Shown here piece after piece: positions 1 to 64,000 of a DNA stretch of 64,000 nt. Source of the DNA: Candidatus Thiodiazotropha endoloripes (GTDB taxonomy: Bacteria; Pseudomonadota; Gammaproteobacteria; Chromatiales; Chromatiaceae); contig LVKA01000021.1 in NCBI GenBank assembly GCA_001709035.1, forward strand, positions 248,001 through 312,000, written 5' to 3'. The notes under the pieces are model-generated. The model ran no database searches. It was not told the DNA's origin and saw only the letters and a list, made by a program, of their open reading frames with translations. The stretch's first letter is position 1. Each line of letters starts with the position of its first letter. Both the position numbers and the translations under genes were made by a program.

Positions 1-1
1 T

Positions 2-1741
2 ATCCGGGGTATCAAGGTGGTTGTTGATGGAATTCCCGAAACACTGCCGGACGGACAAGCCAATGTGGACAGTATCGATATCGGTTCAATCGGCAACATA
101 CAGGTAATCCGTGGGCCGGTCTCTGCGCTCTATGGCAATGCCTCCGGAGGTGCTATTTTAATCGAGTCAGAACAGGCTCCGGAAATTCCCTTTATCTCTC
201 TACGCCCTACCTTTGGTGAAGACGGTTTTCAAAAACACCAGATCAAATTTGGCGGTCAGGCTGACTCCTTTGACTATTTGGTCAATCTGTCTGACATGAG
301 TTACGACGGTTATCGGGATCAAAGTACAACAGAACACAGTTCGTTAAATAGCAAGTTCGGCATCGACCTGGATGGAGGCGGTCGCTTCAATACGGTACTC
401 AACTATACCGACTCTCCCCAAGCAGACGATCCTGGTGGTTTGACCGAACAACTGGCAGACGATGATCCCACAGCGGCCTGGACAAGGAATGAATCCCTCG
501 ACTCCGGAGAGGAGCTGGAGCAGACAAGAGTGGGATTTGTCTATGAAAACCCGATCGGGGAACAAGGCGATCTCAGAGTGCGCAACTACTATGTATGGCG
601 TGATCTTGCCAATCGTCTACCGATTGGAGCAACGGGCCATGGTATCGTACTCGATCGATTTGCCTATGGTGGAGGAATCCAATACACCCACAGTGCCCCG
701 CTCTACAATCATGCCAATCGATTCACCATCGGACTGGATCTGGATAGACAAGAGGATGACCGGAAACGCTATCTGCTAGCTGGAGACGACCTCGGAACCA
801 AGATCCAGGATCAGGATGAACAGGTCGATAGTATCGGTCTCTACCTGCAGAACGAATACAGTATCAGTGACATGATGGAGTTGACCCTTGGCGGGCGCTA
901 TGACCGACTCGATTTCGAGGTGGAAGATGATTTCCTCAGCAACGGGGACGATTCAGGTGACCGCAGCTTCAGCAAGTTCAGTCCATCCCTTGGATTTCGC
1001 TATTCCCCAAGACAGGATATCAACCTATACGTCAATCTGTCCCGCTCCTTTGAATCACCCACCGCAGTGGAGTTGCGTGACCCGGATGGCGCCGGTTTCA
1101 ATCAGGATCTGGAACCACAAATAGCCACAGGCTATGAAATTGGTGTTAAAGGGTATCTGGATAACAGAGTCCGCTACGATCTGGCCCTGTTCGCCATGGA
1201 TGTCACTGACGAACTGGTTCCGTTTGAAATCGATGATATCACCTATTATGAAAATGCCGGCGAATCCCGCCGCAACGGTCTGGAGGCTCAGCTTGTTTTT
1301 GAGCTGTTTGACCATCTGATCACCACCCTCGCCTACACCTATTCAGACTTTGAATTTGATAAATTCATCGATGACAACGGTAATGATTTCAGTGGCAATA
1401 CAATACCAGGCGTTCCTGAAAACCTGTTCAGTGCCGATTTCTCCTATACCCACCCAAATGGGTTTTACAGTCAGTTGACAGCACTCTACGTGGATGAAAT
1501 CTATGCGAACAATGCCAACACGGTGACCAATAACTCCTATGCCCTGGCTGATCTTCGAATTGGTTACAGCCGATTTTTCGGTCCCTGGGAACTCTCGCCG
1601 TTCATTGGCGTAAACAATCTTTTTGATAAACAATACAATGGCAATGTGCGCATCAATGCATTCGGTGGGCGATATTTCGAACCTGCACCAGACCGGGATA
1701 TCTATGCAGGCCTGACACTTCGTTATGATTTCGGTGGCTGA
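2..1741 (+). CDS. TonB-dependent outer-membrane receptor (5' truncated by window)
   Basis: Outer-membrane gated channel that imports a chelate or small molecule using TonB energy. The open frame runs in from the left edge, so the signal peptide, TonB box and first part of the plug are outside the window. About 579 residues are visible. The first ones (RGIKVVVDGIPETLPDGQ) are the typical plug motif of siderophore-type receptors, followed by IQVIRGPVSALYGNASGGAI, a hallmark of the plug domain. Alternating beta-strand sequence follows, with RYDRLDF, SLGFRYSP and a late INAFGGRYFEPAPDRDIYAGL region typical of the barrel end. The protein ends LTLRYDFGG rather than on a terminal aromatic residue. 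It precedes pabB, which is convergent. The substrate cannot be read from sequence; the neighbouring PQQ-type cluster suggests a link to alcohol or metal metabolism, but this is only inference. Confidence 0.9.
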   Translation: MRGIKVVVDGIPETLPDGQANVDSIDIGSIGNIQVIRGPVSALYGNASGGAILIESEQAPEIPFISLRPTFGEDGFQKHQIKFGGQADSFDYLVNLSDMSYDGYRDQSTTEHSSLNSKFGIDLDGGGRFNTVLNYTDSPQADDPGGLTEQLADDDPTAAWTRNESLDSGEELEQTRVGFVYENPIGEQGDLRVRNYYVWRDLANRLPIGATGHGIVLDRFAYGGGIQYTHSAPLYNHANRFTIGLDLDRQEDDRKRYLLAGDDLGTKIQDQDEQVDSIGLYLQNEYSISDMMELTLGGRYDRLDFEVEDDFLSNGDDSGDRSFSKFSPSLGFRYSPRQDINLYVNLSRSFESPTAVELRDPDGAGFNQDLEPQIATGYEIGVKGYLDNRVRYDLALFAMDVTDELVPFEIDDITYYENAGESRRNGLEAQLVFELFDHLITTLAYTYSDFEFDKFIDDNGNDFSGNTIPGVPENLFSADFSYTHPNGFYSQLTALYVDEIYANNANTVTNNSYALADLRIGYSRFFGPWELSPFIGVNNLFDKQYNGNVRINAFGGRYFEPAPDRDIYAGLTLRYDFGG

Positions 1742-1795
1742 GGTTGCCGACCGTTTATCAGGTTGTCCGCAACGAGTAGAGTAAAAGGAACTCAG

Positions 1796-3187
1796 CTAGC
1801 CATATTCGGCGTTTATCTGTTCCTTGCGTCTTAGCAGATCGAGTAAGGCGGACGCCTTGTGGCAGGTCTCCTGATACTCTGCTTCGCTATCAGAGTCGGC
1901 GACTATCCCTCCACCAGCCCAGAGCCGGGTGATGCCTTGGGCATGCACCATGGTCCTGATGGCTATGTTGGTGTCCATATCACCATCGAAACTGATATAG
2001 CCGATCGATCCACAGTAGATCCCTCGTCTGTGGGGTTCAAGCTCTTCGATAATCTCCATGGCACGTAACTTCGGCGCACCGGTTATCGAGCCACCCGGAA
2101 AGCAGGCCCTTAGCAGAGAGAGCGCATTTTCACCCGTAGCCAACTTGCCACACACCTTGCTCACCAGATGGTGTACCCTGGCAAAGCTCTCCAATTTGAA
2201 AAGCTCAGGTACACTAACGCTGCCGGTGGCGCATACCTTGCCCAGATCATTGCGCAACAGATCGACGATCATCAGATTCTCTGCCTGATCTTTAGGACTG
2301 TTTTTTAACATTTCAGCCAGCATCTTATCCTCAATCGGATCCTCTGCTCTGGGTGCGGTACCTTTGATCGGTTTCGATTCTACCAGGCCGTTGCGAAGCT
2401 GCAGAAAACGCTCCGGAGAAGAGCTCATTATCTGACAGTTCGGGGTATTCAGATAGGCCGCAAAGGGGGCAGCGTTGAGCTGTCTGAGTCCCTTGTACGC
2501 CTGCCAGGGATCACCCTTTGCCGAGACTGAAAACCGCTGCGAAAAATTCACCTGATAGCAATCACCATCCAGAATGTACTGCTTGATTTTACTCAGAGAG
2601 GCCAGATATTCATCCCGATTCATATTGGAGGATATCTCGCCGAGCACCCGATAGGGGGAGTGACTTGCCGGTTTTGCAGCAGGTTCTCCAGCACTCAGTA
2701 GCTGCTGGCGGAGGCGCTCCAGCCTGGCAGTGCTTTGTCCAACCAACCAGCTACGCTGTTGCTGGTGATCCACAACCAAGGCCCAATCGTAGATGCCGAC
2801 CGCCATTTCCGGTAGCTGCTCCCGATCTTCCGCCAATGAGGGCAAGCTCTCCAGACGACGCCCCAGATCATAACCAAAATAGCCGATAGCACCGCCGCAA
2901 AAGGGCAGGTCCTGAACACCCGGCTGGATCGTTCCAAGTGCATCGCTTACTAGCTGAAATGGATCGTCAGTTGAAAGTGACATAGATCCACCACTCCCCA
3001 GAATGCGGGTCTGCTCACCTTGAGTGATCAACACGCTCCGGGGGTCGGCTGAGAGGATGTCGTAACGACCCTGCTCAGAGTAGGGATGACAGCTGTCGAG
3101 AAATGCAGCCCATGGCAGGTGAGCGATGGTTTCGAACAATTCCGCGCTATCCTGCCGGTAGGGAAAGATGGTTACCTCAATGCGCAC
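1796..3187 (-). CDS. pabB: Aminodeoxychorismate synthase component I
   Basis: Converts chorismate plus ammonia (from a PabA glutaminase) to 4-amino-4-deoxychorismate for folate synthesis in the cytosol. The 463-residue product has the normal length. The N-terminal domain contains DILSADPRSVL and AIGYFGYDLGRRLE. The C-terminal chorismate-binding domain contains DGDCYQVNFSQRF, SSSPERFLQ, KPIKGTAPR, MIVDLLRNDLGKV and CFPGGSITGAPK. The PIKGT motif, with its lysine, is the PabB form rather than the TrpE form. The ATG at the upstream end begins a normal N-terminus. The gene stands alone, convergent with the TonB receptor, and neither pabA nor pabC is in the window. It is transcribed in the same direction as the ABC operon to its right but separated from it by about 290 bp. 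Confidence 0.93.
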   Translation of the reverse strand: MRIEVTIFPYRQDSAELFETIAHLPWAAFLDSCHPYSEQGRYDILSADPRSVLITQGEQTRILGSGGSMSLSTDDPFQLVSDALGTIQPGVQDLPFCGGAIGYFGYDLGRRLESLPSLAEDREQLPEMAVGIYDWALVVDHQQQRSWLVGQSTARLERLRQQLLSAGEPAAKPASHSPYRVLGEISSNMNRDEYLASLSKIKQYILDGDCYQVNFSQRFSVSAKGDPWQAYKGLRQLNAAPFAAYLNTPNCQIMSSSPERFLQLRNGLVESKPIKGTAPRAEDPIEDKMLAEMLKNSPKDQAENLMIVDLLRNDLGKVCATGSVSVPELFKLESFARVHHLVSKVCGKLATGENALSLLRACFPGGSITGAPKLRAMEIIEELEPHRRGIYCGSIGYISFDGDMDTNIAIRTMVHAQGITRLWAGGGIVADSDSEAEYQETCHKASALLDLLRRKEQINAEYG

Positions 3188-3478
3188 TGATAATCCTCAG
3201 GAGCAAGAGCCGGGGCACTGCCCCACTCCACGATAGATGGAAGGTTTACCACAAGTAGAAAACAGTGTGTCATGGGTTCAATCAGCAATCTCTCAGCTGT
3301 TATCGGGTCAGGAAACAGATCCGCCAGGTCTCCAGCCACGAAACCGCACCACTCAAATGGTTGCCCGGCAACCTGGAAATCTCGTTACCAAGCCTGACTG
3401 CTTCTACCGTGTCGCATCCGTCCTAACCATCCTGGGATCACCGATTATATATCCTTTCAGTGACAGGGTAATCAATTT

Positions 3479-4285
3479 TCAACCGCCACCCTGCTTCCGA
3501 CTCATCAGACCTCTTGCCGGATCATATCCATAGAGCGCGCCGGCCAGAAAAAGCAATAAAGAGCCGACTACAACAAAAAAAGCCGTCCATCCGATCTGAC
3601 CGTAGAGTGAGAATCTGATCAATTCAACTGCGTGTGTAAAGGGATTAAAACGACAGATCTCATAGAGAAACAGGCTGGAATCCTTGATTCTCCAGAGTGG
3701 ATAGAGGGCTGAGGAGGCGAAAAACATAGGGAAAATGACAAAATTCATAACCCCAGCAAAATTTTCCAACTGTTTTATGGCAGATGAGAGTAACAAACCC
3801 AGGGCTCCCATCATCAGCCCGGATAATAGGAGAGCGGGAAATGCCAGCAGATAGCCCATCAACGGCGGTTGAACATCCCAAAACCAGGCGATACCGAGAA
3901 AAACATAGACCTGAGCAATCGCAACCAGTGTTCCGGCAGTCAACTTGCAGAGCAGAAGATACCAACGGGGAAAGGGACTGACCATCAACATACGCATACT
4001 GCCCATTTCCCTGTCATAAACCATCGAGAGTGAACTCTGCATGCCACTGAACAGCAGTATCATCGCGGCCAAACCCGGAACAATATACTCTTCATAAAGA
4101 ATGTAGGTCTCATAGGGGGGAATGATCGAGACGCCCAAAACCGAGCGAAAACCTGCAGCAAAGATAAACAACCAGACCAATGGTCGAACCAAAGCGCCGA
4201 AAAACCGTTCTCGCTGATGTAGAAAGCGCAATCCTTCCCTAAGGAAAATGCCCCACAAGCAACGGAAATATTGACCCGCCTTCAT
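3479..4285 (-). CDS. ABC-2 type permease of PQQ-dependent alcohol-oxidation transporter family (PedC-like)
   Basis: Inner-membrane permease of about 268 residues with six hydrophobic segments. It resembles the permease found beside PQQ-dependent alcohol dehydrogenases (PedC-like in Pseudomonas). Visible signs are a conserved N-terminal cytoplasmic segment with REGLRFLHQRERFFGALVRP, the ABC-2 motif region VYDREMGSMRMLMVSPFPRW, and the C-terminal RFNPFTHAVELIRF motif. The start overlaps the stop of the ATPase gene by an ATGA arrangement at 4282-4285, so the two are translationally coupled. It is the last gene of the four-gene operon. The transported substrate of this family is not firmly established; no PQQ dehydrogenase or pqq synthesis gene lies in the window, so the functional link rests on family knowledge. 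Confidence 0.85.
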   Translation of the reverse strand: MKAGQYFRCLWGIFLREGLRFLHQRERFFGALVRPLVWLFIFAAGFRSVLGVSIIPPYETYILYEEYIVPGLAAMILLFSGMQSSLSMVYDREMGSMRMLMVSPFPRWYLLLCKLTAGTLVAIAQVYVFLGIAWFWDVQPPLMGYLLAFPALLLSGLMMGALGLLLSSAIKQLENFAGVMNFVIFPMFFASSALYPLWRIKDSSLFLYEICRFNPFTHAVELIRFSLYGQIGWTAFFVVVGSLLLFLAGALYGYDPARGLMSRKQGGG

Positions 4286-5019
4286 GCTGAGTCACTACCT
4301 GTAAGCTGGTTGAATGCCTGTTTCACACTATCCGTTTCAGTTTGCTGCATAATCTGATTTGCCTTATCACTGGCAAGGACTTTACCGTCGTGAAGTATTA
4401 CCACCTGATCCTCCGGTTCTACTTCGTCAACCAGATGCGTCGCCCACAAAACCCCAATACCATCCTGCTGACAGCGCTCTCTTACCTGCTTGAGAATCGC
4501 CTGACGACTGTGTATATCAAGCCCGACGGTCGGTTCGTCAGCCAACAGTAACCGTGGTTGATGCAGCAGCGCTCTAACCAGTTCAACCCGTCGCCTTTGC
4601 CCACCGCTTAAGGCTCGAACGCGATCTGCCATACGGTCTGCCAGGCCGACCTCCTCCATTGCCATCTCGATCCGATCGCCAATTTTGTTGGGATTGATAC
4701 CCTGAAGAGCGCAGTGGTAGTGGAGATTTTGTGTCAGTGACAGGTCCAGATCCAGGGTTGGCTGCTGAAAAACCACCCCAAGCTGGGCAAGTGCTTTGCG
4801 ACTCTGGCGTTTCAAGTCATACCCATAAATATCGATGGAACCACCACCACTGATAAACAGTCGGGTGATCAATGAGAACAGCGTTGTCTTGCCCGCCCCA
4901 TTGACGCCTAGCAGGACGCAGAACTCACCGGGATTCAGCGTAAAGCTGACTTCATCCAACACCTGACGCTTGGTGTAGGAAAAGCTGACGTCCGACAATC
5001 TAAGTGCTGCTTCGCTCAT
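4282..5019 (-). CDS. ABC transporter ATPase, PQQ-dependent alcohol-oxidation type
   Basis: Cytoplasmic ATPase partner of the adjacent ABC-2 permease. All nucleotide-binding motifs are intact: Walker A GVNGAGKTTL, Q-loop VFQQPTLD, signature LSGGQRRRVEL, Walker B LLLADEPTVGLD and H-loop WATHLVDE. I chose the start MSEAALRL at 5019 rather than an in-frame methionine seven codons upstream, because this ATG overlaps the TGA of the preceding propeller gene (ATGA at 5016-5019), the same arrangement as at the next junction. The length of 245 residues is normal. It sits third in the operon binding protein - propeller - ATPase - permease, the order typical of this family. Confidence 0.88.
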   Translation of the reverse strand: MSEAALRLSDVSFSYTKRQVLDEVSFTLNPGEFCVLLGVNGAGKTTLFSLITRLFISGGGSIDIYGYDLKRQSRKALAQLGVVFQQPTLDLDLSLTQNLHYHCALQGINPNKIGDRIEMAMEEVGLADRMADRVRALSGGQRRRVELVRALLHQPRLLLADEPTVGLDIHSRQAILKQVRERCQQDGIGVLWATHLVDEVEPEDQVVILHDGKVLASDKANQIMQQTETDSVKQAFNQLTGSDSA

Positions 5020-6020
5020 TCGCCTACCGTGATTCCCCAAGGCAGCCGCCCCACTCTGATCGACTTCTTCACCTTTAATCGTTCGACATCAATGACTGAA
5101 ACATCGTTACTCGCCCCATTGGTGGTAAAGACAAATTTCTCACCTGGAGAAAACGCCAGATTCCAAACCCTTTGACCGACAAGTAGATATTTTTCAACCT
5201 CATAGGAAGTCGTATCAATTACCGCGACCCTGGCCGCCGGACCCAAGGCTACAAACGCCTGTTTGCCATCAGTGGCGATTTTAATCCCCACCGGCTGGAT
5301 CAGATCTTTGTGAATTCCAGGAATTTTAAATGCGATTTTTTTCAGGACCTTCCTGCTCTCGGTATCGATAACACTGACCGTACCGCCAATCTCTGATGAA
5401 ACCCAAACCTGTTTCCCATCACTTGAGAATTCTGCCACCCTGGGTCGCTGATCCACGAGCACGTTATCTTCCACTTTCATGTTCTGCAGGTTGATGAAGT
5501 GAGCCATGTTGGTGGTCTCAGAGGTGTTAACCAGCCATTTGCCATCGGGGCTTATCCCCATCCCTTCAGGCTCAACCCCGACCTGAATCTCAGTGACCTT
5601 CGCCCTCTTTTCGATATCCACCATGGTTACCATATTGTCATCTTCATTGGCCGCATAGAGATACTTACCCTGTGGTCCAATGACCAGGAGTTCCGGATCC
5701 GGCCCGGATGGAAGTGTGTGAGTAATCTTCATCGTTTGCAGATCGAGTACTTCAATTCGATCAGCATCACTGGTACAGATATAGAGGGTTTTGTTGTCTT
5801 TGCTCAGGGCGATACCACGTGGACGCTCACCAACAGAAACCTCATCAACAACCTTTAGGGATTTGCCATCGATGACCGTTATCTGGTTGTCTTTCTCACT
5901 GCTGACATAGATTGTGTAAGCGAAGAGCGGCGTACTCAACAGCATGAACAATATCGATCCTAACAATCGTTGGAGTAATAACAATATTGAAAGTCTGTTT
6001 TGAGGATACTTGAGTCGCAT
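5016..6020 (-). CDS. YVTN-repeat beta-propeller protein, PQQ-dependent catabolism-associated
   Basis: Predicted periplasmic seven-bladed propeller of 334 residues. The N-terminus has a basic start and a hydrophobic signal segment (SILFMLLSTPLFA) followed at once by the first blade (YTIYVSSEKDNQITVID). Repeats of the form VSVGERPRGIALSKDNKTLY, VGVEPEGMGISPDGKWL and VGRLPWGITVGE recur through the whole length and cover the protein. This family travels with the PQQ-type ABC genes on either side and may bind a ligand or protein partner for the transporter; its exact role is unknown. The stop codon overlaps the ATPase start. The gene follows the binding-protein gene by about 70 bp containing the palindrome at 6068. 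Confidence 0.87.
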   Translation of the reverse strand: MRLKYPQNRLSILLLLQRLLGSILFMLLSTPLFAYTIYVSSEKDNQITVIDGKSLKVVDEVSVGERPRGIALSKDNKTLYICTSDADRIEVLDLQTMKITHTLPSGPDPELLVIGPQGKYLYAANEDDNMVTMVDIEKRAKVTEIQVGVEPEGMGISPDGKWLVNTSETTNMAHFINLQNMKVEDNVLVDQRPRVAEFSSDGKQVWVSSEIGGTVSVIDTESRKVLKKIAFKIPGIHKDLIQPVGIKIATDGKQAFVALGPAARVAVIDTTSYEVEKYLLVGQRVWNLAFSPGEKFVFTTNGASNDVSVIDVERLKVKKSIRVGRLPWGITVGE

Positions 6021-6067
6021 TGGATCACTCCCGGTTTATCGTTTTATTCAGGCTGGACAGGCAAAGG

Positions 6068-6093
6068 ACTAGGGCCTGTTAACAGGCCCTAGT
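6068..6093. repeat. 26-bp perfect palindrome, collapsed copy of the window's MITE-like repeat
   Basis: A perfect palindrome centred on GTTAAC and bounded by CTAG on each side. Each half equals the outer end (CTAGGGCCTGTTAAC) of the full element at 33282-33381, so this copy looks like the two element ends joined without an interior. Its right CTAG supplies the TAG stop codon of the binding-protein gene (6089-6091). It may act as a weak hairpin between two genes of the operon. Confidence 0.7.
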
Positions 6094-7309
6094 TCACACA
6101 GTCACTCTCAGGGCGGTCGTAACCCAATGTATCGAGGGTTGTAAACTGATGAAGAAATCCCTTCTGAGGGGAGACTGAAATCGTTAACCTGGCTGAGGTG
6201 ATCAACAGGGGTTGCCTGAGCTGGTTGCTCCAGTCACGAAAGCTGACCGGTCGACCTTTGAAAGCAGCGAGATTGAACGCGGGTCCGATAATGTAAGGGT
6301 GCAGCCGATCCACCTGACCACTGGCTGTACGCGTAGCGGCTTCCCCGATACTGCGTACCGCCAACCATGCAGAGAAGTCGCGATCAGTCATCCAGCGAGC
6401 ATGCTGTTCATTGAAGCGACGCTGAAATTGCGTTGCTCCCCACTGCTCATGAACCCCACTCCAGGCAACAGGCGAAAGGCCATGGGTGCCACCAACAGGT
6501 CTGGGTCGATAGGTACGGTAGATCAGGAATTCTCCAAATTCGTCTGACTCGTCGGCAACAATCAGAATATCGTAATCGCCTACCTGGCTGTACTCATTCA
6601 CCACTTGCTGTTCCCGGTTATGGCCTGAGTCTGTGCGTCTCGCACCTGGTTCGAAATCCCACTGTTTCTGCTCAACGATTTTGTGACCAAAACGCTTGGC
6701 GGCACGTTTCAGAGCCTTGGCATAAGCTTTGTCCTGAGGATGCCGACCTACCACTAAAAACCACTTTGTCCAGCGTTTCCAGGCTAAATATTGGGCGAGT
6801 GCATCTGCCAGCATTGCCCGGCTTGGCATGGTGTGTAACAGATTTGCTCGACACTCGTTCTGCCTTAGATAGTCATCCGTAGCACCAATATTGAATAACA
6901 AGCTCGTTTTTGCTTCTGGCTGATCGGCTACTTTGAGTAGCTTTTTAGCAGGTAAATTGAGTAAAAAAAGTCGAATACCCTGCCCGTGCAGTTTTCTGAA
7001 TGCCTGGGTGGCCGGCTCTTCCGGGTTGACTTTCTCCACGGTGAGCGTAAACGACTGACCGGTGAATCGCCCGGTTGTATTGTTGTCATGAATACCCTGT
7101 AGTGCACCGGCTTCACCGATATCCTCGATTACCGGTTGAAGGAGTGACAAGGGGATATGGCGCCCCTCCTCTTCCGTAATCAATCCAATGGGTATATCAA
7201 GCGTATCAGCATGTAGAGATCCCAGAGACATCCCCAGTAGTAAAACAGCCCAAACAACACTCAATAAGCTGCATTGAATATTAATCTTATTTGAAAAGGG
7301 GTTTCTCAA
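6089..7309 (-). CDS. Periplasmic binding protein-like component of PQQ-dependent alcohol-oxidation ABC system
   Basis: First gene of the four-gene operon, 406 residues. An N-terminal signal segment (LLSVVWAVLLLGMSLGSLHA) precedes a mature chain beginning DTLDIPIGLI. The body contains LFNIGATDDYLRQNECRANLLHTMPSRAM and WFLVVGRHPQDKAYAKAL, typical of the branched-chain-amino-acid-type binding fold adapted in the PQQ-associated ABC family. It probably captures the ligand of the downstream ABC-2 transporter or senses a pathway compound; the ligand is unknown. The end of the gene runs into a MITE-derived palindrome that provides the TAG stop, so the last residues may differ from those of relatives. 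Confidence 0.82.
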   Translation of the reverse strand: MRNPFSNKINIQCSLLSVVWAVLLLGMSLGSLHADTLDIPIGLITEEEGRHIPLSLLQPVIEDIGEAGALQGIHDNNTTGRFTGQSFTLTVEKVNPEEPATQAFRKLHGQGIRLFLLNLPAKKLLKVADQPEAKTSLLFNIGATDDYLRQNECRANLLHTMPSRAMLADALAQYLAWKRWTKWFLVVGRHPQDKAYAKALKRAAKRFGHKIVEQKQWDFEPGARRTDSGHNREQQVVNEYSQVGDYDILIVADESDEFGEFLIYRTYRPRPVGGTHGLSPVAWSGVHEQWGATQFQRRFNEQHARWMTDRDFSAWLAVRSIGEAATRTASGQVDRLHPYIIGPAFNLAAFKGRPVSFRDWSNQLRQPLLITSARLTISVSPQKGFLHQFTTLDTLGYDRPESDCVN

Positions 7310-7657
7310 AGCATCTCCATACTTTGCTAAAGCTCTGTCACCACTTTTTGCAAGTTTTATACCATGGATAGTATAGAGATCAGCAGCGCCAACAGAACGA
7401 ATAGATCACCGATTGCCTCATCATAGTCTAATGGTTAGAAAGATACGAAGGGATATTATCCCGAGAAATAGGGCCTGTTTACGCATAACCTATTAGCCTA
7501 CACATTAAGCTGATTAGGATTGGCATATTTTTTGCGATGCTGTAGTAAGAAAGTATAGAAATAAGGTATCGAAATGCGGTCTTGACGAGTTACGACAACT
7601 TGTTTCATTTCCAGCAACGATAGCAATAAATAACAATTCAACCTGTTGGAGGAATAA
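7310..7657. promoter_or_regulatory. Divergent intergenic region with a MITE fragment
   Basis: 348 bp between the divergent PQQ-type ABC operon and the NitT/TauT-type ABC operon, so promoters for both should lie here. AT-rich stretches are present but I cannot assign a single convincing -35/-10 pair. The bases AGGGCCTGTTTACG near 7470-7483 match the end of the palindromic repeat found at 6068, 16434 and 33282, with one change, and look like a decayed single end. GGAGG at about 7649 is the ribosome-binding site of the next gene. Confidence 0.45.
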
Positions 7658-8677
7658 ATGCATCGTGATAAGAGATTAATAGGCGGTAAAAGCGCCCAGA
7701 TCATTGCGGTTAAAGAATCATTTATTCTTGCCTTAATCCTTCTGCTGCATACTCCTTATAGTTTTGCAGCCGACAACATAAAGATGGCAGTGTTAAAGTT
7801 TGGAACAGTTAACTGGGAACTTGATGTTATAAAACGGCACGGTCTGGATCGTCAGCAGGGTTTCAACCTTGAAGTGTTAGAAATGGCGGGCAAACAGGCA
7901 ACCATGGTTGCCCTTCAGGCGGAATCGGTCGATATTGCCGTCAGCGATTGGATCTGGGTATCAAGACAACGTAATGAGGGCAAAGCATTTACCTTTGTCC
8001 CCTACTCCACAGCGCTCGGCGCGCTTGTGGTTCCCCAGGACTCGCCAATTACACAAATCAAGGACCTGCAAGGATTACGCCTGGGTATCGCCGGAGGGCC
8101 GTTGGACAAGAGCTGGCTGCTGTTACAGGCCCTGGCTTTTCATCAATCCGGGATAGAACTCGATAAAACACTAATCCCTGTGTTTGCCGCCCCGCCACTG
8201 CTGAATCAGCAATTGAAGCAGAAACGCATCGAAGCGGTTCTTAACTTCTGGCCCTATGTTGCCAGGCTTGAAGCGATCGGTATGCGGCAGCTGATCAGTG
8301 TACAGGAGGTATCCCAGGGGTTGGGTATCCGGAATCAGGTTCCCTTCGTCGGTTATGTTTTTGATGAGCAGTGGGCGAAGCAGAATAAACACCTCATTCA
8401 GGGGTTTATCCGCGCAACCAACCAAGCGAAACAGATCATGCTCAATTCCGATCCGGAGTGGGAGCAGCTGAGACCCTTGATGAAAGTCCCGGATGAAGCC
8501 ACATTTATTGCGTTACGCGAGGGATTCAGAGCGGGCATTCCCAGTCAGTGGGGGGCCGCTGAACAAAATGATGCTAAACAACTGTTTGATATACTTTTCA
8601 AACTGGGTGGAAAAAAGCTCGTTGGCAACACCACTCAACTTGCAGAGGGCACCTTCTGGTCAAACAGTGTAGAGTAG
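7658..8677 (+). CDS. ABC transporter periplasmic substrate-binding protein, NitT/TauT (SsuA) type
   Basis: Periplasmic receptor of 339 residues for an uptake ABC system. The ATG follows a strong TTGGAGGAATAA ribosome-binding site. The N-terminus has a long basic segment, then a hydrophobic signal (FILALILLLHTPYSFAADN). The mature part has the family's typical features: FGTVNWELDVIKRHGLDRQQGF near the start, DIAVSDWIWVSRQRNEGKAF, LVVPQDSPITQIKDLQGLRLG and GGPLDKSWLLLQALA. It is followed by its permease four bases downstream and then its ATPase. The transporter lies directly upstream of a formate dehydrogenase operon and may import a C1-related or sulfonate compound, but the ligand cannot be deduced. 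Confidence 0.88.
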   Translation: MHRDKRLIGGKSAQIIAVKESFILALILLLHTPYSFAADNIKMAVLKFGTVNWELDVIKRHGLDRQQGFNLEVLEMAGKQATMVALQAESVDIAVSDWIWVSRQRNEGKAFTFVPYSTALGALVVPQDSPITQIKDLQGLRLGIAGGPLDKSWLLLQALAFHQSGIELDKTLIPVFAAPPLLNQQLKQKRIEAVLNFWPYVARLEAIGMRQLISVQEVSQGLGIRNQVPFVGYVFDEQWAKQNKHLIQGFIRATNQAKQIMLNSDPEWEQLRPLMKVPDEATFIALREGFRAGIPSQWGAAEQNDAKQLFDILFKLGGKKLVGNTTQLAEGTFWSNSVE

Positions 8678-8681
8678 GATT

Positions 8682-9428
8682 TTGAATTTTACCGTATACA
8701 TACGACAGTTCTCTTCCATCATACTGCTGCTGTTGGTCTGGCATATCACCGCCATACTCTGGCAAAACAGCATGCTGCCTCCCCCAAGCTCGGTTGTTCA
8801 GCTGATCTGGCAGGAGATGCTCAGTGGTCAGCTCTGGTTTCACCTCAGTGCAACCCTATTGCGGGTACTGATCTCATTTATCATTGCCATGTTGATCGGT
8901 AGCATAATTGGTATCCTGATGGGCCGATCAAAAATCACGGATCAGTTTCTGGATCCTTGGCTGATTGTGTTTCTCAATATACCCGCTCTTGTGGTCATCA
9001 TCCTCGCCTATGTGTGGTTTGGTCTGGCGGAACTTACCGCAATATTTGCAATTGCAATCAATAAGATACCCAATGTGATCGTAACCATGCGTGAAGGTGC
9101 TCGCACCTTGAATGAAGACTACGATCAGATGGCCCACAGCTTCAATCTCAGCAAGCGCAAGATACTCATTTACATCACCCTGCCCCAGTTACTGCCGTTT
9201 TTCGCCGTTGCGGCCCGTTCCGGAATTGCATTGATATGGAAAATTGTACTGGTCGTGGAGTTGTTGGGCCGCAGTAACGGGGTAGGTTTTCAGTTACATC
9301 TCTATTTCCAGCTGTTTGATGTTACCGGCATCATGGCCTACAGCTTCTCTTTTATCCTCATCATGTTGACCATTGAATACACGCTTCTACAGCCCTTGGA
9401 GCGTAAGATCAATCGTTGGCGCGGATAG
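8682..9428 (+). CDS. ABC transporter permease, NitT/TauT (SsuC) type
   Basis: Inner-membrane permease of 248 residues with about six membrane spans. The chosen TTG start lies four bases after the binding-protein stop and begins MNFTVYIRQF directly before the first hydrophobic helix; no better ATG precedes it. The cytoplasmic coupling (EAA-like) loop is visible as EGARTLNEDYDQMAHSFNLS followed by ITLPQLLPFF. The ending LQPLERKINRWRG matches the family. It is coupled to the ATPase gene, which starts a few bases after this stop. Confidence 0.87.
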   Translation: MNFTVYIRQFSSIILLLLVWHITAILWQNSMLPPPSSVVQLIWQEMLSGQLWFHLSATLLRVLISFIIAMLIGSIIGILMGRSKITDQFLDPWLIVFLNIPALVVIILAYVWFGLAELTAIFAIAINKIPNVIVTMREGARTLNEDYDQMAHSFNLSKRKILIYITLPQLLPFFAVAARSGIALIWKIVLVVELLGRSNGVGFQLHLYFQLFDVTGIMAYSFSFILIMLTIEYTLLQPLERKINRWRG

Positions 9429-9432
9429 GTCT

Positions 9433-10170
9433 ATGTTAGATATCCAAGTCAGAAACAAAAGTTTCACTCAATCAGGCTCAGAGACCCCGCTCTCAGTCCT
9501 GACTGATATACGAATCCAGCTCAACGAGGGGGAATTTATTGCACTCGTAGGCCCGTCCGGTTGTGGTAAAAGCACGCTATTACAGATCATCTCGGGACTC
9601 GATAGGGATTTTGAAGGGAAGATCAGCTGGAAGAATGGTACCAGCCAGCATTCAGCCAGGCTGGGGTATGTTTTCCAGAATCCCAGATTACTTCCCTGGC
9701 TCAATCTCTACGACAACATTGCTCTGGTGTTGGATAATCCACTTGCCAAGCAGGCGCAGATTGACTCGCTGCTTGCGGCGACCGGCCTCAGTGCATTCAC
9801 AACTTACCACCCGGCTCAACTTTCCATCGGTATGCAGAGACGAGCAGCTCTGGCACGCGCCTTTGTCATCGAACCTTCTCTATTGATTATGGATGAGCCG
9901 TTTGTCTCACTGGATCGACCTACTGCTGCCCAGCTCAGAGAACTGCTGCTGGAAATCCTGACCGTCAAGCGCACAACAGTAATTTTTGTCACCCATGATC
10001 TCCATGAAGCCACCCAGCTTGCTGACCGCATTCTTTTTCTTTCAACGTCTCCCGCCAAAGTGATCGGTGAGACGCCGGTAGACCTGACGCGGGACCAACG
10101 TCGGGAAGAGACTGCGGTCAATCGGCAGTATGCGGAGAAAAAAGCACTGTTTAAGCACTTATATCGATAA
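9433..10170 (+). CDS. ABC transporter ATPase, NitT/TauT (SsuB) type
   Basis: ATPase of 245 residues. I chose the ATG at 9433 (MLDIQVRNKSF), just after the permease stop, over an in-frame ATG 60 bases upstream that would overlap the permease. Motifs are Walker A GPSGCGKSTL, Q-loop VFQNPRLLPWL, Walker B LLIMDEPFVSLD and H-loop VTHDLHEA. The signature is LSIGMQRRAALARAF, in which the second residue pair of LSGGQ is altered. A hydrophobic residue in place of the first Gly is, as I recall, a feature of a subgroup that also carries DEPFVSLD, so the protein is probably active. It ends the three-gene transporter operon, about 180 bp before the formate dehydrogenase genes. Confidence 0.86.
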   Translation: MLDIQVRNKSFTQSGSETPLSVLTDIRIQLNEGEFIALVGPSGCGKSTLLQIISGLDRDFEGKISWKNGTSQHSARLGYVFQNPRLLPWLNLYDNIALVLDNPLAKQAQIDSLLAATGLSAFTTYHPAQLSIGMQRRAALARAFVIEPSLLIMDEPFVSLDRPTAAQLRELLLEILTVKRTTVIFVTHDLHEATQLADRILFLSTSPAKVIGETPVDLTRDQRREETAVNRQYAEKKALFKHLYR

Positions 10171-10348
10171 TTTCATAGATTTCCAGGTTCACTTATTTTC
10201 TAAATGGAGATTCAGCTACATTCGAGTTAAAAAGAGTTCAAAGCGTCAGCCAGAGTGTTCGATTGGCTGCTACAGGTATCAATCAAATGACAAAAGTATT
10301 GCTTATACTGGTTGATAAAATCAGTGATCACACGAAGAGTAAACACCT

Positions 10349-12058
10349 TTGAGATCTTCAGCTAAAACTCGACAGCGACGCTTTGGTCAAAGCAAGGGGC
10401 ATCAAATCGATCCGGCTGCCTCGCAAACTGTGCGCCGACTGTTGGAGAACATACCGCGTCGTCCAGATTTGCTCATCGAGGCACTACACAAGTTACAGGA
10501 TCATCTAGGTTATATCTCAAAGGATCTGCTCTATGCACTCGCTGATGAGATGAATCTCTCCAGCGCTGAAGTCTATGAAGTGGCCAGCTTCTACCACCAC
10601 TTTGATCTGCTCGATGAGAGCCAGCAACTCCCTCCTGCCCTCACAGTCCGGGTCTGTGAGTCCATTTCATGTGATCTTGCAGGCGCAGAAAATCTGATTC
10701 ATGAACTGAGTCAGGCACTGGGTGACAAACTGAGAATCCAGCGGGTTCCCTGTGTCGGAAGATGTCAGAATGCACCGGTTGCAGTCGTCGGCAAGCGGCC
10801 CGTTTCCCAGGCTGATCTGAGTATAGTCACACAACTGATTGAAGCTGGCCAGACTGAACCCGACCTGCCCGAAGGGTACCTGGACTACAAAGCCTATTGT
10901 GCTCAAGGTGGTTACCAACTTCTGCAACAGATTCAAAGCAGCGATACCAGCTGTGATGAAACCGATTCGATATCCATGGAGCAGGTTCTGGTGACACTGG
11001 AGGGCGCCAACCTGAGAGGCCTGGGTGGCGCTGGCTTTCCTGCCGGCCGGAAATGGCGAATTCTCCGAGATCAGCCAGCCCCCCGGTTGCTGGCAGTGAA
11101 TATCGATGAGGGAGAGCCCGGTACATTTAAAGATCGATACTATCTGGAGAAGGATCCCCACAGATTTCTAGAAGGCGCTCTGATTGCGGCCAAGGTTGTC
11201 GGCATCAGTGAGGTCTACATCTATCTCAGGGATGAATATGCCGCCATCCGTAGCATGTTGGTACGGGAATTATCCGCACTGCAGTCAGAACCACCCTGTG
11301 CGTTACCACCGATTCATCTGCGTCGGGGTGCCGGAGCCTACATCTGTGGGGAAGAGTCGGCAATGATCGAGTCGATCGAGGGTAAGCGAGGCATGCCCCG
11401 CCAGCGCCCTCCCTATGTTGCACAGATTGGGCTGTTTGGTCGACCGACATTGGAACACAACCTGGAAACCCTCTACTGGGTGCGTGAGCTGTTGGAGAAA
11501 GGTGCCGACTGGTTTACCCGGCAGGGTCGAAATGGCCGGCATGGCCTGCGTAGTTTTTCAGTCAGCGGTCGTGTTAAAAAGCCCGGTGTCTATCTGGCGC
11601 CCGCCGGCATCACCCTGCAGCAGCTGATCGATGAGTACTGTGGCGGTATGCTTGAGGGTCATCAGCTCTACGCCTATTTTCCCGGCGGTGCCTCGGGGGG
11701 GATTCTGCCCGCTTACCTGGCTGACGTTCCGCTTGATTTCGATACACTGCAACCCCATGGCTGCTTTATCGGGTCCGCCGCTATCATCGTCTTATCGCAA
11801 CAGGATAGCGTACGAGATGCGGCATTGAATGCGATGCGTTTTTTCGCCCACGAATCCTGTGGCCAGTGCACACCCTGCCGGGTTGGCACAGAGAAAGCGG
11901 TTCACTTGATGGAGCAGCAAATATGGGATCGCGACCTGCTGGAAGCGCTCTCATCAGTCATGATCGACGCTTCGATATGCGGTCTTGGACAGGCCGCACC
12001 CAACCCCCTGTTGAGTGTCTTGAAATATTTTCCCCAGGAGTTGCAACATGGCGAGTGA
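10349..12058 (+). CDS. NAD-dependent formate dehydrogenase beta subunit, fused NuoE-NuoF (FDH1B-like)
   Basis: Electron-transfer and NAD-reducing subunit of a soluble formate dehydrogenase, 569 residues. Residues about 20-165 form a NuoE-like thioredoxin fold with a [2Fe-2S] set CESISC and CVGRC. Residues about 200-569 form a NuoF-like part with GGAGFPAGRKWR (nucleotide site), NIDEGEPGTFKDRYYLEKD, GAGAYICGEESAMIESIEG (FMN site) and the [4Fe-4S] ligands ESCGQCTPC plus ASICGLGQ. The same fusion occurs in the beta subunit of Methylobacterium FDH1, whereas Rhodobacter-type enzymes keep FdsG and FdsB separate. The start is taken as the TTG at 10349; the next in-frame methionine lies well inside the NuoE domain. 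The last 11 bases overlap the alpha-subunit gene. Confidence 0.93.
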   Translation: MRSSAKTRQRRFGQSKGHQIDPAASQTVRRLLENIPRRPDLLIEALHKLQDHLGYISKDLLYALADEMNLSSAEVYEVASFYHHFDLLDESQQLPPALTVRVCESISCDLAGAENLIHELSQALGDKLRIQRVPCVGRCQNAPVAVVGKRPVSQADLSIVTQLIEAGQTEPDLPEGYLDYKAYCAQGGYQLLQQIQSSDTSCDETDSISMEQVLVTLEGANLRGLGGAGFPAGRKWRILRDQPAPRLLAVNIDEGEPGTFKDRYYLEKDPHRFLEGALIAAKVVGISEVYIYLRDEYAAIRSMLVRELSALQSEPPCALPPIHLRRGAGAYICGEESAMIESIEGKRGMPRQRPPYVAQIGLFGRPTLEHNLETLYWVRELLEKGADWFTRQGRNGRHGLRSFSVSGRVKKPGVYLAPAGITLQQLIDEYCGGMLEGHQLYAYFPGGASGGILPAYLADVPLDFDTLQPHGCFIGSAAIIVLSQQDSVRDAALNAMRFFAHESCGQCTPCRVGTEKAVHLMEQQIWDRDLLEALSSVMIDASICGLGQAAPNPLLSVLKYFPQELQHGE

Positions 12059-14789
12059 CTCTAACACGGCACCAGCCTCAGTAACCTTTACGCTCGACGG
12101 CAATTCCATCAATGCCATGCCTGGGGAAACGGTGCTGAATGCGGCCCGGCGGGCGGGTATCGAGATACCACACCTCTGTTATAAGGATGGCTTGAGAGCC
12201 GACGGAAATTGCCGTGCCTGTGTGGTTGAGATTGAAGGCGAACGAACCCTGGCTGCCTCATGCTGCAGAACACCCACTGAGGGCATGGTGATCAATAGTC
12301 AAACTAAACGACCTCGCAATGCCCAAAAACTGGTGCTGGAACTATTGAAATCGGATATCGGAGAGAGAGACTACACACCCAACAATGAGCTCGACCATTG
12401 GTTGCAAGCACTGCAGGTTGGGAAACCCCGCTTTCCTGCTCGACAACAACCACTCAGTGATCACTCCCATCCAGCCATTGCTGTAAATCTTGATGCCTGC
12501 ATACAGTGCACCAGATGCTTGCGTGCCTGTCGTGAGATTCAGGTCAACAACGTCATCGGTTATGCCCGGCGCGGTTCCGCTTCAACCATTGTCTTCGATA
12601 GTGAAGAAGCTTTGTCCAACAGTAGCTGTGTTGCCTGTGGCGAATGCGTCCAGGCCTGCCCCACTGGCGCCTTGATGCCGGCTAAGGAGGCGGGCAAGGT
12701 CGAGACGGAAAATCAGGTTGATTCCATCTGCCCCTATTGTGGCGTTGGCTGCCAACTCACCTACCATGTAGACGATAATCGCATCCGCTTTGTCAGTGGC
12801 CGCGATGGTCCTGCGAATAAAAACCGACTCTGTGTCAAAGGACGTTATGGATTTGATTACATCCACCACAAACATCGCCTGACTGTTCCGTTGATCCGAC
12901 GCGATGATGCGCCAAAACAGGCCACTCTGGCACTTGATCATGAGAATCCTTTTGCTGGTTTTCGTGTGGCCAGCTGGGAGGAGGCCCTCTCCTATGCCGC
13001 ACGGGGTTTACGCAAACTCCGTGATACCCAGGGTCCTTCCGCTCTGGCCGGATTCGGTTCAGCAAAAGGTTCAAATGAGGAGGCTTATCTGTTTCAGAAA
13101 CTGGTTCGGACCGGCTTCGGTACCAACAATGTCGATCACTGTACCCGCCTCTGTCACGCCTCATCGGTTGCGGCGTTGCTGGAGATGATCGGTTCCGGAG
13201 CCGTATCAAATCCGGTTGAGGATGTGGAGAATGCGGAAGTTATCCTGATCATCGGTTCCAATACCACTGAGAATCATCCGGTTGCCGCCACGTTTATCAA
13301 GAACCAGGTTAATGCAGGTAAGACACTGATCGTGATGGATCCCCGGCGTACCACCATCGCCCGCCATGCCAGCCATTATCTGCAATTCAAACCCGATACC
13401 GATGTCGCATTGCTGAATGCCATCATGCACGCGGTTATTGATGAGGATCTGGTGGATCATGCCTTTATCGAGCAGCGGACCTCAGGCTACCAGGAGCTGG
13501 AAGCTCACCTACGCGACTTTACGCCGGAAGTGATGGCATCGATATGCGGTATTGATGCTGAGACCATTCGCCAGATGGCGAAACTCTATGCCACATCCAA
13601 AGCTTCGATCATCTTATGGGGTATGGGTGTTTCACAGCATGTACATGGAACAGACAATGCACGAGCACTGATCTCTTTGGCACTGATGACCGGACAGATC
13701 GGCAGGCCCGGCACCGGACTCCACCCACTGCGTGGTCAGAATAATGTACAGGGTGCCTCTGATGTTGGACTGATCCCGATGGTGTTTCCCGATTACCAGC
13801 GAGTCGACAAGCCTGAAATCCGACAAAAATTTGAAAAGCTTTGGCAGACATCCCTGGACCCAAAACCTGGTTTGACTGTGGTTGAGATCATGCATGCGAT
13901 TACCGATCAATCCATCAGGGGGATGTACATCATGGGTGAAAACCCTGCCATGTCGGATCCCAACCTGAATCATGCGCGGAAAGCACTGGCAACGCTCCAG
14001 CATCTGGTTGTACAGGATATCTTCATGACGGAGACGGCCTGGTATGCCGATGTGATTCTTCCCGCCTCCGCCTTCGCAGAGAAAACCGGCAGTTTTACCA
14101 ATACGGACCGACGTATTCAGCTCGGCCAACAGGCCATTGAGCCACCGGGGGAAGCGCGACAGGATCTGGAGATCATTCAAGAGATAGCGAACAGAATGGG
14201 GCTCGACTGGCACTATGACCATCCAAAACAGGTGTTCGATGAGCTGCGCCAGGCGATGCCAAGTATCGCCGGTATCAGCTGGCAGCGCCTACAACAGAAT
14301 GGCGCGGTCACCTATCCCTGTGCCGATGAGGATGACCCGGGCCAGGCGGTAATTTTCACAGACACCTTTCCCACACCATCCGGCAAAGCGAGCTTTACCC
14401 CAGCGCCATTTACCAATGCCGACGAGTTACCGGACCAGGAGTACCCCTGGGTACTGATCACAGGCCGACAGTTGGAGCATTGGCATACCGGTGCGATGAC
14501 CCGTCGAGCTGCGATGTTGGATAAGATCGAACCGGTTCCAGTGGCCAGCCTGCATCCCGACGAGCTTTCACGACTGGCTATCGCGCCAGGCAGTCGGATC
14601 AAGCTTCAATCAAGACGCGGCACGGTGACGGCATTTGCCCGTGCAGACCACGGCATGTCCAAAGGACAGGTGTTTCTACCCTTCTGTTACCACGAGGCTG
14701 CAGCCAATCTGTTGACCAATGAAGCACTCGATCCATCCGCCAAAATCCCCGAGTTCAAATTCTGTGCAATCCAGGTTGCTGCGGGATAA
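12048..14789 (+). CDS. NAD-dependent formate dehydrogenase alpha subunit (Mo/W bis-MGD)
   Basis: Catalytic subunit oxidising formate to CO2, 913 residues. Order of domains: NuoG-like [2Fe-2S] ferredoxin (CYKDGLRADGNCRAC), His/Cys-ligated cluster segment, two [4Fe-4S] motifs (CIQCTRCLRAC, CVACGECVQACPTGAL), the cluster next to the cofactor (CPYCGVGCQLTYHVD), then the molybdopterin domains and the C-terminal MGD-binding domain (TGRQLEHWHTGAMTRR). The catalytic position is cysteine, about residue 369, in DHCTRLCHASSV; no in-frame TGA selenocysteine codon is used. It overlaps the beta gene and ends the operon. No fdhD sulfurtransferase or small fdsD subunit follows, so maturation factors must be elsewhere. 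Whether Mo or W is bound cannot be told. Confidence 0.95.
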   Translation: MASDSNTAPASVTFTLDGNSINAMPGETVLNAARRAGIEIPHLCYKDGLRADGNCRACVVEIEGERTLAASCCRTPTEGMVINSQTKRPRNAQKLVLELLKSDIGERDYTPNNELDHWLQALQVGKPRFPARQQPLSDHSHPAIAVNLDACIQCTRCLRACREIQVNNVIGYARRGSASTIVFDSEEALSNSSCVACGECVQACPTGALMPAKEAGKVETENQVDSICPYCGVGCQLTYHVDDNRIRFVSGRDGPANKNRLCVKGRYGFDYIHHKHRLTVPLIRRDDAPKQATLALDHENPFAGFRVASWEEALSYAARGLRKLRDTQGPSALAGFGSAKGSNEEAYLFQKLVRTGFGTNNVDHCTRLCHASSVAALLEMIGSGAVSNPVEDVENAEVILIIGSNTTENHPVAATFIKNQVNAGKTLIVMDPRRTTIARHASHYLQFKPDTDVALLNAIMHAVIDEDLVDHAFIEQRTSGYQELEAHLRDFTPEVMASICGIDAETIRQMAKLYATSKASIILWGMGVSQHVHGTDNARALISLALMTGQIGRPGTGLHPLRGQNNVQGASDVGLIPMVFPDYQRVDKPEIRQKFEKLWQTSLDPKPGLTVVEIMHAITDQSIRGMYIMGENPAMSDPNLNHARKALATLQHLVVQDIFMTETAWYADVILPASAFAEKTGSFTNTDRRIQLGQQAIEPPGEARQDLEIIQEIANRMGLDWHYDHPKQVFDELRQAMPSIAGISWQRLQQNGAVTYPCADEDDPGQAVIFTDTFPTPSGKASFTPAPFTNADELPDQEYPWVLITGRQLEHWHTGAMTRRAAMLDKIEPVPVASLHPDELSRLAIAPGSRIKLQSRRGTVTAFARADHGMSKGQVFLPFCYHEAAANLLTNEALDPSAKIPEFKFCAIQVAAG

Positions 14790-15046
14790 ACAGGCGATGG
14801 AAAAGTGTAAACATGAGACAAAAAAAAACAGTTGTGGCATTTCTGTTACAGTTTTTCAACTTAGTTACAACAGATCGTGGGACAGCTGAAAATTCGCAAT
14901 TCAAAGTAAAGATTTAATACTTTATTTTCAATATGTTATGAGGTTTAAACCTGGGTTGGCCCATAATCTGCCTTCGGAATGAAATACGCCAAAAAAAATC
15001 GCTGATTGTGGCGTTGTAAATCACCAACATTTCCGGAGAAGAGAAC

Positions 15047-16222
15047 GTGACCAGCAAGAAAATTTCACTCATATTGAGCAGTACAACGCTAACAGCCTTT
15101 TCACTCTCTGCCCAGGCAGTTACATGGGATTCAGGGGATTGGAAACTGGCTCTCGCAGGCAATGTAAATGCGCATTATGTCTATACCACGTGTGATGCCG
15201 GCGATCTTCAGAGTGGTGGCACTACTTTAACGAGTCTTCAATGCGCTGGTGCGGCAGATGAAGATGGGAATCCCGATGACGTATCTTCTGTACAGAATGG
15301 TCTTCTGCCCGCCGCATTGGTATTCAGCGCTGGCACGAATCAAGAAGGTTATGATCTGAATGCAACCGTCGGTGTCTATTACGGCACCAACAGTAATGAA
15401 GCCCTGGGATTTTCGACGGTTGATGCCCGTCAGGTCTTTCTCACCTTCGGTAATGAGGGTATGGGAAGCTTTAAATTCGGTCGTGATTTCGGTCTTTTTG
15501 GTATCGACGCCATACTCGCAGACATGTCTTTGATCGGCATCGGCGCCGGGTTCACACCTGCTGAGCCAGGACATACCACCCTCGGCGGTTTAGGCTTCGG
15601 ATACGTGTATGCCGACCGTCTCACACAGATCAATTATACAACTCCATCAGTTAACGGTGTGACCGGCACCATCGGTATCTTTCAACCAATGGATGCCAAT
15701 GGCGGCAATAGCGGAAGCAACCCTGGTATCCACGGCAAGGTCTCTTATGGCTGGAAAGGATCCGTACCCGGAAGCGTCTCTGCAACCTTTCTTACTCAAG
15801 ATATCGTTACTGATGCAGGCACGTCTGAATCGATTACCGGTTTCGATCTATTCGGTAAAATCGCCGTCGGTGATATTGGCGTGGCAGGTTCCTTCTTCAG
15901 TGGTGAAGGCATGAGTACGCTTGCACTTGGCGGATTGGTTCTGCCAGGTTTCGATGCAACAGACGGTACCCCGGAAGAGTCTCAGGGCTATATGTTGCAA
16001 GGTACCTATACACTGAATAAAACCAAACTGGGCCTGAACTACTCATTCAGCGAGAGTGATGAACTGGTTGAAGTTGAAAATACCCGCATCACTGTTGGGG
16101 CGTACCACAGCTTGACTGCCAATCTGACTCTGCTTGCTGAATTCTCTTCACTGGAAAGTGAGCTAACCGCTGGTTCGGATGAATCCAACAGTTTCAATGT
16201 CGGCGCTTTCATGTCCTTTTAA
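15047..16222 (+). CDS. Gram-negative porin
   Basis: Outer-membrane diffusion channel of 391 residues. The GTG start follows a CCGGAGAAGAG ribosome-binding site and gives a standard signal peptide ending SLSAQAVTWDSG. The chain has the trimeric-porin pattern: GNVNAHYVY near the start, a long loop region, DARQVFLTFGNEGMGSFKFGRDFGLFG (the signature stretch before loop 3), repeated amphipathic strands, and a terminal FNVGAFMSF ending in phenylalanine as required for BAM insertion. It lies alone between the formate dehydrogenase operon and a terminator and may supply small anionic substrates. Confidence 0.9.
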   Translation: MTSKKISLILSSTTLTAFSLSAQAVTWDSGDWKLALAGNVNAHYVYTTCDAGDLQSGGTTLTSLQCAGAADEDGNPDDVSSVQNGLLPAALVFSAGTNQEGYDLNATVGVYYGTNSNEALGFSTVDARQVFLTFGNEGMGSFKFGRDFGLFGIDAILADMSLIGIGAGFTPAEPGHTTLGGLGFGYVYADRLTQINYTTPSVNGVTGTIGIFQPMDANGGNSGSNPGIHGKVSYGWKGSVPGSVSATFLTQDIVTDAGTSESITGFDLFGKIAVGDIGVAGSFFSGEGMSTLALGGLVLPGFDATDGTPEESQGYMLQGTYTLNKTKLGLNYSFSESDELVEVENTRITVGAYHSLTANLTLLAEFSSLESELTAGSDESNSFNVGAFMSF

Positions 16223-16281
16223 GCAATCGAACAGATAGCGCCTATTGAATAAGCCGTAAACATTCAGTTCCTCCACCCTTA

Positions 16282-16327
16282 ATGCCCACCTCATGACTTT
16301 CCCCAAGTCATGAAGGGCATTTTTTTT
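16282..16327 (+). terminator. Rho-independent terminator of the porin gene
   Basis: ATGCCC at 16282 pairs with GGGCAT at 16315, and TCATGACTT inside pairs with AAGTCATGA, giving a long stem; seven or more T residues follow directly. It lies about 60 bp past the porin stop. Confidence 0.85.
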
Positions 16328-16433
16328 ATCTGCTGCAAGTTCGACAACAATTTCGAACATTGTGGTATTTATCGTCAGTATGAGCCTACTTGTCGCCCAC
16401 CCCGGCAATTCATATGAAAGAGGATTGAATGAA

Positions 16434-16483
16434 CTAGGGCCTGTTAACACTACTGAGTACAGCTTGCCCAGGTACTGCACTAG
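16434..16483. repeat. Partial MITE-like repeat between two CTAG sites
   Basis: CTAGGGCCTGTTAACACTA at 16434-16452 is identical to the outer end of the full element at 33282. The opposite end of the element is missing. A second CTAG at 16480-16483 closes the segment and contains the TAG stop of the LysR-type gene. It is probably a decayed single end. Confidence 0.55.
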
Positions 16484-17397
16484 TCTTCAGATCTAGTGGC
16501 TCCATTATCCAAAATCATCTGCTCCAACAGGTCGATGAATTTTCTCTGGTAGCGGCGTAGATATTTGTCTTTATGGTAGGCCACCCAGGTGGTCTCCCAG
16601 GGCAGCATGTGGCTCAAGTCCCTTGTTTCCAGATCAGGATCGAGCTCAGGAGAGTAAGCCATACTGGCAATCAGTCCAACCCCCATTCCCTCCCGAACAT
16701 AGGTCTTAATCACATCGGTATCGGCCGCAGTCAGCACCACATTGGGTTGCAGCCCTGCCCGGGCGAAGGTTGTCTGCATATGGTTGGCACCGGTAAAGCC
16801 AAACGTATAGGTAATCAGAGGATAGTTACAGATACGCTCTAGAGAGAGCGGTTTTTCTGACAACACCGGATGCCCCTTTAAGGCGATCAGACTCCGGTTC
16901 CAGCGATAGCAGGGGATCGAGGTAAGAGTTGAGTGTTCCCCCAGCTCTTCCGTGCAGATCGAGAAATCGACCCGGTCAGTAACAACCAATTCAACCAGCT
17001 GTTGAGGTGTGCCCTGATTTATCTGCAGATTGACCTGTGGGAACAGCTTGCGAAATGCCCGGATGACAGCTGGCAGAACATAGCAGGCCTGAGTATGGGT
17101 GGTACCGATGCGTAATAGACCACTGCCCTCTTCCACATGCTCCCGTCCGACATCCAGAATGTTCTCACGAATGGCCAGTGCCTGGCGGGCATAGTTGAGC
17201 ACCTCCTCGCCTGCTGCGGTGAGCCCGATCAAGCGCTTGCCTTTGCGCATAAACAGCTGAGTACCCAACTCCTGCTCCAGCTGTGCGAGATGCTGGGAGA
17301 CGGCTGACTGCACCAAAAACAGCTGCTTGGCAGCCTGGGTGACGTTAAAACCCGACTCTTCCAGGGCAACCAGCGAAGTTAGTTGTCTCAGTTCCAT
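16480..17397 (-). CDS. LysR-type regulator of the CysB family
   Basis: DNA-binding regulator of 305 residues. The N-terminal winged helix (MELRQLTSLVALEESGFNVT, then QSAVSQHLAQLEQELGTQLF) is followed by an effector domain with strong CysB-family signatures: IGTTHTQACYVLP, INQGTPQQL, IPCYRWNRSLIAL, YPLITYTFGFTG and TAADTDVIKTYVREGMGVG. CysB responds to acetylserine or sulfate status and activates sulfur-assimilation genes; the cysJIHC genes at 28-33 kb are obvious candidate targets, although not adjacent. It is about 20 residues shorter than enterobacterial CysB, and its TAG stop lies in a CTAG next to a MITE fragment. The upstream AT-rich region is shared with the divergent GT41 gene. Confidence 0.85.
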   Translation of the reverse strand: MELRQLTSLVALEESGFNVTQAAKQLFLVQSAVSQHLAQLEQELGTQLFMRKGKRLIGLTAAGEEVLNYARQALAIRENILDVGREHVEEGSGLLRIGTTHTQACYVLPAVIRAFRKLFPQVNLQINQGTPQQLVELVVTDRVDFSICTEELGEHSTLTSIPCYRWNRSLIALKGHPVLSEKPLSLERICNYPLITYTFGFTGANHMQTTFARAGLQPNVVLTAADTDVIKTYVREGMGVGLIASMAYSPELDPDLETRDLSHMLPWETTWVAYHKDKYLRRYQRKFIDLLEQMILDNGATRSED

Positions 17398-17767
17398 ATC
17401 TTATTTCATGATTATAAATCTAAATGGATTAGATAATATGATAATACTGCTCGTTCGATATTACTATCCGGTCTGCCCATAAACCGGCTCAGGAATTTAA
17501 CAGTCGAGCAGCTACAACAGTTTCGGCATGGCAGGCGGATCGGCCCCTCCACCTCAGTCATTCTCATTGACAGCAGACAACCCAGGTGCTCTGATTGAAC
17601 TACACGGATTCGCCAGCTCAGTAACTGCTAATCCTGTTGTTACAACGCTTCATCTCTTACATTATAAATACCATATATCATACTGTATTAAATATAATTT
17701 ATGGTTATAATCACTCACCAACCATAACAATCCATTTGCCCCGTTAATTAGAGTTTTCACAACCAAT
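17398..17767. promoter_or_regulatory. Divergent intergenic region between CysB-like gene and GT41 gene
   Basis: 370 bp, AT-rich close to both starts (for example ATTATAAATCTAAATGGATT near 17409 and TATTAAATATAATTTATGGT near 17687). It should hold promoters for both genes. CysB sites are too degenerate for me to assign one. No gene is evident; the small open frame near 17528 has no ribosome-binding site or recognisable product. Confidence 0.4.
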
Positions 17768-19645
17768 ATGTCTAACCCTCTTATCAATGCTGAACGCAAA
17801 CTCAAACAGGGCAAATTGGGCGAGGCACACAAGCTGCTCGTCCGGGCACTGAAGAAAGAGCCCGATAATCTGAAAGCACAGTATCTGATTGGTGAAACAC
17901 TGCTTCTGCAGAATCGTACCGATGAGTCGATCAGCTACCTGATGAAGGCTGTCTCCAGCAATCAGGCCGAGCCCTGTTGGTATGTGATGTGTGGCGTGGC
18001 GCTTGAAAGAAAAGGTCAGTACGCTGATGCGGAAAAATCCTACCGGCTTGCCGAGATGGCCGGTTGCGATAATGAGCGAATGTATTACATGATCGGCAAC
18101 TTCAACATCAATATCACCAAAAACTATAGCAAGGCGGAGATCTACCTCAGCAAACTGATCAGCAAAAAGCCCGATGCCGCGATCGCCTATATGGCACTCA
18201 GCAGACTCTATATTCTGCAGGAGCGATATGAGGAGGCCCTGCAGGCACTCGATCAGTGTCTACAACTGAACTTTGAATCCCCGGAAGTCTATATCAATTT
18301 GAGTCATGCCCTCTCCCATCAGGGACGCCAGGATGAGGCACTGACCTGTAATCAGAAAGCACTGGAGCTCGATCCGGACAACACCATCGCCATACAGAAC
18401 TATCTGGTGCAACTACTCTACACGGAGGACGACCAACAGAAGATATACAGTGAGGTGCGTAAACTCACCAACTCAATCAACAAGGCTTCGAAAGCTGTCT
18501 TTCCCGGCGCGCCTGACTGTAATCCAGAGCGTCGACTGAGCGTTGGTTTCGTCTCTGCCGATCTGCGTCATCATGCGATCTCACACTATTTCAAGCCAAT
18601 ACTGGAGTGTCTGGATCGGAAGAGGTTTTCGCTCAATTTCTACTATAACAATCATGTCTATGACGAGACGACCCACGCGATAAAAGCACATGCCGATCAG
18701 TGGCGGGAGACAGCCCACCTGGATGACCGGGAACTGGTCAGTCTGATTCGTCAGGATAAGGTCGATATTCTCATCGATCTATCCAACCATACGGTGGGAA
18801 ACCGGCTTCTGGCATTCACCCAACGACCGGCTCCAATGCAGGTTTCCTGGATGGGACTGCCGATAACAACCGGCCTTGACTGCATGGATTATGCACTGAA
18901 GGATCAACTCACCATTGACGCCTGTCAGCTCGATCAGAACGCTTCGGAAAAGATGCTGCCGGTTGAGAACCTGACTTTCTACAACCCGATATCCGAACTG
19001 CCTCCATTGAGTGAGCCTCCCTGCATTGACAATGGTTACGTCACCTTTGGCTCATTCAACGGTTTAAGAAAAATCAACCAACGCATCATGGAGACCTGGG
19101 CGAAAATAGTTCTTAAACTCCCGGAATCACGTATCAGAATGGTCATCGAGGACTATAATAACGCCACGATGCGAGAACACATTTACGAGATATTTGCCCA
19201 GCATGGAGTGGATCGCTCAAGAGTTGAACTCAAACCGAGTCTGGCGCTGTTAGACTACATGGCTTCCCATAACGAAGTGGATATCACACTGGATCCTTAC
19301 CCTTATCATGGTCAAACCACCAGTTTCAATGCCCTGCTGATGGGTTTACCTCTAGTCTCCTGCTGTGGTAAATCGGTGGCCAGTAATTACTCAAGGCGCA
19401 TCCTAAATGCCATCGATAAACGAGCCTGGCTGGCAGAGGACTTTGAACAGTATGTGGATATCGCACTGGGGCTGGCCCAGGACAAGGAGAACTTGAGTAG
19501 GCTGCGAAAGAATTTACGACAGGAGGTTCAGAATTCCAGTTTAATGGACTATCGACACCTTGCAGAAGATATCGAATCGGCACTACTGACCGGATGGAAT
19601 AATCTATGCGAGGAAAACGCTAAAGATCAAAACAACAACAGCTAA
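17768..19645 (+). CDS. TPR-containing O-GlcNAc transferase-like glycosyltransferase (GT41/SPINDLY type)
   Basis: Cytosolic glycosyltransferase of 625 residues that probably transfers a sugar to serine or threonine of target proteins. Residues about 1-215 form TPR repeats (for example EPDNLKAQYLIGETLLLQ, PEVYINLSHALSHQGRQDEA). Residues about 245-610 are the GT41 catalytic region: SVGFVSADLRHHAISHYFKP, DILIDLSNHT, QRPAPMQVSWMGLPITTGL, FGSFNGLRKINQRIMETWA, and DPYPYHGQTTSFNALLMG. The histidine in LSNHT is the usual conserved one. It begins a run of modification genes and is followed within 50 bp by the pentapeptide-repeat gene. Bacterial relatives often modify flagellin or surface proteins; the target here is unknown. 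Confidence 0.88.
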   Translation: MSNPLINAERKLKQGKLGEAHKLLVRALKKEPDNLKAQYLIGETLLLQNRTDESISYLMKAVSSNQAEPCWYVMCGVALERKGQYADAEKSYRLAEMAGCDNERMYYMIGNFNINITKNYSKAEIYLSKLISKKPDAAIAYMALSRLYILQERYEEALQALDQCLQLNFESPEVYINLSHALSHQGRQDEALTCNQKALELDPDNTIAIQNYLVQLLYTEDDQQKIYSEVRKLTNSINKASKAVFPGAPDCNPERRLSVGFVSADLRHHAISHYFKPILECLDRKRFSLNFYYNNHVYDETTHAIKAHADQWRETAHLDDRELVSLIRQDKVDILIDLSNHTVGNRLLAFTQRPAPMQVSWMGLPITTGLDCMDYALKDQLTIDACQLDQNASEKMLPVENLTFYNPISELPPLSEPPCIDNGYVTFGSFNGLRKINQRIMETWAKIVLKLPESRIRMVIEDYNNATMREHIYEIFAQHGVDRSRVELKPSLALLDYMASHNEVDITLDPYPYHGQTTSFNALLMGLPLVSCCGKSVASNYSRRILNAIDKRAWLAEDFEQYVDIALGLAQDKENLSRLRKNLRQEVQNSSLMDYRHLAEDIESALLTGWNNLCEENAKDQNNNS

Positions 19646-19694
19646 TAACGATCACCTCGACCACTGCCACATCAATTTGGAGTACCCTGAAAAC

Positions 19695-21155
19695 ATGAAC
19701 ATGTCAGAGAAAGTTGATTCAATCGAGGCGACTATCCCGGAATTGGACACATTGTCCAGACTACGCAGATGGGCCAACGCGGCTGACCGACAGCTTGCCG
19801 CAAAAGAAGTGGATGCCTATACCGAACAGCTGATCGAACGCAGTGGGCGCGGCATGGTATTGCGTGAAGCCGATCTACGCGGGCTGAATCTTTCCGGATT
19901 CAATCTACGTCTTGCTGTCCTGAACCGTGCAGTTTTGCATGGCACCAATCTGAGCCATGCCAATCTGTCAGGTGCTTCGATTGTCTGTGCCGGTATGGAG
20001 CGGACGATCCTCAAAGGTGCCAATCTCAGCGGCGTCTATATGCACGCCTTTGCGGCTCAGGTGTGTGACTTTACCGGTGCCGACATGAGCAATCTGACCG
20101 ATGCCACTGGCAGTCTATTCCATGGCTGTTTCATGGAAGGCGTGAACCTGTCCGGTTCGGCAATCGCCGGCACCAGCTTTTATCAATGCATCATGGATCG
20201 GGTCGATTTCAGTCGCAGTAATCTTCAAGGCTCGACGATCAACGAATGCCATCTTGGCGAGGCGGAGTTTTCCGGTGCGCAACTCTCTCAGCTGACAATC
20301 ACGAAATGCAATCTGCGTAGTGCCATCTTATCGGACACCAGCGGTGAGGGGCTTGTACTGCAACGTCTGTTGGATGCGGACGGTTTAACCCTTGCCCGCA
20401 GCAACCTGCCCGGATTGAGAATTCGAAACAGTACCCTATCAAAACTGAATGCCTCACACCTGGCCGCTAGAGAGGCCGATCTCGCTGCTGTTTCCATGCC
20501 GGCTGCCGATTTCGCGTGCGCCGATCTTGAGTATGCCCGTCTGTCGAATGTTAGCCTTGAAAACAGCAACTTCAGCGGCGCCAAACTTGATGGAGCCCTG
20601 ATGGCTAACTGCATGGCCAACCAGAGCGATTTTTCAGGTGCCATGGGTGAGAATCTGTCGGTGAGAGAGTCCTCCTTTCAAGCGGCGAACATGAATCGAT
20701 TTACTGCCCGATGCGCCCATTTCCGGGACTGTAATCTTGCCCATGCCTCGTTACACAAGGCCTACCTCTATCGTGCCATGATCACCGGGGATCCACCGAA
20801 ATCCATGTCCATGATGGGCGCCGATCTGTCCGAGTCCACCCTGGTACAGGCGTACATTGCCGGAGATCTGACTGGTGCCAAATTGAATGGGGCATTGATG
20901 GTGTATGCACGCCTGAATCAGGCTGTATTGAGTGATGCCGATCTGACCGGTGCCTCCCTGTTCGGCGCCAGTCTGGTTAAGACGATCTTTGAAAACGCCT
21001 GTCTGGATGATGTGATCGGACCTGCCTTCAGTGATCGCTGTAGCGGTCTGACCGATGCACTTGCTTCTGCAGCAGGTGAAGAGAGCCAGAGATTGGCAGA
21101 TTTTGTCGATGGTCTGGAAGGTCTGTTGACCGATCAGCACAGAGGTTCCACTTGA
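19695..21155 (+). CDS. Pentapeptide-repeat protein
   Basis: Protein of about 486 residues. After an N-terminal helical stretch (LSRLRRWANAADRQLAAK), almost the whole chain is made of A(D/N)LxG-type five-residue repeats, such as ADLRGLNLSGFNLR, TNLSHANLSGAS and NFSGAKLDGALMANC, predicting a right-handed quadrilateral beta-helix about 80 coils long. I chose the ATG at 19695 because GGAG lies 12 bases upstream; a TTG at 19677 is an alternative. Such proteins act as scaffolds, effectors or gyrase mimics, and no specific role can be read here. The stop codon overlaps the TTG start of the next gene (TTGA). Confidence 0.85.
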   Translation: MNMSEKVDSIEATIPELDTLSRLRRWANAADRQLAAKEVDAYTEQLIERSGRGMVLREADLRGLNLSGFNLRLAVLNRAVLHGTNLSHANLSGASIVCAGMERTILKGANLSGVYMHAFAAQVCDFTGADMSNLTDATGSLFHGCFMEGVNLSGSAIAGTSFYQCIMDRVDFSRSNLQGSTINECHLGEAEFSGAQLSQLTITKCNLRSAILSDTSGEGLVLQRLLDADGLTLARSNLPGLRIRNSTLSKLNASHLAAREADLAAVSMPAADFACADLEYARLSNVSLENSNFSGAKLDGALMANCMANQSDFSGAMGENLSVRESSFQAANMNRFTARCAHFRDCNLAHASLHKAYLYRAMITGDPPKSMSMMGADLSESTLVQAYIAGDLTGAKLNGALMVYARLNQAVLSDADLTGASLFGASLVKTIFENACLDDVIGPAFSDRCSGLTDALASAAGEESQRLADFVDGLEGLLTDQHRGST

Positions 21156-22165
21156 ACACATCCAAACAGGAGATGTTAGAGCTCAATCTGGATGAGGTGA
21201 GCGAAGTCTGCCGCTCAGCACTGACCTGTTTCATAACACCGGAGCCTGCCGCTGAAGAGGTTTTCAAACAGCTGCTTGATGCGGAACTGAGAGGTAAACA
21301 CTCTCATGGTCTGGTTCGGATTCCATGGATTTATGAGCGTCTCGGCGAGGTCAGCCATCACACACCGGAAGGCATTCAGATTCTACCCTGGTTCAGTCGC
21401 TTTGAATGCAGCAAGAGCATTGGTTACATTGCCGCCCGAGAGGCACAGACGAAGTTGCTAGAGACTTTGGCAAACCACCCTTTTGGCGTGGCAGTCTGTG
21501 CGAATGCATTTCCAACCGGGGTGATCGGAGACTATCTTCGCCCATTGGCCGAATCCGGTAGGCTGGCTGTAGGCTTTGCAACCAGTCCTCCTCTGGTCAC
21601 CCTGCCGCCCGGTAAATCCCCCCTGCTGGGGACCAATCCCATTTGTATCGCTTTACCTTCCTGTGAAGGGCATCCGCCGTTTGTCGCCGATGTGAGTCCT
21701 GCCCCAGCTACATTCGGCCAGCTGCTCTCCATGCTATACGGTTTTCCCGGCAACCTGGACCAGCTGGATGTAACCACCCGAGCAGGAGAGTCGCCGAAAA
21801 CTGTCGAGGATCTGTTTGACGATCGCATTCGCTTGACCGGCAAGATCGTTCAGCAGTTGGAGACACCACCACAAAGACGTCAGTACGCCCTCACCCTGGG
21901 CATTGAGCTATTGACTACCCTGCTTGCCGGCAGCAACCCTCGGGGCTCCCTGGTAATGGCCGCCATCGACCCTGGACAATTCGAAGGGCTGCATCCGGAT
22001 GCGGTTACCAATAAGATTGAACAGATCGTGCAACAGACCGATTGGCACGCGATACCCGGCGTACATGGGGAGACCAGCTTACGTAACAGTCAAGATCAGG
22101 GATTGATCTCGCTGCCGAAAAAGTTGTGGGAACGGTTACACCGGATGGCAGTGACGAGTAACTAA
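21152..22165 (+). CDS. Malate/L-lactate dehydrogenase family (Ldh2) NAD(P)-dependent oxidoreductase
   Basis: Oxidoreductase of 337 residues in the Ldh2/MDG family, which reduces 2-oxoacids or imines rather than belonging to the classical Rossmann MDH/LDH group. Signatures are DAELRGKHSHGLVRIPW near the start, LGTNPICIALPS in the middle and GSLVMAAIDPGQF late. The TTG start overlaps the preceding TGA (TTGA at 21152-21155) and has AGAGG 6 bases upstream; an ATG 21 bases later has a ribosome-binding site too close to it. The stop overlaps by 3 bases the stop of the convergent NeuD-like gene. The substrate is unknown; its place among modification genes hints at synthesis of a modified sugar or acyl group. 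Confidence 0.83.
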   Translation: MNTSKQEMLELNLDEVSEVCRSALTCFITPEPAAEEVFKQLLDAELRGKHSHGLVRIPWIYERLGEVSHHTPEGIQILPWFSRFECSKSIGYIAAREAQTKLLETLANHPFGVAVCANAFPTGVIGDYLRPLAESGRLAVGFATSPPLVTLPPGKSPLLGTNPICIALPSCEGHPPFVADVSPAPATFGQLLSMLYGFPGNLDQLDVTTRAGESPKTVEDLFDDRIRLTGKIVQQLETPPQRRQYALTLGIELLTTLLAGSNPRGSLVMAAIDPGQFEGLHPDAVTNKIEQIVQQTDWHAIPGVHGETSLRNSQDQGLISLPKKLWERLHRMAVTSN

Positions 22166-22851
22166 CCGCTCAACTTAGGCCCCAGTGAATGGTCGGTGTT
22201 AAGAGGATTCTCCTTGATGACTTTCGCAGGAGATCCAACAGCGACAACGTTCGCTGGAATATTCCGCGTGACGGTTGCACCGGCGCCAATGACCGAGTGT
22301 TCACCAATGCTCACCTTCTCAATCACCTGGCATCCCAACCCCAGATAGCTCTCTTTGCCACATTCCACATCACCGGCAACACGACTGCCTGGCCCGGCGA
22401 ACACAGCCCGACCGAGGTGTGAGCCATGTCCCACGGTCACTTGCCAGTCCAATGCAACGAAATCATCTAGCCGTGCACCATGATTGACGGCATTCATCCC
22501 CATCAACAATACGCCAGCACCCAGGCTGGCGTCGGCAGAGACATAGGATGAAGGATTGATAATCGGTGGGCAATCCGCTCCCTGCCGCAACAACAGATCA
22601 CCATAACGATTTCTGGCCACCGGGTTACCGATACCGACGGCGAATTGATGATCCTGAATGAATGAGCTGTCCAGTAGCAGATCATCACCACCCAGTATCG
22701 GCAGACCATTCACCTGTTGTATGTCGGTTGCGGTTCTGTCAATTGCACCGATGACATTGAATCCGGCCAATGCAGCGATTTCCCGCAGACAAAAGGCGTG
22801 ACCACCACTGCCGATGATTACCATGGGTTTGATTGGCCGTTGACTACTCAT
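22162..22851 (-). CDS. NeuD/PglD-family sugar O- or N-acyltransferase
   Basis: Acetyltransferase of about 229 residues. An N-terminal Rossmann-like domain (MVIIGSGGHAF) binds the sugar nucleotide, and a C-terminal left-handed beta-helix of hexapeptide repeats (ADASLGAGVLLMGMNAVNHGA, GHGSHLGRAVFAGPGSRVAG) ends with IGAGATVTRNIPANVVAVGSPAKVI, the usual acetyl-CoA site. I chose the ATG at 22851, which overlaps the end of the upstream ligase gene by 8 bases. A methionine eight codons earlier is possible but would overlap further. It is co-transcribed with the CapK/PaaK-like gene. Confidence 0.88.
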   Translation of the reverse strand: MSSQRPIKPMVIIGSGGHAFCLREIAALAGFNVIGAIDRTATDIQQVNGLPILGGDDLLLDSSFIQDHQFAVGIGNPVARNRYGDLLLRQGADCPPIINPSSYVSADASLGAGVLLMGMNAVNHGARLDDFVALDWQVTVGHGSHLGRAVFAGPGSRVAGDVECGKESYLGLGCQVIEKVSIGEHSVIGAGATVTRNIPANVVAVGSPAKVIKENPLNTDHSLGPKLSG

Positions 22852-24181
22852 CCTGGTTACCTGTACGACGATCAATCACCCGCCTCGCTTTAAAAGCGGT
22901 ACGGGGAAACGTACCTGGCTGTTTGGCAATCACAGAGACTCTCAAGCCCAGGTTGGCCTGCAGTTTCTGTTCGACCAGGGATTGATGATCCGCAGGTGCA
23001 ACAGCTCGCTCCAGTTCCACTTCAACCGTCACTTCTTGTAACGCCCCCTTCTGCTCTATCACAATCCTGAACTCGGTGCCCAACCAGCTTATGGAACGTA
23101 GAATCTCCTCAATATCGGAAGGATAGAACTTAACACCACGTATGATCAACATGTCGTCAAGTCGTCCGATAATGCCGTTGGGCATTCGTGGATAGCTCCG
23201 GCCACAAGGGCAAGGCTCATCGGTAATAATCGTCTCATCACCGGGAAAGTAACGAATCATGGGCTGGGATTTACGCCATAGATGGGTATACACAACTGCA
23301 CCTTTCCGATTGTAGCCCAATGATATATTTGGATCGGATGGATCCACCACTTCGGTATAGTCGATATCCTGATAGACATGCATACCAGTTCTCTGCTCGC
23401 ACTCCATGTTGGAACAGGGGTGGAGTTCTGCAACATTGCCGAAGTCGATGGCCTTGATGCCAAATCCACTTTCGAGTCGCTGTTTAACCCCAGCGATACC
23501 GGCACCCGGTTCACCACCAAAAAAACCCAGCCGCAATGGGCCTGCCGCCAGATCAACACCCATCTGACGGGCCTTTTCCAAAATGTGCAGACAGAAACTG
23601 GGGGTGCCACATATCACGGTTGAACCAACCTGCTGCATCAGCATGATCTGACGTTCGGTATTACCGCCGGCCATTGGCAGGACCTTGGCACCGATTTTTT
23701 CTGTTGCACCCAGCAGTCCCCAGCCACCGACATAGAGACTCAGAGGAAAAACAATTTGCACAATATCATCTGGACGAAGTCCAGCTGCCCAGCACTGCAT
23801 GGCCTGAGCTTCAGATATCTCATCCCAGTCCTGGGCCGAAATGGCAAACAGGGTAGGCTCTCCTGTAGTCCCTGATGTCCCTTGAATGCGCACGACCTCT
23901 TTGAAGTCGACCCCAAGATAGTTGCCGAATGGTGGATGATCCCGTTGAGACTGTCTCAGCATCGCCTTGGTCACCACCGGTATTCTGCGACTGAAGCTAT
24001 CGAGACTGTCAATCTGCCTGGGCTCAACGCCGTGAGCCTGATAGAGTTGCCGATAGAAAGGGATCTCTTCGTAGACATAGTCCAATTGGGCTTTGAGTCG
24101 TTGAAATATCAGACTCTGGCGCTGTTCGGCCGGGCGTGTTTCCCGTACCTTATCCCAATAGTAATCGTCGTTTCGATGCAT
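22844..24181 (-). CDS. Phenylacetate-CoA ligase-like adenylate-forming enzyme (PaaK/CapK family)
   Basis: ATP-dependent acyl-adenylating enzyme of 445 residues. Visible core motifs: P-loop GTSGTTGEPT, FFGGEPGAG, FGNVAELHPCSN, a metal-binding cysteine cluster CPCGRSYPRM, the hinge IGRLDDMLIIRGVKFYPSDIEE and a C-terminal AFKARRVIDRR with the catalytic lysine. The length matches PaaK. No phenylacetate genes are nearby. The partner downstream is a NeuD-like acetyltransferase, so a CapK-like role in capsule or glycan modification is more likely than phenylacetate catabolism. This is inference. Confidence 0.85.
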   Translation of the reverse strand: MHRNDDYYWDKVRETRPAEQRQSLIFQRLKAQLDYVYEEIPFYRQLYQAHGVEPRQIDSLDSFSRRIPVVTKAMLRQSQRDHPPFGNYLGVDFKEVVRIQGTSGTTGEPTLFAISAQDWDEISEAQAMQCWAAGLRPDDIVQIVFPLSLYVGGWGLLGATEKIGAKVLPMAGGNTERQIMLMQQVGSTVICGTPSFCLHILEKARQMGVDLAAGPLRLGFFGGEPGAGIAGVKQRLESGFGIKAIDFGNVAELHPCSNMECEQRTGMHVYQDIDYTEVVDPSDPNISLGYNRKGAVVYTHLWRKSQPMIRYFPGDETIITDEPCPCGRSYPRMPNGIIGRLDDMLIIRGVKFYPSDIEEILRSISWLGTEFRIVIEQKGALQEVTVEVELERAVAPADHQSLVEQKLQANLGLRVSVIAKQPGTFPRTAFKARRVIDRRTGNQDE

Positions 24182-24423
24182 GCTGGATCGTGCTTTATGA
24201 CAACCTGGAAATGTTCCAATACTTTCTCATACTTATTAAGTATCGACCAACTATTTATGCAGAAAATTGGTACAATTCTGAATCGGTTCTGATTCGCTGA
24301 ACCAGCAGAACCTGTTATTACTATTGAGATGGAGTCTGCCTTGTCATCGCCAACCATACACCCTGGAAAACCGAACTCCACTGCGGATTTAGGATCAGTG
24401 CTTTTCAGGCTGAATGTTTAACG

Positions 24424-25209
24424 ATGCACTGCCTCATCTGCAACGCTTACACACACTACTTCTTCACCAAGCAGTTCGATGACTTTGGCCTTGGCAAGGT
24501 CGAGTATGAGCGCTGCAGTCACTGTGGAGCCGTATTTGCCACCAGCTTGCTGCAACTGCCGGAAGATGAGTGGCAATCCCTGTGCGTCCGATATCATGGC
24601 CACTATCGTATTGGGGATGAAAATCCCGATGACCCAAATTGGCGTCAACGATTGCAATCTCAAAGCGATTTTTTGCTTACCATGAGCAAAATGGGTCTGC
24701 TGCCTGAACAGCAGCGTTGGTTGGACTATGGATGCGGTGAGGGTGAACTGTCTGGATTACTTGGGCAACAGGGCGTACGGGTGGATTGCTATGACCGCTA
24801 CTGGCAAAAAGAGCACTCTGTCCATGAATCTCAATTGCTGCCCGGCAGCTATCCTGTTGTTATAAACACCGCTCTATTTGAGCACTTGAGAAGCCGTGCC
24901 GGAATGGATGCGATCGTCAATCTCATCACAGAGGATGGCACATTTGCCCTACATACCCTGGTTCGTGGTGAGATACCGCGAGATCCTTCATGGTTCTATC
25001 TGCTGCCGGTTCACACCATCTTTTTTACCAATCAAGCCATGCGGATACTGTTTCAGGAATGGGGTTTTTCCAGTTCCCTCTATGCAGTCGATTCCCGTTT
25101 ATGGTTATGGTTCAAAGCTTCAAAAGCGACATTGCTTAAACGATACCCAGGATTGGCCTCAGAGCAGGATTGGAAAATCTGTGATGGCTTTATGGCTTAC
25201 TGGCCTTAA
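24424..25209 (+). CDS. Class I SAM-dependent methyltransferase with N-terminal zinc ribbon
   Basis: Protein of 261 residues. The N-terminus has two cysteine pairs (CLIC and CSHC, about residues 3-40) that would bind zinc, as in many sugar C-methyltransferase-like proteins. Motif I is LDYGCGEGELSGLLG, followed by VINTALFEHL and FALHTLVRGE. The rest of the chain is helical and aromatic-rich. It starts at the first ATG after a 240-bp gap. The sulfotransferase gene follows after 55 bp in the same direction. Its substrate is unknown; by context it may act on a glycan or a lipid-linked sugar. Confidence 0.82.
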   Translation: MHCLICNAYTHYFFTKQFDDFGLGKVEYERCSHCGAVFATSLLQLPEDEWQSLCVRYHGHYRIGDENPDDPNWRQRLQSQSDFLLTMSKMGLLPEQQRWLDYGCGEGELSGLLGQQGVRVDCYDRYWQKEHSVHESQLLPGSYPVVINTALFEHLRSRAGMDAIVNLITEDGTFALHTLVRGEIPRDPSWFYLLPVHTIFFTNQAMRILFQEWGFSSSLYAVDSRLWLWFKASKATLLKRYPGLASEQDWKICDGFMAYWP

Positions 25210-25263
25210 TCTGGTATAACTATAAATCCGGCACAACCCACCGGGGAAGAAGAAGGCTGACCC

Positions 25264-26292
25264 ATGTCCTACGAGTTGCGCAACGAAGTACGCACAGAAC
25301 CCTTTCGCAGAAATGATCGTCTCGAATCCCTTCTGCAACAACTCAATGAGATCTTACACGACGCCAGCAGTAAACAGTCGGCGCTTTTTGATTCACCAAA
25401 ATATCCGTCAATTTTCATCGTTGGTGGACCCAGGTCAGGCACCACCCTGATGATGCAGTGGCTGGCATCGAGCGGCCTGTTTGGCTATCCATCCAATCTG
25501 ATGGCTCGCTTTTACCGTGCACCTTACATCGGCGCCCTGATCCATGAAATGATGTTCAATCCTGACTACCAATATAAGGATGACTTTTCTGATCTGCTTC
25601 CCTTCACACTGAAAAGCCGTTTTGAATCCGATCTGGGTAAAACCATCGGTGCTTCAGCACCCAATGTATTCTGGTACTTTTGGCGGCGCTTTTTCAAATT
25701 CGCCGATTGTCCATACCTGAATGAAGCACAGCAACAAAGCGCGGACACTGCAAGCTTTGTCAAAGAACTTGCGGCTATCGAATCGGCTTTTAACAAGCCC
25801 TTTGCGTTAAAAGGGATCATAGTCAATTGGAATCTTGAGTTTATTGACCAACTATTTGAAAAAGCCCTGTTTATACACGTCCGTCGTGAGCCCGCGTATC
25901 AGATGAAATCCATACTGAACGCAAGAGCACGCTTCAGGGGAGATCGAAAGCTCTGGTGGGGATTCAAAACACCGGAATTCGAGCACTTGAAATTCTCTTC
26001 CCCTGAGGAAGAGGTTGCAGCACAGATTTTTTTTACCCGCAGAGCAATCTCAAAATCCTTTGACAAAATATCTGATAATCGCTGGATGAACGTGGACTAT
26101 GAGCATTTCTGCACGGAGCCTCAACAGATCTATCGTGAATTAGCCGCTAAGCTGTCCAGTCAACAATATGAATTACCGAGCCAGTATCCTGGAACACCCG
26201 GCTTTAGCAACAGCAATGGACCTGTCAGTGATGAAATTGAAGCGCTCAATAATGTCTACAGGCAGTTTGGAACAGCTCATAGATCAAATTGA
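25264..26292 (+). CDS. PAPS-dependent sulfotransferase
   Basis: Transfers sulfate from PAPS to a hydroxyl or amine; 342 residues. The 5'-phosphosulfate loop is SIFIVGGPRSGTTLMMQWLA (about residues 55-75), and the 3'-phosphate loop is FIHVRREPAYQMKSILNARA (about 204-222). It ends LEALNNVYRQFGTAHRSN-like, as cytosolic bacterial sulfotransferases do. The cysC gene at 32.6 kb encodes the APS kinase that would supply PAPS. Its stop overlaps the stop of the convergent DegT gene by three codons. The acceptor is unknown; a surface glycan is plausible. Confidence 0.85.
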   Translation: MSYELRNEVRTEPFRRNDRLESLLQQLNEILHDASSKQSALFDSPKYPSIFIVGGPRSGTTLMMQWLASSGLFGYPSNLMARFYRAPYIGALIHEMMFNPDYQYKDDFSDLLPFTLKSRFESDLGKTIGASAPNVFWYFWRRFFKFADCPYLNEAQQQSADTASFVKELAAIESAFNKPFALKGIIVNWNLEFIDQLFEKALFIHVRREPAYQMKSILNARARFRGDRKLWWGFKTPEFEHLKFSSPEEEVAAQIFFTRRAISKSFDKISDNRWMNVDYEHFCTEPQQIYRELAAKLSSQQYELPSQYPGTPGFSNSNGPVSDEIEALNNVYRQFGTAHRSN

Positions 26293-27504
26293 AGTTTGAT
26301 CGGCTATAGGTACTTCAAGCGCAACTTGAAGGACTGCTGCCACTATTTCGACACTCGCTCTATCCATACAGGATCCATTCGGCAGCACAATCACCCGCTC
26401 AGAAACCTGCTCAGTGGAAGAAAGATTACTAGTCGATTCCGGATAGAGATCCCGATAGGGTTTCATATTGTGGCAACCCGGCCAGAAATAGCGTCTGGCA
26501 AGAATGTTCTCTGCATGCAGCATCTCGACCAAATGATCCCGAGTGACAGGACAATCCTCGGTAGTCTCCACTATCACATACTGATAGTTGTTCGACTCGT
26601 TCTGATCAAACTCGAGCAGCCTCAAGGATGGAATCCCCGCTAGTGCCTGCTGATAGGCTTGGTGGATGAGATGATTGTGCTTTATCACCTTGTCGATAGC
26701 CTGCAGGTTCGACACTCCCATGGCGGCGGAAATCTCTGTCATCTTACCGTTGGTACCCGGATAGATAACATTATCAACACCGGCAAATCCGAAATTACGC
26801 ATCAAACGCATCTTTTCAGCCAAGCGGGCATTATTGGTCAATACCGCCCCACCCTCGAACGTGTGAAAAAACTTGGTGGCGTGAAAGCTCAGAACTTCGC
26901 AATCACCGAAAGCGCCAATTTTTCTACCCTGGTGAGAGCAGCCGAACGCGTGTGCCGCATCGAATATCAGTTTTAACTCATGTTCATTGGCAATCTCCTG
27001 CAACGCTTCAACCGCTGCGGTTCTGCCCCAGAGATGCACCCCGATGATGCCTGTTGTTCTACTGTTCACGGCCTGCCTTACGGCATCCGGGTCCAGGTTA
27101 TGGGTTTGCGGATCAATATCGGCAAACACCGGCCTGATTCCCTGCCAATGAAGCGCATGAGCTGTGGCAATATAGGTATAGGATGGAAGAATCACCTCGC
27201 CTTTAAGCTTCAAGGCGCGGATGGCTATCTCCAACGCGATCGTGCCGCTGCACATGGCGACACAGTGCGCCACACTGTGGTATTCCGCAATTTTCTCTTC
27301 AAGTTCCCGTACGACGGGACCATTGTTGGTCAGCCATCGGCTGTCGAGTATCTGCTCGGTGTACTGCAGAAACAGCTCGCGATTACCGATATTGGGTCGA
27401 CCCACATGCAAAGGCTCGCTAAACGCCGGTTCAGCTCCATTGATAGCCAAATCAGTACGCTTGGTAATCGATTCGTTACTTTTATTGATATTTTTTTGCT
27501 TCAT
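26284..27504 (-). CDS. DegT/DnrJ/EryC1-family PLP-dependent aminotransferase
   Basis: Sugar aminotransferase or dehydratase relative of about 406 residues. Signs are the N-terminal AFSEPLHVGRPNIGN, WLTNNGPVVRELEEKIAEY, CSGTIALEIAIRAL, PSYTYIATAHAL, DAAHAFG, and the PLP lysine in SFHATKFFHTFEGGAV. These place it with enzymes that act on nucleotide-linked keto-sugars. I chose the ATG at 27504; an in-frame GTG at 27549 would add 15 residues unlike the family and has no clear ribosome-binding site. It is convergent with the sulfotransferase, with a 9-bp overlap and a short inverted repeat (26282-26301) at the junction. Confidence 0.87.
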   Translation of the reverse strand: MKQKNINKSNESITKRTDLAINGAEPAFSEPLHVGRPNIGNRELFLQYTEQILDSRWLTNNGPVVRELEEKIAEYHSVAHCVAMCSGTIALEIAIRALKLKGEVILPSYTYIATAHALHWQGIRPVFADIDPQTHNLDPDAVRQAVNSRTTGIIGVHLWGRTAAVEALQEIANEHELKLIFDAAHAFGCSHQGRKIGAFGDCEVLSFHATKFFHTFEGGAVLTNNARLAEKMRLMRNFGFAGVDNVIYPGTNGKMTEISAAMGVSNLQAIDKVIKHNHLIHQAYQQALAGIPSLRLLEFDQNESNNYQYVIVETTEDCPVTRDHLVEMLHAENILARRYFWPGCHNMKPYRDLYPESTSNLSSTEQVSERVIVLPNGSCMDRASVEIVAAVLQVALEVPIADQTSI

Positions 27505-28206
27505 CCAATCACTCGGATCTGTGTAAACATAATCGATATACACCAACACCTTGGTTGACCTTGGATCATTACCGGCAGATTTATCTCTACCACAACCTCT
27601 GCCATCGTCGCTGCATCTCCCCAGAGTGGATTATGACACTGGTATGTCACCAGGGTCATTACCAATCCCTACACAGGCTTCCTCTGCTTGTTACATTGAG
27701 TTTGAACAGCTTTACTCCGTCACTCAATCCCAGACCTGTCATCAACGCAGATCATTGGTATTGGCAAGGTAGGGTTTTCAATCAGCATAGTCAGTTACAG
27801 ATGCGCTGCATTCGCAGCCACAGAACAGCCATGGTAGGCGTCAGCCTGACTCTCCCCGATTGTTTCTCCAGATCCAAATCACCCCCAAAAATAGGCATAA
27901 AAAATATATATAACAGTGTTTTATACTAATTTATTCATTTCTATTCCAACTTGATGATAACAGCATATTACAGATCATCGCGTCGAGAATCGTGCCAATA
28001 CTCTTCAGCCACGAATCTGGACCGATTGCACAAGCTGAATACCGCATTGATGTCATTCCATCAACAAGGTGCTGAGGCAAACAGGAACCCGAGTCTTATA
28101 TCTGATTTTTTGATTATTTATCATATTTTATCACTTCCAAAGATAACATATCTCTTCCAATATTATTTCCCAATAGCCCCGAAAATCAGATATTGGAGAC
28201 ATCCTG
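27505..28206. promoter_or_regulatory. Long intergenic region upstream of cysJ
   Basis: About 700 bp between the divergent DegT gene and cysJ. It contains no recognisable gene; the small frames at 27551-27930 lack ribosome-binding sites and known motifs. The part nearest cysJ is AT-rich (27895-28180) with several TATA-like hexamers. It probably holds the cysJIHC promoter and CysB sites, which I cannot pinpoint. GGAG at about 28195 is the cysJ ribosome-binding site. Confidence 0.4.
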
Positions 28207-29988
28207 ATGGAAGTCGCAGTTCAAAACAGAGAGCGTTTTCCCGCACATCCACTGGATGATCTACAGCTCACCCGTCTGCAACAGGCGATTGAAGGCCTCA
28301 ACAGTGAACAGCTGGTTTGGGCCAGTGGATATCTGGCAGCTTTGGCCGCCTATCAGCCCAAACTAAAACAAGCTGCCAATGAGTCACCAGCCCTGACGCT
28401 GTTGTATGCCACCCAGAGTGGTAATGCACGGAGTGTGGCGGAACAGCTTGCGGATCGGTTGCAAGCATCCGGCTACGCGCCTCGAATGGTCTCAGCCGAA
28501 AACTACCGTCCCCGCGATCTGGCCAAAGAGAAATTACTGATCGTTGTGATCAGCACTCAGGGGGAAGGCGATCCACCCGAGAGTGCGTATGGCCTGTTCA
28601 GCTATCTGCAGAGTAAAAAATCTTCTTCATTGTCAGATCTGCACTACGCCATATTCGGCCTGGGTGATTCCAGTTACGATCAATACTGCCAGGCCGGTAT
28701 AACACTCGAGGGGCTGCTCGATGAACACGGCGCTAAGCGTCTTCTCGACAGAGTCGATGCGGATGTGGACTTTCAGCAAGAAGCCGACAGTTGGCAGCAA
28801 CAGATCCATACTGTGGTGAAACAGCATCAACCGGAAGATCAGGCATTGATCATTCCACTGCAACGATCTGCCCCGGTCCGATATGACCGCAACAATCCTT
28901 ACCAGGCTGAGTTGCTTGAGCGCCGCCGTATCACCACTGACGACGCCCTGTCTGAGGTCCACCACCTGAGTCTTGAGATCGACCCGCAACTGATCCAGTT
29001 TCAACCCGGCGACGCCGTGGGTCTCTACTTTCGCAATGACCCGGCCATGATCGACGAGCTACTCTCAATCACTGGCCTGTCCGGCGAGGTAAAGGTGACG
29101 CTGGGCAGTGATGCGATGAGCTTGAACCAGGCACTGATTGAACGACTCGAACTGACCCAGCTCCATCCCAGTGTGGTGAGAGCCTGGTCATCTCTGACTG
29201 ATGACCATCGCCTGCATGACCTGAGTGAGAATATTGAACAGCTACGGGAGTTTGTCAGCGATCGTCAGTTGATCGATCTGGTAGCCAGCTTCCCGGCAGA
29301 AGTGGATGAACAAAGCCTGGTAAAACTCCTGCACCATCAGCAATCCCGACTCTACTCCATTGCCTCCAGTCAGCGCGCGATTGAAGATGAGATACATCTG
29401 ACAGTTTCCACGCTGCAGTATCGGAGTCATAGCCGCAACCACCTGGGTGGTGCGTCAGGGGATCTGACCCGTCGGGTCGAGGCGACAAACCGGGTCGGAG
29501 TTTATGTTGTAGAGAACCCAAGTTTCAGACTGCCCGTTTCACCTGACACACCCATGATCATGGTTGGCTCAGGTACCGGTATCGCCCCCTATCGGGCATT
29601 TCTGCAGCAGCAGGAGAGCCTTGGGACTCACGGTCGCAACTGGCTGGTTTTCGGAAATCGCCACTTTCACCAGGATTTTCTTTACCAGACCGACTGGCTC
29701 AACTATCGCAAATCAGGCCTGTTGGAGCGTATCAGCCTGGCCTTCTCCCGGGATAACCAGGAACGCACCTATGTCCAGGCGCGACTCTATGAAGAGGGAG
29801 CCGAGCTCTACCACTGGCTGCAGGAGGGAGCCCATCTCTATGTCTGTGGTGGTATTGAGATGGAGCGTGGGATCTACCACTCCCTGCTCGCGGTAGCCCA
29901 AACCCATGGCGGACATGATGAAGCGTCGGCTGCAGATTACATTGAATCCCTGCGCACGCAGGGACGCTACCAGAGAGACGTCTACTGA
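28207..29988 (+). CDS. cysJ: Sulfite reductase (NADPH) flavoprotein alpha subunit
   Basis: Carries electrons from NADPH through FAD and FMN to the CysI hemoprotein; 593 residues, close to the 599 of enteric CysJ. Residues about 60-200 are a flavodoxin domain (LLYATQSGNARSVAEQL, STQGEGDPPESA, FGLGDSSYDQYC). The FAD domain has RLYSIASSQ, and the NADPH site is MVGSGTGIAPYRAFLQQ. The end YIESLRTQGRYQRDVY is diagnostic for CysJ. ATG with GGAG 8 bases upstream. The stop overlaps cysI (TGATG). First gene of the assimilatory sulfate-reduction operon. Confidence 0.96.
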   Translation: MEVAVQNRERFPAHPLDDLQLTRLQQAIEGLNSEQLVWASGYLAALAAYQPKLKQAANESPALTLLYATQSGNARSVAEQLADRLQASGYAPRMVSAENYRPRDLAKEKLLIVVISTQGEGDPPESAYGLFSYLQSKKSSSLSDLHYAIFGLGDSSYDQYCQAGITLEGLLDEHGAKRLLDRVDADVDFQQEADSWQQQIHTVVKQHQPEDQALIIPLQRSAPVRYDRNNPYQAELLERRRITTDDALSEVHHLSLEIDPQLIQFQPGDAVGLYFRNDPAMIDELLSITGLSGEVKVTLGSDAMSLNQALIERLELTQLHPSVVRAWSSLTDDHRLHDLSENIEQLREFVSDRQLIDLVASFPAEVDEQSLVKLLHHQQSRLYSIASSQRAIEDEIHLTVSTLQYRSHSRNHLGGASGDLTRRVEATNRVGVYVVENPSFRLPVSPDTPMIMVGSGTGIAPYRAFLQQQESLGTHGRNWLVFGNRHFHQDFLYQTDWLNYRKSGLLERISLAFSRDNQERTYVQARLYEEGAELYHWLQEGAHLYVCGGIEMERGIYHSLLAVAQTHGGHDEASAADYIESLRTQGRYQRDVY

Positions 29989-31676
29989 TGGATATCAAGC
30001 TCAATCCCAATGAACTGATCAAGGCGAACAGCCGCTACCTGCGTGGTACTTTGAAGGAGAGCATGGCGGATCAGGCAACCGGTGCCCTGTCAGCGGATGA
30101 TGCCCAAGTCAGTAAATTTCACGGCTTCTATGAGCAGGACAACCGCGATCTGCGGCTGTCGAGACAGCAACAGTTTCTCGAACCCTACTACAGCTTCATG
30201 TTAAGGGCACGCCTTCCCGGTGGCGTCTGCACACCACAGCAGTGGCTGACCATCGATACTGTCGGGCGGGACCTGGGTAACGGTACCATTCGCCTCACCA
30301 CTCGCCAGACTTTTCAGTACCACGGTATTCTGAAAGCCAACCTGAAACCCCTGATCAAACGAATCAATCAGGTGATGATCGACTCCATCGGCGGTTGCGG
30401 CGACGTGAATCGCAATGTGCTCTGCAATCCCAACCCCCATGACTCCTCTTTGCATCAGCAAGTACACCAATGGGTAAAACGGATCAGTGAGCATCTGCTC
30501 CCAAAAACCAGGGCTTATCATGAAATCTGGCTTGATGGTGAGGCAGTGGCTGGTGGTGAAACCGAACCGCTCTATGGTGAAACCTACCTGCCCCGCAAAT
30601 TCAAAACCGCCATTGCGATACCACCGCACAACGATGTGGATGTCTATACCAATGATCTTGGCTTTGTCGCCATTGACAAGGCTGATCATCTACTTGGATT
30701 TAATGTTCTGGCGGGAGGTGGTATGGGCGCAACCCATGACGATAACACCACCTTTCCCCGTCTGGCCGATGAACTGGGTTTTATTGCATCGGAGCATACT
30801 CTGGCGGTAGCGGAAGCCGTAGTGGCGGTGCAGCGTGACTTCGGTGATCGTATCAGCCGTCGTCACGCCCGACTCAAATACACTATTGAACGCATGGGAG
30901 TGAGCGCCTTCAAGGCGGAAGTGGAGAAACGCGCTGGTATCCATTTCGAAGCAGCGAAACCGGTGAGCTTTACCAGTCAGGGTGATCGTTATGGTTGGGT
31001 GAAAGACAGTAGCAGCCAATGGCATTTGACCCTCTACATTGAGAATGGACGCATTGCCGACACCCCTGAGGCAACCCTGATGAGTGGCTTAAGGGAGATT
31101 GCCGGCATACACCAGGGGGACTTTCGCATCACCCCGAACCAGAACCTGATCGTTGCCAGCGTGCCTGAAACGCAAAAAGATCGTATAGAGCAATTGGCCA
31201 GCCAGCACGGTCTGCTGAGTGATCGTCGAAGCCCTACCCGTCTTGCCAGCATCACCTGTGTTGCACTACCAACCTGTCCCCAGGCAATGGCTGAGGGAGA
31301 GCGCTATTTTCCAGACTTGATGAACCGAATCGAGCAGATCACCGCTACCTATGGCATCGACAAAAGTACCATTGTGATGCGCATGACTGGCTGCCCCAAT
31401 GGTTGCGCTCGCCCCTATGTGGCTGAGATAGGTCTGATCGGCAAAGGTCCTGGCCGTTACAATCTGCAATTGGGTGGGGACGGTACCGGATTGAGGCTGA
31501 ATCGTCTCTATCGTAAAAACCTCAATGAGCATGAACTGCTGAAAACTCTGGATCACCTGTTCAAGCTCTATGCTGAAAAGCGCTTGGCCAATGAAGGTTT
31601 CGGTGACTTTACGATCCGCTACGGCTTAGTCAAACCGGTGATCAATCCTGCTGAGGACTACCATGACACGCCTTGA
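29988..31676 (+). CDS. cysI: Sulfite reductase (NADPH) hemoprotein beta subunit
   Basis: Siroheme/[4Fe-4S] enzyme that reduces sulfite to sulfide with six electrons; 562 residues. The N-terminal half has [19 protein letters not shown] and [15 protein letters not shown]. The cluster ligands are CVALPTC (C-x5-C) and [11 protein letters not shown] (C-x3-C), with [13 protein letters not shown] downstream. The ATG shares its A with the cysJ stop. Its last 14 bases overlap cysH. Assimilatory rather than dissimilatory: it is not DsrAB, and it is paired with CysJ. Confidence 0.96.
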
Positions 31677-32385
31677 CTCGATTACCACCCCGGAGATGGT
31701 TGATGAAAAATATCTGCAACACCTCAACCATCAACTCGAAAAGCGAACTGCTGAGAGTCGCCTGGAATGGGCCTTGAATTATCTGCCGGGAAATCATGTG
31801 CTGACCTCGAGTTTTGGCATTCAGTCGGCACTGATGCTGCATATGGCTACAGAGATTCAAGCGGATATTCCAGTGGTTCTCGTGGATACCGGTTATCTCT
31901 TTGCGGAGACCTACAGCTTCATCGATCAACTGACAGAGCGGCTGAAGTTAAACCTGCAAATCTACCGCCCGATTCATTCTCCTGCCTGGCAGGAGCGCCG
32001 TTATGGTCGTCTTTGGGAACAGGGACTTTCAGGCATCCAGCACTACAACCGGATCAACAAAGTCGAACCTTTGCAACGTGCATTGAACCATCTTGATGTA
32101 GGCAGTTGGTTTGCCGGATTGCGCCGTCAACAATCGACCAGCAGATCCTCCCTGCCGGTGGTACGAATTCAGGATGGGCGTTTCAAAGTCCATCCGATCA
32201 TCGATTGGCATAACCGAGATGTACATCGCTATCTGCGGAAATATGACCTGCCATACCACCCATTGTGGGAACAGGGATACGCCTCCGTCGGTGATAGACA
32301 CACCAGCCAACCAATGAAACTGGGCATGCAAGAGGAAGAGACCCGGTTTTTCGGATTGAAGCGGGAGTGTGGGATTCACGAATAA
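31663..32385 (+). CDS. cysH: Phosphoadenylyl-sulfate (PAPS) reductase
   Basis: Reduces PAPS to sulfite using thioredoxin; 240 residues. Sequence signs: [14 protein letters not shown] (nucleotide loop), [43 protein letters not shown] and the catalytic C-terminal KRECGIHE. The only cysteine in the protein is that of ECGIHE; the two cysteine pairs that bind a [4Fe-4S] cluster in APS reductases are absent. So the PAPS form is expected, which fits the presence of cysC. It overlaps cysI by 14 bases. Confidence 0.93.
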
Positions 32386-32573
32386 TCCGACAGAACGATC
32401 GAATTCACCACCGCCATAAGACAATTGAACAAACAAGGAATCTCTGATCATTTTTACATCATTCCGGTGAATACCGGGATCCTGTGAGAGCAACCACATG
32501 AAGACAGTAATGACTGCCTTGAGGGATCAAATAGAGATTCCAGATATGAATACCAACCTATGGAGAACAGCCA

Positions 32574-33203
32574 ATGAGTAACAGTAATGTCGTCTGGCAC
32601 TCACACCCCGTGGACCAGCAAACCCGATCCGATCAGAAATCCCAGCGACCTCTGGTTATCTGGTTTACCGGGCTGAGTGCATCTGGAAAATCGACCATTG
32701 CCGGCGCCCTGGAACAGATCCTGACCGGCCAGAACTACCACACCTATCTGCTTGATGGCGACAATGTACGGCATGGCCTGTGCAACGATCTGGGCTTCAG
32801 TGATCACGACCGCCAGGAGAATATCCGTCGGGTAGGTGAAGTGGCAAAATTGATGGCAGATGCCGGTTTGATCACCCTCGCAGCATTCATCTCACCCTTC
32901 CGGAATGACCGCCGGCTGGTCAGGGAGATCCTTCCAGAGGGTCAATTCATCGAAGTTTATGTGGATGCCAATCTGGAGGTTTGTCAGGCACGTGACCCCA
33001 AAGGTTTATACGCCAGAGCCCAACGGGGTGAAATAAAACAGTTTACCGGGATCGACAGCCCTTACGAAGTCCCTGAAAAACCGGAGGTTCATATTCAAGC
33101 CGATCAGATCAGTGTCTCTGAGGCAGTTAACCAGCTACTCTCCTACTTACATGAAATCGGTGCGCTACAGGCCGGTTATGAACCCATCGCAATTGGAGCA
33201 TGA
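32574..33203 (+). CDS. cysC: Adenylylsulfate (APS) kinase
   Basis: Phosphorylates APS to PAPS; 209 residues. Walker A is [12 protein letters not shown], followed by [43 protein letters not shown] and [36 protein letters not shown]-type segments characteristic of CysC. ATG with GGAGAACAGCC upstream. It lies 188 bp after cysH, so it may have its own promoter. ATP sulfurylase (cysDN or sat) is not in the window. PAPS from this enzyme would serve both CysH and the sulfotransferase at 25 kb. Confidence 0.95.
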
Positions 33204-33217
33204 TTTTATTGCATGGA

Positions 33218-33237
33218 ATGGAGCAAGGATGCTCCAT
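33218..33237 (+). terminator. Hairpin after cysC
   Basis: ATGGAGCA (33218-33225) and TGCTCCAT (33230-33237) form a perfect 8-bp stem with an AGGA loop, 15 bases past the cysC stop. There is no T run, so it is at best a weak or Rho-assisted terminator or an mRNA-stabilising hairpin. Confidence 0.4.
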
Positions 33238-33281
33238 ATCGTTGGGGACAACTCGCAGAGTCAGTCTGTTTATCGGGTTTT

Positions 33282-33381
33282 CTAGGGCCTGTTAACACTA
33301 ATCCAATACGTCCTGTTGTGCCTTGCTGGGCACAAAAACAGACCCAGCAGGACGTATTGGATTAGTGTTAACAGGCCCTAG
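33282..33381. mobile_element. MITE-like element with 34-bp perfect inverted repeats
   Basis: 100 bp in which 33282-33315 and 33348-33381 are perfect inverted copies, starting CTAGGGCCTGTTAACACTAA. A smaller hairpin (TTGTGCC/GGGCACAA) lies in the centre. CTAG at each end is the likely duplicated target, as known for one branch of IS5-family elements, leaving GGCCTG...CAGGCC as the element. It has no coding capacity, so it would need a transposase in trans. Other ends or fragments are at 6068, about 7470 and 16434. Confidence 0.75.
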
Positions 33382-33511
33382 CAAGTTTGTGGGTTTGCAA
33401 TCAATGGCAGCATCATCATGAATATCTATTTCATACAACAGCATGTCCTTACATTGTAAGAGCCTTGGGTCATTTCCTTCGAGAGGTTAGGACTGATAAC
33501 CCGAATCCAAT

Positions 33512-34015
33512 CTAGAACCCCTGTTTCATGATGTTTCTGATTCTGGCCTTTACCGATGGCGCCTCATCCCGCATGGCCATTTCAAAAAAGGATTTTGTCT
33601 CATCCATATATTGAGGATGCTGAATCGTCAATTCATAAAATCCGTTATAGGCCCAGGCTCTGACAAATTTGTTGCTGCTCGTTAAACATTCTCTTAAAAA
33701 CAGCTCCAACCTTCTCTTATTTGATTTCGATATTTTGAAATAGCTCAAGCATTGAAGCAGGTGTAATTTCGACTGCCAGTGATTCAAACCGGCAAGACTT
33801 TTAAAAACCTCATTCAGATGTGAATCATCGATACGTTTATGATCCTCCAGGTAGCGTTTCAACAACCAGGTTGCTCCGGATTCACAATCCGGCTGTTTGA
33901 ACAGAGAAATAACAACATTGACAAAGGCTTCATCAGTTCGATTTAAGCCATATAATCTGCTGATATCGTCAACGGATTTGCCATTCCATTTTTCCAACCC
34001 TTTCCTGATATTCAT
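33512..34015 (-). CDS. Hypothetical HEAT-repeat-like helical protein
   Basis: 167 residues, predicted almost all helical. The pattern of helix pairs (for example WQSKLHLLQCLSYFKIS, KRRLELFLRECLTSSNKFVRAWAYNGFYEL, APSVKARIRNIMKQGF) resembles HEAT/ARM repeats, which bind other proteins. No catalytic motif and no signal peptide. It is a single gene between the MITE and the pst promoter, oriented away from pst. I do not recognise a named family. Confidence 0.6.
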   Translation of the reverse strand: MNIRKGLEKWNGKSVDDISRLYGLNRTDEAFVNVVISLFKQPDCESGATWLLKRYLEDHKRIDDSHLNEVFKSLAGLNHWQSKLHLLQCLSYFKISKSNKRRLELFLRECLTSSNKFVRAWAYNGFYELTIQHPQYMDETKSFFEMAMRDEAPSVKARIRNIMKQGF

Positions 34016-34302
34016 AGCGACCTGTCATACCCAATGTGGTGCTCTGTTTTTTTATTTTGGATTTCCATCAGCTTCTACCAGTCGGCTAACCTCAAACGGT
34101 ACTTATTTTAATTTCATGAAACAGCCCGTTAGGTCAAATCAATTCGCTTTGCAAAGCTGTGGATTCATGACACGGAAATCATATAAAACAGAGGAAAACT
34201 ATTGCTGATAACATTTTTTCCTATTTATTACATATAGATAGAGAATTATATTCATAATTTACTGGAGATTAAGAACACCTCGGGCAGCATTTTATTTTCA
34301 AT

Positions 34303-34353
34303 ATGTCATAAAGCTGTAATATTTCTAGCATACTATTGTCATCATTCTGTAAT
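34303..34353 (+). promoter_or_regulatory. Tandem Pho-box array upstream of pstS
   Basis: Five 7-mers resembling the PhoB half-site CTGTCAT occur at exact 11-bp spacing: ATGTCAT (34303), CTGTAAT (34314), CTAGCAT (34325), TTGTCAT (34336) and CTGTAAT (34347), separated by AT-rich 4-mers. Two or more overlapping Pho boxes in direct repeat are therefore possible. The array ends about 145 bp before pstS. It implies induction by PhoB under phosphate limitation. Confidence 0.75.
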
Positions 34354-34497
34354 AATAGTTATCGCAGTCGCACCCTCTTCCTATAGGAAATTCAAAGTGG
34401 GTCCTGTCCTAACAGACAACCGTTACAGTGAAAATAAAAAGAAGCTTTCTGAAAAAGCTCGTATTTCAAAAAACAAACCAACCGTCTGAGGGGAAAT

Positions 34498-35382
34498 ATG
34501 AAGATTCTAAGATCCACTGCCCTACCCATGGCAGCCGCTCTCTTATTGTTCTCTGCACAAGCAGTCAATGCAGCTGATCGTACTGTTGTTCAGAACAAAG
34601 GTTCAGATACGCTCGTGAATGTCGCCCAGGCGTGGGCCGAAGAGTACGGAAAAGTCGATGCCAATGTGGCGATTGCCGTATCCGGTGGTGGATCGGGCAC
34701 CGGTATTGCCGCGATGATCAACGGCACTGTCGATATCGCCAATGCCAGCCGAAAGATGAAATCGAAAGAGATCAAGCTGGCTGAGAAGAAAGGCCAGAAG
34801 CCCATGGAACACGTGGTCGGCTACGATGCCCTGGCTGTCTTCATACACAGCAACAATCCAGCAACTGAATTCAATTATGATCAACTGAAAGCGGTATTTG
34901 CCCGTGGCGGAAAAGCCACCAAGTGGTCTGACATCGGCCTGAGTGTACCGGGCTGCAAGAGCGATAAAATTGTGGTCGTCAGCCGGCAGAACAACTCCGG
35001 TACCTACGCCTATTTCAAAAAAGCTGTACTTGGTAAAAAAGGCAAGTTCCGTCAGGGCACTCTCGACATGCACGGCTCTAAAGATGTCGTCGACCTGGTA
35101 GAGAAAACCCCATGCGCCATCGGCTACAGCGGTCTGGCCTATGCAACTGATCACATCAAAATGGCCTGTATCGCAAAGCAGGCGGGGGATACCTGTGTCA
35201 ACCCCAGCGTTGCAACCGCCAGCGATCGCAGCTACCCGATTGCCCGTCCCCTGCTGATGTACACCAATGGTGAGCCTGCAGGAAAAATCAAAGAGTACAT
35301 GGACTGGGTAAAGAGTGATGTGGGCCAGTGTATCCTGAAGAAAAAAGGCTACGCCCCGACCAGAGATGTGAGTTGTAACTGA
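34498..35382 (+). CDS. pstS: Phosphate ABC transporter substrate-binding protein
   Basis: Periplasmic phosphate receptor of 294 residues. The signal peptide ends LFSAQAVNAADR; the ATG follows GAGGGGAAAT. Phosphate-loop features are NKGSDTLVNVAQAWAEEY, SGGGSGTGIAAMINGTVDIANASR and SRQNNSGTYAYFKKAV. Four cysteines in the second half could form two disulfides. It belongs to the shorter PstS type found outside enterics. First gene of the pst operon, preceded by the Pho-box array and followed by a strong hairpin that may set its higher dosage. Confidence 0.93.
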   Translation: MKILRSTALPMAAALLLFSAQAVNAADRTVVQNKGSDTLVNVAQAWAEEYGKVDANVAIAVSGGGSGTGIAAMINGTVDIANASRKMKSKEIKLAEKKGQKPMEHVVGYDALAVFIHSNNPATEFNYDQLKAVFARGGKATKWSDIGLSVPGCKSDKIVVVSRQNNSGTYAYFKKAVLGKKGKFRQGTLDMHGSKDVVDLVEKTPCAIGYSGLAYATDHIKMACIAKQAGDTCVNPSVATASDRSYPIARPLLMYTNGEPAGKIKEYMDWVKSDVGQCILKKKGYAPTRDVSCN

Positions 35383-35407
35383 TTCTCAGATCCGACTCAG
35401 CAGAATT

Positions 35408-35457
35408 CCGGATTGGTTGGTAGCCTGATTGCCAAGCTGTCAGACCAACCAATCCGG
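35408..35457 (+). promoter_or_regulatory. Intercistronic hairpin between pstS and the phoU-like gene
   Basis: Perfect 14-bp stem: CCGGATTGGTTGGT (35408-35421) with ACCAACCAATCCGG (35444-35457), loop of 22 bases and no T run after it. It is better explained as an attenuating or RNA-protecting structure that keeps pstS mRNA abundant relative to the downstream genes than as a full terminator. Confidence 0.6.
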
Positions 35458-35508
35458 CATGTATGGCATAAACAAAATAATAAACGGTCTACTACGGAGC
35501 ATTAATCA

Positions 35509-36582
35509 ATGTCCCATCTTGAAGAACGATTAGAACGAGACCTCAAAGATCTGCACGACCGAGTCGCCAAAATGGGCGCACAGGTTCAGGAGGCTGTTAA
35601 GAACTCGGTTTACGCCTTACAGACCGGCAATCGAAAACTTGCCTTTACCACGGTATTGAATGACAACCCGATCAATCGATGTATGCGGGAGATCGACCGA
35701 ATCTGTCACCGATTTTTTGCTATTCATATCCCCAGCGGCGGCCATCTGCGTCTGCTCTCATCGGTGATCCGCGCCAACATTGAATTGGAGCGTATCGGTG
35801 ACTATGCCGTCACCATCGCGCGCGAGTCCGCGCAGCTCTCCGAACCGCCCAGTGGCAATCTCGGCAGAGAACTGGACCGGGTTGCGGGTGAAACCATGCT
35901 GATGCTGAAACAGTCGATCAAGGCATTCACCGAGTTGAATGCGGAACTGGCAAAAAGCACCATGCTCATGGGGGATGAACTGGAACACAATCTGGACGTC
36001 GTCTATACCGAGATGATGGCCAATGACGATCGACAGCGGGTTGCTGAAGTGCTGGCGATCTTCGTCGTCTTTACCCAACTCAAACGTATCGCTGACCAGT
36101 CAAAGAACCTCTGTGAAGATACGGTATTTGCTGTCACTGGGGAGCAGAAGAAACCGAAAGTCTTCAACATTCTGTTTGTCGATGAGGACAACAGCTGCCA
36201 CTCCCAACTGGCCGAAGCAATTGCCCGTCGTAACCACCCCGATGTGGGCAGGTATCGTAGCGCAGGCAGTGTTGCAGCTGCGGAACTCAACAGCAATCTT
36301 GCCACCTTTCTGCAGAGCAAAGGCATCGACTACAGCCAGGCCGGCATCAACAGCCTCGACCAGTTGACTGAAAAAGAGATCTCAGAGCAGCATGTAGTCG
36401 TTTGTCTGCAAGGTAATATTGAAACCTATCTACCGAAACTCCCATTCCATACTTCTGCACTGGAGTGGGAGCTTGGCGAAATTCCCCATGATGAGGATAG
36501 TCATGATTTTGATCATCTCTACCACCAGCTTGCCGTATTAATTAAGGATTTGATGGAGCTGCTTCGTGGGGAGGGTGCCTGA
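35509..36582 (+). CDS. PhoU protein fused to a degenerate LMW-phosphatase/ArsC-like domain
   Basis: 357 residues. Residues about 1-215 form a PhoU-type helical bundle (LKDLHDRVAKMGAQVQEAV, RANIELERIGDYAVTIARES, FTQLKRIADQSKNLCEDTVF), the regulator that links Pst activity to PhoR signalling. Residues about 218-340 resemble low-molecular-weight tyrosine phosphatase / arsenate reductase: KVFNILFVDEDNSCHSQLAEAIARRN aligns with the usual FVCTGNSCRSQMAEA loop. But the catalytic first Cys is Asp225 and the phosphate-binding Arg is His, so catalysis is not expected. It may sense phosphate or a partner. It lies between pstS and pstC, and pstC starts two bases after its stop. Confidence 0.85.
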   Translation: MSHLEERLERDLKDLHDRVAKMGAQVQEAVKNSVYALQTGNRKLAFTTVLNDNPINRCMREIDRICHRFFAIHIPSGGHLRLLSSVIRANIELERIGDYAVTIARESAQLSEPPSGNLGRELDRVAGETMLMLKQSIKAFTELNAELAKSTMLMGDELEHNLDVVYTEMMANDDRQRVAEVLAIFVVFTQLKRIADQSKNLCEDTVFAVTGEQKKPKVFNILFVDEDNSCHSQLAEAIARRNHPDVGRYRSAGSVAAAELNSNLATFLQSKGIDYSQAGINSLDQLTEKEISEQHVVVCLQGNIETYLPKLPFHTSALEWELGEIPHDEDSHDFDHLYHQLAVLIKDLMELLRGEGA

Positions 36583-36583
36583 G

Positions 36584-37516
36584 ATGCCCGAAGCCAGCTC
36601 AACGAATTTAGCCAGCACCGCGGACTTCGACCGTCGGGACCTGGATTGGTACATCGATAAGGTTGTTCAACTTATCGTCTTTTTTGCTGGCATCTCCGCC
36701 ATCATCTTCATTATCGGTATCTTCGTCTTCATCACCATGGAGGGGCTGGGATTCCTATTTGAGGATTTCACCTTCAAGGAGTTTTTTCTCTCACCTTTCT
36801 GGGAGCCCTCTGATGAAGATGCACCGGAGTACGGTATCCTGGCATTGATTGCCGGTACCGCCAGTGTCACCGGTCTGGCAATGATCGTCGCCATCCCCTT
36901 CTCGCTTGGTGCTGCCATCTATATCGGTGAGTTCGCCACGGGTAAAGTCCGCGAGACACTCAAGGTACTGGTCGAACTGTTGGCCGCCATCCCATCCGTC
37001 GTCTGGGGATTCATCGGCCTGTCGATCATGAACCCGCTGATCATCGATCTATTTGATGTACCGGTCGGTCTGAATGTGCTGAACGCCGGTATCATACTTG
37101 GACTGATGGCGGCACCGATCATGACTTCGATTGCGGAAGATGCACTGAAAGCGGTACCTGACCGCTATCGGGAAGCCGCAGAAGCCCTCGGTGCGACCCG
37201 CTGGCAGGTGATCTTCAAGACTGTGCTGCCAGCTGCAAAAAACGGCTTGCTGGGCGCGGTACTGCTTGGTGTCGGTCGCGGCTTCGGTGAAACGATGGCG
37301 GTGCTGATGGCCACCGGTCATGCGGTGAACATTCCTGGCAGCCTGTTCGATCCGGTGCGGGCATTGACCGCCACCATCGCCGCAGAACTGGGTGAAACCG
37401 CTGTAGGCTCGCCTCACTATCAGGCGCTGTTCACCATCGGCATCTTCCTCTTCATCATTACTTTTCTGATCAACCTGACTGCGGACCTGATTGTCCGTGG
37501 CATCCGTAAGGGGTAA
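36584..37516 (+). CDS. pstC: Phosphate ABC transporter permease PstC
   Basis: Inner-membrane permease of 310 residues with six spans. I chose the ATG at 36584, two bases past the preceding stop and with GGGGAGGG 10 bases upstream; a GTG at 36566 would overlap. Motifs: FWEPSDEDAPEYGILALIAGT (typical PstC region before the permease core), IPSVVWGFIGL and the coupling loop EAAEALGATRWQVIFKTVLPAAKNG. It pairs with PstA, whose gene starts five bases downstream. Confidence 0.93.
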   Translation: MPEASSTNLASTADFDRRDLDWYIDKVVQLIVFFAGISAIIFIIGIFVFITMEGLGFLFEDFTFKEFFLSPFWEPSDEDAPEYGILALIAGTASVTGLAMIVAIPFSLGAAIYIGEFATGKVRETLKVLVELLAAIPSVVWGFIGLSIMNPLIIDLFDVPVGLNVLNAGIILGLMAAPIMTSIAEDALKAVPDRYREAAEALGATRWQVIFKTVLPAAKNGLLGAVLLGVGRGFGETMAVLMATGHAVNIPGSLFDPVRALTATIAAELGETAVGSPHYQALFTIGIFLFIITFLINLTADLIVRGIRKG

Positions 37517-37521
37517 GGCAG

Positions 37522-38391
37522 ATGTTTGCAGAATCCGATCTAAATGCCAGAAACAAACGGGTACAAGGCCTGTTTCGCATGCTTTTTCTTATGATGACCA
37601 TACTGCTGATCGTGCCGGTGGCGATTATTCTGTTCACCCTGGTTTCAAAAGGCGGCAGTGTCATCTCAATCGATTTCCTGTTTACCAATCCCACCGACGG
37701 GATGACCGCCGGCGGTATCTTCCCCGCCCTGTTGGGAACCGTATGGATCGTTGCCGTTGCCCTGCTCGCCTCCGTGCCCTTGGGTGTAGCCGCAGCCATC
37801 TACCTGAATGAGTATGCCGGCGACAACTGGTTTACCCGCCTCATCCAGTTGGCCATCATCAATCTGGCCGGTGTTCCGTCCATTGTTCACGCACTCTTCG
37901 GGGTCGGCGCCTTCGTCATCTTCTTCGGCTTTGGCACCAGCATACTGGCGGCCAGTCTGACACTGGCCATCATGACCCTGCCGATTGTCATCGTATCAAC
38001 CCGTGAGTCACTGAGAGCGGTGCCACAGGCGTTTCGTGAAGCCTGTTGGAATATGGGTGCGACCCGATGGCAGACCATCCGACGGATCGTGCTGCCGAAT
38101 GCGATCAGCGGCATTTTAACCGGTGTAATTCTCGAAGTCTCCCGCACCGCCGGCGAGACCGCACCGATCATGTTTACCGGTGCGGCATTCTTCCTGCCAT
38201 TCCTGCCTCAGGGCGTATTCGATCAGACCATGGCGATGTCGCTGCATCTGTTTGTGGTGGCAACCCAAGTACCAGGCGTACCGGAAGAGCTGCCCTTTGG
38301 TGTGGCGCTGGTACTGATCGCCATGGTGCTGATCATGAACAGCATCTCGATCGCCTTCCGCATGTATCTGCGAGGTAAAAAGAAATGGTAA
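37522..38391 (+). CDS. pstA: Phosphate ABC transporter permease PstA
   Basis: Second permease, 289 residues with six spans. Motifs: FTNPTDGMTAGGIFPALLGTVW, AAIYLNEYAGDNWFTRLIQLAI, LAGVPSIVHALFGVGAFV and the coupling loop EACWNMGATRWQTIRRIVLPNAISG. The ATG follows GGCAG. Its last 7 bases overlap the first pstB gene. Confidence 0.93.
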   Translation: MFAESDLNARNKRVQGLFRMLFLMMTILLIVPVAIILFTLVSKGGSVISIDFLFTNPTDGMTAGGIFPALLGTVWIVAVALLASVPLGVAAAIYLNEYAGDNWFTRLIQLAIINLAGVPSIVHALFGVGAFVIFFGFGTSILAASLTLAIMTLPIVIVSTRESLRAVPQAFREACWNMGATRWQTIRRIVLPNAISGILTGVILEVSRTAGETAPIMFTGAAFFLPFLPQGVFDQTMAMSLHLFVVATQVPGVPEELPFGVALVLIAMVLIMNSISIAFRMYLRGKKKW

Positions 38392-39200
38392 ATCCCAATA
38401 CCAATCTTGAAGTCGAGACAGAACAGGTTGCTGTCGCGGAAGAGGCCCCGGTCAAACTGGAAACCAATGACCTGACCATTAAGTATGGCCAACACACCGC
38501 ACTGAAAGGGGTTAACCTGGAAATACGTGAGCACGAGGTGTTTGGCATCATCGGCCCGGCCAATGCGGGGAAGACTTCGTTCCTGAAATCGATCAACCGT
38601 ATGGATACCTTCGACACCAACATGTCGGTTGAGGGACAGATCAAATTCAATGGACTGGATGTTCAGAATCTGAAGAATATCTATGCCCTGCGCAGCCGCA
38701 TCGGTGTAGTTTTTCCCCTGCCTGTGGGACTGCCTCTGACGATCTATGAAAACGTTGCCCTGTCACCCAGGCTGCGAGGCATAAACAGAAAAAGCGAACT
38801 GGATATCATCGTTGAGCGATGTCTGACCCGAGCCGCTCTTTGGGACGAGGTGAAAGATCGCCTGAACTCACTCGGCAGCCTGCTCTCCGGCGGACAGCAA
38901 CAGCGCCTGACCATTGCGAGAGCACTCTCACAGGAACCGGACCTGCTGATGCTGGACGAATTCTCGATTGCCGTCGATCCGGTTACCACCATGCGTATCG
39001 AGGATGTACTTAAAGAGTTGAAGCAGGATATGACCATTATCCTGGTCACCAACTTGGTTCAACAGGCACGACGCCTGGCCGACCGGACCGCCTTTTTCCT
39101 CGAAAGCGAATGTGTCGAAGTAGGCAATACGGAGGATCTCTTCACCGGTGAGGTGAAGGACCAGAGAACCCGTGATTACGTCGAGGGTAAGTTCGGCTGA
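38385..39200 (+). CDS. Divergent PstB-like ATPase 1 (LSGGQ kept, Q-loop and H-loop lost)
   Basis: 271 residues, in the place of PstB. Compared with standard PstB: Walker A is GPANAGKTS (usual GPSGCGKST; Lys and Thr kept, one Gly now Asn). The Q-loop reads VVFPLPVGLP, so the Gln is Pro. The signature LLSGGQQQRLTIARAL is perfect. Walker B is LLMLDEFSIAVDP (DEP changed to DEF, D-loop altered). The H-loop reads LVTNLVQQARR, so the catalytic His is Asn, about residue 223. It probably binds ATP but does not complete a competent site by its own motifs; with the second PstB it could make one good and one degenerate site. It overlaps pstA. Confidence 0.88.
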   Translation: MVNPNTNLEVETEQVAVAEEAPVKLETNDLTIKYGQHTALKGVNLEIREHEVFGIIGPANAGKTSFLKSINRMDTFDTNMSVEGQIKFNGLDVQNLKNIYALRSRIGVVFPLPVGLPLTIYENVALSPRLRGINRKSELDIIVERCLTRAALWDEVKDRLNSLGSLLSGGQQQRLTIARALSQEPDLLMLDEFSIAVDPVTTMRIEDVLKELKQDMTIILVTNLVQQARRLADRTAFFLESECVEVGNTEDLFTGEVKDQRTRDYVEGKFG

Positions 39201-39243
39201 TGCCGGTGCTTAGGGCCAGTTAAAAACGAATACGAATACCAAT

Positions 39244-40035
39244 ATGAATGCCATAATTGATCAAGACGACAACCAATCCCCTGAGTATGCCATTCACACC
39301 CGGAATCTGAATCTGTGGTATGGCACCTTTCAAGCTCTGTTCGATGTGGATCTAAGCATTCGAAACGGCATGATCACCTCGCTGATCGGTCCATCGGGCT
39401 GTGGTAAATCGACCTTTCTACGCAGTGTCAACCGCATCAATGAGCGTCTGGGCTATGTACGTATCGAAGGTGACATCAATGTCCTGGACAACAATATCTA
39501 CGATCCAGCCGTCGAACTGGTGCAGGTCAGAAAGCAGATCGGCATGGTATTCCAACGCCCCAACCCGCTACCGATCTCGATCCGTGACAACATTCTGTTC
39601 GGCCATCGGCTGCACAACAAAGGCTCCAAGGCTGATCCGGATGAGATCGTCGAGTCCGCACTCAAGCAGGTGCTGCTGTGGGAGAAGGTCAAAGATCGTT
39701 TGAACCATAAAGGCACCGAACTCTCACTGGAGGAGCAGCAGAAACTCTGCATTGCCCGGTTACTGCCGGTGAAACCCAGCGTGCTGCTGATGGATGAGCC
39801 CTGCTCCGCCCTGGACCCGAAGGGAACCGCCGCAGTAGAGGAGTTGATCTGGGAACTGCGTGGTGAATACACCATTCTGATTGTGACCCACAACATGGCT
39901 CAGGCCAGACGGGCCAGTGAAGAGTGCATCTTCATGCTGATGGGTAGAGTGATCGAGCATCAAGCGACAGAAGATCTGTTTGTTACCCCGGAGCAGAAGG
40001 AGACGGCGGATTATATTGAAGGTCGGTATGGTTGA
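39244..40035 (+). CDS. Divergent PstB-like ATPase 2 (Walker motifs and H-loop kept, signature lost)
   Basis: 263 residues. Walker A GPSGCGKSTFL, Q-loop GMVFQRPNPLPISI, Walker B LLMDEPCSALDP and H-loop IVTHNMAQARR (His about residue 216) are all canonical for PstB. The signature, normally LSGGQQQRLCIAR, is LSLEEQQKLCIAR (about residues 160-172): both glycines are gone. The bases coding it (39721 on) are in frame with no sign of error. The ending DYIEGRYG is standard PstB. The gene follows the first pstB by 43 bp and ends the operon. The two proteins have complementary losses, which suggests that they work as an obligate heterodimer. Confidence 0.88.
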   Translation: MNAIIDQDDNQSPEYAIHTRNLNLWYGTFQALFDVDLSIRNGMITSLIGPSGCGKSTFLRSVNRINERLGYVRIEGDINVLDNNIYDPAVELVQVRKQIGMVFQRPNPLPISIRDNILFGHRLHNKGSKADPDEIVESALKQVLLWEKVKDRLNHKGTELSLEEQQKLCIARLLPVKPSVLLMDEPCSALDPKGTAAVEELIWELRGEYTILIVTHNMAQARRASEECIFMLMGRVIEHQATEDLFVTPEQKETADYIEGRYG

Positions 40036-40457
40036 TGGGCCGGCTTTAATCTACTGCTGTTAATGAAAAGTCCGCAAATGAACGCTAATTGACGCAATTA
40101 GGTTATTTGGAAGTAGTCAATTTCTAGCTAGTAGTTTAGTACGAAAAATTGTCACGGGATGGGACTAATTCTTAGCACGATATGCGGAAAGCTAGCATTC
40201 GCCTTCGGCAAGACTGCGGCTGTCTGTTGAGCGACCGAAGCGGCCATTAAGGACTGACTCTCCTAACTTCCATTTCGCGCCATAAGCGGACAGTCGTTTG
40301 TGCGGTGCAATCGATACAGATCTCCCTCTAAAGCAGACATTCTCAATTTCTCTGTGAATTCATGAAAATGTATTAGTAATTCCAGAGTAGATATACGTGG
40401 GATTTGCGTTCTAGGCGTATTCTGACCTCATCGAATCCAATCAAACAGGAAAAAACG
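40036..40457. other. Intergenic region between pst and SDR operons
   Basis: About 420 bp without a recognisable gene. The part 40190-40310 (GCATTCGCCTTCGGCAAGACTG and onward) has a higher GC content than its sides and several GCGG/CCGC words, resembling intergenic repeat debris. AAACAGGAAAAAACG before 40458 gives the SDR ribosome-binding site. I see no convincing terminator for the pst operon. Confidence 0.3.
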
Positions 40458-41339
40458 ATGAGCAAGCACTCTGAACCAAAAGTCATTCTTATCACCGGCG
40501 CTTCCGCGGGCATGGGCAAAGCCACCGCGGTAAAACTGATCAATGAAGGCCATATCGTTTATGGCGCGGCTAGGAGAGTCGACAGGATGCGCGACCTGGA
40601 AAAACTCGGCGGCCATGCCATCGAGATGGATGTCACAGATGAAGCGCAAGTAACGTCGGCTGTCGATCAATTGATTGCAGAGCAGGGACGTATCGATGTT
40701 TTGGTCAATAATGCGGGTTATTCAGTGTATGGTGCTGTCGAAGATGTCACCACGGATGATGCCCGTAGGCAGTTTGAGGTGAATTTATTCGGGGCGGCAT
40801 TCTTGACGCAAAAAGTCTTGCCACACATGCGTAAGCGCAAGTCAGGTCATATCATCAATATTACGTCGGTAGGTGGCAAGGTGTATGTACCTTTAGGCGC
40901 CTGGTATCACGCAACCAAGCATGCTCTTGAGGGTTGGAGCGATTGTCTGCGTGTTGAAACTAGCCAATTTGGTATCAAGGTTTCCGTCGTCGAGCCCGGG
41001 GCGATTCAGACCGAGTTTAGCGATGTCATGAATCAACCCATGTTGGATCGATCCCGTGGTGGACCATATGAAGCCATGGCACATGCCATCGTCAAGACTG
41101 GAGCAGATGCTTATGACGGTACGCCTGCGACCAAACCTGAATTGATCGCCGAAACGATTGCCAAGGCGATCAATTCCAGGAACCCCAAAACCCGGTATCG
41201 GGTGGGGAAACTGGCCAAGCCATTACTGTTCTTCAGGTGGTTGTTCAGCGATCGCGTTTTCGACCGCATTATTCTTGGCATGGTCAAGCAGGCAGCCAAG
41301 CCAGCGGAAGACTCTGCCACCGCCGAAGCTCAGCGCTAG
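40458..41339 (+). CDS. Short-chain dehydrogenase/reductase
   Basis: NAD(P)-dependent oxidoreductase of 293 residues. The ATG at 40458 has AGGA upstream; a longer frame exists but begins without a site. Motifs: TGASAGMGKATA (cofactor), NNAGYSVYG, catalytic Ser in ITSVGGK, YHATKHALEGWS (YxxxK) and VEPGAIQTEF. The substrate is unknown. First gene of a four-gene operon with a hydrolase, an SRPBCC protein and an AraC regulator. Confidence 0.87.
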   Translation: MSKHSEPKVILITGASAGMGKATAVKLINEGHIVYGAARRVDRMRDLEKLGGHAIEMDVTDEAQVTSAVDQLIAEQGRIDVLVNNAGYSVYGAVEDVTTDDARRQFEVNLFGAAFLTQKVLPHMRKRKSGHIINITSVGGKVYVPLGAWYHATKHALEGWSDCLRVETSQFGIKVSVVEPGAIQTEFSDVMNQPMLDRSRGGPYEAMAHAIVKTGADAYDGTPATKPELIAETIAKAINSRNPKTRYRVGKLAKPLLFFRWLFSDRVFDRIILGMVKQAAKPAEDSATAEAQR

Positions 41340-41357
41340 GAACCAGGAGAAATCACA

Positions 41358-42278
41358 ATGATTGGAAGTATGATAGCAGATACCTTTATCAAGCCATTTC
41401 AGTCACCGGTCTTCGACAGTCCGAAAAACTATGATCTGGACTATGAAGATGTTGTTTTTGAGGCCAGGGACGGCGTTAGGCTGTCTGGGTGGTTGATCAA
41501 AGGGGACAATGACAAGGTCATTATCCAGTCTCACTTCGGGACACAATGCAGTCGCTCCGGTTATACGCCTGAAGGTAAAGGGTTCCTTAAAGGCTCAGAC
41601 AAAGATATTCGCTTTCTGCGTCAGGCAAAATACCTGAACGAAGCTGGCTACAGCGTGCTCATGTACGACTTCAGGAACCATGGAAACAGCCAGGAGGGCA
41701 TCTTGCCCTGGATTACCTGGGGGCCCACCGAAGCATTGGATGTCATCGCCGCGGTTGAGTTTATCTCCACTCATCATGACTATAAAAATGCCGATATTGG
41801 ATTACTGAGCATTTGCATGGGACAGGGAGCGAGTATTGCGGCCTTCGCTGAAGATGGGGGGTTGAAAAACTATCCCAACATTAAAACCATGATTTCGGTA
41901 CAGCCGATGGACTATGAATGTTTCGTTCATGCCATGGGACTGCCGAAGTTTATGGTCAATAGCACTACCAAGGCGATTGAAAAGCGTACCCATATGGATT
42001 TCAATAAGACCAGTTGGCGTCCCTTGGTAAAGGAAGTCACAGTCCCCACGCTGGTGATTCAGAATAGAAATGATGGGTACCTGGATGAAACATTTGTAAA
42101 CGGTGTATTCAATGACCTTAAAGTGGAAAAGGAAATGCTGTGGATCGATCTGCCTAACATGGGAAATGCAGTAAACAACCGGTTTGCGGCGTATGATTGG
42201 CTCGGAGACCATCCTGAACCGATTCTGCAATGGTTCGGAAAGTACATGATGCCGCTCGCGGGGACTGATGGAGATTAA
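41358..42278 (+). CDS. Alpha/beta hydrolase with cysteine at the nucleophile position
   Basis: 306 residues with an alpha/beta-hydrolase layout: FEARDGVRLSGWLI, the oxyanion region SHFGTQCSR, YDFRNHGNSQEG, the nucleophile elbow and the acid strand TLVIQNRNDGYLD. The elbow is LLSICMGQGAS, that is Sm-x-Cys-x-Gly instead of Gly-x-Ser-x-Gly, with Cys at about residue 153. The place where the catalytic His would come reads DLPNMGNAVNNRF with no His. It could be a Cys-hydrolase like dienelactone hydrolase, or a non-catalytic binding protein. AGGAG lies before the ATG. It overlaps the next gene. Confidence 0.8.
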   Translation: MIGSMIADTFIKPFQSPVFDSPKNYDLDYEDVVFEARDGVRLSGWLIKGDNDKVIIQSHFGTQCSRSGYTPEGKGFLKGSDKDIRFLRQAKYLNEAGYSVLMYDFRNHGNSQEGILPWITWGPTEALDVIAAVEFISTHHDYKNADIGLLSICMGQGASIAAFAEDGGLKNYPNIKTMISVQPMDYECFVHAMGLPKFMVNSTTKAIEKRTHMDFNKTSWRPLVKEVTVPTLVIQNRNDGYLDETFVNGVFNDLKVEKEMLWIDLPNMGNAVNNRFAAYDWLGDHPEPILQWFGKYMMPLAGTDGD

Positions 42279-42279
42279 T

Positions 42280-42786
42280 ATGATGACCTTTCTGACATCA
42301 AAATGGCTTTATGTGTTGATCGCTCTGGTGATTGTACTCACGGTTCTCTACCTGGCTGGTCGCAAGACCTTCCATGCGGAGATTGTGATTCCCGCCAGCC
42401 CGGACAAGGTTTGGGAGGTATTATTGGATCATGAGGGCTACCAACAGTGGAACCCATTGTTGGTGCCAAAGGAGGGGAAATTTGCTGAAGGCAGCAAAAT
42501 CGTTTATCAAATGACCCAGCCTAATGGCAAACAGAGCGAATTTCCCACCACCGTCATCAGTGTAGAACCGCAAAACCTGATCAAACAATACGCCGGTATA
42601 CCGATGATACTGACCGCTGACCATGAGTACCGACTGGTGGCGGTCGATGACGGTACCCGGGTGATTCAACATGAGGTGGATAATGGTCTCGCAATGCTGT
42701 TCTGGGATTCGAGCTGGGTACAATCCAGTTATGAAAAAGTTAATGAGGCTTTAAAAGCCCGCGTCATGGAGTTGCAGGCACAATGA
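42280..42786 (+). CDS. Membrane-anchored SRPBCC (START-like) domain protein
   Basis: About 168 residues. One N-terminal membrane helix (SKWLYVLIALVIVLTVLYLAG) precedes an SRPBCC domain (FHAEIVIPASPDKVWEVLLDHEGYQQWNP-type start, then VISVEPQNLIKQY and EYRLVAVDDGTRVIQHEV). This fold binds hydrophobic ligands. The ATG at 42280 has GGAG 6 bases upstream; an ATG 12 bases earlier is less well placed. It is coupled to the AraC gene by ATGA. It may hold the substrate of the SDR and hydrolase. Confidence 0.8.
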   Translation: MMTFLTSKWLYVLIALVIVLTVLYLAGRKTFHAEIVIPASPDKVWEVLLDHEGYQQWNPLLVPKEGKFAEGSKIVYQMTQPNGKQSEFPTTVISVEPQNLIKQYAGIPMILTADHEYRLVAVDDGTRVIQHEVDNGLAMLFWDSSWVQSSYEKVNEALKARVMELQAQ

Positions 42787-43694
42787 GCAATATTATTCAT
42801 ATCGAAACCATTTCCGATATCCATGCTGCGCTCGGGCTGGATAAGCCAAAGCATCCCCTTGTCACGGTGATTCCGATAGATGATCGCGTCAAGAACTACG
42901 ATTACGGTAATGCCACCTATGTGCTGGGTTTTTACCAGGTCAGTTTGAAAGCCGGTATTTGCGGAGAGATCACCTACGGTCGCAATACTTATGACTTCCA
43001 GGAAGGCACCATGGTTTTCACCAAGCCGGGGCAAGCACTGTCATTCAAGGCATCTGAAGAAGACCTTGCCAGCGAAGAAGGATGGACCTTGCTGTTTCAT
43101 CCCGACCTGATAAGAAAATCATCTCTCGGTAACAACATCGATCATTACTCGTTCTTCTCTTATGAGATTCATGAGGCCTTGCATTTGTCTGAAGACGAGC
43201 GGGTCAGTATTACCGGGCTGGTCAGGAAAATCGAAACCGAATACCAGCAGAGTATCGATCGTCATACGCAAAAGCTGATCGTGTCCAATATTGAGCTGCT
43301 GCTGGACTATTGCACTCGTTTTTACGATCGCCAGTTTTATGTCCGTACTAATCTGAATCAGGATTTTGTAACTCGTTTTGAGAATTTATTGAGGGACTAT
43401 TTCAATTCTGAACAGCCGCTAGATCTGGGTGTACCCAGTGTGAAATATTGCGGTGAGCGGTTAAACATGTCGCCGTCATATCTCAGTGACCTGCTGAAAA
43501 AGGAAACCGGCAGAACGGCACAACAGCATATTCAGGATACCGTCATCGACAAGGCCAAGAATTTGCTATTGAGTACGAACGAACAGGTCAGCCAGATTGC
43601 ATATGGATTGGGGTTTGATTATCCGCAGCATTTCAGCAAGCTTTTCAAGAGCCGAACTGGAATGAGTCCCGCCGAATACCGCAGATTAAACTAG
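42783..43694 (+). CDS. AraC-family transcriptional regulator
   Basis: 303 residues. An N-terminal cupin-like sensing domain (GEITYGRNTYDFQEGTMVF) is followed by a helical linker and a C-terminal double helix-turn-helix: LNMSPSYLSDLLKKETG and VSQIAYGLGFDYPQHFSKLFK, ending MSPAEYRRLN. Its start overlaps the SRPBCC stop (ATGA). It probably controls its own operon in response to a small molecule. Confidence 0.88.
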   Translation: MSNIIHIETISDIHAALGLDKPKHPLVTVIPIDDRVKNYDYGNATYVLGFYQVSLKAGICGEITYGRNTYDFQEGTMVFTKPGQALSFKASEEDLASEEGWTLLFHPDLIRKSSLGNNIDHYSFFSYEIHEALHLSEDERVSITGLVRKIETEYQQSIDRHTQKLIVSNIELLLDYCTRFYDRQFYVRTNLNQDFVTRFENLLRDYFNSEQPLDLGVPSVKYCGERLNMSPSYLSDLLKKETGRTAQQHIQDTVIDKAKNLLLSTNEQVSQIAYGLGFDYPQHFSKLFKSRTGMSPAEYRRLN

Positions 43695-43962
43695 GGGTTT
43701 TGAAAGTCTCAAATGGGTCGTTTACAGTCTCTTGCACTGCATTGATTGTAGGGCCGCTTTAGAGCGCCAGAATTCTCATACCATATATAATTTTATCTTC
43801 CGCTACTGGCCGATCTCTGCCGATGCAGCAGGCTTTGTAATCGATCTGCATTGAGTTAGCTATACTTGGGCTGTCTCTCTCCGCTGTCATGTGGCATCTG
43901 AACCGATCAAAATAGATGTCAGATCTAGTCTAGATTTCTACAACTAAATCCACTAAAAAGCG

Positions 43963-44769
43963 TTAATCTTCTTCTGCAACACCATCGAAATATATCTTCT
44001 GACTGGTCCCTTCCTGTGACTCATAGCGCTGTATGACACGTGTTCTGAGGAGTAGCTTTCCAAAACGCTCTTCTAATTCTGCTCGGGAAGAATCTGAAAT
44101 CAGAACGACGTTTCCATGGCCGGACCGTTCCACGGAGCTATTTTCGGGATAACCAACCCCGTCCATCCAATTGATAGTCTTTGCGACTATCTCTCCGTTA
44201 ACCCCATATATCTCGAACGGATCCACCTCGGATCGCTTCCAACCCAATTCCTTTAACAGCTTACTGTTCAACGTCAAGGTCGGCTCACGAAGATCTCCGT
44301 ATCTCATATCATCAATGGTGCATAACATTGACTTATCGTGGTCTTTGAACACAGTGCTCAAGTGTCCGAGATCCATGACCTTCGGCAAATTGAATAGGTT
44401 TTCATCGGGTCTACTCACCCAATCGGTAACGGGCAATGATGTACGAATCGTAGAACGCTTTTTCCAGTCACCTAAGAACGCGAATTCAGAGTGCTCAGCA
44501 AGGATATTAAAGCTACTAGTGACTGGTACAATTGAATTCTCTGGCCCCAATCCAAGCCACATTTCTTCATCGATGCTCCAGTTGTCGATTTTTGGGAACA
44601 CTGCAGGTAGCACCCATTCGGGCCGAGGATCCGTTGAAAGTTGATAGTTCGCGAAGTGAGGCCCTCCTATGTCGGACCAAATGACGTCTAATACTCTTAG
44701 ATCAATTTGATCAGCGCGTGTGAGCTCTTCAATAACACTCCCAAGCGCCCTGACTGCAAAGTGGGGCAT
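43963..44769 (-). CDS. Hypothetical protein, possibly the C-terminal part of an interrupted gene
   Basis: 268 residues that I do not recognise. Mixed alpha/beta, rich in Trp (WSDIGGPHFANYQL, WLPAVFPKIDNWSIDEEMWLGLG-like segments), no signal or membrane span. It begins with ATG immediately after the TGA of the ORF at 44770-46263 and in the same frame, with no ribosome-binding site before the ATG. The two may be one gene of about 765 codons broken by a CGA-to-TGA change, or this may be made by reinitiation. Confidence 0.5.
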   Translation of the reverse strand: MPHFAVRALGSVIEELTRADQIDLRVLDVIWSDIGGPHFANYQLSTDPRPEWVLPAVFPKIDNWSIDEEMWLGLGPENSIVPVTSSFNILAEHSEFAFLGDWKKRSTIRTSLPVTDWVSRPDENLFNLPKVMDLGHLSTVFKDHDKSMLCTIDDMRYGDLREPTLTLNSKLLKELGWKRSEVDPFEIYGVNGEIVAKTINWMDGVGYPENSSVERSGHGNVVLISDSSRAELEERFGKLLLRTRVIQRYESQEGTSQKIYFDGVAEED

Positions 44770-46263
44770 TCAACGAAAATACGGAAACAGTAGGTCTAGG
44801 CTTTTGATCTCGATCTCAAGACGCTTTTCAGCTGGTGGCCCAAACGCATCCGCAGCACCAGAAATACGCATAAACTCTGCACATCGTCTTCGAATGGCTT
44901 CAACTTCGATCCCTGATGCATCTGAGACCATTTTGATTTCGTATCCAAGCGATGTAGTCCAGTACCAAGGGTCCTCAATCCAAAAAGAAGACCCAGGTTC
45001 CACGCCAGCGGGTAATTCAAACTTTTCCGCGTTTTCATCGCCTAGGACCACGAGATCGTAATATGCGGGCAGTTTTTCAGAAGGCACCTCTACATCCATT
45101 CCCAGAGTGTGTAGGATATAACGCGCTATGTTCGTCACAACTGCATCGCTACTAACGGATAGCTGGATTGCATGCTTGACGAGTACATCTTTGTATTCTG
45201 GGTTCTCAACAAGCCGCAATAATATTGCAGCAATTTCTCTATGAGAAGATTCATGTTGGACGAGACGGCTTGCAATGATATCGAACAGTTTTAGCCCACC
45301 TGGCTTTCGAGCCACCTCCAGCAGTGACTCTCGGAGTCGATCTGTTAGCACGATACTCAGAAGTAACATTCCTCGCTGTTGCAGGTATGCTATTAAGTCT
45401 TCTGGCGAAAGAACATCTTCGAGGGGGGCTACCGATTGCGTGGAAACATACTCTCGGTATACTGACAAATGATCTTGGACTTGGTCCCATACCTTATCCC
45501 ACGCTGCGTTGGGAGCAACTATGTCGATTATCTCGTCCAAATCACTGAGCACCATTTGGGCAGATGCTTGCCCATGAGAAAAATCATTAACGAGCGACCT
45601 GAATCCCTCTTCTTGGCTTTCTACACCTGCTCGCTTCTGTCGAAGTTTTTGGAATGCGATTTTTTCGCCACCAAGCCAAGCAGACCAATTCCCGGCCAAT
45701 GCTAGTTTCTCCGCGAGAGCATAGATTTCATCGGATTTTTCTTGAGCACCATGATCCATGAGACGAGATGTCGCATTTATTGCAAACTTCGCATCGTTCA
45801 ATACAAGCGATCGTTCATCCAAGAAAGAGAGCAGTTCTTCTAACGAAGCTGTTTCCACTAACTTGCTCGCTCGTCGCGCATACGAATAGTCAACTCCTCT
45901 ACCTCCCCATAGATCAGCGCCGTCGCTGGCCGACACTAGCTCAGAAAGTGTGGTGGCGTCTTCAAGTGTTCTCTCCGCTTCGTCATCAGTAGATGATGCA
46001 GCTCTCTCTCGATTTCCTTCATCTCGAACCCCAGCCAATTCATGCTTAGCCCGGTTTAGCGCCTGTTCTATGAAATATTCGCCCTCAGAGGACACTTGTT
46101 TCAGATTTGAGAGAAGCGATACCTCATGTGACGTATCAGCAAATAACTGTGCACACCGAATAAAGTCATTTTCTGCTTCCTCTCTTTCCGAATCAGGTAA
46201 GCGTGAATAAATCGGCTCTATGGCATCGTAGGCCTTGTTCCCGGAAAATAGACGTCCACGCAT
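44770..46263 (-). CDS. Hypothetical helical-repeat protein ending in an isolated TGA
   Basis: 497 residues from the ATG at 46263 (a TTG four codons earlier is less likely). Predicted mostly helical: SYARRASKLVETASLEELLSF, LVQHESSHREIAAILLRLVENPEY, TNIARYILHTLGM resemble ARM-like pairs. The middle (SAWLGGEKIAFQKLRQKRAG) and the C-terminal part (VEAIRRRCAEFMRISGAADAFGPPAEKR) look structured. No known family recognised. It stops at a TGA (44770-44772) directly followed in frame by the ATG of the next ORF. Flanks are AT-rich, consistent with an acquired region. Confidence 0.5.
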   Translation of the reverse strand: MRGRLFSGNKAYDAIEPIYSRLPDSEREEAENDFIRCAQLFADTSHEVSLLSNLKQVSSEGEYFIEQALNRAKHELAGVRDEGNRERAASSTDDEAERTLEDATTLSELVSASDGADLWGGRGVDYSYARRASKLVETASLEELLSFLDERSLVLNDAKFAINATSRLMDHGAQEKSDEIYALAEKLALAGNWSAWLGGEKIAFQKLRQKRAGVESQEEGFRSLVNDFSHGQASAQMVLSDLDEIIDIVAPNAAWDKVWDQVQDHLSVYREYVSTQSVAPLEDVLSPEDLIAYLQQRGMLLLSIVLTDRLRESLLEVARKPGGLKLFDIIASRLVQHESSHREIAAILLRLVENPEYKDVLVKHAIQLSVSSDAVVTNIARYILHTLGMDVEVPSEKLPAYYDLVVLGDENAEKFELPAGVEPGSSFWIEDPWYWTTSLGYEIKMVSDASGIEVEAIRRRCAEFMRISGAADAFGPPAEKRLEIEIKSLDLLFPYFR

Positions 46264-46971
46264 ATCTATAAACAACAGCCAAGTATTTCTGTAAATTCCT
46301 TGTATCTCTATAAACTTAATGTTCGGTAAATAAGTACATGTCTTACATAGGCTTTTTCAAAGGCATGAAAAGCAGTAACTATCTGGACGTGAAACTATTT
46401 ATGTAAATAAAGATGTAAATCAGACCCCTCTTTCATAGAATTTGTGTAATTTAGGAGTCCAGTTTTGTTTCTGAGCTTGATGGAAATCGCGTACTTGGAT
46501 AGCTTACTACTCCGTTAGGAGCAGCAAGCCTTACCCTGGACTTCGTAAGCTATGCTGCAGTTGTGTCTATAACACTAGCTTCACAATCGTTCTTCTTAAC
46601 GAATTCATAACCATTCACTCGAGCTGACAATGGTTCATAATACTCACTTACTCCAACTCACAAGCACGTTTAGATTGTGCATATTTTTCATTAAGTCCAG
46701 ATGGAAAAACCTCTATATTCAAGTTCTCTACCAATGGGCTTTATTCGCTTAGAAGCAGTTTTTCTCTTAACGCTTCGAGCTTTCTGGTTTTATCGAAACC
46801 GTTTCCTGTATTGCGGTTGTGGTTTGTATTGTCAGTATTCATCGGAATAGTCCAAAGATTAGTAATCCAATGATTGCATAAAAATCACCCTTTTATCCTT
46901 CAATCTTGTCAATAATCCGTTTAAATAACATTATTACGGATTATATTTCGGTCCCCTGCTACACTCTACAT
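46264..46971. other. Intergenic region with a 9-bp inverted repeat before the recombinase
   Basis: About 700 bp without a recognisable gene. AT-rich and with many stops in all frames. Close to the recombinase start, ATAATCCGT (46912-46920) and ACGGATTAT (46936-46944) form a perfect inverted repeat with a 15-bp spacer. It could be an operator or the core of a recombination site. No tRNA-like sequence was found here. Confidence 0.4.
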
Positions 46972-47742
46972 ATGCGTAAATCTGGCCAAGCAAGAGTTCT
47001 GACAGCTAAACAGCAACAACGACTATTTCAGGCGATCAAGCAGCACCGTCATCCTGAAAAAAACACGGCGATTATGCAAATCAGCTTCAAACTGGGCCTC
47101 AGAGCTCAGGAGATCGCCCTGCTGCAGATCAAGGAAGTCGCACGGCTGAAGGCTTCAGGTACTGATTTTGAACTTCTTGAGGTGATGAGTTTGCCGGCAG
47201 CCTACACAAAAGGCGCCGATGCCATGGGACGGTCTAAAACTCATTATGAACGCCAATCAATTAGCTTCACCGTTGATGGTTTCAATAAAATGATCCGCCA
47301 GATAGAGGCCATGGTTAAAGCTGGCGCTGAAATCAATCCTGAGGATTTCTATCCGCCAGCCAGGCAGCATAAGGGAAAGTCGCGAGATCTGCCTATGGTT
47401 GATATTTCGCTGAGAGAGGCACTCACCGATTATCTTAAGCTGCGCATCGAGAAGGCTGAAAAACTCAAGCCCTCCTCCCCTCTTTTCATTTCTCAGAAAG
47501 GTGGTCCCTACTCTCCTAATACATTACAAGAGCATATGGCTTTGATTCTGAGGGATTGGGCTGGTATTGAGAAAGCTAGTTCCCACAGTGGGCGGCGTTC
47601 ATTGATCACGAATGTCATTCATAAGCAGAAAAAATCAGTAAAAGTGGCACAGAAAATAGCAGGCCATGTTAATCCTTCTACGACATTGATTTATGAGGAT
47701 CCACCGGAGGAAGTTCTAGAGGACGCTTTAAAGAATTTATGA
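46972..47742 (+). CDS. Tyrosine recombinase / phage-type integrase
   Basis: 256 residues from the ATG at 46972 (MRKSGQARVLTAKQQQRLF). The catalytic set is present: Arg in GLRAQEIALL, HSGRRSLITN (HxxR), and GHVNPSTTLIYEDP with the second His and the Tyr. The N-terminal SAM-like core-binding domain is much reduced, as in small lone recombinases on chromosomes and plasmids. It stands alone with no excisionase or phage gene around it. The substrate site is unknown; the inverted repeat upstream is a candidate. Confidence 0.8.
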   Translation: MRKSGQARVLTAKQQQRLFQAIKQHRHPEKNTAIMQISFKLGLRAQEIALLQIKEVARLKASGTDFELLEVMSLPAAYTKGADAMGRSKTHYERQSISFTVDGFNKMIRQIEAMVKAGAEINPEDFYPPARQHKGKSRDLPMVDISLREALTDYLKLRIEKAEKLKPSSPLFISQKGGPYSPNTLQEHMALILRDWAGIEKASSHSGRRSLITNVIHKQKKSVKVAQKIAGHVNPSTTLIYEDPPEEVLEDALKNL

Positions 47743-47903
47743 GCGATGCACTATTTGAGCAGTAGACGCAACTCCGTCTCTGCGTCAAGCTCAGCCATTG
47801 AATGGCTCCTGATCACTCATAGTCGTAAAGACTCAAAATTATTGAGACCGCACGGGGAGCTAACCTGCGAAAAAAAACACCACGCGTTGCTCTTGGTCAG
47901 TCA

Positions 47904-48839
47904 TTATCTCCCTCCCCAATGTCGACGATATTTAGTTGAACGCAGGCTGTGTAGCAGCCCACTGAGTGCCGGCTCGATTTCATTCCCCAACACATGCAGA
48001 CCTGCCCCAATCAATACCTGCTGATGCTTGACTGAGGCCAGTCCGCCGATAAAGACCGGCAGAGGTATCGATTCCACCAGATTCCCCAGCTCAGAAGTCA
48101 GAAGCGCGGGTTCAGGATCGACGGTCGCCGAGAGGACGACGGCATCGAATTGGTACGAAGCGGTGTTGGCGAGAGACTCGATTTGATCCAGAGGCGTTTT
48201 TGCGCCCAAACACACAGTGCGAAAATGTTGTTGGGTCGCCTCAAGGCAAAACAGCAACAATCCGATTTCGTGGGCTTCGTCGGGCAAGCAGGCCAACAGA
48301 AGTTTGGGCCCGATCTGTCCGTACGCACGCTGGTGATGGGCCAATGCACCGATCTTTGCACGAAGAAAAGCCGTGAAAAAATGTTCTTCCGCGACACCGG
48401 TCATGCGATCGGCCCACCGTTCTCCTAGCGTACGAAGGACGGGACGCAACAGCGAATCCGTCACGGTGGTGACGGGAAACAACGCCAAGGCTTCATTGTA
48501 GATGTCATTGAGCGCGATTTCGTCAAACCGCTCGACACTGAGGATCATCTGTTTCTGCAGGGCGCTCCAGATGGTTTGATGCTCGTCCAGTTGGGCGATG
48601 TTCGACCAATCCAACGGGGTCTGATTGAGTGCTTTGACGGCTTGGCTGATGCGCTCCCCCTGATCCACGCGTGCCTTGAGTTCGCGCACAATAGCGACTT
48701 GTTCCTCTGTGTAAAGCCGCCGCCTGGTCTCTGAGCGCTGTGGGCTGGGTATACCATAGCGCTGCTCCCAACTGCGCAGTGTGGCCGGCGGAACATTCGT
48801 GGCCTTGGATAACATCCCTATCGTGAGTTGCATCTTCAT
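47904..48839 (-). CDS. MerR-family regulator with B12-binding domain (CarH/LitR/BluR-like)
   Basis: 311 residues. Residues 1-75 are a MerR helix-turn-helix (LTIGMLSKATNVPPATLRSWEQRYG, ETRRRLYTEEQ). Residues about 90-170 are the helical B12 cap with W142-x9-E152-H153 (ERWADRMTGVAEEHFF), and residues about 178-300 the cobalamin-binding Rossmann domain with E188-x-H190-x-x-G193 (PDEAHEIGLL). These are the motifs of adenosylcobalamin-dependent light regulators such as CarH and LitR. The divergent BLUF gene also recalls the E. coli bluR-bluF pair, in which BluR is released by BluF. It may thus respond to light directly, through BLUF, or both. Confidence 0.87.
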   Translation of the reverse strand: MKMQLTIGMLSKATNVPPATLRSWEQRYGIPSPQRSETRRRLYTEEQVAIVRELKARVDQGERISQAVKALNQTPLDWSNIAQLDEHQTIWSALQKQMILSVERFDEIALNDIYNEALALFPVTTVTDSLLRPVLRTLGERWADRMTGVAEEHFFTAFLRAKIGALAHHQRAYGQIGPKLLLACLPDEAHEIGLLLFCLEATQQHFRTVCLGAKTPLDQIESLANTASYQFDAVVLSATVDPEPALLTSELGNLVESIPLPVFIGGLASVKHQQVLIGAGLHVLGNEIEPALSGLLHSLRSTKYRRHWGGR

Positions 48840-48993
48840 TTTAGTTCCCTAATGAATAGATATTATGTGCAGTATATATGTTATATTCTCTTCATAATTG
48901 ATGCAAATCAAATTATTTGACAATATTACTATTCATTATTTGTAGGGGATTTCTTACAATTTGCACCACTATTGGCCTTTCTAGGACCTCAAC
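48840..48993. promoter_or_regulatory. Divergent promoter region between MerR/B12 and BLUF genes
   Basis: 154 bp, AT-rich. AATGAATAG (48851-48859) near the MerR start and CTATTCATT (48929-48937) near the BLUF start are perfect inverted copies and could be operator half-sites for the MerR protein, one per promoter. TTGACA at 48917-48922 is a likely -35 element of the BLUF operon. MerR-type regulators usually bind between the -35 and -10, where CTATTCATT lies. Confidence 0.55.
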
Positions 48994-49413
48994 ATGCTCA
49001 TACAACTGGGCTACATCAGTCGGGCGACCCGACTCATGAACGAATCTGCTCTGACCGAATTGCTGGATCAGGCCCGTAATATCAATGAGATAGAAGATAT
49101 TACCGGGCTTTTGCTCTACAAAGATGGCAGTTTTGTGCAAGTCTTGGAAGGTGATTCAGATAATGTGGGCAAAATCTACCGTCGCATTCAGCACGATATT
49201 CGGCACCATCAGGTCAAGACCCTGTATCAACAAGAAATCCAGACGCGTGACTTTCCGGATTGGCGCATGGGCTTTCAGAATCTGAGTGATGCCGGTTTTG
49301 AGCCCCCGCCCGGCTTCAGTCGTTTCATGGAGGCCGACTATCCTCTGGAGCAGTTCTTGGCCGACCCCACGCGCGCCCGCCGCTTGATGCTTTTTTTCAG
49401 GGCCAAGAGCTAA
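48994..49413 (+). CDS. BLUF-domain blue-light photoreceptor
   Basis: 139 residues, a stand-alone FAD-binding BLUF protein. All key photochemical residues are present: Tyr7 (IQLGYISRAT), Asn31 (ARNINEIEDITG), Gln49 (GSFVQVLEG) and the Trp90/Met92 pair (PDWRMGF). No effector domain is attached. It is translated one base before the CheB-CheR-GGDEF-EAL gene (TAA G ATG), so that large protein is the likely output partner, with the divergent MerR/B12 protein as another. AGGA lies 8 bases before the ATG. Confidence 0.92.
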   Translation: MLIQLGYISRATRLMNESALTELLDQARNINEIEDITGLLLYKDGSFVQVLEGDSDNVGKIYRRIQHDIRHHQVKTLYQQEIQTRDFPDWRMGFQNLSDAGFEPPPGFSRFMEADYPLEQFLADPTRARRLMLFFRAKS

Positions 49414-49414
49414 G

Positions 49415-52400
49415 ATGTCCAAGGATCCGAAAGAGCAACAGCCAACGCTTGGCGAGCTGGCAATTCCCGTCTATGTGGGAATTGGAGCGTCTGCCGGCGG
49501 TCTCGAACCCACCAAGGATCTGGTCAGATCCCTTCCCGCCAGTCGCACCCTGGCGTATATCCTCGCGCAACACCTCTCGCCCAAACACACGAGCCTGCTG
49601 GTGGATCTGATCGGGCGCGAAACCTCGCTGAAGGTGGTTGAGATCTCCGATGGCATTACCGTTGAGCCTGGGCACATTTACATTACCCCCCCTAATCGGG
49701 ATGTGGAGATGTCGCAGCGGAAATTAGCGTTGCATGAACCGCGGGCCGGCCATGTGCCTAAACCGGACATCAACCGGCTTTTCAGCTCCATGGCCCATGA
49801 TCAGGGCCGTTCGGTAATCGGGATTATCCTCTCAGGCACGGGCAACGATGGCGCTCAGGGTGTAGCGGAGATCAAAACAGCTGGGGGGGTGACGATCGTA
49901 CAGACACCCAGCACGTGCCAATACGACGGTATGCCACAGGCAGCCATTCAATCTGAACGCATTGATCTGATTCTGCCACCCCAGGAGATCGGTCACATGC
50001 TGGCCTCGTTGGTTGATGCAGAAACGACGGACAACCTTCCCGAGGCCTCAGATCAATCGCCCAGTGCGTACGAACAAATACTCGATCTCATCCATCGCGC
50101 CACCGCGATCGACCTCGCCAACTACCGGGTCTCGACCATACTGCGCCGGATACATCGACGCATGGCGATCCGCCAGATTGAAAGCATGGAAGCGTATTTG
50201 ACTCTCCTGCAAGCGGATTCGGATGAAGTCTCCGCTTTCATTCGGGATGCGTTTATTAGCGTGACCGGTTTTTTTCGGGATGCGCAGGTATTTTCAGCCC
50301 TGGAGACGCTGATTCGGCAACAGGTCGAACGCGCGACAGACAAATCCTCAATCCGCGTCTGGGTCCCAGGTTGTGCGACCGGAGAAGAAGCCTACAGCAT
50401 TGCGCTGCTCCTGCAAGAGGCCATAGACGACGCAGGCACAGCGCTTACCTACCGGGTCTTTGCTACCGACATTGCCCCGAAGGCGATCAACAAGGCGCGT
50501 CAAGGCCTCTATCGTAGCGAAGATGTCGAAGGGGTGCCGCCAGCCCATCTGGAAAAATATTTTACGCAGACCCATGAGACCTATCAGATCGACCGCACGC
50601 TAAGAGAACACTGCGTATTCTCGGTCCATGATGCGACACGGGACCCGCCCTTTTCCCGTTTGGACCTCATTTCGTGTCGTAACCTATTGATCTATTTCGA
50701 TTCTTCGTTGCAAGAACGCGTGTTGGAGCGGTTTCACTATGCCCTAAAACCCGAGGGCTATCTGATGCTGGGCAAGTCAGAAACCGTGCATACCGCAGTC
50801 CCGCTGTTCAAACCGCACCTCGAGCAAGTGCGACTTTACCAACGCCAGGAGTACCCCGGATATCCACGCCTGCTGCACAGCGAATTGGAGGGCCTGGATC
50901 AACGCCCACAGATCGAGACTCAAGAGCTCTTTCGTCGCGAAAAGTACTCCGTAGAGTCCCTCTTTATTCAACAGCTCGCCAAGCGCTTTTCACCGGCGGC
51001 CGTGTTGATCAATGAAATCAATGAAATGGTGCATGCACACGGCGATATTTCTGCCTATTTTTCCCATAAGGCCGGGCCTTGTGTGTTGGATGTTTTTTCC
51101 GCGGTCAAAGAGTATCTGAGGCCAGGCCTACGTGCGCTCATCTACAAATCCCGCCGGGAAGCACGCGTTGTTGAGCAAATCGAGGATTCATCACACACTG
51201 AATCGGGTCAAGCTCAGGTCGTGCGCATTCAAGTGCAACCTTTTCTCTCCAAGCATCCGGATTGGCTGATCTTAAGCTTCGAACTGCTTGATAAGCCCAG
51301 CCTGCTGGACAAAGTCAATGCGCTTGAGCCGGATGAGACGCCTGTGGATGAGACGATGTTTCATGAGATGGAACATGAACTACTGAGCACGCGTGAGAGC
51401 TTACAAACGGTCATTGAGGAACTGGAGACAACGAATGAAGAGCTCCAATCCACCAATGAAGAACTGCAATCGGCCAACGAAGAGTTTATCTCCACCAACG
51501 AGGAGTTTCAGACCACCAATGAGGAGCTCTCATCCAGTAACGAAGAGCTGATGACGCTCAATGATGAGCTGCAAAATAAAACCAAGAACCTGCAGGAGCT
51601 CAATCTGCACCTGCAAGCCATTCAGGACAGTCTGAAAACCCCCCTGTTGGTCGTGAATCATAAGCTTCGATTAAGACGATTTGGACCTGCCATCGATAAG
51701 CTCATACCCATCGAAGAGGTAAAAGAAAATGACTTGGTAACGGCACTGCCCTGGCGTTCTGTCATTGAACAGCTCGAGCGTGACCTGCATCATGTGATCG
51801 ACAATGGCCACGATATCGTACGTCTAATCCCCTTCGAAAACCGATTCTATCAACTCCAGATGACCCCCTATCAGAGCGCAGTCAATGAGCAAAAAGGCGC
51901 GGTCCTGATTTTTGCCGATGCGACGCGCCTTGTTCACACGCAAGAGGCCTACCGGCGGGACAAAGAATATTTGGAAGTCACCCTACAGGCCATTGCTGAT
52001 GGCGTCATTCGATGCGATGCCGAGGGTCGGATCGATTATCTCAATCCCGTGGCCGAAACGCTGCTTGAAGTATCAGCTGAAGAGGCAAAGGGGTTATGTC
52101 TGGAAGAGATACTCCATATCGAATCCAACAACAATCATGATGACTCGCAAACGAAGGAAAACCTGGCCATAGCTGCGATCCAGGCCGGGAAATACATTTA
52201 TGGCTCTGAAGACCAGCTCATTCGCACAAAACGGCAGTCTGAGCTCTACCTGCAGTATGCCGCCGCCCCGATTCTTCGTGACAAATCCGCTATCGGCGCT
52301 GTGATCGCCTTCCGCGACTTTACCCGCCAGCTTGAGACGCTGGAACAGATGAAATGGCGCAGCAGCCACGACCTGTTGACAGGGTTGGTTAACCGACAGG

Positions 52401-53656
52401 AACTGGATCAACGGTTAGCCCGGATGGCTGCCAAATGCCAGAAGTCTGAACATTTTCATGCCGCACTCTTTTACATGGACCTCGATCGCTTTAAATTAAT
52501 CAATGATAGCGTGGGTCATCTGGCGGGTGATGAGTTACTGCGGCAAATTACGCGTGAAATCAGCCAAGTCATCCGCTCACGCGACACACTCGCGCGCTTG
52601 GGGGGGGATGAGTTTGGCGTCTTGCTCGATGACTGTTCGCTGAAAGACGCCGTGCATATTGCTGAAAAGATTCTCACCGTCGTCAGTCAATATCAATTTC
52701 ACTGGGATAATCGCGTTTTTAGCTTAGGTGTTTCCATCGGTATTGTCATGATAGGAGGAGCGTTATTAAGCGAGCCGGTGGATATTCTCAAAGCAGCGGA
52801 TCAGGCTTGTCATCGAGCCAAAAACCAAGGTCGCCATCGCCTAGATGTCTATACGGGCGGGGATGAGGAGAGCCGTAACCAGCGCCATGAGTTGGAATGG
52901 GTCAGTGAGCTCTCAGGCGCGTTGCAGGAAGAGCGTTTTCGTCTCTATTTTCAACCCATTTCTGGCTCCGAACAGGGCGGCACTGTATCCAGCTGGGAAG
53001 TGCTTCTGCGCTTGTTCAATAGCGAAGGCGAATTACTGACGCCAGGTGCCTTCCTTTCCCCCGCTGAGCGATACGGCATGATGCCTCAGTTAGATATTTG
53101 GGCGATCAAAGCCGTGCTCTCGATGCTGGGACAGTACCGCCCGGCATCCAGCTATGTCAATATTCCCAAGCTGCACTTGAACATCTCTGCTTTCACAATG
53201 CAGGAGCCAGACTATATTGATGCCATGGTCAAAGCGATGGCTGCTTTCGATGTCAAACCCGAGCATATCTATCTGGAAATCGATGAGGCCACTGCACTGA
53301 CCCATTTCAGTGTTGTTCAGGATTTCTGCCAAGAGGCTCGCAAAATAGGCTGTCAGATCGGATTGGATAATTTTACTGCGAATGCAGCCTCGTATGACTA
53401 TCTTCAAGCGCTGAAGGTGCGGTATGTAAAGATATCACCGGCCATTTTACAGCATAAAGCGAATCCTGAATTATCTAAGATCATGCTGGCGTATATTCGT
53501 GACTTGAGCACATTGCTGAGGATTGAGGTCATTGCGAAATGTGTTGAAAATCCGTTGGCCATTCAGCTCGTCAATGACTGTGGTGTTCAACTCTGCCAAG
53601 GGAATGCGATCAGCCCGCCGATACCGTCGGAAGAGTTTCTTCATATCACACATTAA
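49415..53656 (+). CDS. CheB-CheR-coiled coil-PAS-GGDEF-EAL hybrid signalling protein
   Basis: 1413 residues. Order: CheB methylesterase (about 18-195; GIGASAGGLE, AQHLSPKH, SGTGNDGAQG, the Ser/His/Asp set), CheR N-domain and methyltransferase (about 210-475; VPGCATGEEAYSIALL, SCRNLLIYF), a coiled coil of ELExTNEELQS repeats (about 655-720), PAS domains (about 730-960), GGDEF (about 970-1130; RLGGDEFGVLL with RSRD inhibitory site before it) and EAL-like domain (about 1150-1410). GGDEF should make c-di-GMP. The EAL part has EVL, LDNFTAN for DDFGTG, and AKCVEN for AEGVET, so its metal ligands are lost and it is probably inactive. No receiver domain. Coupled to BLUF. Confidence 0.9.
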   Translation: MSKDPKEQQPTLGELAIPVYVGIGASAGGLEPTKDLVRSLPASRTLAYILAQHLSPKHTSLLVDLIGRETSLKVVEISDGITVEPGHIYITPPNRDVEMSQRKLALHEPRAGHVPKPDINRLFSSMAHDQGRSVIGIILSGTGNDGAQGVAEIKTAGGVTIVQTPSTCQYDGMPQAAIQSERIDLILPPQEIGHMLASLVDAETTDNLPEASDQSPSAYEQILDLIHRATAIDLANYRVSTILRRIHRRMAIRQIESMEAYLTLLQADSDEVSAFIRDAFISVTGFFRDAQVFSALETLIRQQVERATDKSSIRVWVPGCATGEEAYSIALLLQEAIDDAGTALTYRVFATDIAPKAINKARQGLYRSEDVEGVPPAHLEKYFTQTHETYQIDRTLREHCVFSVHDATRDPPFSRLDLISCRNLLIYFDSSLQERVLERFHYALKPEGYLMLGKSETVHTAVPLFKPHLEQVRLYQRQEYPGYPRLLHSELEGLDQRPQIETQELFRREKYSVESLFIQQLAKRFSPAAVLINEINEMVHAHGDISAYFSHKAGPCVLDVFSAVKEYLRPGLRALIYKSRREARVVEQIEDSSHTESGQAQVVRIQVQPFLSKHPDWLILSFELLDKPSLLDKVNALEPDETPVDETMFHEMEHELLSTRESLQTVIEELETTNEELQSTNEELQSANEEFISTNEEFQTTNEELSSSNEELMTLNDELQNKTKNLQELNLHLQAIQDSLKTPLLVVNHKLRLRRFGPAIDKLIPIEEVKENDLVTALPWRSVIEQLERDLHHVIDNGHDIVRLIPFENRFYQLQMTPYQSAVNEQKGAVLIFADATRLVHTQEAYRRDKEYLEVTLQAIADGVIRCDAEGRIDYLNPVAETLLEVSAEEAKGLCLEEILHIESNNNHDDSQTKENLAIAAIQAGKYIYGSEDQLIRTKRQSELYLQYAAAPILRDKSAIGAVIAFRDFTRQLETLEQMKWRSSHDLLTGLVNRQELDQRLARMAAKCQKSEHFHAALFYMDLDRFKLINDSVGHLAGDELLRQITREISQVIRSRDTLARLGGDEFGVLLDDCSLKDAVHIAEKILTVVSQYQFHWDNRVFSLGVSIGIVMIGGALLSEPVDILKAADQACHRAKNQGRHRLDVYTGGDEESRNQRHELEWVSELSGALQEERFRLYFQPISGSEQGGTVSSWEVLLRLFNSEGELLTPGAFLSPAERYGMMPQLDIWAIKAVLSMLGQYRPASSYVNIPKLHLNISAFTMQEPDYIDAMVKAMAAFDVKPEHIYLEIDEATALTHFSVVQDFCQEARKIGCQIGLDNFTANAASYDYLQALKVRYVKISPAILQHKANPELSKIMLAYIRDLSTLLRIEVIAKCVENPLAIQLVNDCGVQLCQGNAISPPIPSEEFLHITH

Positions 53657-53798
53657 TGACTTTTATTAGTCTATCTCTATATGTTGAGGCGCTACAATTG
53701 AATACCCTTATTGATTACGTGCGATACTTAAGAATCTACTGACTAGGCCGATACGCTAGGTTCTATACTCTAATTTATTCTTCCTGGCTTAAACGTAT

Positions 53799-56700
53799 AT
53801 GGTCACAGATTTTTCTCTATCAAACCTGAGCAGGAAAAAATGGAAGCATCTCGTCGTTCGCGCGATTTTAATAACCGGTATAATTTTTACCGGTTACGCT
53901 GCAATCTACTTTTTGACACTCCGTGTACACGGGGTAAGTAGTGAGCACCCATCGGCAAACCTGATTGCGAATCAAGTTCAAACGATCACATCGAGCATAC
54001 TCAGTCGTTTCAATGCAGCCGGATCGAATCGAGTCGACCCGATATTGCTGGTGCAATGGTTCAAAGAAACAGTAGTACGCGTGGACGAGGATAACACGCA
54101 TCAGTTTTACTTCGTTGATCACGTAGGCAGAATCAGGGCTCATATAACACCATCAAATCAGGTCAAACTGACAAAAAGTCGACCTGATTTCTGGTTGTTA
54201 CTTGATGGCCAGTCTGCGGGTGCTGTGCATACTAGTAACGATTTGTTGACGTTTCAGACATTTTCACTCTCGGATGAGCAACCTTGGTATATCGTTGGAT
54301 ATGCCCAGATGGATAATTCACCTCTGCACTACGGATTTGATGAAACGCTCAGAGCAAGAATTTTCACGCTCGTATTGTTGCTAACAGTGATTGTGTCAGT
54401 ATTCATTGCACGCTATCAGCAAATTAAGAAATCGCTTCATGCGAAGATCTCAGAAAGCGAGTCCATGTATAAGGTCTTTACTGAAAACTCGTTCGATTGG
54501 GAAGAATGGCTTAAACCTGATGGGCAGTACCAGTATATCTCGCCTTCCTGTAAGCGAATCACTGGCTACAGTGCAAAAGAGTTACTTGAGAATCCGGATG
54601 TAATGCGATCAATTGTTCACCCTGATGATTGGGATGCATATCATGAGCATGTATTAAAACATGTGTCTAACCAGCCTGATCAGGACAATGACGCGTTAGA
54701 ATTTCGTATTCTTACCAAAGAGAACAAACTGCGATGGATTCAACACAATTGCCACCCTATTGCCAATGATCAGGGCGTCTCGTTAGGGCGCTATATCGTC
54801 AACAGGGACATCACAGATGATAAACTAAACCAAGTCAGAATCAGGAAAAGCACTGAGTTGTCCTATGCCACTCTTGAATCCAGTGCTGATCATATTGCAG
54901 TACTTGATAATGAAGGCCATATATTGATGGTCAACAATGCCTGGCAATCGTTTGCTTTTGAGAATGACTCGGGATGTGAAAAAGAAGATTGGATAGGCAT
55001 TGATTATCTAACAATTTGCTCATCAGCGACGCCGCCTTCTGATGAAGGAGCCGCTGATGTTTTCAACGGACTGAGATCTGTACTCGATAGAAAAAAGGAT
55101 CAATTCGAGTACGAGTACCCCTGCCATTCGCCCACACAAGAACGCTGGTTTTTATTACGCGTTGTGCCATTGCAGTACCACGGCGGAGGCGTCTTGATAT
55201 CGCATACCGATATCACTGCCATGAAAATTGCTGAGCGAGAACTTAATCTGGCCGCATCGTCTTTTCAGGCTTCTGATGCCATCGTCATAACTGATGCACA
55301 AACAAATATTATTCGCGTAAATCAAGCGTTTTCTCGCATTACAGGATATTCAGAACATGAAGTGATTGGACAAACACCCATTTTACTGCAATCAGGTAAA
55401 CACACTGAAGAATTTTACCAGGGGATGTGGAGTCAGATAAACGCTGAAGGTTTGTGGGAGGGAGAGATATGGAATCGCAAAAAAAGCGGCGAAATTTATC
55501 CTGAACATCTTAAAATTAAAGCCGTCAAGAACGATCTTGGTGAGACAGTTAACTACATCGCAGCCTTTACTGATATAACGCGTCAGAAGCAGGCGGAAGA
55601 GACGATACACAAACTAGCTTTTTACGATTCTTTAACCGAGTTACCGAACAAAAGCTTATTTATGGAGCGTCTCAATCAAACAGTCTCTCGCGCCCGACGC
55701 GACAAAAAATATAGCGCCGTACTGATCCTTGATCTCGATAATTTTAAACTAATCAATGATTCACTCGGCCATAATGCGGGTGACGACATACTCATAGAAG
55801 TCGCAAAACGCATTTCACGAGAGTTACGACAATCTGATTCTGCGGCAAGATTGGCAGGCGATGAATTTGCTCTATTATTCACTGAATTGAGCGATACGCT
55901 AAGTCACGCAAGTGATATGGCAAGCACTTTGGCTGAAAGACTGCTCAGTATTATTAAAAAAACGTATTTGATTGATGGTAAAAATATCAACCTTACAGCT
56001 TGTATCGGCGTCGACTTATTTCCACTCAATAACGAATCCGCTGCAGATATTTTTACACGTGCGGATACCGCTATTCATCGTGCAAAAGAGTCGCATATAG
56101 AAGTTGAATTTTATCAAGAAGGTATGCAATCCGAAATCTCACATCGCCTGATACTACAAAACCAGCTTCGGGAAGCTGTGAAGGAAAATCAGTTCGCGCT
56201 ATATTTTCAAGATATTGTAAACAAAGAGACACAACCAGAGGGTTCAGAGGCGTTAATTCGATGGAATCATCCTGAGCAAGGGATCGTTACCCCAGGAATG
56301 TTTATTGAAGTAGCTGAAAGGAGTGACCTTATTATCGATATTGGTCACTGGGTTTTGACGAACGCTTGTCAACATATCAGTCAATTGCAAGCAAAAGCAG
56401 AAACTGATAGAACAAAAACAGTAGCTGTCAATATTAGTGCACAACAGTTTAGAAAAGATAATTTTGTATCCATTGTTGAAAGTATCGTATCTGCCACGAA
56501 CATCGATGCCTCATGGTTGGAATTAGAGATCACTGAAAGTATCGCGATGTACGATATTGAAAGTGCGATAGAAAAAATGAACGCACTAAAAGCATACGGC
56601 GTTCGTTGGTCCATTGATGATTTTGGGACTGGGTTTTCTTCGCTTTCCTATTTAAAAGACTTGCCTTTCGATACACTGAAAATAGACCGTTCATTTGTAT

Positions 56701-56882
56701 CTAACTGCCATGTCAACAAACAGCACCAAGCCATCATTAAAGCCATTATTTCTATGGCGCATAACCTCAATCTTGTGGTAATTGCCGAGGGCGTAGAGAG
56801 CGAAAAAGAAGCGGAGTTTTTAAAATCGAACCTTTGCGACTACTATCAAGGTTTTCTTTATTCTAAACCAGCACCGATTTAA
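53799..56882 (+). CDS. Membrane-bound PAS-GGDEF-EAL c-di-GMP protein
   Basis: 1027 residues. Two membrane helices (about 17-39 and 192-213) frame a periplasmic sensor of about 150 residues. PAS domains follow (about 224-345, 350-470, 480-595; for example YQYISPSCKRITGYSAKELL and IIRVNQAFSRITGYSEHEVIGQ). The GGDEF region has RLAGDEFALLF, a variant with A for the first G, and RQSD at the inhibitory site. The EAL region is complete: SEALIRWNHP, LEITESIAM, IDDFGTGFSSLSYL, TLKIDRSFV and VIAEGVES. It can be expected to degrade c-di-GMP; synthesis is possible. It follows the hybrid protein by 142 bp. Confidence 0.9.
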   Translation: MVTDFSLSNLSRKKWKHLVVRAILITGIIFTGYAAIYFLTLRVHGVSSEHPSANLIANQVQTITSSILSRFNAAGSNRVDPILLVQWFKETVVRVDEDNTHQFYFVDHVGRIRAHITPSNQVKLTKSRPDFWLLLDGQSAGAVHTSNDLLTFQTFSLSDEQPWYIVGYAQMDNSPLHYGFDETLRARIFTLVLLLTVIVSVFIARYQQIKKSLHAKISESESMYKVFTENSFDWEEWLKPDGQYQYISPSCKRITGYSAKELLENPDVMRSIVHPDDWDAYHEHVLKHVSNQPDQDNDALEFRILTKENKLRWIQHNCHPIANDQGVSLGRYIVNRDITDDKLNQVRIRKSTELSYATLESSADHIAVLDNEGHILMVNNAWQSFAFENDSGCEKEDWIGIDYLTICSSATPPSDEGAADVFNGLRSVLDRKKDQFEYEYPCHSPTQERWFLLRVVPLQYHGGGVLISHTDITAMKIAERELNLAASSFQASDAIVITDAQTNIIRVNQAFSRITGYSEHEVIGQTPILLQSGKHTEEFYQGMWSQINAEGLWEGEIWNRKKSGEIYPEHLKIKAVKNDLGETVNYIAAFTDITRQKQAEETIHKLAFYDSLTELPNKSLFMERLNQTVSRARRDKKYSAVLILDLDNFKLINDSLGHNAGDDILIEVAKRISRELRQSDSAARLAGDEFALLFTELSDTLSHASDMASTLAERLLSIIKKTYLIDGKNINLTACIGVDLFPLNNESAADIFTRADTAIHRAKESHIEVEFYQEGMQSEISHRLILQNQLREAVKENQFALYFQDIVNKETQPEGSEALIRWNHPEQGIVTPGMFIEVAERSDLIIDIGHWVLTNACQHISQLQAKAETDRTKTVAVNISAQQFRKDNFVSIVESIVSATNIDASWLELEITESIAMYDIESAIEKMNALKAYGVRWSIDDFGTGFSSLSYLKDLPFDTLKIDRSFVSNCHVNKQHQAIIKAIISMAHNLNLVVIAEGVESEKEAEFLKSNLCDYYQGFLYSKPAPI

Positions 56883-56983
56883 GCAGTTAGGAATATTTTA
56901 GCTGTATTGTATATATAATATTGTCTTTTAGGGAGAACTTAACCACAGATCTTAAAAACAACAGCTATAGAATATGCTGCACA

Positions 56984-57762
56984 TGTAAACCTCCTCTAAA
57001 CTAGCGGCAAGTACAGTTAGAGTTCTCCGGCCTACACTACAGCCAACGGAGAACGAAATGAAGTAATCACGCTACAGCGAATCCCAGATTGTCATGATTT
57101 TTATAGAAGTCGCTGGGATCACCGCTTGAACCACAAACGCGTCTATCGCTTGTACTGTGCTCTGGGACTGAAAAAGCGCAGGCGTGGCAAGAAGCGGCTG
57201 CCGAGCCGGCATCCTGAGCCGTTGGCCGTGCCGGCGCAGGCCAACCACTGCTGGTCGATGGACTTTATGAGCGACAGCCTGTTCTGCGGGCGACGCTTCA
57301 GAACCTTCAATCTGGTCGATGACTTCAATCGGGAAGCCCTGGCCATCGAGATCGACCTGAATCTTCCGGCGCCGAGAGTGATCTGAGTGCTGGAGCGCGT
57401 GGTGGCCTGGCGCGGGTACCCCAACAAGCTGCGCATGGACAACGGCCCTGAGTTTATCTCAGCGGCACTGGCCGAATGGGCTGAAGAGCATGGTATCGAA
57501 CTGGAATTCATCAAGCCGGGGAAGCCAACACAGAACTCGTATGTGGAACGCTTCAATCGAACGTATCGCAATGAAGTCCTGAACATGTATGTGTTCAGGA
57601 CGCTGACTGAAGTACGAGAACTCACCGAGGACTGGGTACGTGAATACAACGAAGAGCGCCCACATGACGTGTTGGACGACCTGACTCCCTGGGAGTATCG
57701 GGAAAAACATGAACAGCTGGAAAACTCTAATTTAGGGTGCCACTAAAATAGGGAGGTTTACA
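56984..57762 (+). mobile_element. Internally deleted IS3-family insertion sequence
   Basis: 779 bp bounded by TGTAAACCTCC (56984-56994) and GGAGGTTTACA (57752-57762), perfect 11-bp terminal repeats beginning TG and ending CA, extending imperfectly to about 27 bp (TAGcGGCA against TAGtGGCA). IS3 elements are usually 1.2-1.5 kb, so about 0.5 kb is missing. Inside are the first codons of orfA and the last two-thirds of orfB. No matching target duplication is visible at the flanks (ACA and GAG), suggesting later rearrangement. Confidence 0.8.
57058..57746 (+). pseudogene. Broken IS3-family transposase
   Basis: The orfA remnant at 57058 reads MK-stop-SRYSESQIV, recognisable as the usual start of IS3 OrfA but with an early stop. 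It joins by deletion to orfB from 57126 (NHKRVYRLYCALGLK). OrfB has WSMDFMSD (first Asp), DNGPEFIS (second Asp) and QNSYVERFNRTYR (Glu), the DDE set. An in-frame TGA at 57384 interrupts it between PAPRVI and VLERVVAW, where relatives have Arg, so CGA changed to TGA. Not functional. Confidence 0.85.
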
Positions 57763-57954
57763 GAGTACCGCCTTAATGGATGTGAGACTCTCAGGGTCCT
57801 CGAAATAGACCTGGATTGTCCTGTCATTGGCGTCTGTAGTTGGCCTTGAGAGTCGGAGGCTTCGACCGCAAACTAAGAGTACGTTTAGAAACGCTTCCTC
57901 ATCCAATGTCACCGGCAGCTCTACTGATTGCCAAGTACCCTCGCAGTTATCCAT
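57763..57954 (-). pseudogene. 5' fragment of an unknown gene cut by the IS3 end
   Basis: 64 codons from an ATG at 57954 that has a very good ribosome-binding site (GGAGGGAAGGAA). Reads MDNCEGTWQSVELPVTLDEE and on, with IQVYFEDPESLTSIKAVL at the border. The IS terminal repeat begins exactly after this codon, and the frame then runs a few meaningless codons into the IS. The rest of the gene is not found on the other side. I do not recognise the family. It lies just downstream of the recombinase gene. Confidence 0.5.
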
Positions 57955-58015
57955 TTCCTTCCCTCCGACAGATTCCCTAATGGAATAGTGACTGGCATCT
58001 GCCCCTGGATATTAC

Positions 58016-58756
58016 TTAATGAAAATCCACTCCGTCCAAAAAATGCGCCGCATCCACGGTTAAGACGTTCGTATAGATTTCCGTACTTTCGATCGACCGA
58101 TGCCCCAAGAGCTGGCTCACAACCTTCAACGGCCGTCCGTGCAATAAGAGATGCACCGCAAAGGCGTGTCGAAACGTGTGGCAGCTGATCCGAAAATCCG
58201 CCCCCCCTACGCGCTCCACCAGGCTGTTGATATGCCGGTTGACCGTTTGGCGCGCCATCGGAAAGATCCGCTCGCCCTTCCTGAATTTGCCCGCATACAA
58301 ATAACTCTGAATCCGATCCTGCAATAACAGATCAGCAATCGGTACATACCGCTTCACCGATCGGGCCAGCGCGGTCTTCTTCGGCCGCCCCGGCCGCTGT
58401 TTTAAGGTCGTCAGCACCACGCCATACCCGTACCCGTCCTCGATGAAGCTCGATGGCGTCAGGGCCAGGATCTCGGAGATCCGCGCACCGGTGGTCCACA
58501 TGAGGTCCAGGACGAGGCGGTAGGTGGGGTGTTTTTCGGCATCCAGTAGGCCTAACACCTCCGGTTTCAGGAGATAGACCGGCATCTGGGCCACAGTTTT
58601 GAGGATCAGGGGGCGCTTGGCGATGAGCCGGTCCCAGTCGATGTGCACGGACTGGATGGGAAAGACATCGATGAGGGGATCCCGGGGGCGCAGTAACCCG
58701 CCCCGCCGATGGGGCTGGGGGACCGGAAATGGGGCGTCGCCGGGGGTCTTTTGCAC
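58016..58756 (-). CDS. Tyrosine recombinase / site-specific integrase
   Basis: 246 residues. Catalytic residues visible: Arg in TTGARISEILAL, CHTFRHAFAVHLLLHG (HxxR), LLGHRSIESTEIYTNV (His and Tyr). The N-terminal part is short and proline- and arginine-rich, without a full core-binding domain; it does not carry the extra helix of integron integrases. GTG start at 58756 preceded by AAGGGATAAAG. Similar short recombinases are found on plasmids and transposable units. The region is visibly more GC-rich than the sequence on both sides, so it is likely acquired. Confidence 0.82.
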   Translation of the reverse strand: MQKTPGDAPFPVPQPHRRGGLLRPRDPLIDVFPIQSVHIDWDRLIAKRPLILKTVAQMPVYLLKPEVLGLLDAEKHPTYRLVLDLMWTTGARISEILALTPSSFIEDGYGYGVVLTTLKQRPGRPKKTALARSVKRYVPIADLLLQDRIQSYLYAGKFRKGERIFPMARQTVNRHINSLVERVGGADFRISCHTFRHAFAVHLLLHGRPLKVVSQLLGHRSIESTEIYTNVLTVDAAHFLDGVDFH

Positions 58757-58779
58757 CTTTATCCCTTAGAGTTTTGTAA

Positions 58780-58798
58780 TATCCTGAACCTCAGGATA
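58780..58798. promoter_or_regulatory. Short inverted repeat upstream of the recombinase
   Basis: TATCCTGA and TCAGGATA are perfect inverted copies separated by ACC, 24 bp before the recombinase start. A possible operator or recombinase-binding site. Confidence 0.35.
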
Positions 58799-59034
58799 AA
58801 CCCTCCAGATTCCCCTGTGTAGCTAAACCACTGCGCTCGCCGGCCCCATTTAAAAGAGACAGAAGAGCTAATAAGGGTGCAAAACCTATTCAAATAGCAC
58901 AATAACGCGCGTCACTCATCGAGCGGTCAAAATGTGCTGTTCCTACCGCAATGGGTGCAAAAAGAGCATATTTACGAAAATCTGAGCATCCACCAAAAGA
59001 TCCCAATTCGGAATACCGAAACAGCCGAATCGGG

Positions 59035-59598
59035 TCATTCTTCGGCAGGATCGTGGGTCTGGAGACTGAGGGCGCGGACCCAGCGGGTACGTCCCTCTTT
59101 CTTCTCGTGGACGGCGACATAGATGCGTTTATCGCCGTTGAGGAGGATCAGGGCGTCGCGGAGGAAGGGGGGCGCCAATTGGGCCCAGATTGTCCAGCGG
59201 CGCTCGCCCCAGACCTTTTCTACCAGGCCGAGGCTGGGAGGCTCGTTGTAGCGGGGGTATTGGCGACCGCGGTAGCGGCGGTAGATCGGCTGGCCGTCGT
59301 TATCGCGCTGTTGGAGATCTCTTATTTTGAGGGCGAGGTCGCCAGTGGGGAAAGCTTCCCCATAGAGCATGATGGTGTAGGGTTCTCCAGCGCGGGTTGG
59401 TGGATCGGTACAGGTGCCTGAGAGCTCCAGGCGTGTGTGGAAGACGATTGCGGGCTCCTCACCATCTACAAAGCGCGGGGTACCGAGTACGTTCGAGTTG
59501 GGGTCGGCACTGGTGCTGGCTTGGTAGGCATCGACGGGGATTGTGAGGAAGCTGTGTTCGAGTTCTTTTTTCTTTTTACCTGACTTTTTAACTGGCAT
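59035..59598 (-). CDS. Hypothetical protein
   Basis: 187 residues, starting with a basic segment (MPVKKSGKKKKELEHSF) and followed by a mixed, mostly beta chain with a conserved-looking centre (GEPYTIMLYGEAFPTGDLALKIRDLQQRD) and ending RDALILLNGDKRIYVAVHEKKEG. No signal, membrane span or known motif. High GC and codon use like the recombinase to its left, and unlike the AT-rich NADAR fragment to its right, so the recombinase and this gene probably arrived together. Function unknown. Confidence 0.55.
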   Translation of the reverse strand: MPVKKSGKKKKELEHSFLTIPVDAYQASTSADPNSNVLGTPRFVDGEEPAIVFHTRLELSGTCTDPPTRAGEPYTIMLYGEAFPTGDLALKIRDLQQRDNDGQPIYRRYRGRQYPRYNEPPSLGLVEKVWGERRWTIWAQLAPPFLRDALILLNGDKRIYVAVHEKKEGRTRWVRALSLQTHDPAEE

Positions 59599-59613
59599 GG
59601 TGGGCGAGCCTCA

Positions 59614-59889
59614 TTATTGTTGTGACTCTCTTGGCGTATCCGCTTTTTGTATTGCCTCGTAATTAGACCGATCAATAAATAACAAAGCCTTTTGCGCCAT
59701 CATATACTGTTCAGAAATAGTATAGGTATGACCGTTGATCTTGAAACATGTAGAATACCAATTACTCAAACAGGTTTTGGTTATGCAGCTGCCTGGTTTT
59801 TGGCGATGTCCACAGAAATAGAGATACTCAAAAGAATATCCATTTGCTAGTTCATCTTTTAACTCTTCAATTGTTCGAATCACAGACAT
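59614..59889 (-). pseudogene. N-terminal fragment of a NADAR (YbiA-like) family gene
   Basis: About 91 residues. The chain YLYFCGHRQ, TKTCLSNWYSTCFKINGHTYTISEQYMMAQKALLF matches the start of the NADAR/YbiA fold, whose members cleave N-glycosidic bonds of riboflavin intermediates or ADP-ribosylated bases. Full proteins are about 145-180 residues and continue to a conserved W-G region that is missing here; the frame ends ADTPRESQQ and stop. The downstream border is where the high-GC block begins, so the 3' half was probably lost by insertion or recombination. Confidence 0.6.
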
Positions 59890-60015
59890 CAATTCACTAT
59901 GAGTTACTCTATTCGATAGTGTCTCTGTATGGAGTTCTCACGGTACGGCAGACACTTCCGAGCTATGATACCGGCACTGTCTAAACTTTTTTTTTAGTTT
60001 TAAGTGCAATTGGAT

Positions 60016-60687
60016 TCATCCTCTACTTTTTTGTTTTCTTACTAGCCACAAATTAATTAATGCACGGATCCATACCCAAAAAACACCTAGAATGAAAAGA
60101 GTCATCAACCATGGCTGCCAACCTGGAAAGTAAGTTATCTGTTTGTCATACCGATATTTATTGCCATCGGTGAAGATCTCAGTGAATTGAGAAAATCGTG
60201 TTAGGGACTCTTTCCAGCCACTCGAAAAACCAACAAAACACTTAGCTGAGCCTGTTTGACTTGTTGAACAGGGTTCATACACAAACACGGTTCCATCCAG
60301 AGATTTCAGATAACAATGCCCTAGAGAATAAAGAGGTATAAGAAATACAAGTATAAGAGATAGTTTCTTAATATTTTGACCAAAGCGGTTGTCTTCTGGT
60401 AAATGAAGCTCGATCAGTGCAGGAAGCCGTTTCAGGACTGGCCTATCAGCATTCAATAGGATCAGCTGAGAGGTATAAGAATAAAAAAATACATAAAGAG
60501 GTATTAAGACAATTTGCGCATATATCGATGCCGCGTAAACACTTGTTTCAGTAATGATTGTATTACCAATATCAATGTGTGATCCTTGGACAAAAAGAAA
60601 AAATGAAATGGATAGAATTAATACAATGAGCGCAGTCTTTCGCCATGCAGACTCCCTTTCTTTTTCAATTGATTCGAAGTCATTCAT
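60016..60687 (-). CDS. Hypothetical inner-membrane protein
   Basis: 223 residues with about four membrane helices (TALIVLILSISFFLFVQG, YAQIVLIPLYVFFYSY, LSLILVFLIPLYSLGHCYL, WLMTLFILGVFWVWIRALI). A loop of about 65 residues between helices 3 and 4 holds two cysteines (PCSTSQTGSAKCFVG) and may be periplasmic. Start at 60687 overlaps the stop of the secreted-protein gene (ATGA), so the two are coupled. No family recognised. Confidence 0.65.
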   Translation of the reverse strand: MNDFESIEKERESAWRKTALIVLILSISFFLFVQGSHIDIGNTIITETSVYAASIYAQIVLIPLYVFFYSYTSQLILLNADRPVLKRLPALIELHLPEDNRFGQNIKKLSLILVFLIPLYSLGHCYLKSLDGTVFVYEPCSTSQTGSAKCFVGFSSGWKESLTRFSQFTEIFTDGNKYRYDKQITYFPGWQPWLMTLFILGVFWVWIRALINLWLVRKQKSRG

Positions 60688-62165
60688 TTTCCATCTCTTG
60701 CTTTTAAAGTGTTCTCTTGCTCCCATTCACTAATACGAGCCACTTCACGTAAACAAGAACGGTAACCTGACTTCTCATCCACTGGAAATGAGCTCACAAG
60801 CTTGATAATTTGATCCATTTCATCTCGCTTCGATTTAATTTTCGTCATTATTTTTCTTGATTTCTGGTCCAATTTTCCAACCGAAAGTATCTTTCTGAGT
60901 AGTGTGCCTGGCAATACTAGATCAATGGCTTTTAGATTCCCCTGTGCTCTTTGAATGCCAAACATTGCTTGCCCGAGTCGATCGAAATCCGTATTATCTG
61001 CATGATCATTTATACATCCTTCGCCACAGAATGCTAGGACTGCATCTTTATTCAAATATTGTTTTTCAAGTCGGACGTTCGATGTATGGTTGTTTTTCAG
61101 CAAATTGTAAGAAAAAATAGTCTCCTCGCTACTAGCGTTGACACACCGGCGAACATGAAATCTTTCAAGGGTTATTTTAAGTTGATTTAAAGGCTTCATC
61201 AATAACTGTTGCTGTTGTAGATAGTTTTTGGTTACTGCAGGTGAAATCTCTTGGTAAAATGATCTCTGCCAATCAGGGTTTTCTAACTGTTGGGTATATT
61301 TTTCAAGTAGGGCCTTTTGATCTGATGGACTTATTATCGAGCGCGTAGCGGATGTTTTTCCTCGTGCACTTAATTTCGGAGTAAAGGATAATACTGAGAG
61401 AACTGACTTGATTTCTTGAGCAACTATCGGTGCGAATAGTGATTTATCTATTTCTTTTGGGTACGCAATAAGTGCAAATACTCGTTTACCTTTCTCATTA
61501 ATGTAATACCAGTGTCGGGAGAGTTTAAATGCCAATGAATAGTAGTCAATTAAGGTTATAAGTAAAACGCCATTCAAACTAGATACTACATCATTGTATG
61601 ATGCAGTAATCGTATCCCTTGCTTCACCACAGTTTATATTGTTGGAAAATAGAGCAGAGGCTGTAAATGCACTTAGTGTTTTTCCTATTTTGATTGCTGT
61701 ACTATCGTCTTCATCCCACTTATTAATTCCCAGCATGTTTTCAAAGTTCGCTTGCCATTCCCGAGCTTGCAAAATCTCTGAAGTAAGAAGATTTGGAACA
61801 TCTAGAATAGTGCTTTCTTTTCCTTCCACCCAATGTCCTGAACGTTGCATGCCATTCTGAGTGACGCCTTGCATCTCACGCTCAAGGCGTCGCCAAAAGG
61901 TCCAGTGACATTGACGTGTGTCACGATACCCATTTTTTAGCCTTGCAGAGTGCCCTGTTTGATATGAATGATGGCCGACAATGGCATTGTAGGTCACTCT
62001 ATGAGTGTGGTTAGTCCCATCCTCCGCAACGATCTGTATATCGTGTGTTGTTGTTTTTACTATTGTTTCACTCCACCCGTAGACGCTCGGAGATGATAAA
62101 CCACAAAAAAGGAGTATCAAAAGAAGATAACGTGTCTTTGCCAAGTCTTTTTGCTTTATATCCAT
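60684..62165 (-). CDS. Hypothetical secreted protein
   Basis: 493 residues. The N-terminus has a signal peptide (YLLLILLFCGLSSPSVYG, then WSETIVKTTTHD). The body is alpha/beta with a metal-like HHSYQTGHS stretch near residue 65, a CHWTFWRRLEREMQG segment and a cysteine pair in CGEGC (about residue 390). No known domain recognised. It is translationally coupled to a four-helix membrane protein, suggesting a two-part envelope system. AT-rich, in the cassette-bearing region of the window. Confidence 0.6.
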   Translation of the reverse strand: MDIKQKDLAKTRYLLLILLFCGLSSPSVYGWSETIVKTTTHDIQIVAEDGTNHTHRVTYNAIVGHHSYQTGHSARLKNGYRDTRQCHWTFWRRLEREMQGVTQNGMQRSGHWVEGKESTILDVPNLLTSEILQAREWQANFENMLGINKWDEDDSTAIKIGKTLSAFTASALFSNNINCGEARDTITASYNDVVSSLNGVLLITLIDYYSLAFKLSRHWYYINEKGKRVFALIAYPKEIDKSLFAPIVAQEIKSVLSVLSFTPKLSARGKTSATRSIISPSDQKALLEKYTQQLENPDWQRSFYQEISPAVTKNYLQQQQLLMKPLNQLKITLERFHVRRCVNASSEETIFSYNLLKNNHTSNVRLEKQYLNKDAVLAFCGEGCINDHADNTDFDRLGQAMFGIQRAQGNLKAIDLVLPGTLLRKILSVGKLDQKSRKIMTKIKSKRDEMDQIIKLVSSFPVDEKSGYRSCLREVARISEWEQENTLKARDGK

Positions 62166-62329
62166 ATGTCATTGATTCCAAACAATACTAATATTCTTAA
62201 CTATGTATCCTACATTATCAATGCGTAATTGATTTCGGTTAAAGAGTCTATTCCAATATTCTTTGACCATTATGTCTCATTTCGGCCAAAGCAGACATTG
62301 GATATAATTTCAGTACTTCCGGGAAGCAG

Positions 62330-62398
62330 GCATTAACGATCAGTTTCAGCCGAGGCGGCGCGTTAGCGCTGACGTTGGCTGGAAACGCTTGTTAATGC
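62330..62398 (-). repeat. attC-like recombination site A
   Basis: Read on the minus strand: GCATTAAC outer box at 62398, inner arms GTTTCCAGCC and GGCTGAAAC (62377-62386 and 62343-62351) that pair except for one extra base, and a closing GTTAATGC at 62330-62337. The paired outer boxes, the inner stem with an unpaired base and the placement on the stop codon of a small gene are features of integron attC sites. Confidence 0.6.
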
Positions 62399-62716
62399 TG
62401 ACCTCGTAATTTACTAAGTTCTTTGTAACATCGATCGACACATCTGCTGAAAATACTGATATCCCTATTATCGTGTTTAAACATATACTCAACTTGATCT
62501 GTAGATCTACCACAATATGTACATTTTGGATTCACTTTCATTTCTTTGAGTCTTTTCTCTGCTTCCTTTGTTATATCTTGAATTTGTCTCAAGGCTTTTT
62601 CAGGGGGGCATTTTTTGATCACCCTCTGGTAGGTGTAGTTGATCCACTAGATCGCTTACAAGGTTAGCTTCCTTCCCTTTTATAACACTAAGCAGTTCTT
62701 TTATCCTTTTGTCCAT
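62392..62716 (-). pseudogene. Small ClpX-type zinc-finger protein with a frameshift in a C6 run
   Basis: ATG at 62716 with an AGG site opens MDKRIKELLSVIKGKEANLV and continues to DQKMPP, then hits a stop. One base less in the run of six C (plus-strand G6, about 62602-62607) would continue PPEKALRQIQDITKEAEKRL and on to a C4 zinc finger (CTYCGRSTDQVEY, CVDRCYKEL) like that at the start of ClpX. The joined protein would have about 108 residues. Either a real frameshift or a sequencing error in the homopolymer. The TAA stop lies in the first box of attC site A, as in integron cassettes. Confidence 0.6.
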
Positions 62717-62734
62717 TGATGCCTATTCTTTATT

Positions 62735-62786
62735 GCATTAACAGTTACGTTAACGAGACCCCCTGTCTCGTTATTTTTTTTAGGCG
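62735..62786 (-). repeat. attC-like recombination site C with a strong hairpin
   Basis: Lies between the DUF6869-like gene and the zinc-finger gene. On the minus strand it begins CGCCTAA (62786-62780) and ends GTTAATGC (62742-62735). Inside is a perfect 9-bp hairpin, TAACGAGAC with GTCTCGTTA (62751-62773 on plus), followed on the plus strand by eight T, so it would also act as a terminator for plus-strand transcription. CGCCTAA is complementary to the GTTAGGCG that begins this cassette at 63189, as expected for one cassette. Confidence 0.5.
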
Positions 62787-62791
62787 TTTCT

Positions 62792-63172
62792 TCACAATGG
62801 CTCACTTACTGTTGCGGTATAGTGCTGAAGACGTTGGTAGATCTCATTTGGTATATCTCCTTCGCACCATACACCGGTTAGCGATTTCCTAAATTTAGCG
62901 TTCTGCCTAGCCATGGCCTCAATGCGCTCTATAAATTGCTGACTGTGCAGAACGATGAGATCTTCCAAAGGGCCCGCAGCCACGTTTGCCAGAATGAGAT
63001 CATTTGGTGCGGCCTCAACTAGGGCCAATATAAGAGGCCAGCCTTCTTCAGGAGAATTAGTCACCGTTTCATTGACTTGCTCCCACGCCCAATATAGCTC
63101 GCTATTGGCTTTTGTGTCTGTGTGATATTCGATCCATCGTTGTACGAGTAAATTTTCGTCAGAAGTCTCCAT
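62792..63172 (-). CDS. Hypothetical protein, DUF6869-like
   Basis: 126 residues: WIEYHTDTKANSELYWAWEQVN, EEGWPLILALVEAAPNDLILANVAAGPLEDLI-type sequence and a final KSLTGVWCEGDIPNEIYQRL. This matches my memory of a small all-helical family of unknown function (DUF6869) often found as single-gene cassettes. The ATG lies 11 bases after the attC box at 63183-63189, and the stop just before attC site C, so the gene fills a cassette of about 450 bp. Confidence 0.65.
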   Translation of the reverse strand: METSDENLLVQRWIEYHTDTKANSELYWAWEQVNETVTNSPEEGWPLILALVEAAPNDLILANVAAGPLEDLIVLHSQQFIERIEAMARQNAKFRKSLTGVWCEGDIPNEIYQRLQHYTATVSEPL

Positions 63173-63182
63173 GTTTATATAC

Positions 63183-63251
63183 GCCTAACGCCCAACTCAG
63201 CGGTAAACCGGAGCAAAGGGCAGGTTTATCCGATGAAATTGATTGTTATCA
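63183..63251 (-). repeat. attC-like recombination site B
   Basis: On the minus strand: TGATAAC (63251-63245), inner arms CGGATAAACC and GGTTTACCG that pair except for one extra A (plus-strand T at about 63229), and GGGCGTTAGGC ending at 63183. GTTAGGC is the commonest attC end. The site lies 3' of the SLATT gene and 5' of the DUF6869-like gene. Confidence 0.65.
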
Positions 63252-63254
63252 GTT

Positions 63255-63821
63255 TTAATCATTACTTTTACGTAGTGCATTCGGCAACAGGTTATCAATC
63301 TCTTTGTCACTAAACGTAAGCTCCTCCATTTGATTTAGCGCTTTCGTTGCTTCTTGGTACGCTTTATCAATTGTTCTCGGTGATCCTTTGTAAATCTTAT
63401 GCAATTCTTTCTGAAGCTGATCTCTTCTATTAATTATATTCTCGTATTTTAAACTTCCCGCTCGTATGTCAGTTAACAAAGAAAGATAGCTTTCTCTTAT
63501 ATTCCATATAGCTATGGCAGCATCTGCATGTTTCTGGGCTATTCCACTGAGATCGTATTGTTTTACGTATGTATTCAAGATTGTGAGAATAAAGGAAAGA
63601 ATAGCAGCGGTAATTCCAATTTCTTTAGACTCCCCAAATACAGCCACCAATATTCCTGTAGTTGTAATGGCTGACAAAATAATTTGCCAAACTTTAATCC
63701 TATTTAAACGCTTGTTTAAAATGTCTGCGCATTTCTCATGCGTTTTATGGGACCAAGCAACTCGGCCAAAACACTCTCGTATTTGTTCTTCTATTACATT
63801 AACCTGAGAATTTTGTTCCAT
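63255..63821 (-). CDS. SLATT-domain two-TM protein (putative CBASS-type effector)
   Basis: 188 residues from the ATG at 63821, which overlaps the upstream gene's stop by 23 bases; a TTG 14 codons earlier is possible. Sequence: RECFGRVAWSHKTHEKCADIL, two membrane helices (VWQIILSAITTTGILVAVF and IGITAAILSFILTILNTYV) and a conserved YDLSGIAQKHADAAIAIWNIRE segment with RAGSLKYENIINRRDQLQKE. These are marks of SLATT proteins, two-helix membrane effectors tied to nucleotide-second-messenger defence systems. The adjacent end of a probable nucleotidyltransferase supports this. It sits just before attC site B. Confidence 0.78.
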   Translation of the reverse strand: MEQNSQVNVIEEQIRECFGRVAWSHKTHEKCADILNKRLNRIKVWQIILSAITTTGILVAVFGESKEIGITAAILSFILTILNTYVKQYDLSGIAQKHADAAIAIWNIRESYLSLLTDIRAGSLKYENIINRRDQLQKELHKIYKGSPRTIDKAYQEATKALNQMEELTFSDKEIDNLLPNALRKSND

Positions 63822-64000
63822 ATATTTCGCGCCATTTATTGTTTGCCGAATACGGCATTTCAACTGATTCGTACTTTATTGCCTCAACTGCAATGTTATA
63901 ACAACGAAGAGCTTTATATTCAAAGGGGCCTTTTCGCCAAACATACTGAGAACTTCCAGGTGCAAGCCAATAACTTTTATCAGGATCTTGATTCTTTAGA
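63799..64000 (-). CDS. C-terminal end of a probable nucleotidyltransferase (truncated by window)
   Basis: An open frame enters from the right edge and ends at TAA (63799-63801). The 66 visible residues include DPDKSYWLAPGSSQYVW, RKGPFEYKALRCYNIAVEA and the final NNKWREIYGTKFSG. A Trp-x-x-x-(F/Y)-Gly-x-x-F ending is common in SMODS/CD-NTase-type nucleotidyltransferases that partner SLATT proteins. The catalytic GS...DxD region lies outside the window, so this identification is inference from the ending and the neighbour. Confidence 0.5.
   Translation of the reverse strand, partial: LKNQDPDKSYWLAPGSSQYVWRKGPFEYKALRCYNIAVEAIKYESVEMPYSANNKWREIYGTKFSG

Follow-up and report, generated by a model that had tools for sequence, protein, structure and literature searches.

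The pst operon and its two ATPase genes

The window, the whole 64,000-nucleotide stretch of Candidatus Thiodiazotropha endoloripes DNA that was analysed, contains a forward-strand operon in the order pstS, phoU fusion, pstC, pstA, pstB1, and pstB2. A PhoB-box-like array of four overlapping 18-mers in 11-nt steps (34303..34353, + strand) lies 5' of pstS. A search with a Pho-box consensus, allowing up to three mismatches, gave 10 matches in the window against 7.35 expected, with four of the 10 located inside the 51 nt of the array. The pstS gene (34498..35382) encodes a phosphate-binding protein of the PstS_2 subfamily (294 aa; TIGR02136, 237.9 bits, cut-off 206.6). It is followed by phoU (35509..36582; 357 aa; TIGR02135, 133.1 bits, cut-off 130.25), which is fused to an LMW-phosphatase/ArsC-like domain without the catalytic Cys; PF01895 and PF01451 both score above their cut-offs in the fusion. 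The permease subunits are encoded by pstC (36566..37516; TIGR02138, 280.1 bits, cut-off 196.45) and pstA (37522..38391; TIGR00974, 260.9 bits, cut-off 193.45). In a comparison of the coupling loop, the EAA-loop of PstA, REACWNMGATRWQT, is largely kept among PstA relatives. From the family models and the PhoB-box array, we infer that the importer carries out high-affinity phosphate uptake.

The operon ends with two ATPase genes, pstB1 (38385..39200, + strand) and pstB2 (39244..40035, + strand). TIGR00972 is the best family for both proteins and matches over the full model length, yet the scores of 278.2 and 329.0 bits fall below the curated cut-off of 343.2 bits, so that the pair is easily overlooked. 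The predicted single-chain models confirm the PstB fold of both proteins, their first and second PDB matches being E. coli PstB (9k3s and 9k3x). The pstS/pstC/pstA/phoU neighbourhood of the pair is also found in most relatives whose contigs extend far enough.

Textbooks present Pst as the high-affinity importer of phosphate and teach its ATPase, a homodimer in E. coli, as symmetric. The window shares the operon content and fold of E. coli PstSCAB, and its PstS, PstC, PstA, and PhoU pass the phosphate models. The difference lies in the ATPase: E. coli uses one canonical PstB twice, modelled as a homodimer (PMC5775613), whereas the window encodes two complementary degenerate PstBs.

Complementary motif changes and their spread

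Alignment with E. coli PstB gives the motifs GPANAGKTS, VFPLPVGLP, LLSGGQQQR, LMLDEFSIAVD, and VTNLV for PstB1, and GPSGCGKST, VFQRPNPLP, ELSLEEQQK, LLMDEPCSALD, and VTHNM for PstB2. The initial annotation had described PstB1 as keeping LSGGQ but carrying Pro at the Q-loop Gln, Asn at the H-loop His, and an altered Walker A and D-loop, and PstB2 as keeping the Walker A, Q-loop, Walker B, and His with LSLEE replacing LSGGQ; the alignment bears out both descriptions. It also refines the former: in PstB1 the Lys of Walker A, the Asp of Walker B, and the catalytic Glu are retained, as is the Asp of the D-loop. Neither chain has the full ATPase motif set, PstB1 being without the Q-loop Gln and His and PstB2 without LSGGQ, and the losses are complementary: exactly one predicted composite site is complete in each PstB1–PstB2 pair.

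These changes are fixed among the relatives read. The motif table comprises 151 distinct PstB1 rows (149 full-length and two partial) and 150 distinct PstB2 rows. Pro, Asn, and LSGGQ occur together in 149/149 full-length PstB1 sequences, a count that excludes the two partial rows (G155 and a piece of the broken gene in G154). Each of the 151 rows has the Walker B Asp-Glu pair, including the catalytic Glu; the Walker A Lys is found in 148, the remainder being one Arg and two gaps. In PstB2, Leu-Glu occupies both signature glycine positions in 144/144 readable sequences; five rows end before the signature, and one piece interrupted by unread bases (L236) yields odd Walker A letters. The canonical PstB control, 26 rows out of a group of 32 with six GlnQ/HisP-type rows and five 'third' rows set aside, has the Q-loop Gln, His, and LSGGQ in 26/26 rows (one as MSGGQ).

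Among 195 genomes of the order, PstB1 occurs in 45 (44 full, one partial) and PstB2 in 46; 45 have both, adjacent to each other. The co-occurrence test proposed in the initial annotation is borne out in related genomes, in that all 45 with PstB1 also have an adjoining PstB2, and the loci that were read show the motif changes jointly. In the 46th genome (G154), an intact pstB2 is kept with pstB1 in pieces directly 5' of it, and the stretch read contains no other operon genes. Since the full operon is present in five sister genomes, where the same phoB lies 18 nt behind pstB2, this locus looks like a broken operon. In G688, the two genes are on different contigs. Beyond the order, the named loci are the best 80 of at least 581 relatives, ranked by PstB1 likeness, so that the conservation of PstB1 motifs among them is partly selected for; this does not apply to whether PstB2 is present or to its motifs. 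The pair is adjacent, on the same strand and in the same order, with a median gap of 28 nt in 79 of these 80 loci; at the 80th (L190), the contig edge lies just after pstB1. The 80 loci carry labels of 11 phyla, although most are metagenome bins, and L200 looks like the same organism as L203 and L204 under a different name. The pair-bearing lineages include Thiodiazotropha symbionts, Accumulibacter, Dechloromonas, Magnetococcales, Gemmatimonadota, Planctomycetota, Acidobacteriota, Verrucomicrobiota, and others. No natural pstB1–pstB2 fusion was found in the 79 loci checked among these best 80. No plasmid was seen to carry the pair: the 129 plasmid records matching at E 1e-60 are all below 60% identity to PstB2.

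Ancestry, selection, and genomic context

PstB1 and PstB2 each form one group in the trees (100/100, rough bootstrap), a result seen again in later trees. Together with the canonical PstB and 'third' rows, they split from six GlnQ/HisP-type rows at 100/100; the trees give no settled sister relation between PstB1 and PstB2 among the PstBs. Intermediates below about 60% identity were sought in Pseudomonadota samples and in one sample of 240 genomes around L238, where 20 were read among the 44 matches listed. A milder, less derived pair from Verrucomicrobiota (V1/V2) shows the same pairing of losses with different letters. In a tree retaining 24 rows each of PstB1 and PstB2 and omitting the six GlnQ/HisP-type rows and L240_third, V1 is sister to PstB1 (100/99) and V2 to PstB2 (100/97). 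The removal of 43 motif columns leaves these relations in place (99/96 and 98/94, respectively), and a convergent origin of the Verrucomicrobiota pair is accordingly not favoured.

Within the window's genus, dN/dS calculated from pairs with dS of 0.05–1.5 is 0.088 for pstB1 (44 pairs) and 0.054 for pstB2 (32 pairs); the values are 0.044 for pstC and 0.037 for pstA. In 26 PstB1 rows, 17/23 lost-motif positions are invariant, compared with 64/225 other positions (Fisher p 2.5e-5). PstB1 and PstB2 distances are correlated across 72 loci (r 0.868, with 0/1000 permutations as high), which is also expected from the shared inheritance of the operon.

The initial annotation counted another canonical pstB at the service of this operon as evidence against its reading. 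A canonical pstB is present in the window's genome, on contig C18 inside its own full pst operon, whereas a search of seven pair-bearing relatives at E 1e-55 turned up no additional PstB. Likewise, at E 1e-60, none was found in four of 10 named genomes, one of them titled a complete Dechloromonas chromosome. Eleven PstB-like extra matches (194–239 bits) in G051, G095, G137, G142, G155, and G185 were rejected as additional PstBs: the four that were scanned score best as GlnQ or HisP, six lie on one far branch, and five were left unread. In G047 there is, in addition, a truncated fragment of a third PstB that contains a stop. The pair-bearing importer is not the sole phosphate transporter, as Pit-type carriers were found in eight and Na/Pi-type carriers in all of the nine genomes searched.

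The phosphatase-like domain fused to PhoU lacks the catalytic Cys at the nucleophile column in 126/126 fused sequences, retrieved with the fused window protein as the query, which favours fused ones. A PhoU match is absent from 20 of the 80 named loci (the best 80 of at least 581 relatives), some of whose stretches are short or cut. A phoB-like gene follows pstB2 within 221 nt on the same strand in 22/148 loci, two of which represent the same contig.

A predicted asymmetric ATPase and its alternatives

An ABC ATP site is composed of the Walker A and B motifs, Q-loop, and H-loop of one chain and the signature of the other (PMC7756269). Given this established architecture, the complete site of a PstB1–PstB2 dimer would consist of the PstB2 Walker side and the PstB1 LSGGQ, and the degenerate site of the PstB1 Walker side and the PstB2 LSLEE, while both sites would be crippled in either homodimer. 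We consider it probable that PstB1 and PstB2 form one heterodimer, in which one site hydrolyses ATP and the other is degenerate, and that it powers a Pst-type phosphate importer of the composition PstS-PstC-PstA-PstB1-PstB2. At the sequence level, the heterodimer interpretation of the initial annotation is supported, and the best reading of the pair is a new variant form of the Pst importer. Adjacency, complementary losses fixed in the loci read across phyla, purifying selection, one tree group for each protein, the PhoB-box array, and several genomes where no other PstB was found count in favour of the heterodimer; the intact pstB2 beside a broken pstB1 in G154, the separate contigs in G688, and the lack of a fusion in 79 loci count against it. 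The complete site would hydrolyse ATP. The degenerate site, in which the A-loop Tyr, Walker A Lys, and Walker B Asp/Glu are kept, may still bind ATP and, with slow or no turnover, could serve as a clamp in the manner of asymmetric ABC exporters. Since PstB1 keeps the catalytic Glu, unlike many degenerate exporter sites, this second site may still hydrolyse slowly. Such asymmetry might bias the conformation of the transporter and thereby alter what PhoU/PhoR are told.

Tandem pstB genes within a single operon are also known from Firmicutes (PstB1/PstB2 of E. faecalis; PstBA/PstBB of B. subtilis), and the B. subtilis proteins have been modelled as one complex (PMC11466899). However, all four motifs checked are intact in the E. 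faecalis proteins (PMC12096839), and the Listeria pair that we read keeps the Q-loop Gln, His, and LSGGQ/MSGGQ. The asymmetric ABC exporters Pdr5, TAP, and MRP1 similarly split one canonical and one degenerate site over two NBDs, and Pdr5 has the signature LNVEQ and a replaced H-loop His (PMC7756269); they differ in the direction of transport and in that the catalytic Glu is often changed. Among importers, a degenerate site of this kind has precedent in RbsA and NupO, described as having one degenerate site, as proposed here (PMC11466899), although in those proteins the two NBDs share one chain and the Walker A Lys is lost, while PstB1 and PstB2 are separate genes with the Lys kept. DppD/DppF also combine two different NBD genes in an importer, but both are reported with working motifs (PMC12136057). 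A literature search, with most subscription journals outside its scope, found no title or abstract on a PstB1/PstB2 heterodimer, a degenerate or pseudo-ATPase PstB, or a PhoU-arsenate-reductase fusion.

Several other explanations were weighed against the asymmetric heterodimer. Ordinary decay of redundant copies, with the canonical operon on C18 providing the function, is already contradicted and has a negligible probability: the invariant substituted letters, dN/dS values of about 0.09 and 0.05, the occurrence in distant lineages, and the genomes where no other PstB was found indicate that the losses are not decay, as the initial annotation had argued from their interlocking, and the one case of real decay, in G154, looks different. 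A heterodimer in which LSLEE is a working non-standard signature, both sites hydrolyse, and the changes represent tuning is unlikely. The retained Walker B Asp-Glu and Walker A Lys of PstB1 would fit it, and dependence on the H-loop His varies among ABC transporters (PMC7756269); the replacement of both signature glycines facing a side without Gln and His argues against it, as does the recurrence of the same paired losses in different letters in the less derived Verrucomicrobiota clade. It is very doubtful that PstB1 and PstB2 form separate homodimers in different complexes, as alternative ATPases for one permease. The non-equivalent roles of the tandem E. faecalis proteins (PMC12096839) and the survival of PstB2 beside a broken PstB1 in G154 are compatible with this arrangement, but both E. 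faecalis proteins retain their motifs (PMC12096839), whereas here LSGGQ would be missing altogether from a PstB2 homodimer, and both sites of a PstB1 homodimer would be without the Q-loop Gln and His. In addition, none of the 195 genomes of the order has PstB1 without PstB2.

The remaining alternatives concern what the importer does. A crippled ATPase might mainly serve phosphate sensing, the complex working with PhoU as a signalling platform that transports slowly or not at all. The Cys-less domain fused to PhoU, the phoB-like gene behind pstB2 in some loci, and the other phosphate carriers of these genomes are in line with such a role, which we nevertheless regard as improbable: one ATP site is predicted to be complete, PstS, PstC, and PstA are present and conserved, dN/dS is 0.044 for pstC and 0.037 for pstA, and a PhoU match is missing from a quarter of the named loci, some of them short or cut. 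Another oxyanion such as arsenate is a similarly remote candidate to the separate homodimers; the PhoU-fused domain has some likeness to arsenate reductase (TIGR02691 at 35 bits, well under the cut-off), but PstS, PstC, PstA, and PhoU pass the phosphate models and the PhoB-box array is present.

We therefore retain the asymmetric heterodimer as the preferred reading. In E. coli PstB, mutation of the signature Gln and mutation of the catalytic Glu are described as leading to opposite Pho signalling states (PMC5775613). A more speculative extension, which we hold tentatively and at less than even likelihood, is that the pair defines an ancient separate Pst branch in about 11 phyla, with an obligate asymmetric heterodimer usually coupled to the Cys-less PhoU-fused domain; the degenerate site and this domain would then constitute a phosphate-sensing module, and transport and Pho signalling would be read from different ATP sites. 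The presence of a fixed, asymmetric pair in environmental lineages would demonstrate that a Pst importer can run on one-site catalysis. The pair would also allow the parts played by the two ATP sites in transport and in PhoU/PhoR signalling to be told apart in a natural system, a distinction for which only point mutants have been available so far.

Complementary motif changes in PstB1 and PstB2

The pstS-phoU-pstC-pstA-pstB1-pstB2 genes constitute a single operon-like run on the + strand of the window. The products of pstS (34498-35382), pstC (36566-37516) and pstA (37522-38391), as well as the PhoU part of a phoU gene fused to a second domain (35509-36582), pass curated NCBIfam models. The whole-length matches of pstB1 (38385-39200) and pstB2 (39244-40035) to the PstB model score 278.2 and 329.0 bits, respectively, below the cut-off of 343.2. 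Upstream of pstS, four overlapping sites in 11-nt steps (34303-34353) resemble the PhoB-box consensus. The consulted part of a Ca. T. endolucinida transcriptome study describes host-dependent pst gene expression, with the operon not specified (PMC13137333).

Alignment with E. coli PstB bore out the motif losses claimed in the initial annotation. PstB1 carries GPANAGKTS as Walker A, VFPLPVGLP as the Q-loop, in which Pro replaces Gln, and VTNLV as the H-loop, in which Asn replaces His. Its signature region reads LLSGGQQQR and its Walker B/D-loop stretch LMLDEFSIAVD, and the Walker A Lys, Walker B Asp and catalytic Glu are all retained. PstB2 exhibits GPSGCGKST, VFQRPNPLP, LLMDEPCSALD and VTHNM at Walker A, the Q-loop, Walker B/D-loop and the H-loop, respectively, and ELSLEEQQK in the signature region. 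The single-chain models (pLDDT 86.0 for PstB1 and 88.6 for PstB2) both match E. coli PstB best.

The co-occurrence of these changes in relatives likewise holds across 151 distinct PstB1 and 150 distinct PstB2 rows. In PstB1, LSGGQ, the H-loop Asn and the Walker B Asp-Glu are each found in 151/151 rows; the Q-loop Pro occurs in 149, the remaining two being the rows that are not full-length (G155 and G154), and the Walker A Lys in 148 (one Arg, two gaps). In PstB2, Leu-Glu replaces both signature glycines in 144/144 readable rows, and the His is present in 144/144. The lost motifs of PstB1 contain 17 invariant positions out of 23, compared with 64 out of 225 elsewhere in the protein (p = 2.5e-5). 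The dN/dS values of pstB1 and pstB2 within the genus are 0.088 (44 pairs) and 0.054 (32 pairs), respectively.

As restated in the consulted part of PMC7756269, an ABC site combines Walker A/B and the Q- and H-loops of one chain with the signature of the other. The Walker side of PstB2 and the signature of PstB1 would form the sole complete site, and a homodimer of either protein would possess two crippled sites. The degenerate site may serve as an ATP clamp with little hydrolysis, because this side retains the ATP-binding residues. According to part of PMC5775613, both the Q160K and the E179Q substitution in E. coli PstB abolish transport, and the two lock signalling in opposite states. One of the two predicted sites in the pair has a naturally changed signature, and the analogy suggests a possible signalling role. 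The strongly conserved coupling loop of PstA, REACWNMGATRWQT, differs from those of the two canonical PstAs compared, and either PstB1 or PstB2 may dock there.

Distribution and genomic companions of the pair

Among 195 genomes of the order, PstB1 is present in 45 (44 full at at least 72% identity, one partial), with no other PstB1 match above 46% identity among the matches listed, and PstB2 in 46 (at least 77% identity). The pairing extends to related genomes: the two genes lie side by side behind pstA in all 45 PstB1-bearing genomes. The occurrence of either gene alone, considered in the initial annotation, was thus not seen in these 45 and applies in part to G154. This genome holds an intact pstB2 (267 aa) directly behind a broken pstB1 (several fragments from residues 88-271; L117 6340-6882) and directly before phoB-phoR (L117 6340-7746). 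Since its phoB lies 18 nt behind pstB2, a spacing shared with five sister genomes that carry the entire operon, the operon front was probably lost. In 22/148 loci, pstB2 is followed at no more than 221 nt by a phoB-like gene in the same orientation.

The pair occurs in 18 of the 22 sampled genomes of the genus. With the window and genus members not counted, the clade appears in another 6 genomes from the class sample (n = 369) and 23 from the phylum sample (n = 378), in which G613, G629, G660 and G684 each show two PstB1-type matches. At L165 (genome G688), pstB1 has no adjoining pstB2, which is located on a different contig. The best 80 of at least 581 relatives, ranked by likeness to a PstB1, contain PstB1 in 80 and PstB2 in 79 loci, in the same strand and order with a median gap of 28 nt; the sole exception, L190, stops at a contig edge. 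Tree labels comprise 11 phyla: Pseudomonadota, Gemmatimonadota, Planctomycetota, Acidobacteriota, Nitrospirota, Bacteroidota, Binatota, Myxococcota, Verrucomicrobiota, Poribacteria and Eiseniibacteriota.

A further canonical pstB, also raised in the initial annotation, exists in the window's genome, within a second, complete pst operon on a separate contig. This did not extend to all relatives. PstB-model searches of 15 genomes (14 pair-bearing plus G154) yielded only the pair at E 1e-55 in seven (G025, G027, G033, G035, G038, G064 and G106), a match over the cut-off in G155 alone and a third, truncated PstB piece in G047. Others gave further PstB-like matches of 194-239 bits; the four scanned (G051, G155, G142 and G185) fit GlnQ or HisP types best and were rejected as extra PstBs. 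Among 10 named genomes, four showed only the pair at E 1e-60 (G918, Dechloromonas SSD3; G919, G923 and G926), G925 and G927 had canonical PstBs that exceeded the cut-off, and G920, G921 and G922 had a third PstB-like match above 300 bits. Since several pair genomes show only the pair in these searches, the genome does not invariably hold a canonical PstB as well. The pair's importer is not the sole phosphate route, because PHO4 and Na/Pi carriers were found in 8/9 and 9/9 genomes searched, respectively.

G927, to which locus L238 belongs, also contains a second adjacent PstB pair (C448:34850-36467), both over the PstB cut-off and separate from the asymmetric pair. In Poribacteria, the pair is followed by a third PstB-like protein (L235 8091-8852, L239 8926-9690, L241 6951-7706 and L242 8544-9275) with several altered motifs, e.g. 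GPANSGKST, VFRKPTLFR, LSIGQ and ATNKR, and the four rows form one clade. A more altered PstB-like protein with the signature LTTSM and a very long branch lies behind the pair in an Acidobacteria bin (L240 7561-8286).

The window and loci yielded 128 PhoU-like sequences (123 distinct), collected with the fused window PhoU as query, which favours fused ones. A C-terminal LMW-phosphatase/ArsC-like stretch is present in 126, each at least 334 aa, and L240 and L241 have plain PhoU. Pfam detects the fused domain weakly or not at all in divergent members. All 126 fused relatives, including that of the window, lack the catalytic Cys; no row has Cys in this column, and Asp occupies it in 118 of the 127 rows with a letter. 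The domain may be a phosphate-binding pseudo-enzyme. The companion is not universal, because 20 of the 80 best-ranked loci have no PhoU match in the stretch read.

Known ATPase pairs and the history of the asymmetry

Our literature search turned up no description of a degenerate PstB pair. In the consulted parts of the respective papers, the tandem PstBs of E. faecalis keep the checked motifs and have unequal roles (PMC12096839), B. subtilis PstBA-PstBB were modelled together in one complex (PMC11466899), RbsA/NupO importers possess one degenerate site (PMC11466899), and DppD/DppF are both functional (PMC12136057). The E. faecalis paper states, in the part consulted, that no earlier publication had examined how much each of two tandem pstB paralogues contributes relative to the other (PMC12096839).

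Phylogenetic analysis of 130 rows placed the 49 PstB1 rows and the 44 PstB2 rows each in a single group (100/100, with bootstraps unsettled). The nearest row to the window in this tree is L166, in keeping with the reading of its genus as Ca. Thiodiazotropha. We sampled 240 genomes from the phylum of L238, an Akkermansiaceae locus, and read 20 loci among the 44 matches listed. Six carry the B-type pair (L276-L281), six a single canonical PstB (L289-L292, L294 and L295), and eight (L282-L288 and L293) a milder pair, V1/V2. V1 has Ala for the Q-loop Gln and Asn for the His, with LSGGQ present, and V2 has the signature LP[LM]DQ with the remaining motifs intact. With its milder losses, V1/V2 is a less derived stage of the B1/B2 asymmetry. 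V1 and B1 are sister groups (100/99), as are V2 and B2 (100/97), and both relationships persist after removal of 43 motif columns (99/96 and 98/94, respectively). Therefore, unless the root misleads, the complementary loss predates the V/B split; the letters changed later and the logic was kept. We regard this history as the strongest argument that PstB1 and PstB2 may work as an asymmetric dimer.
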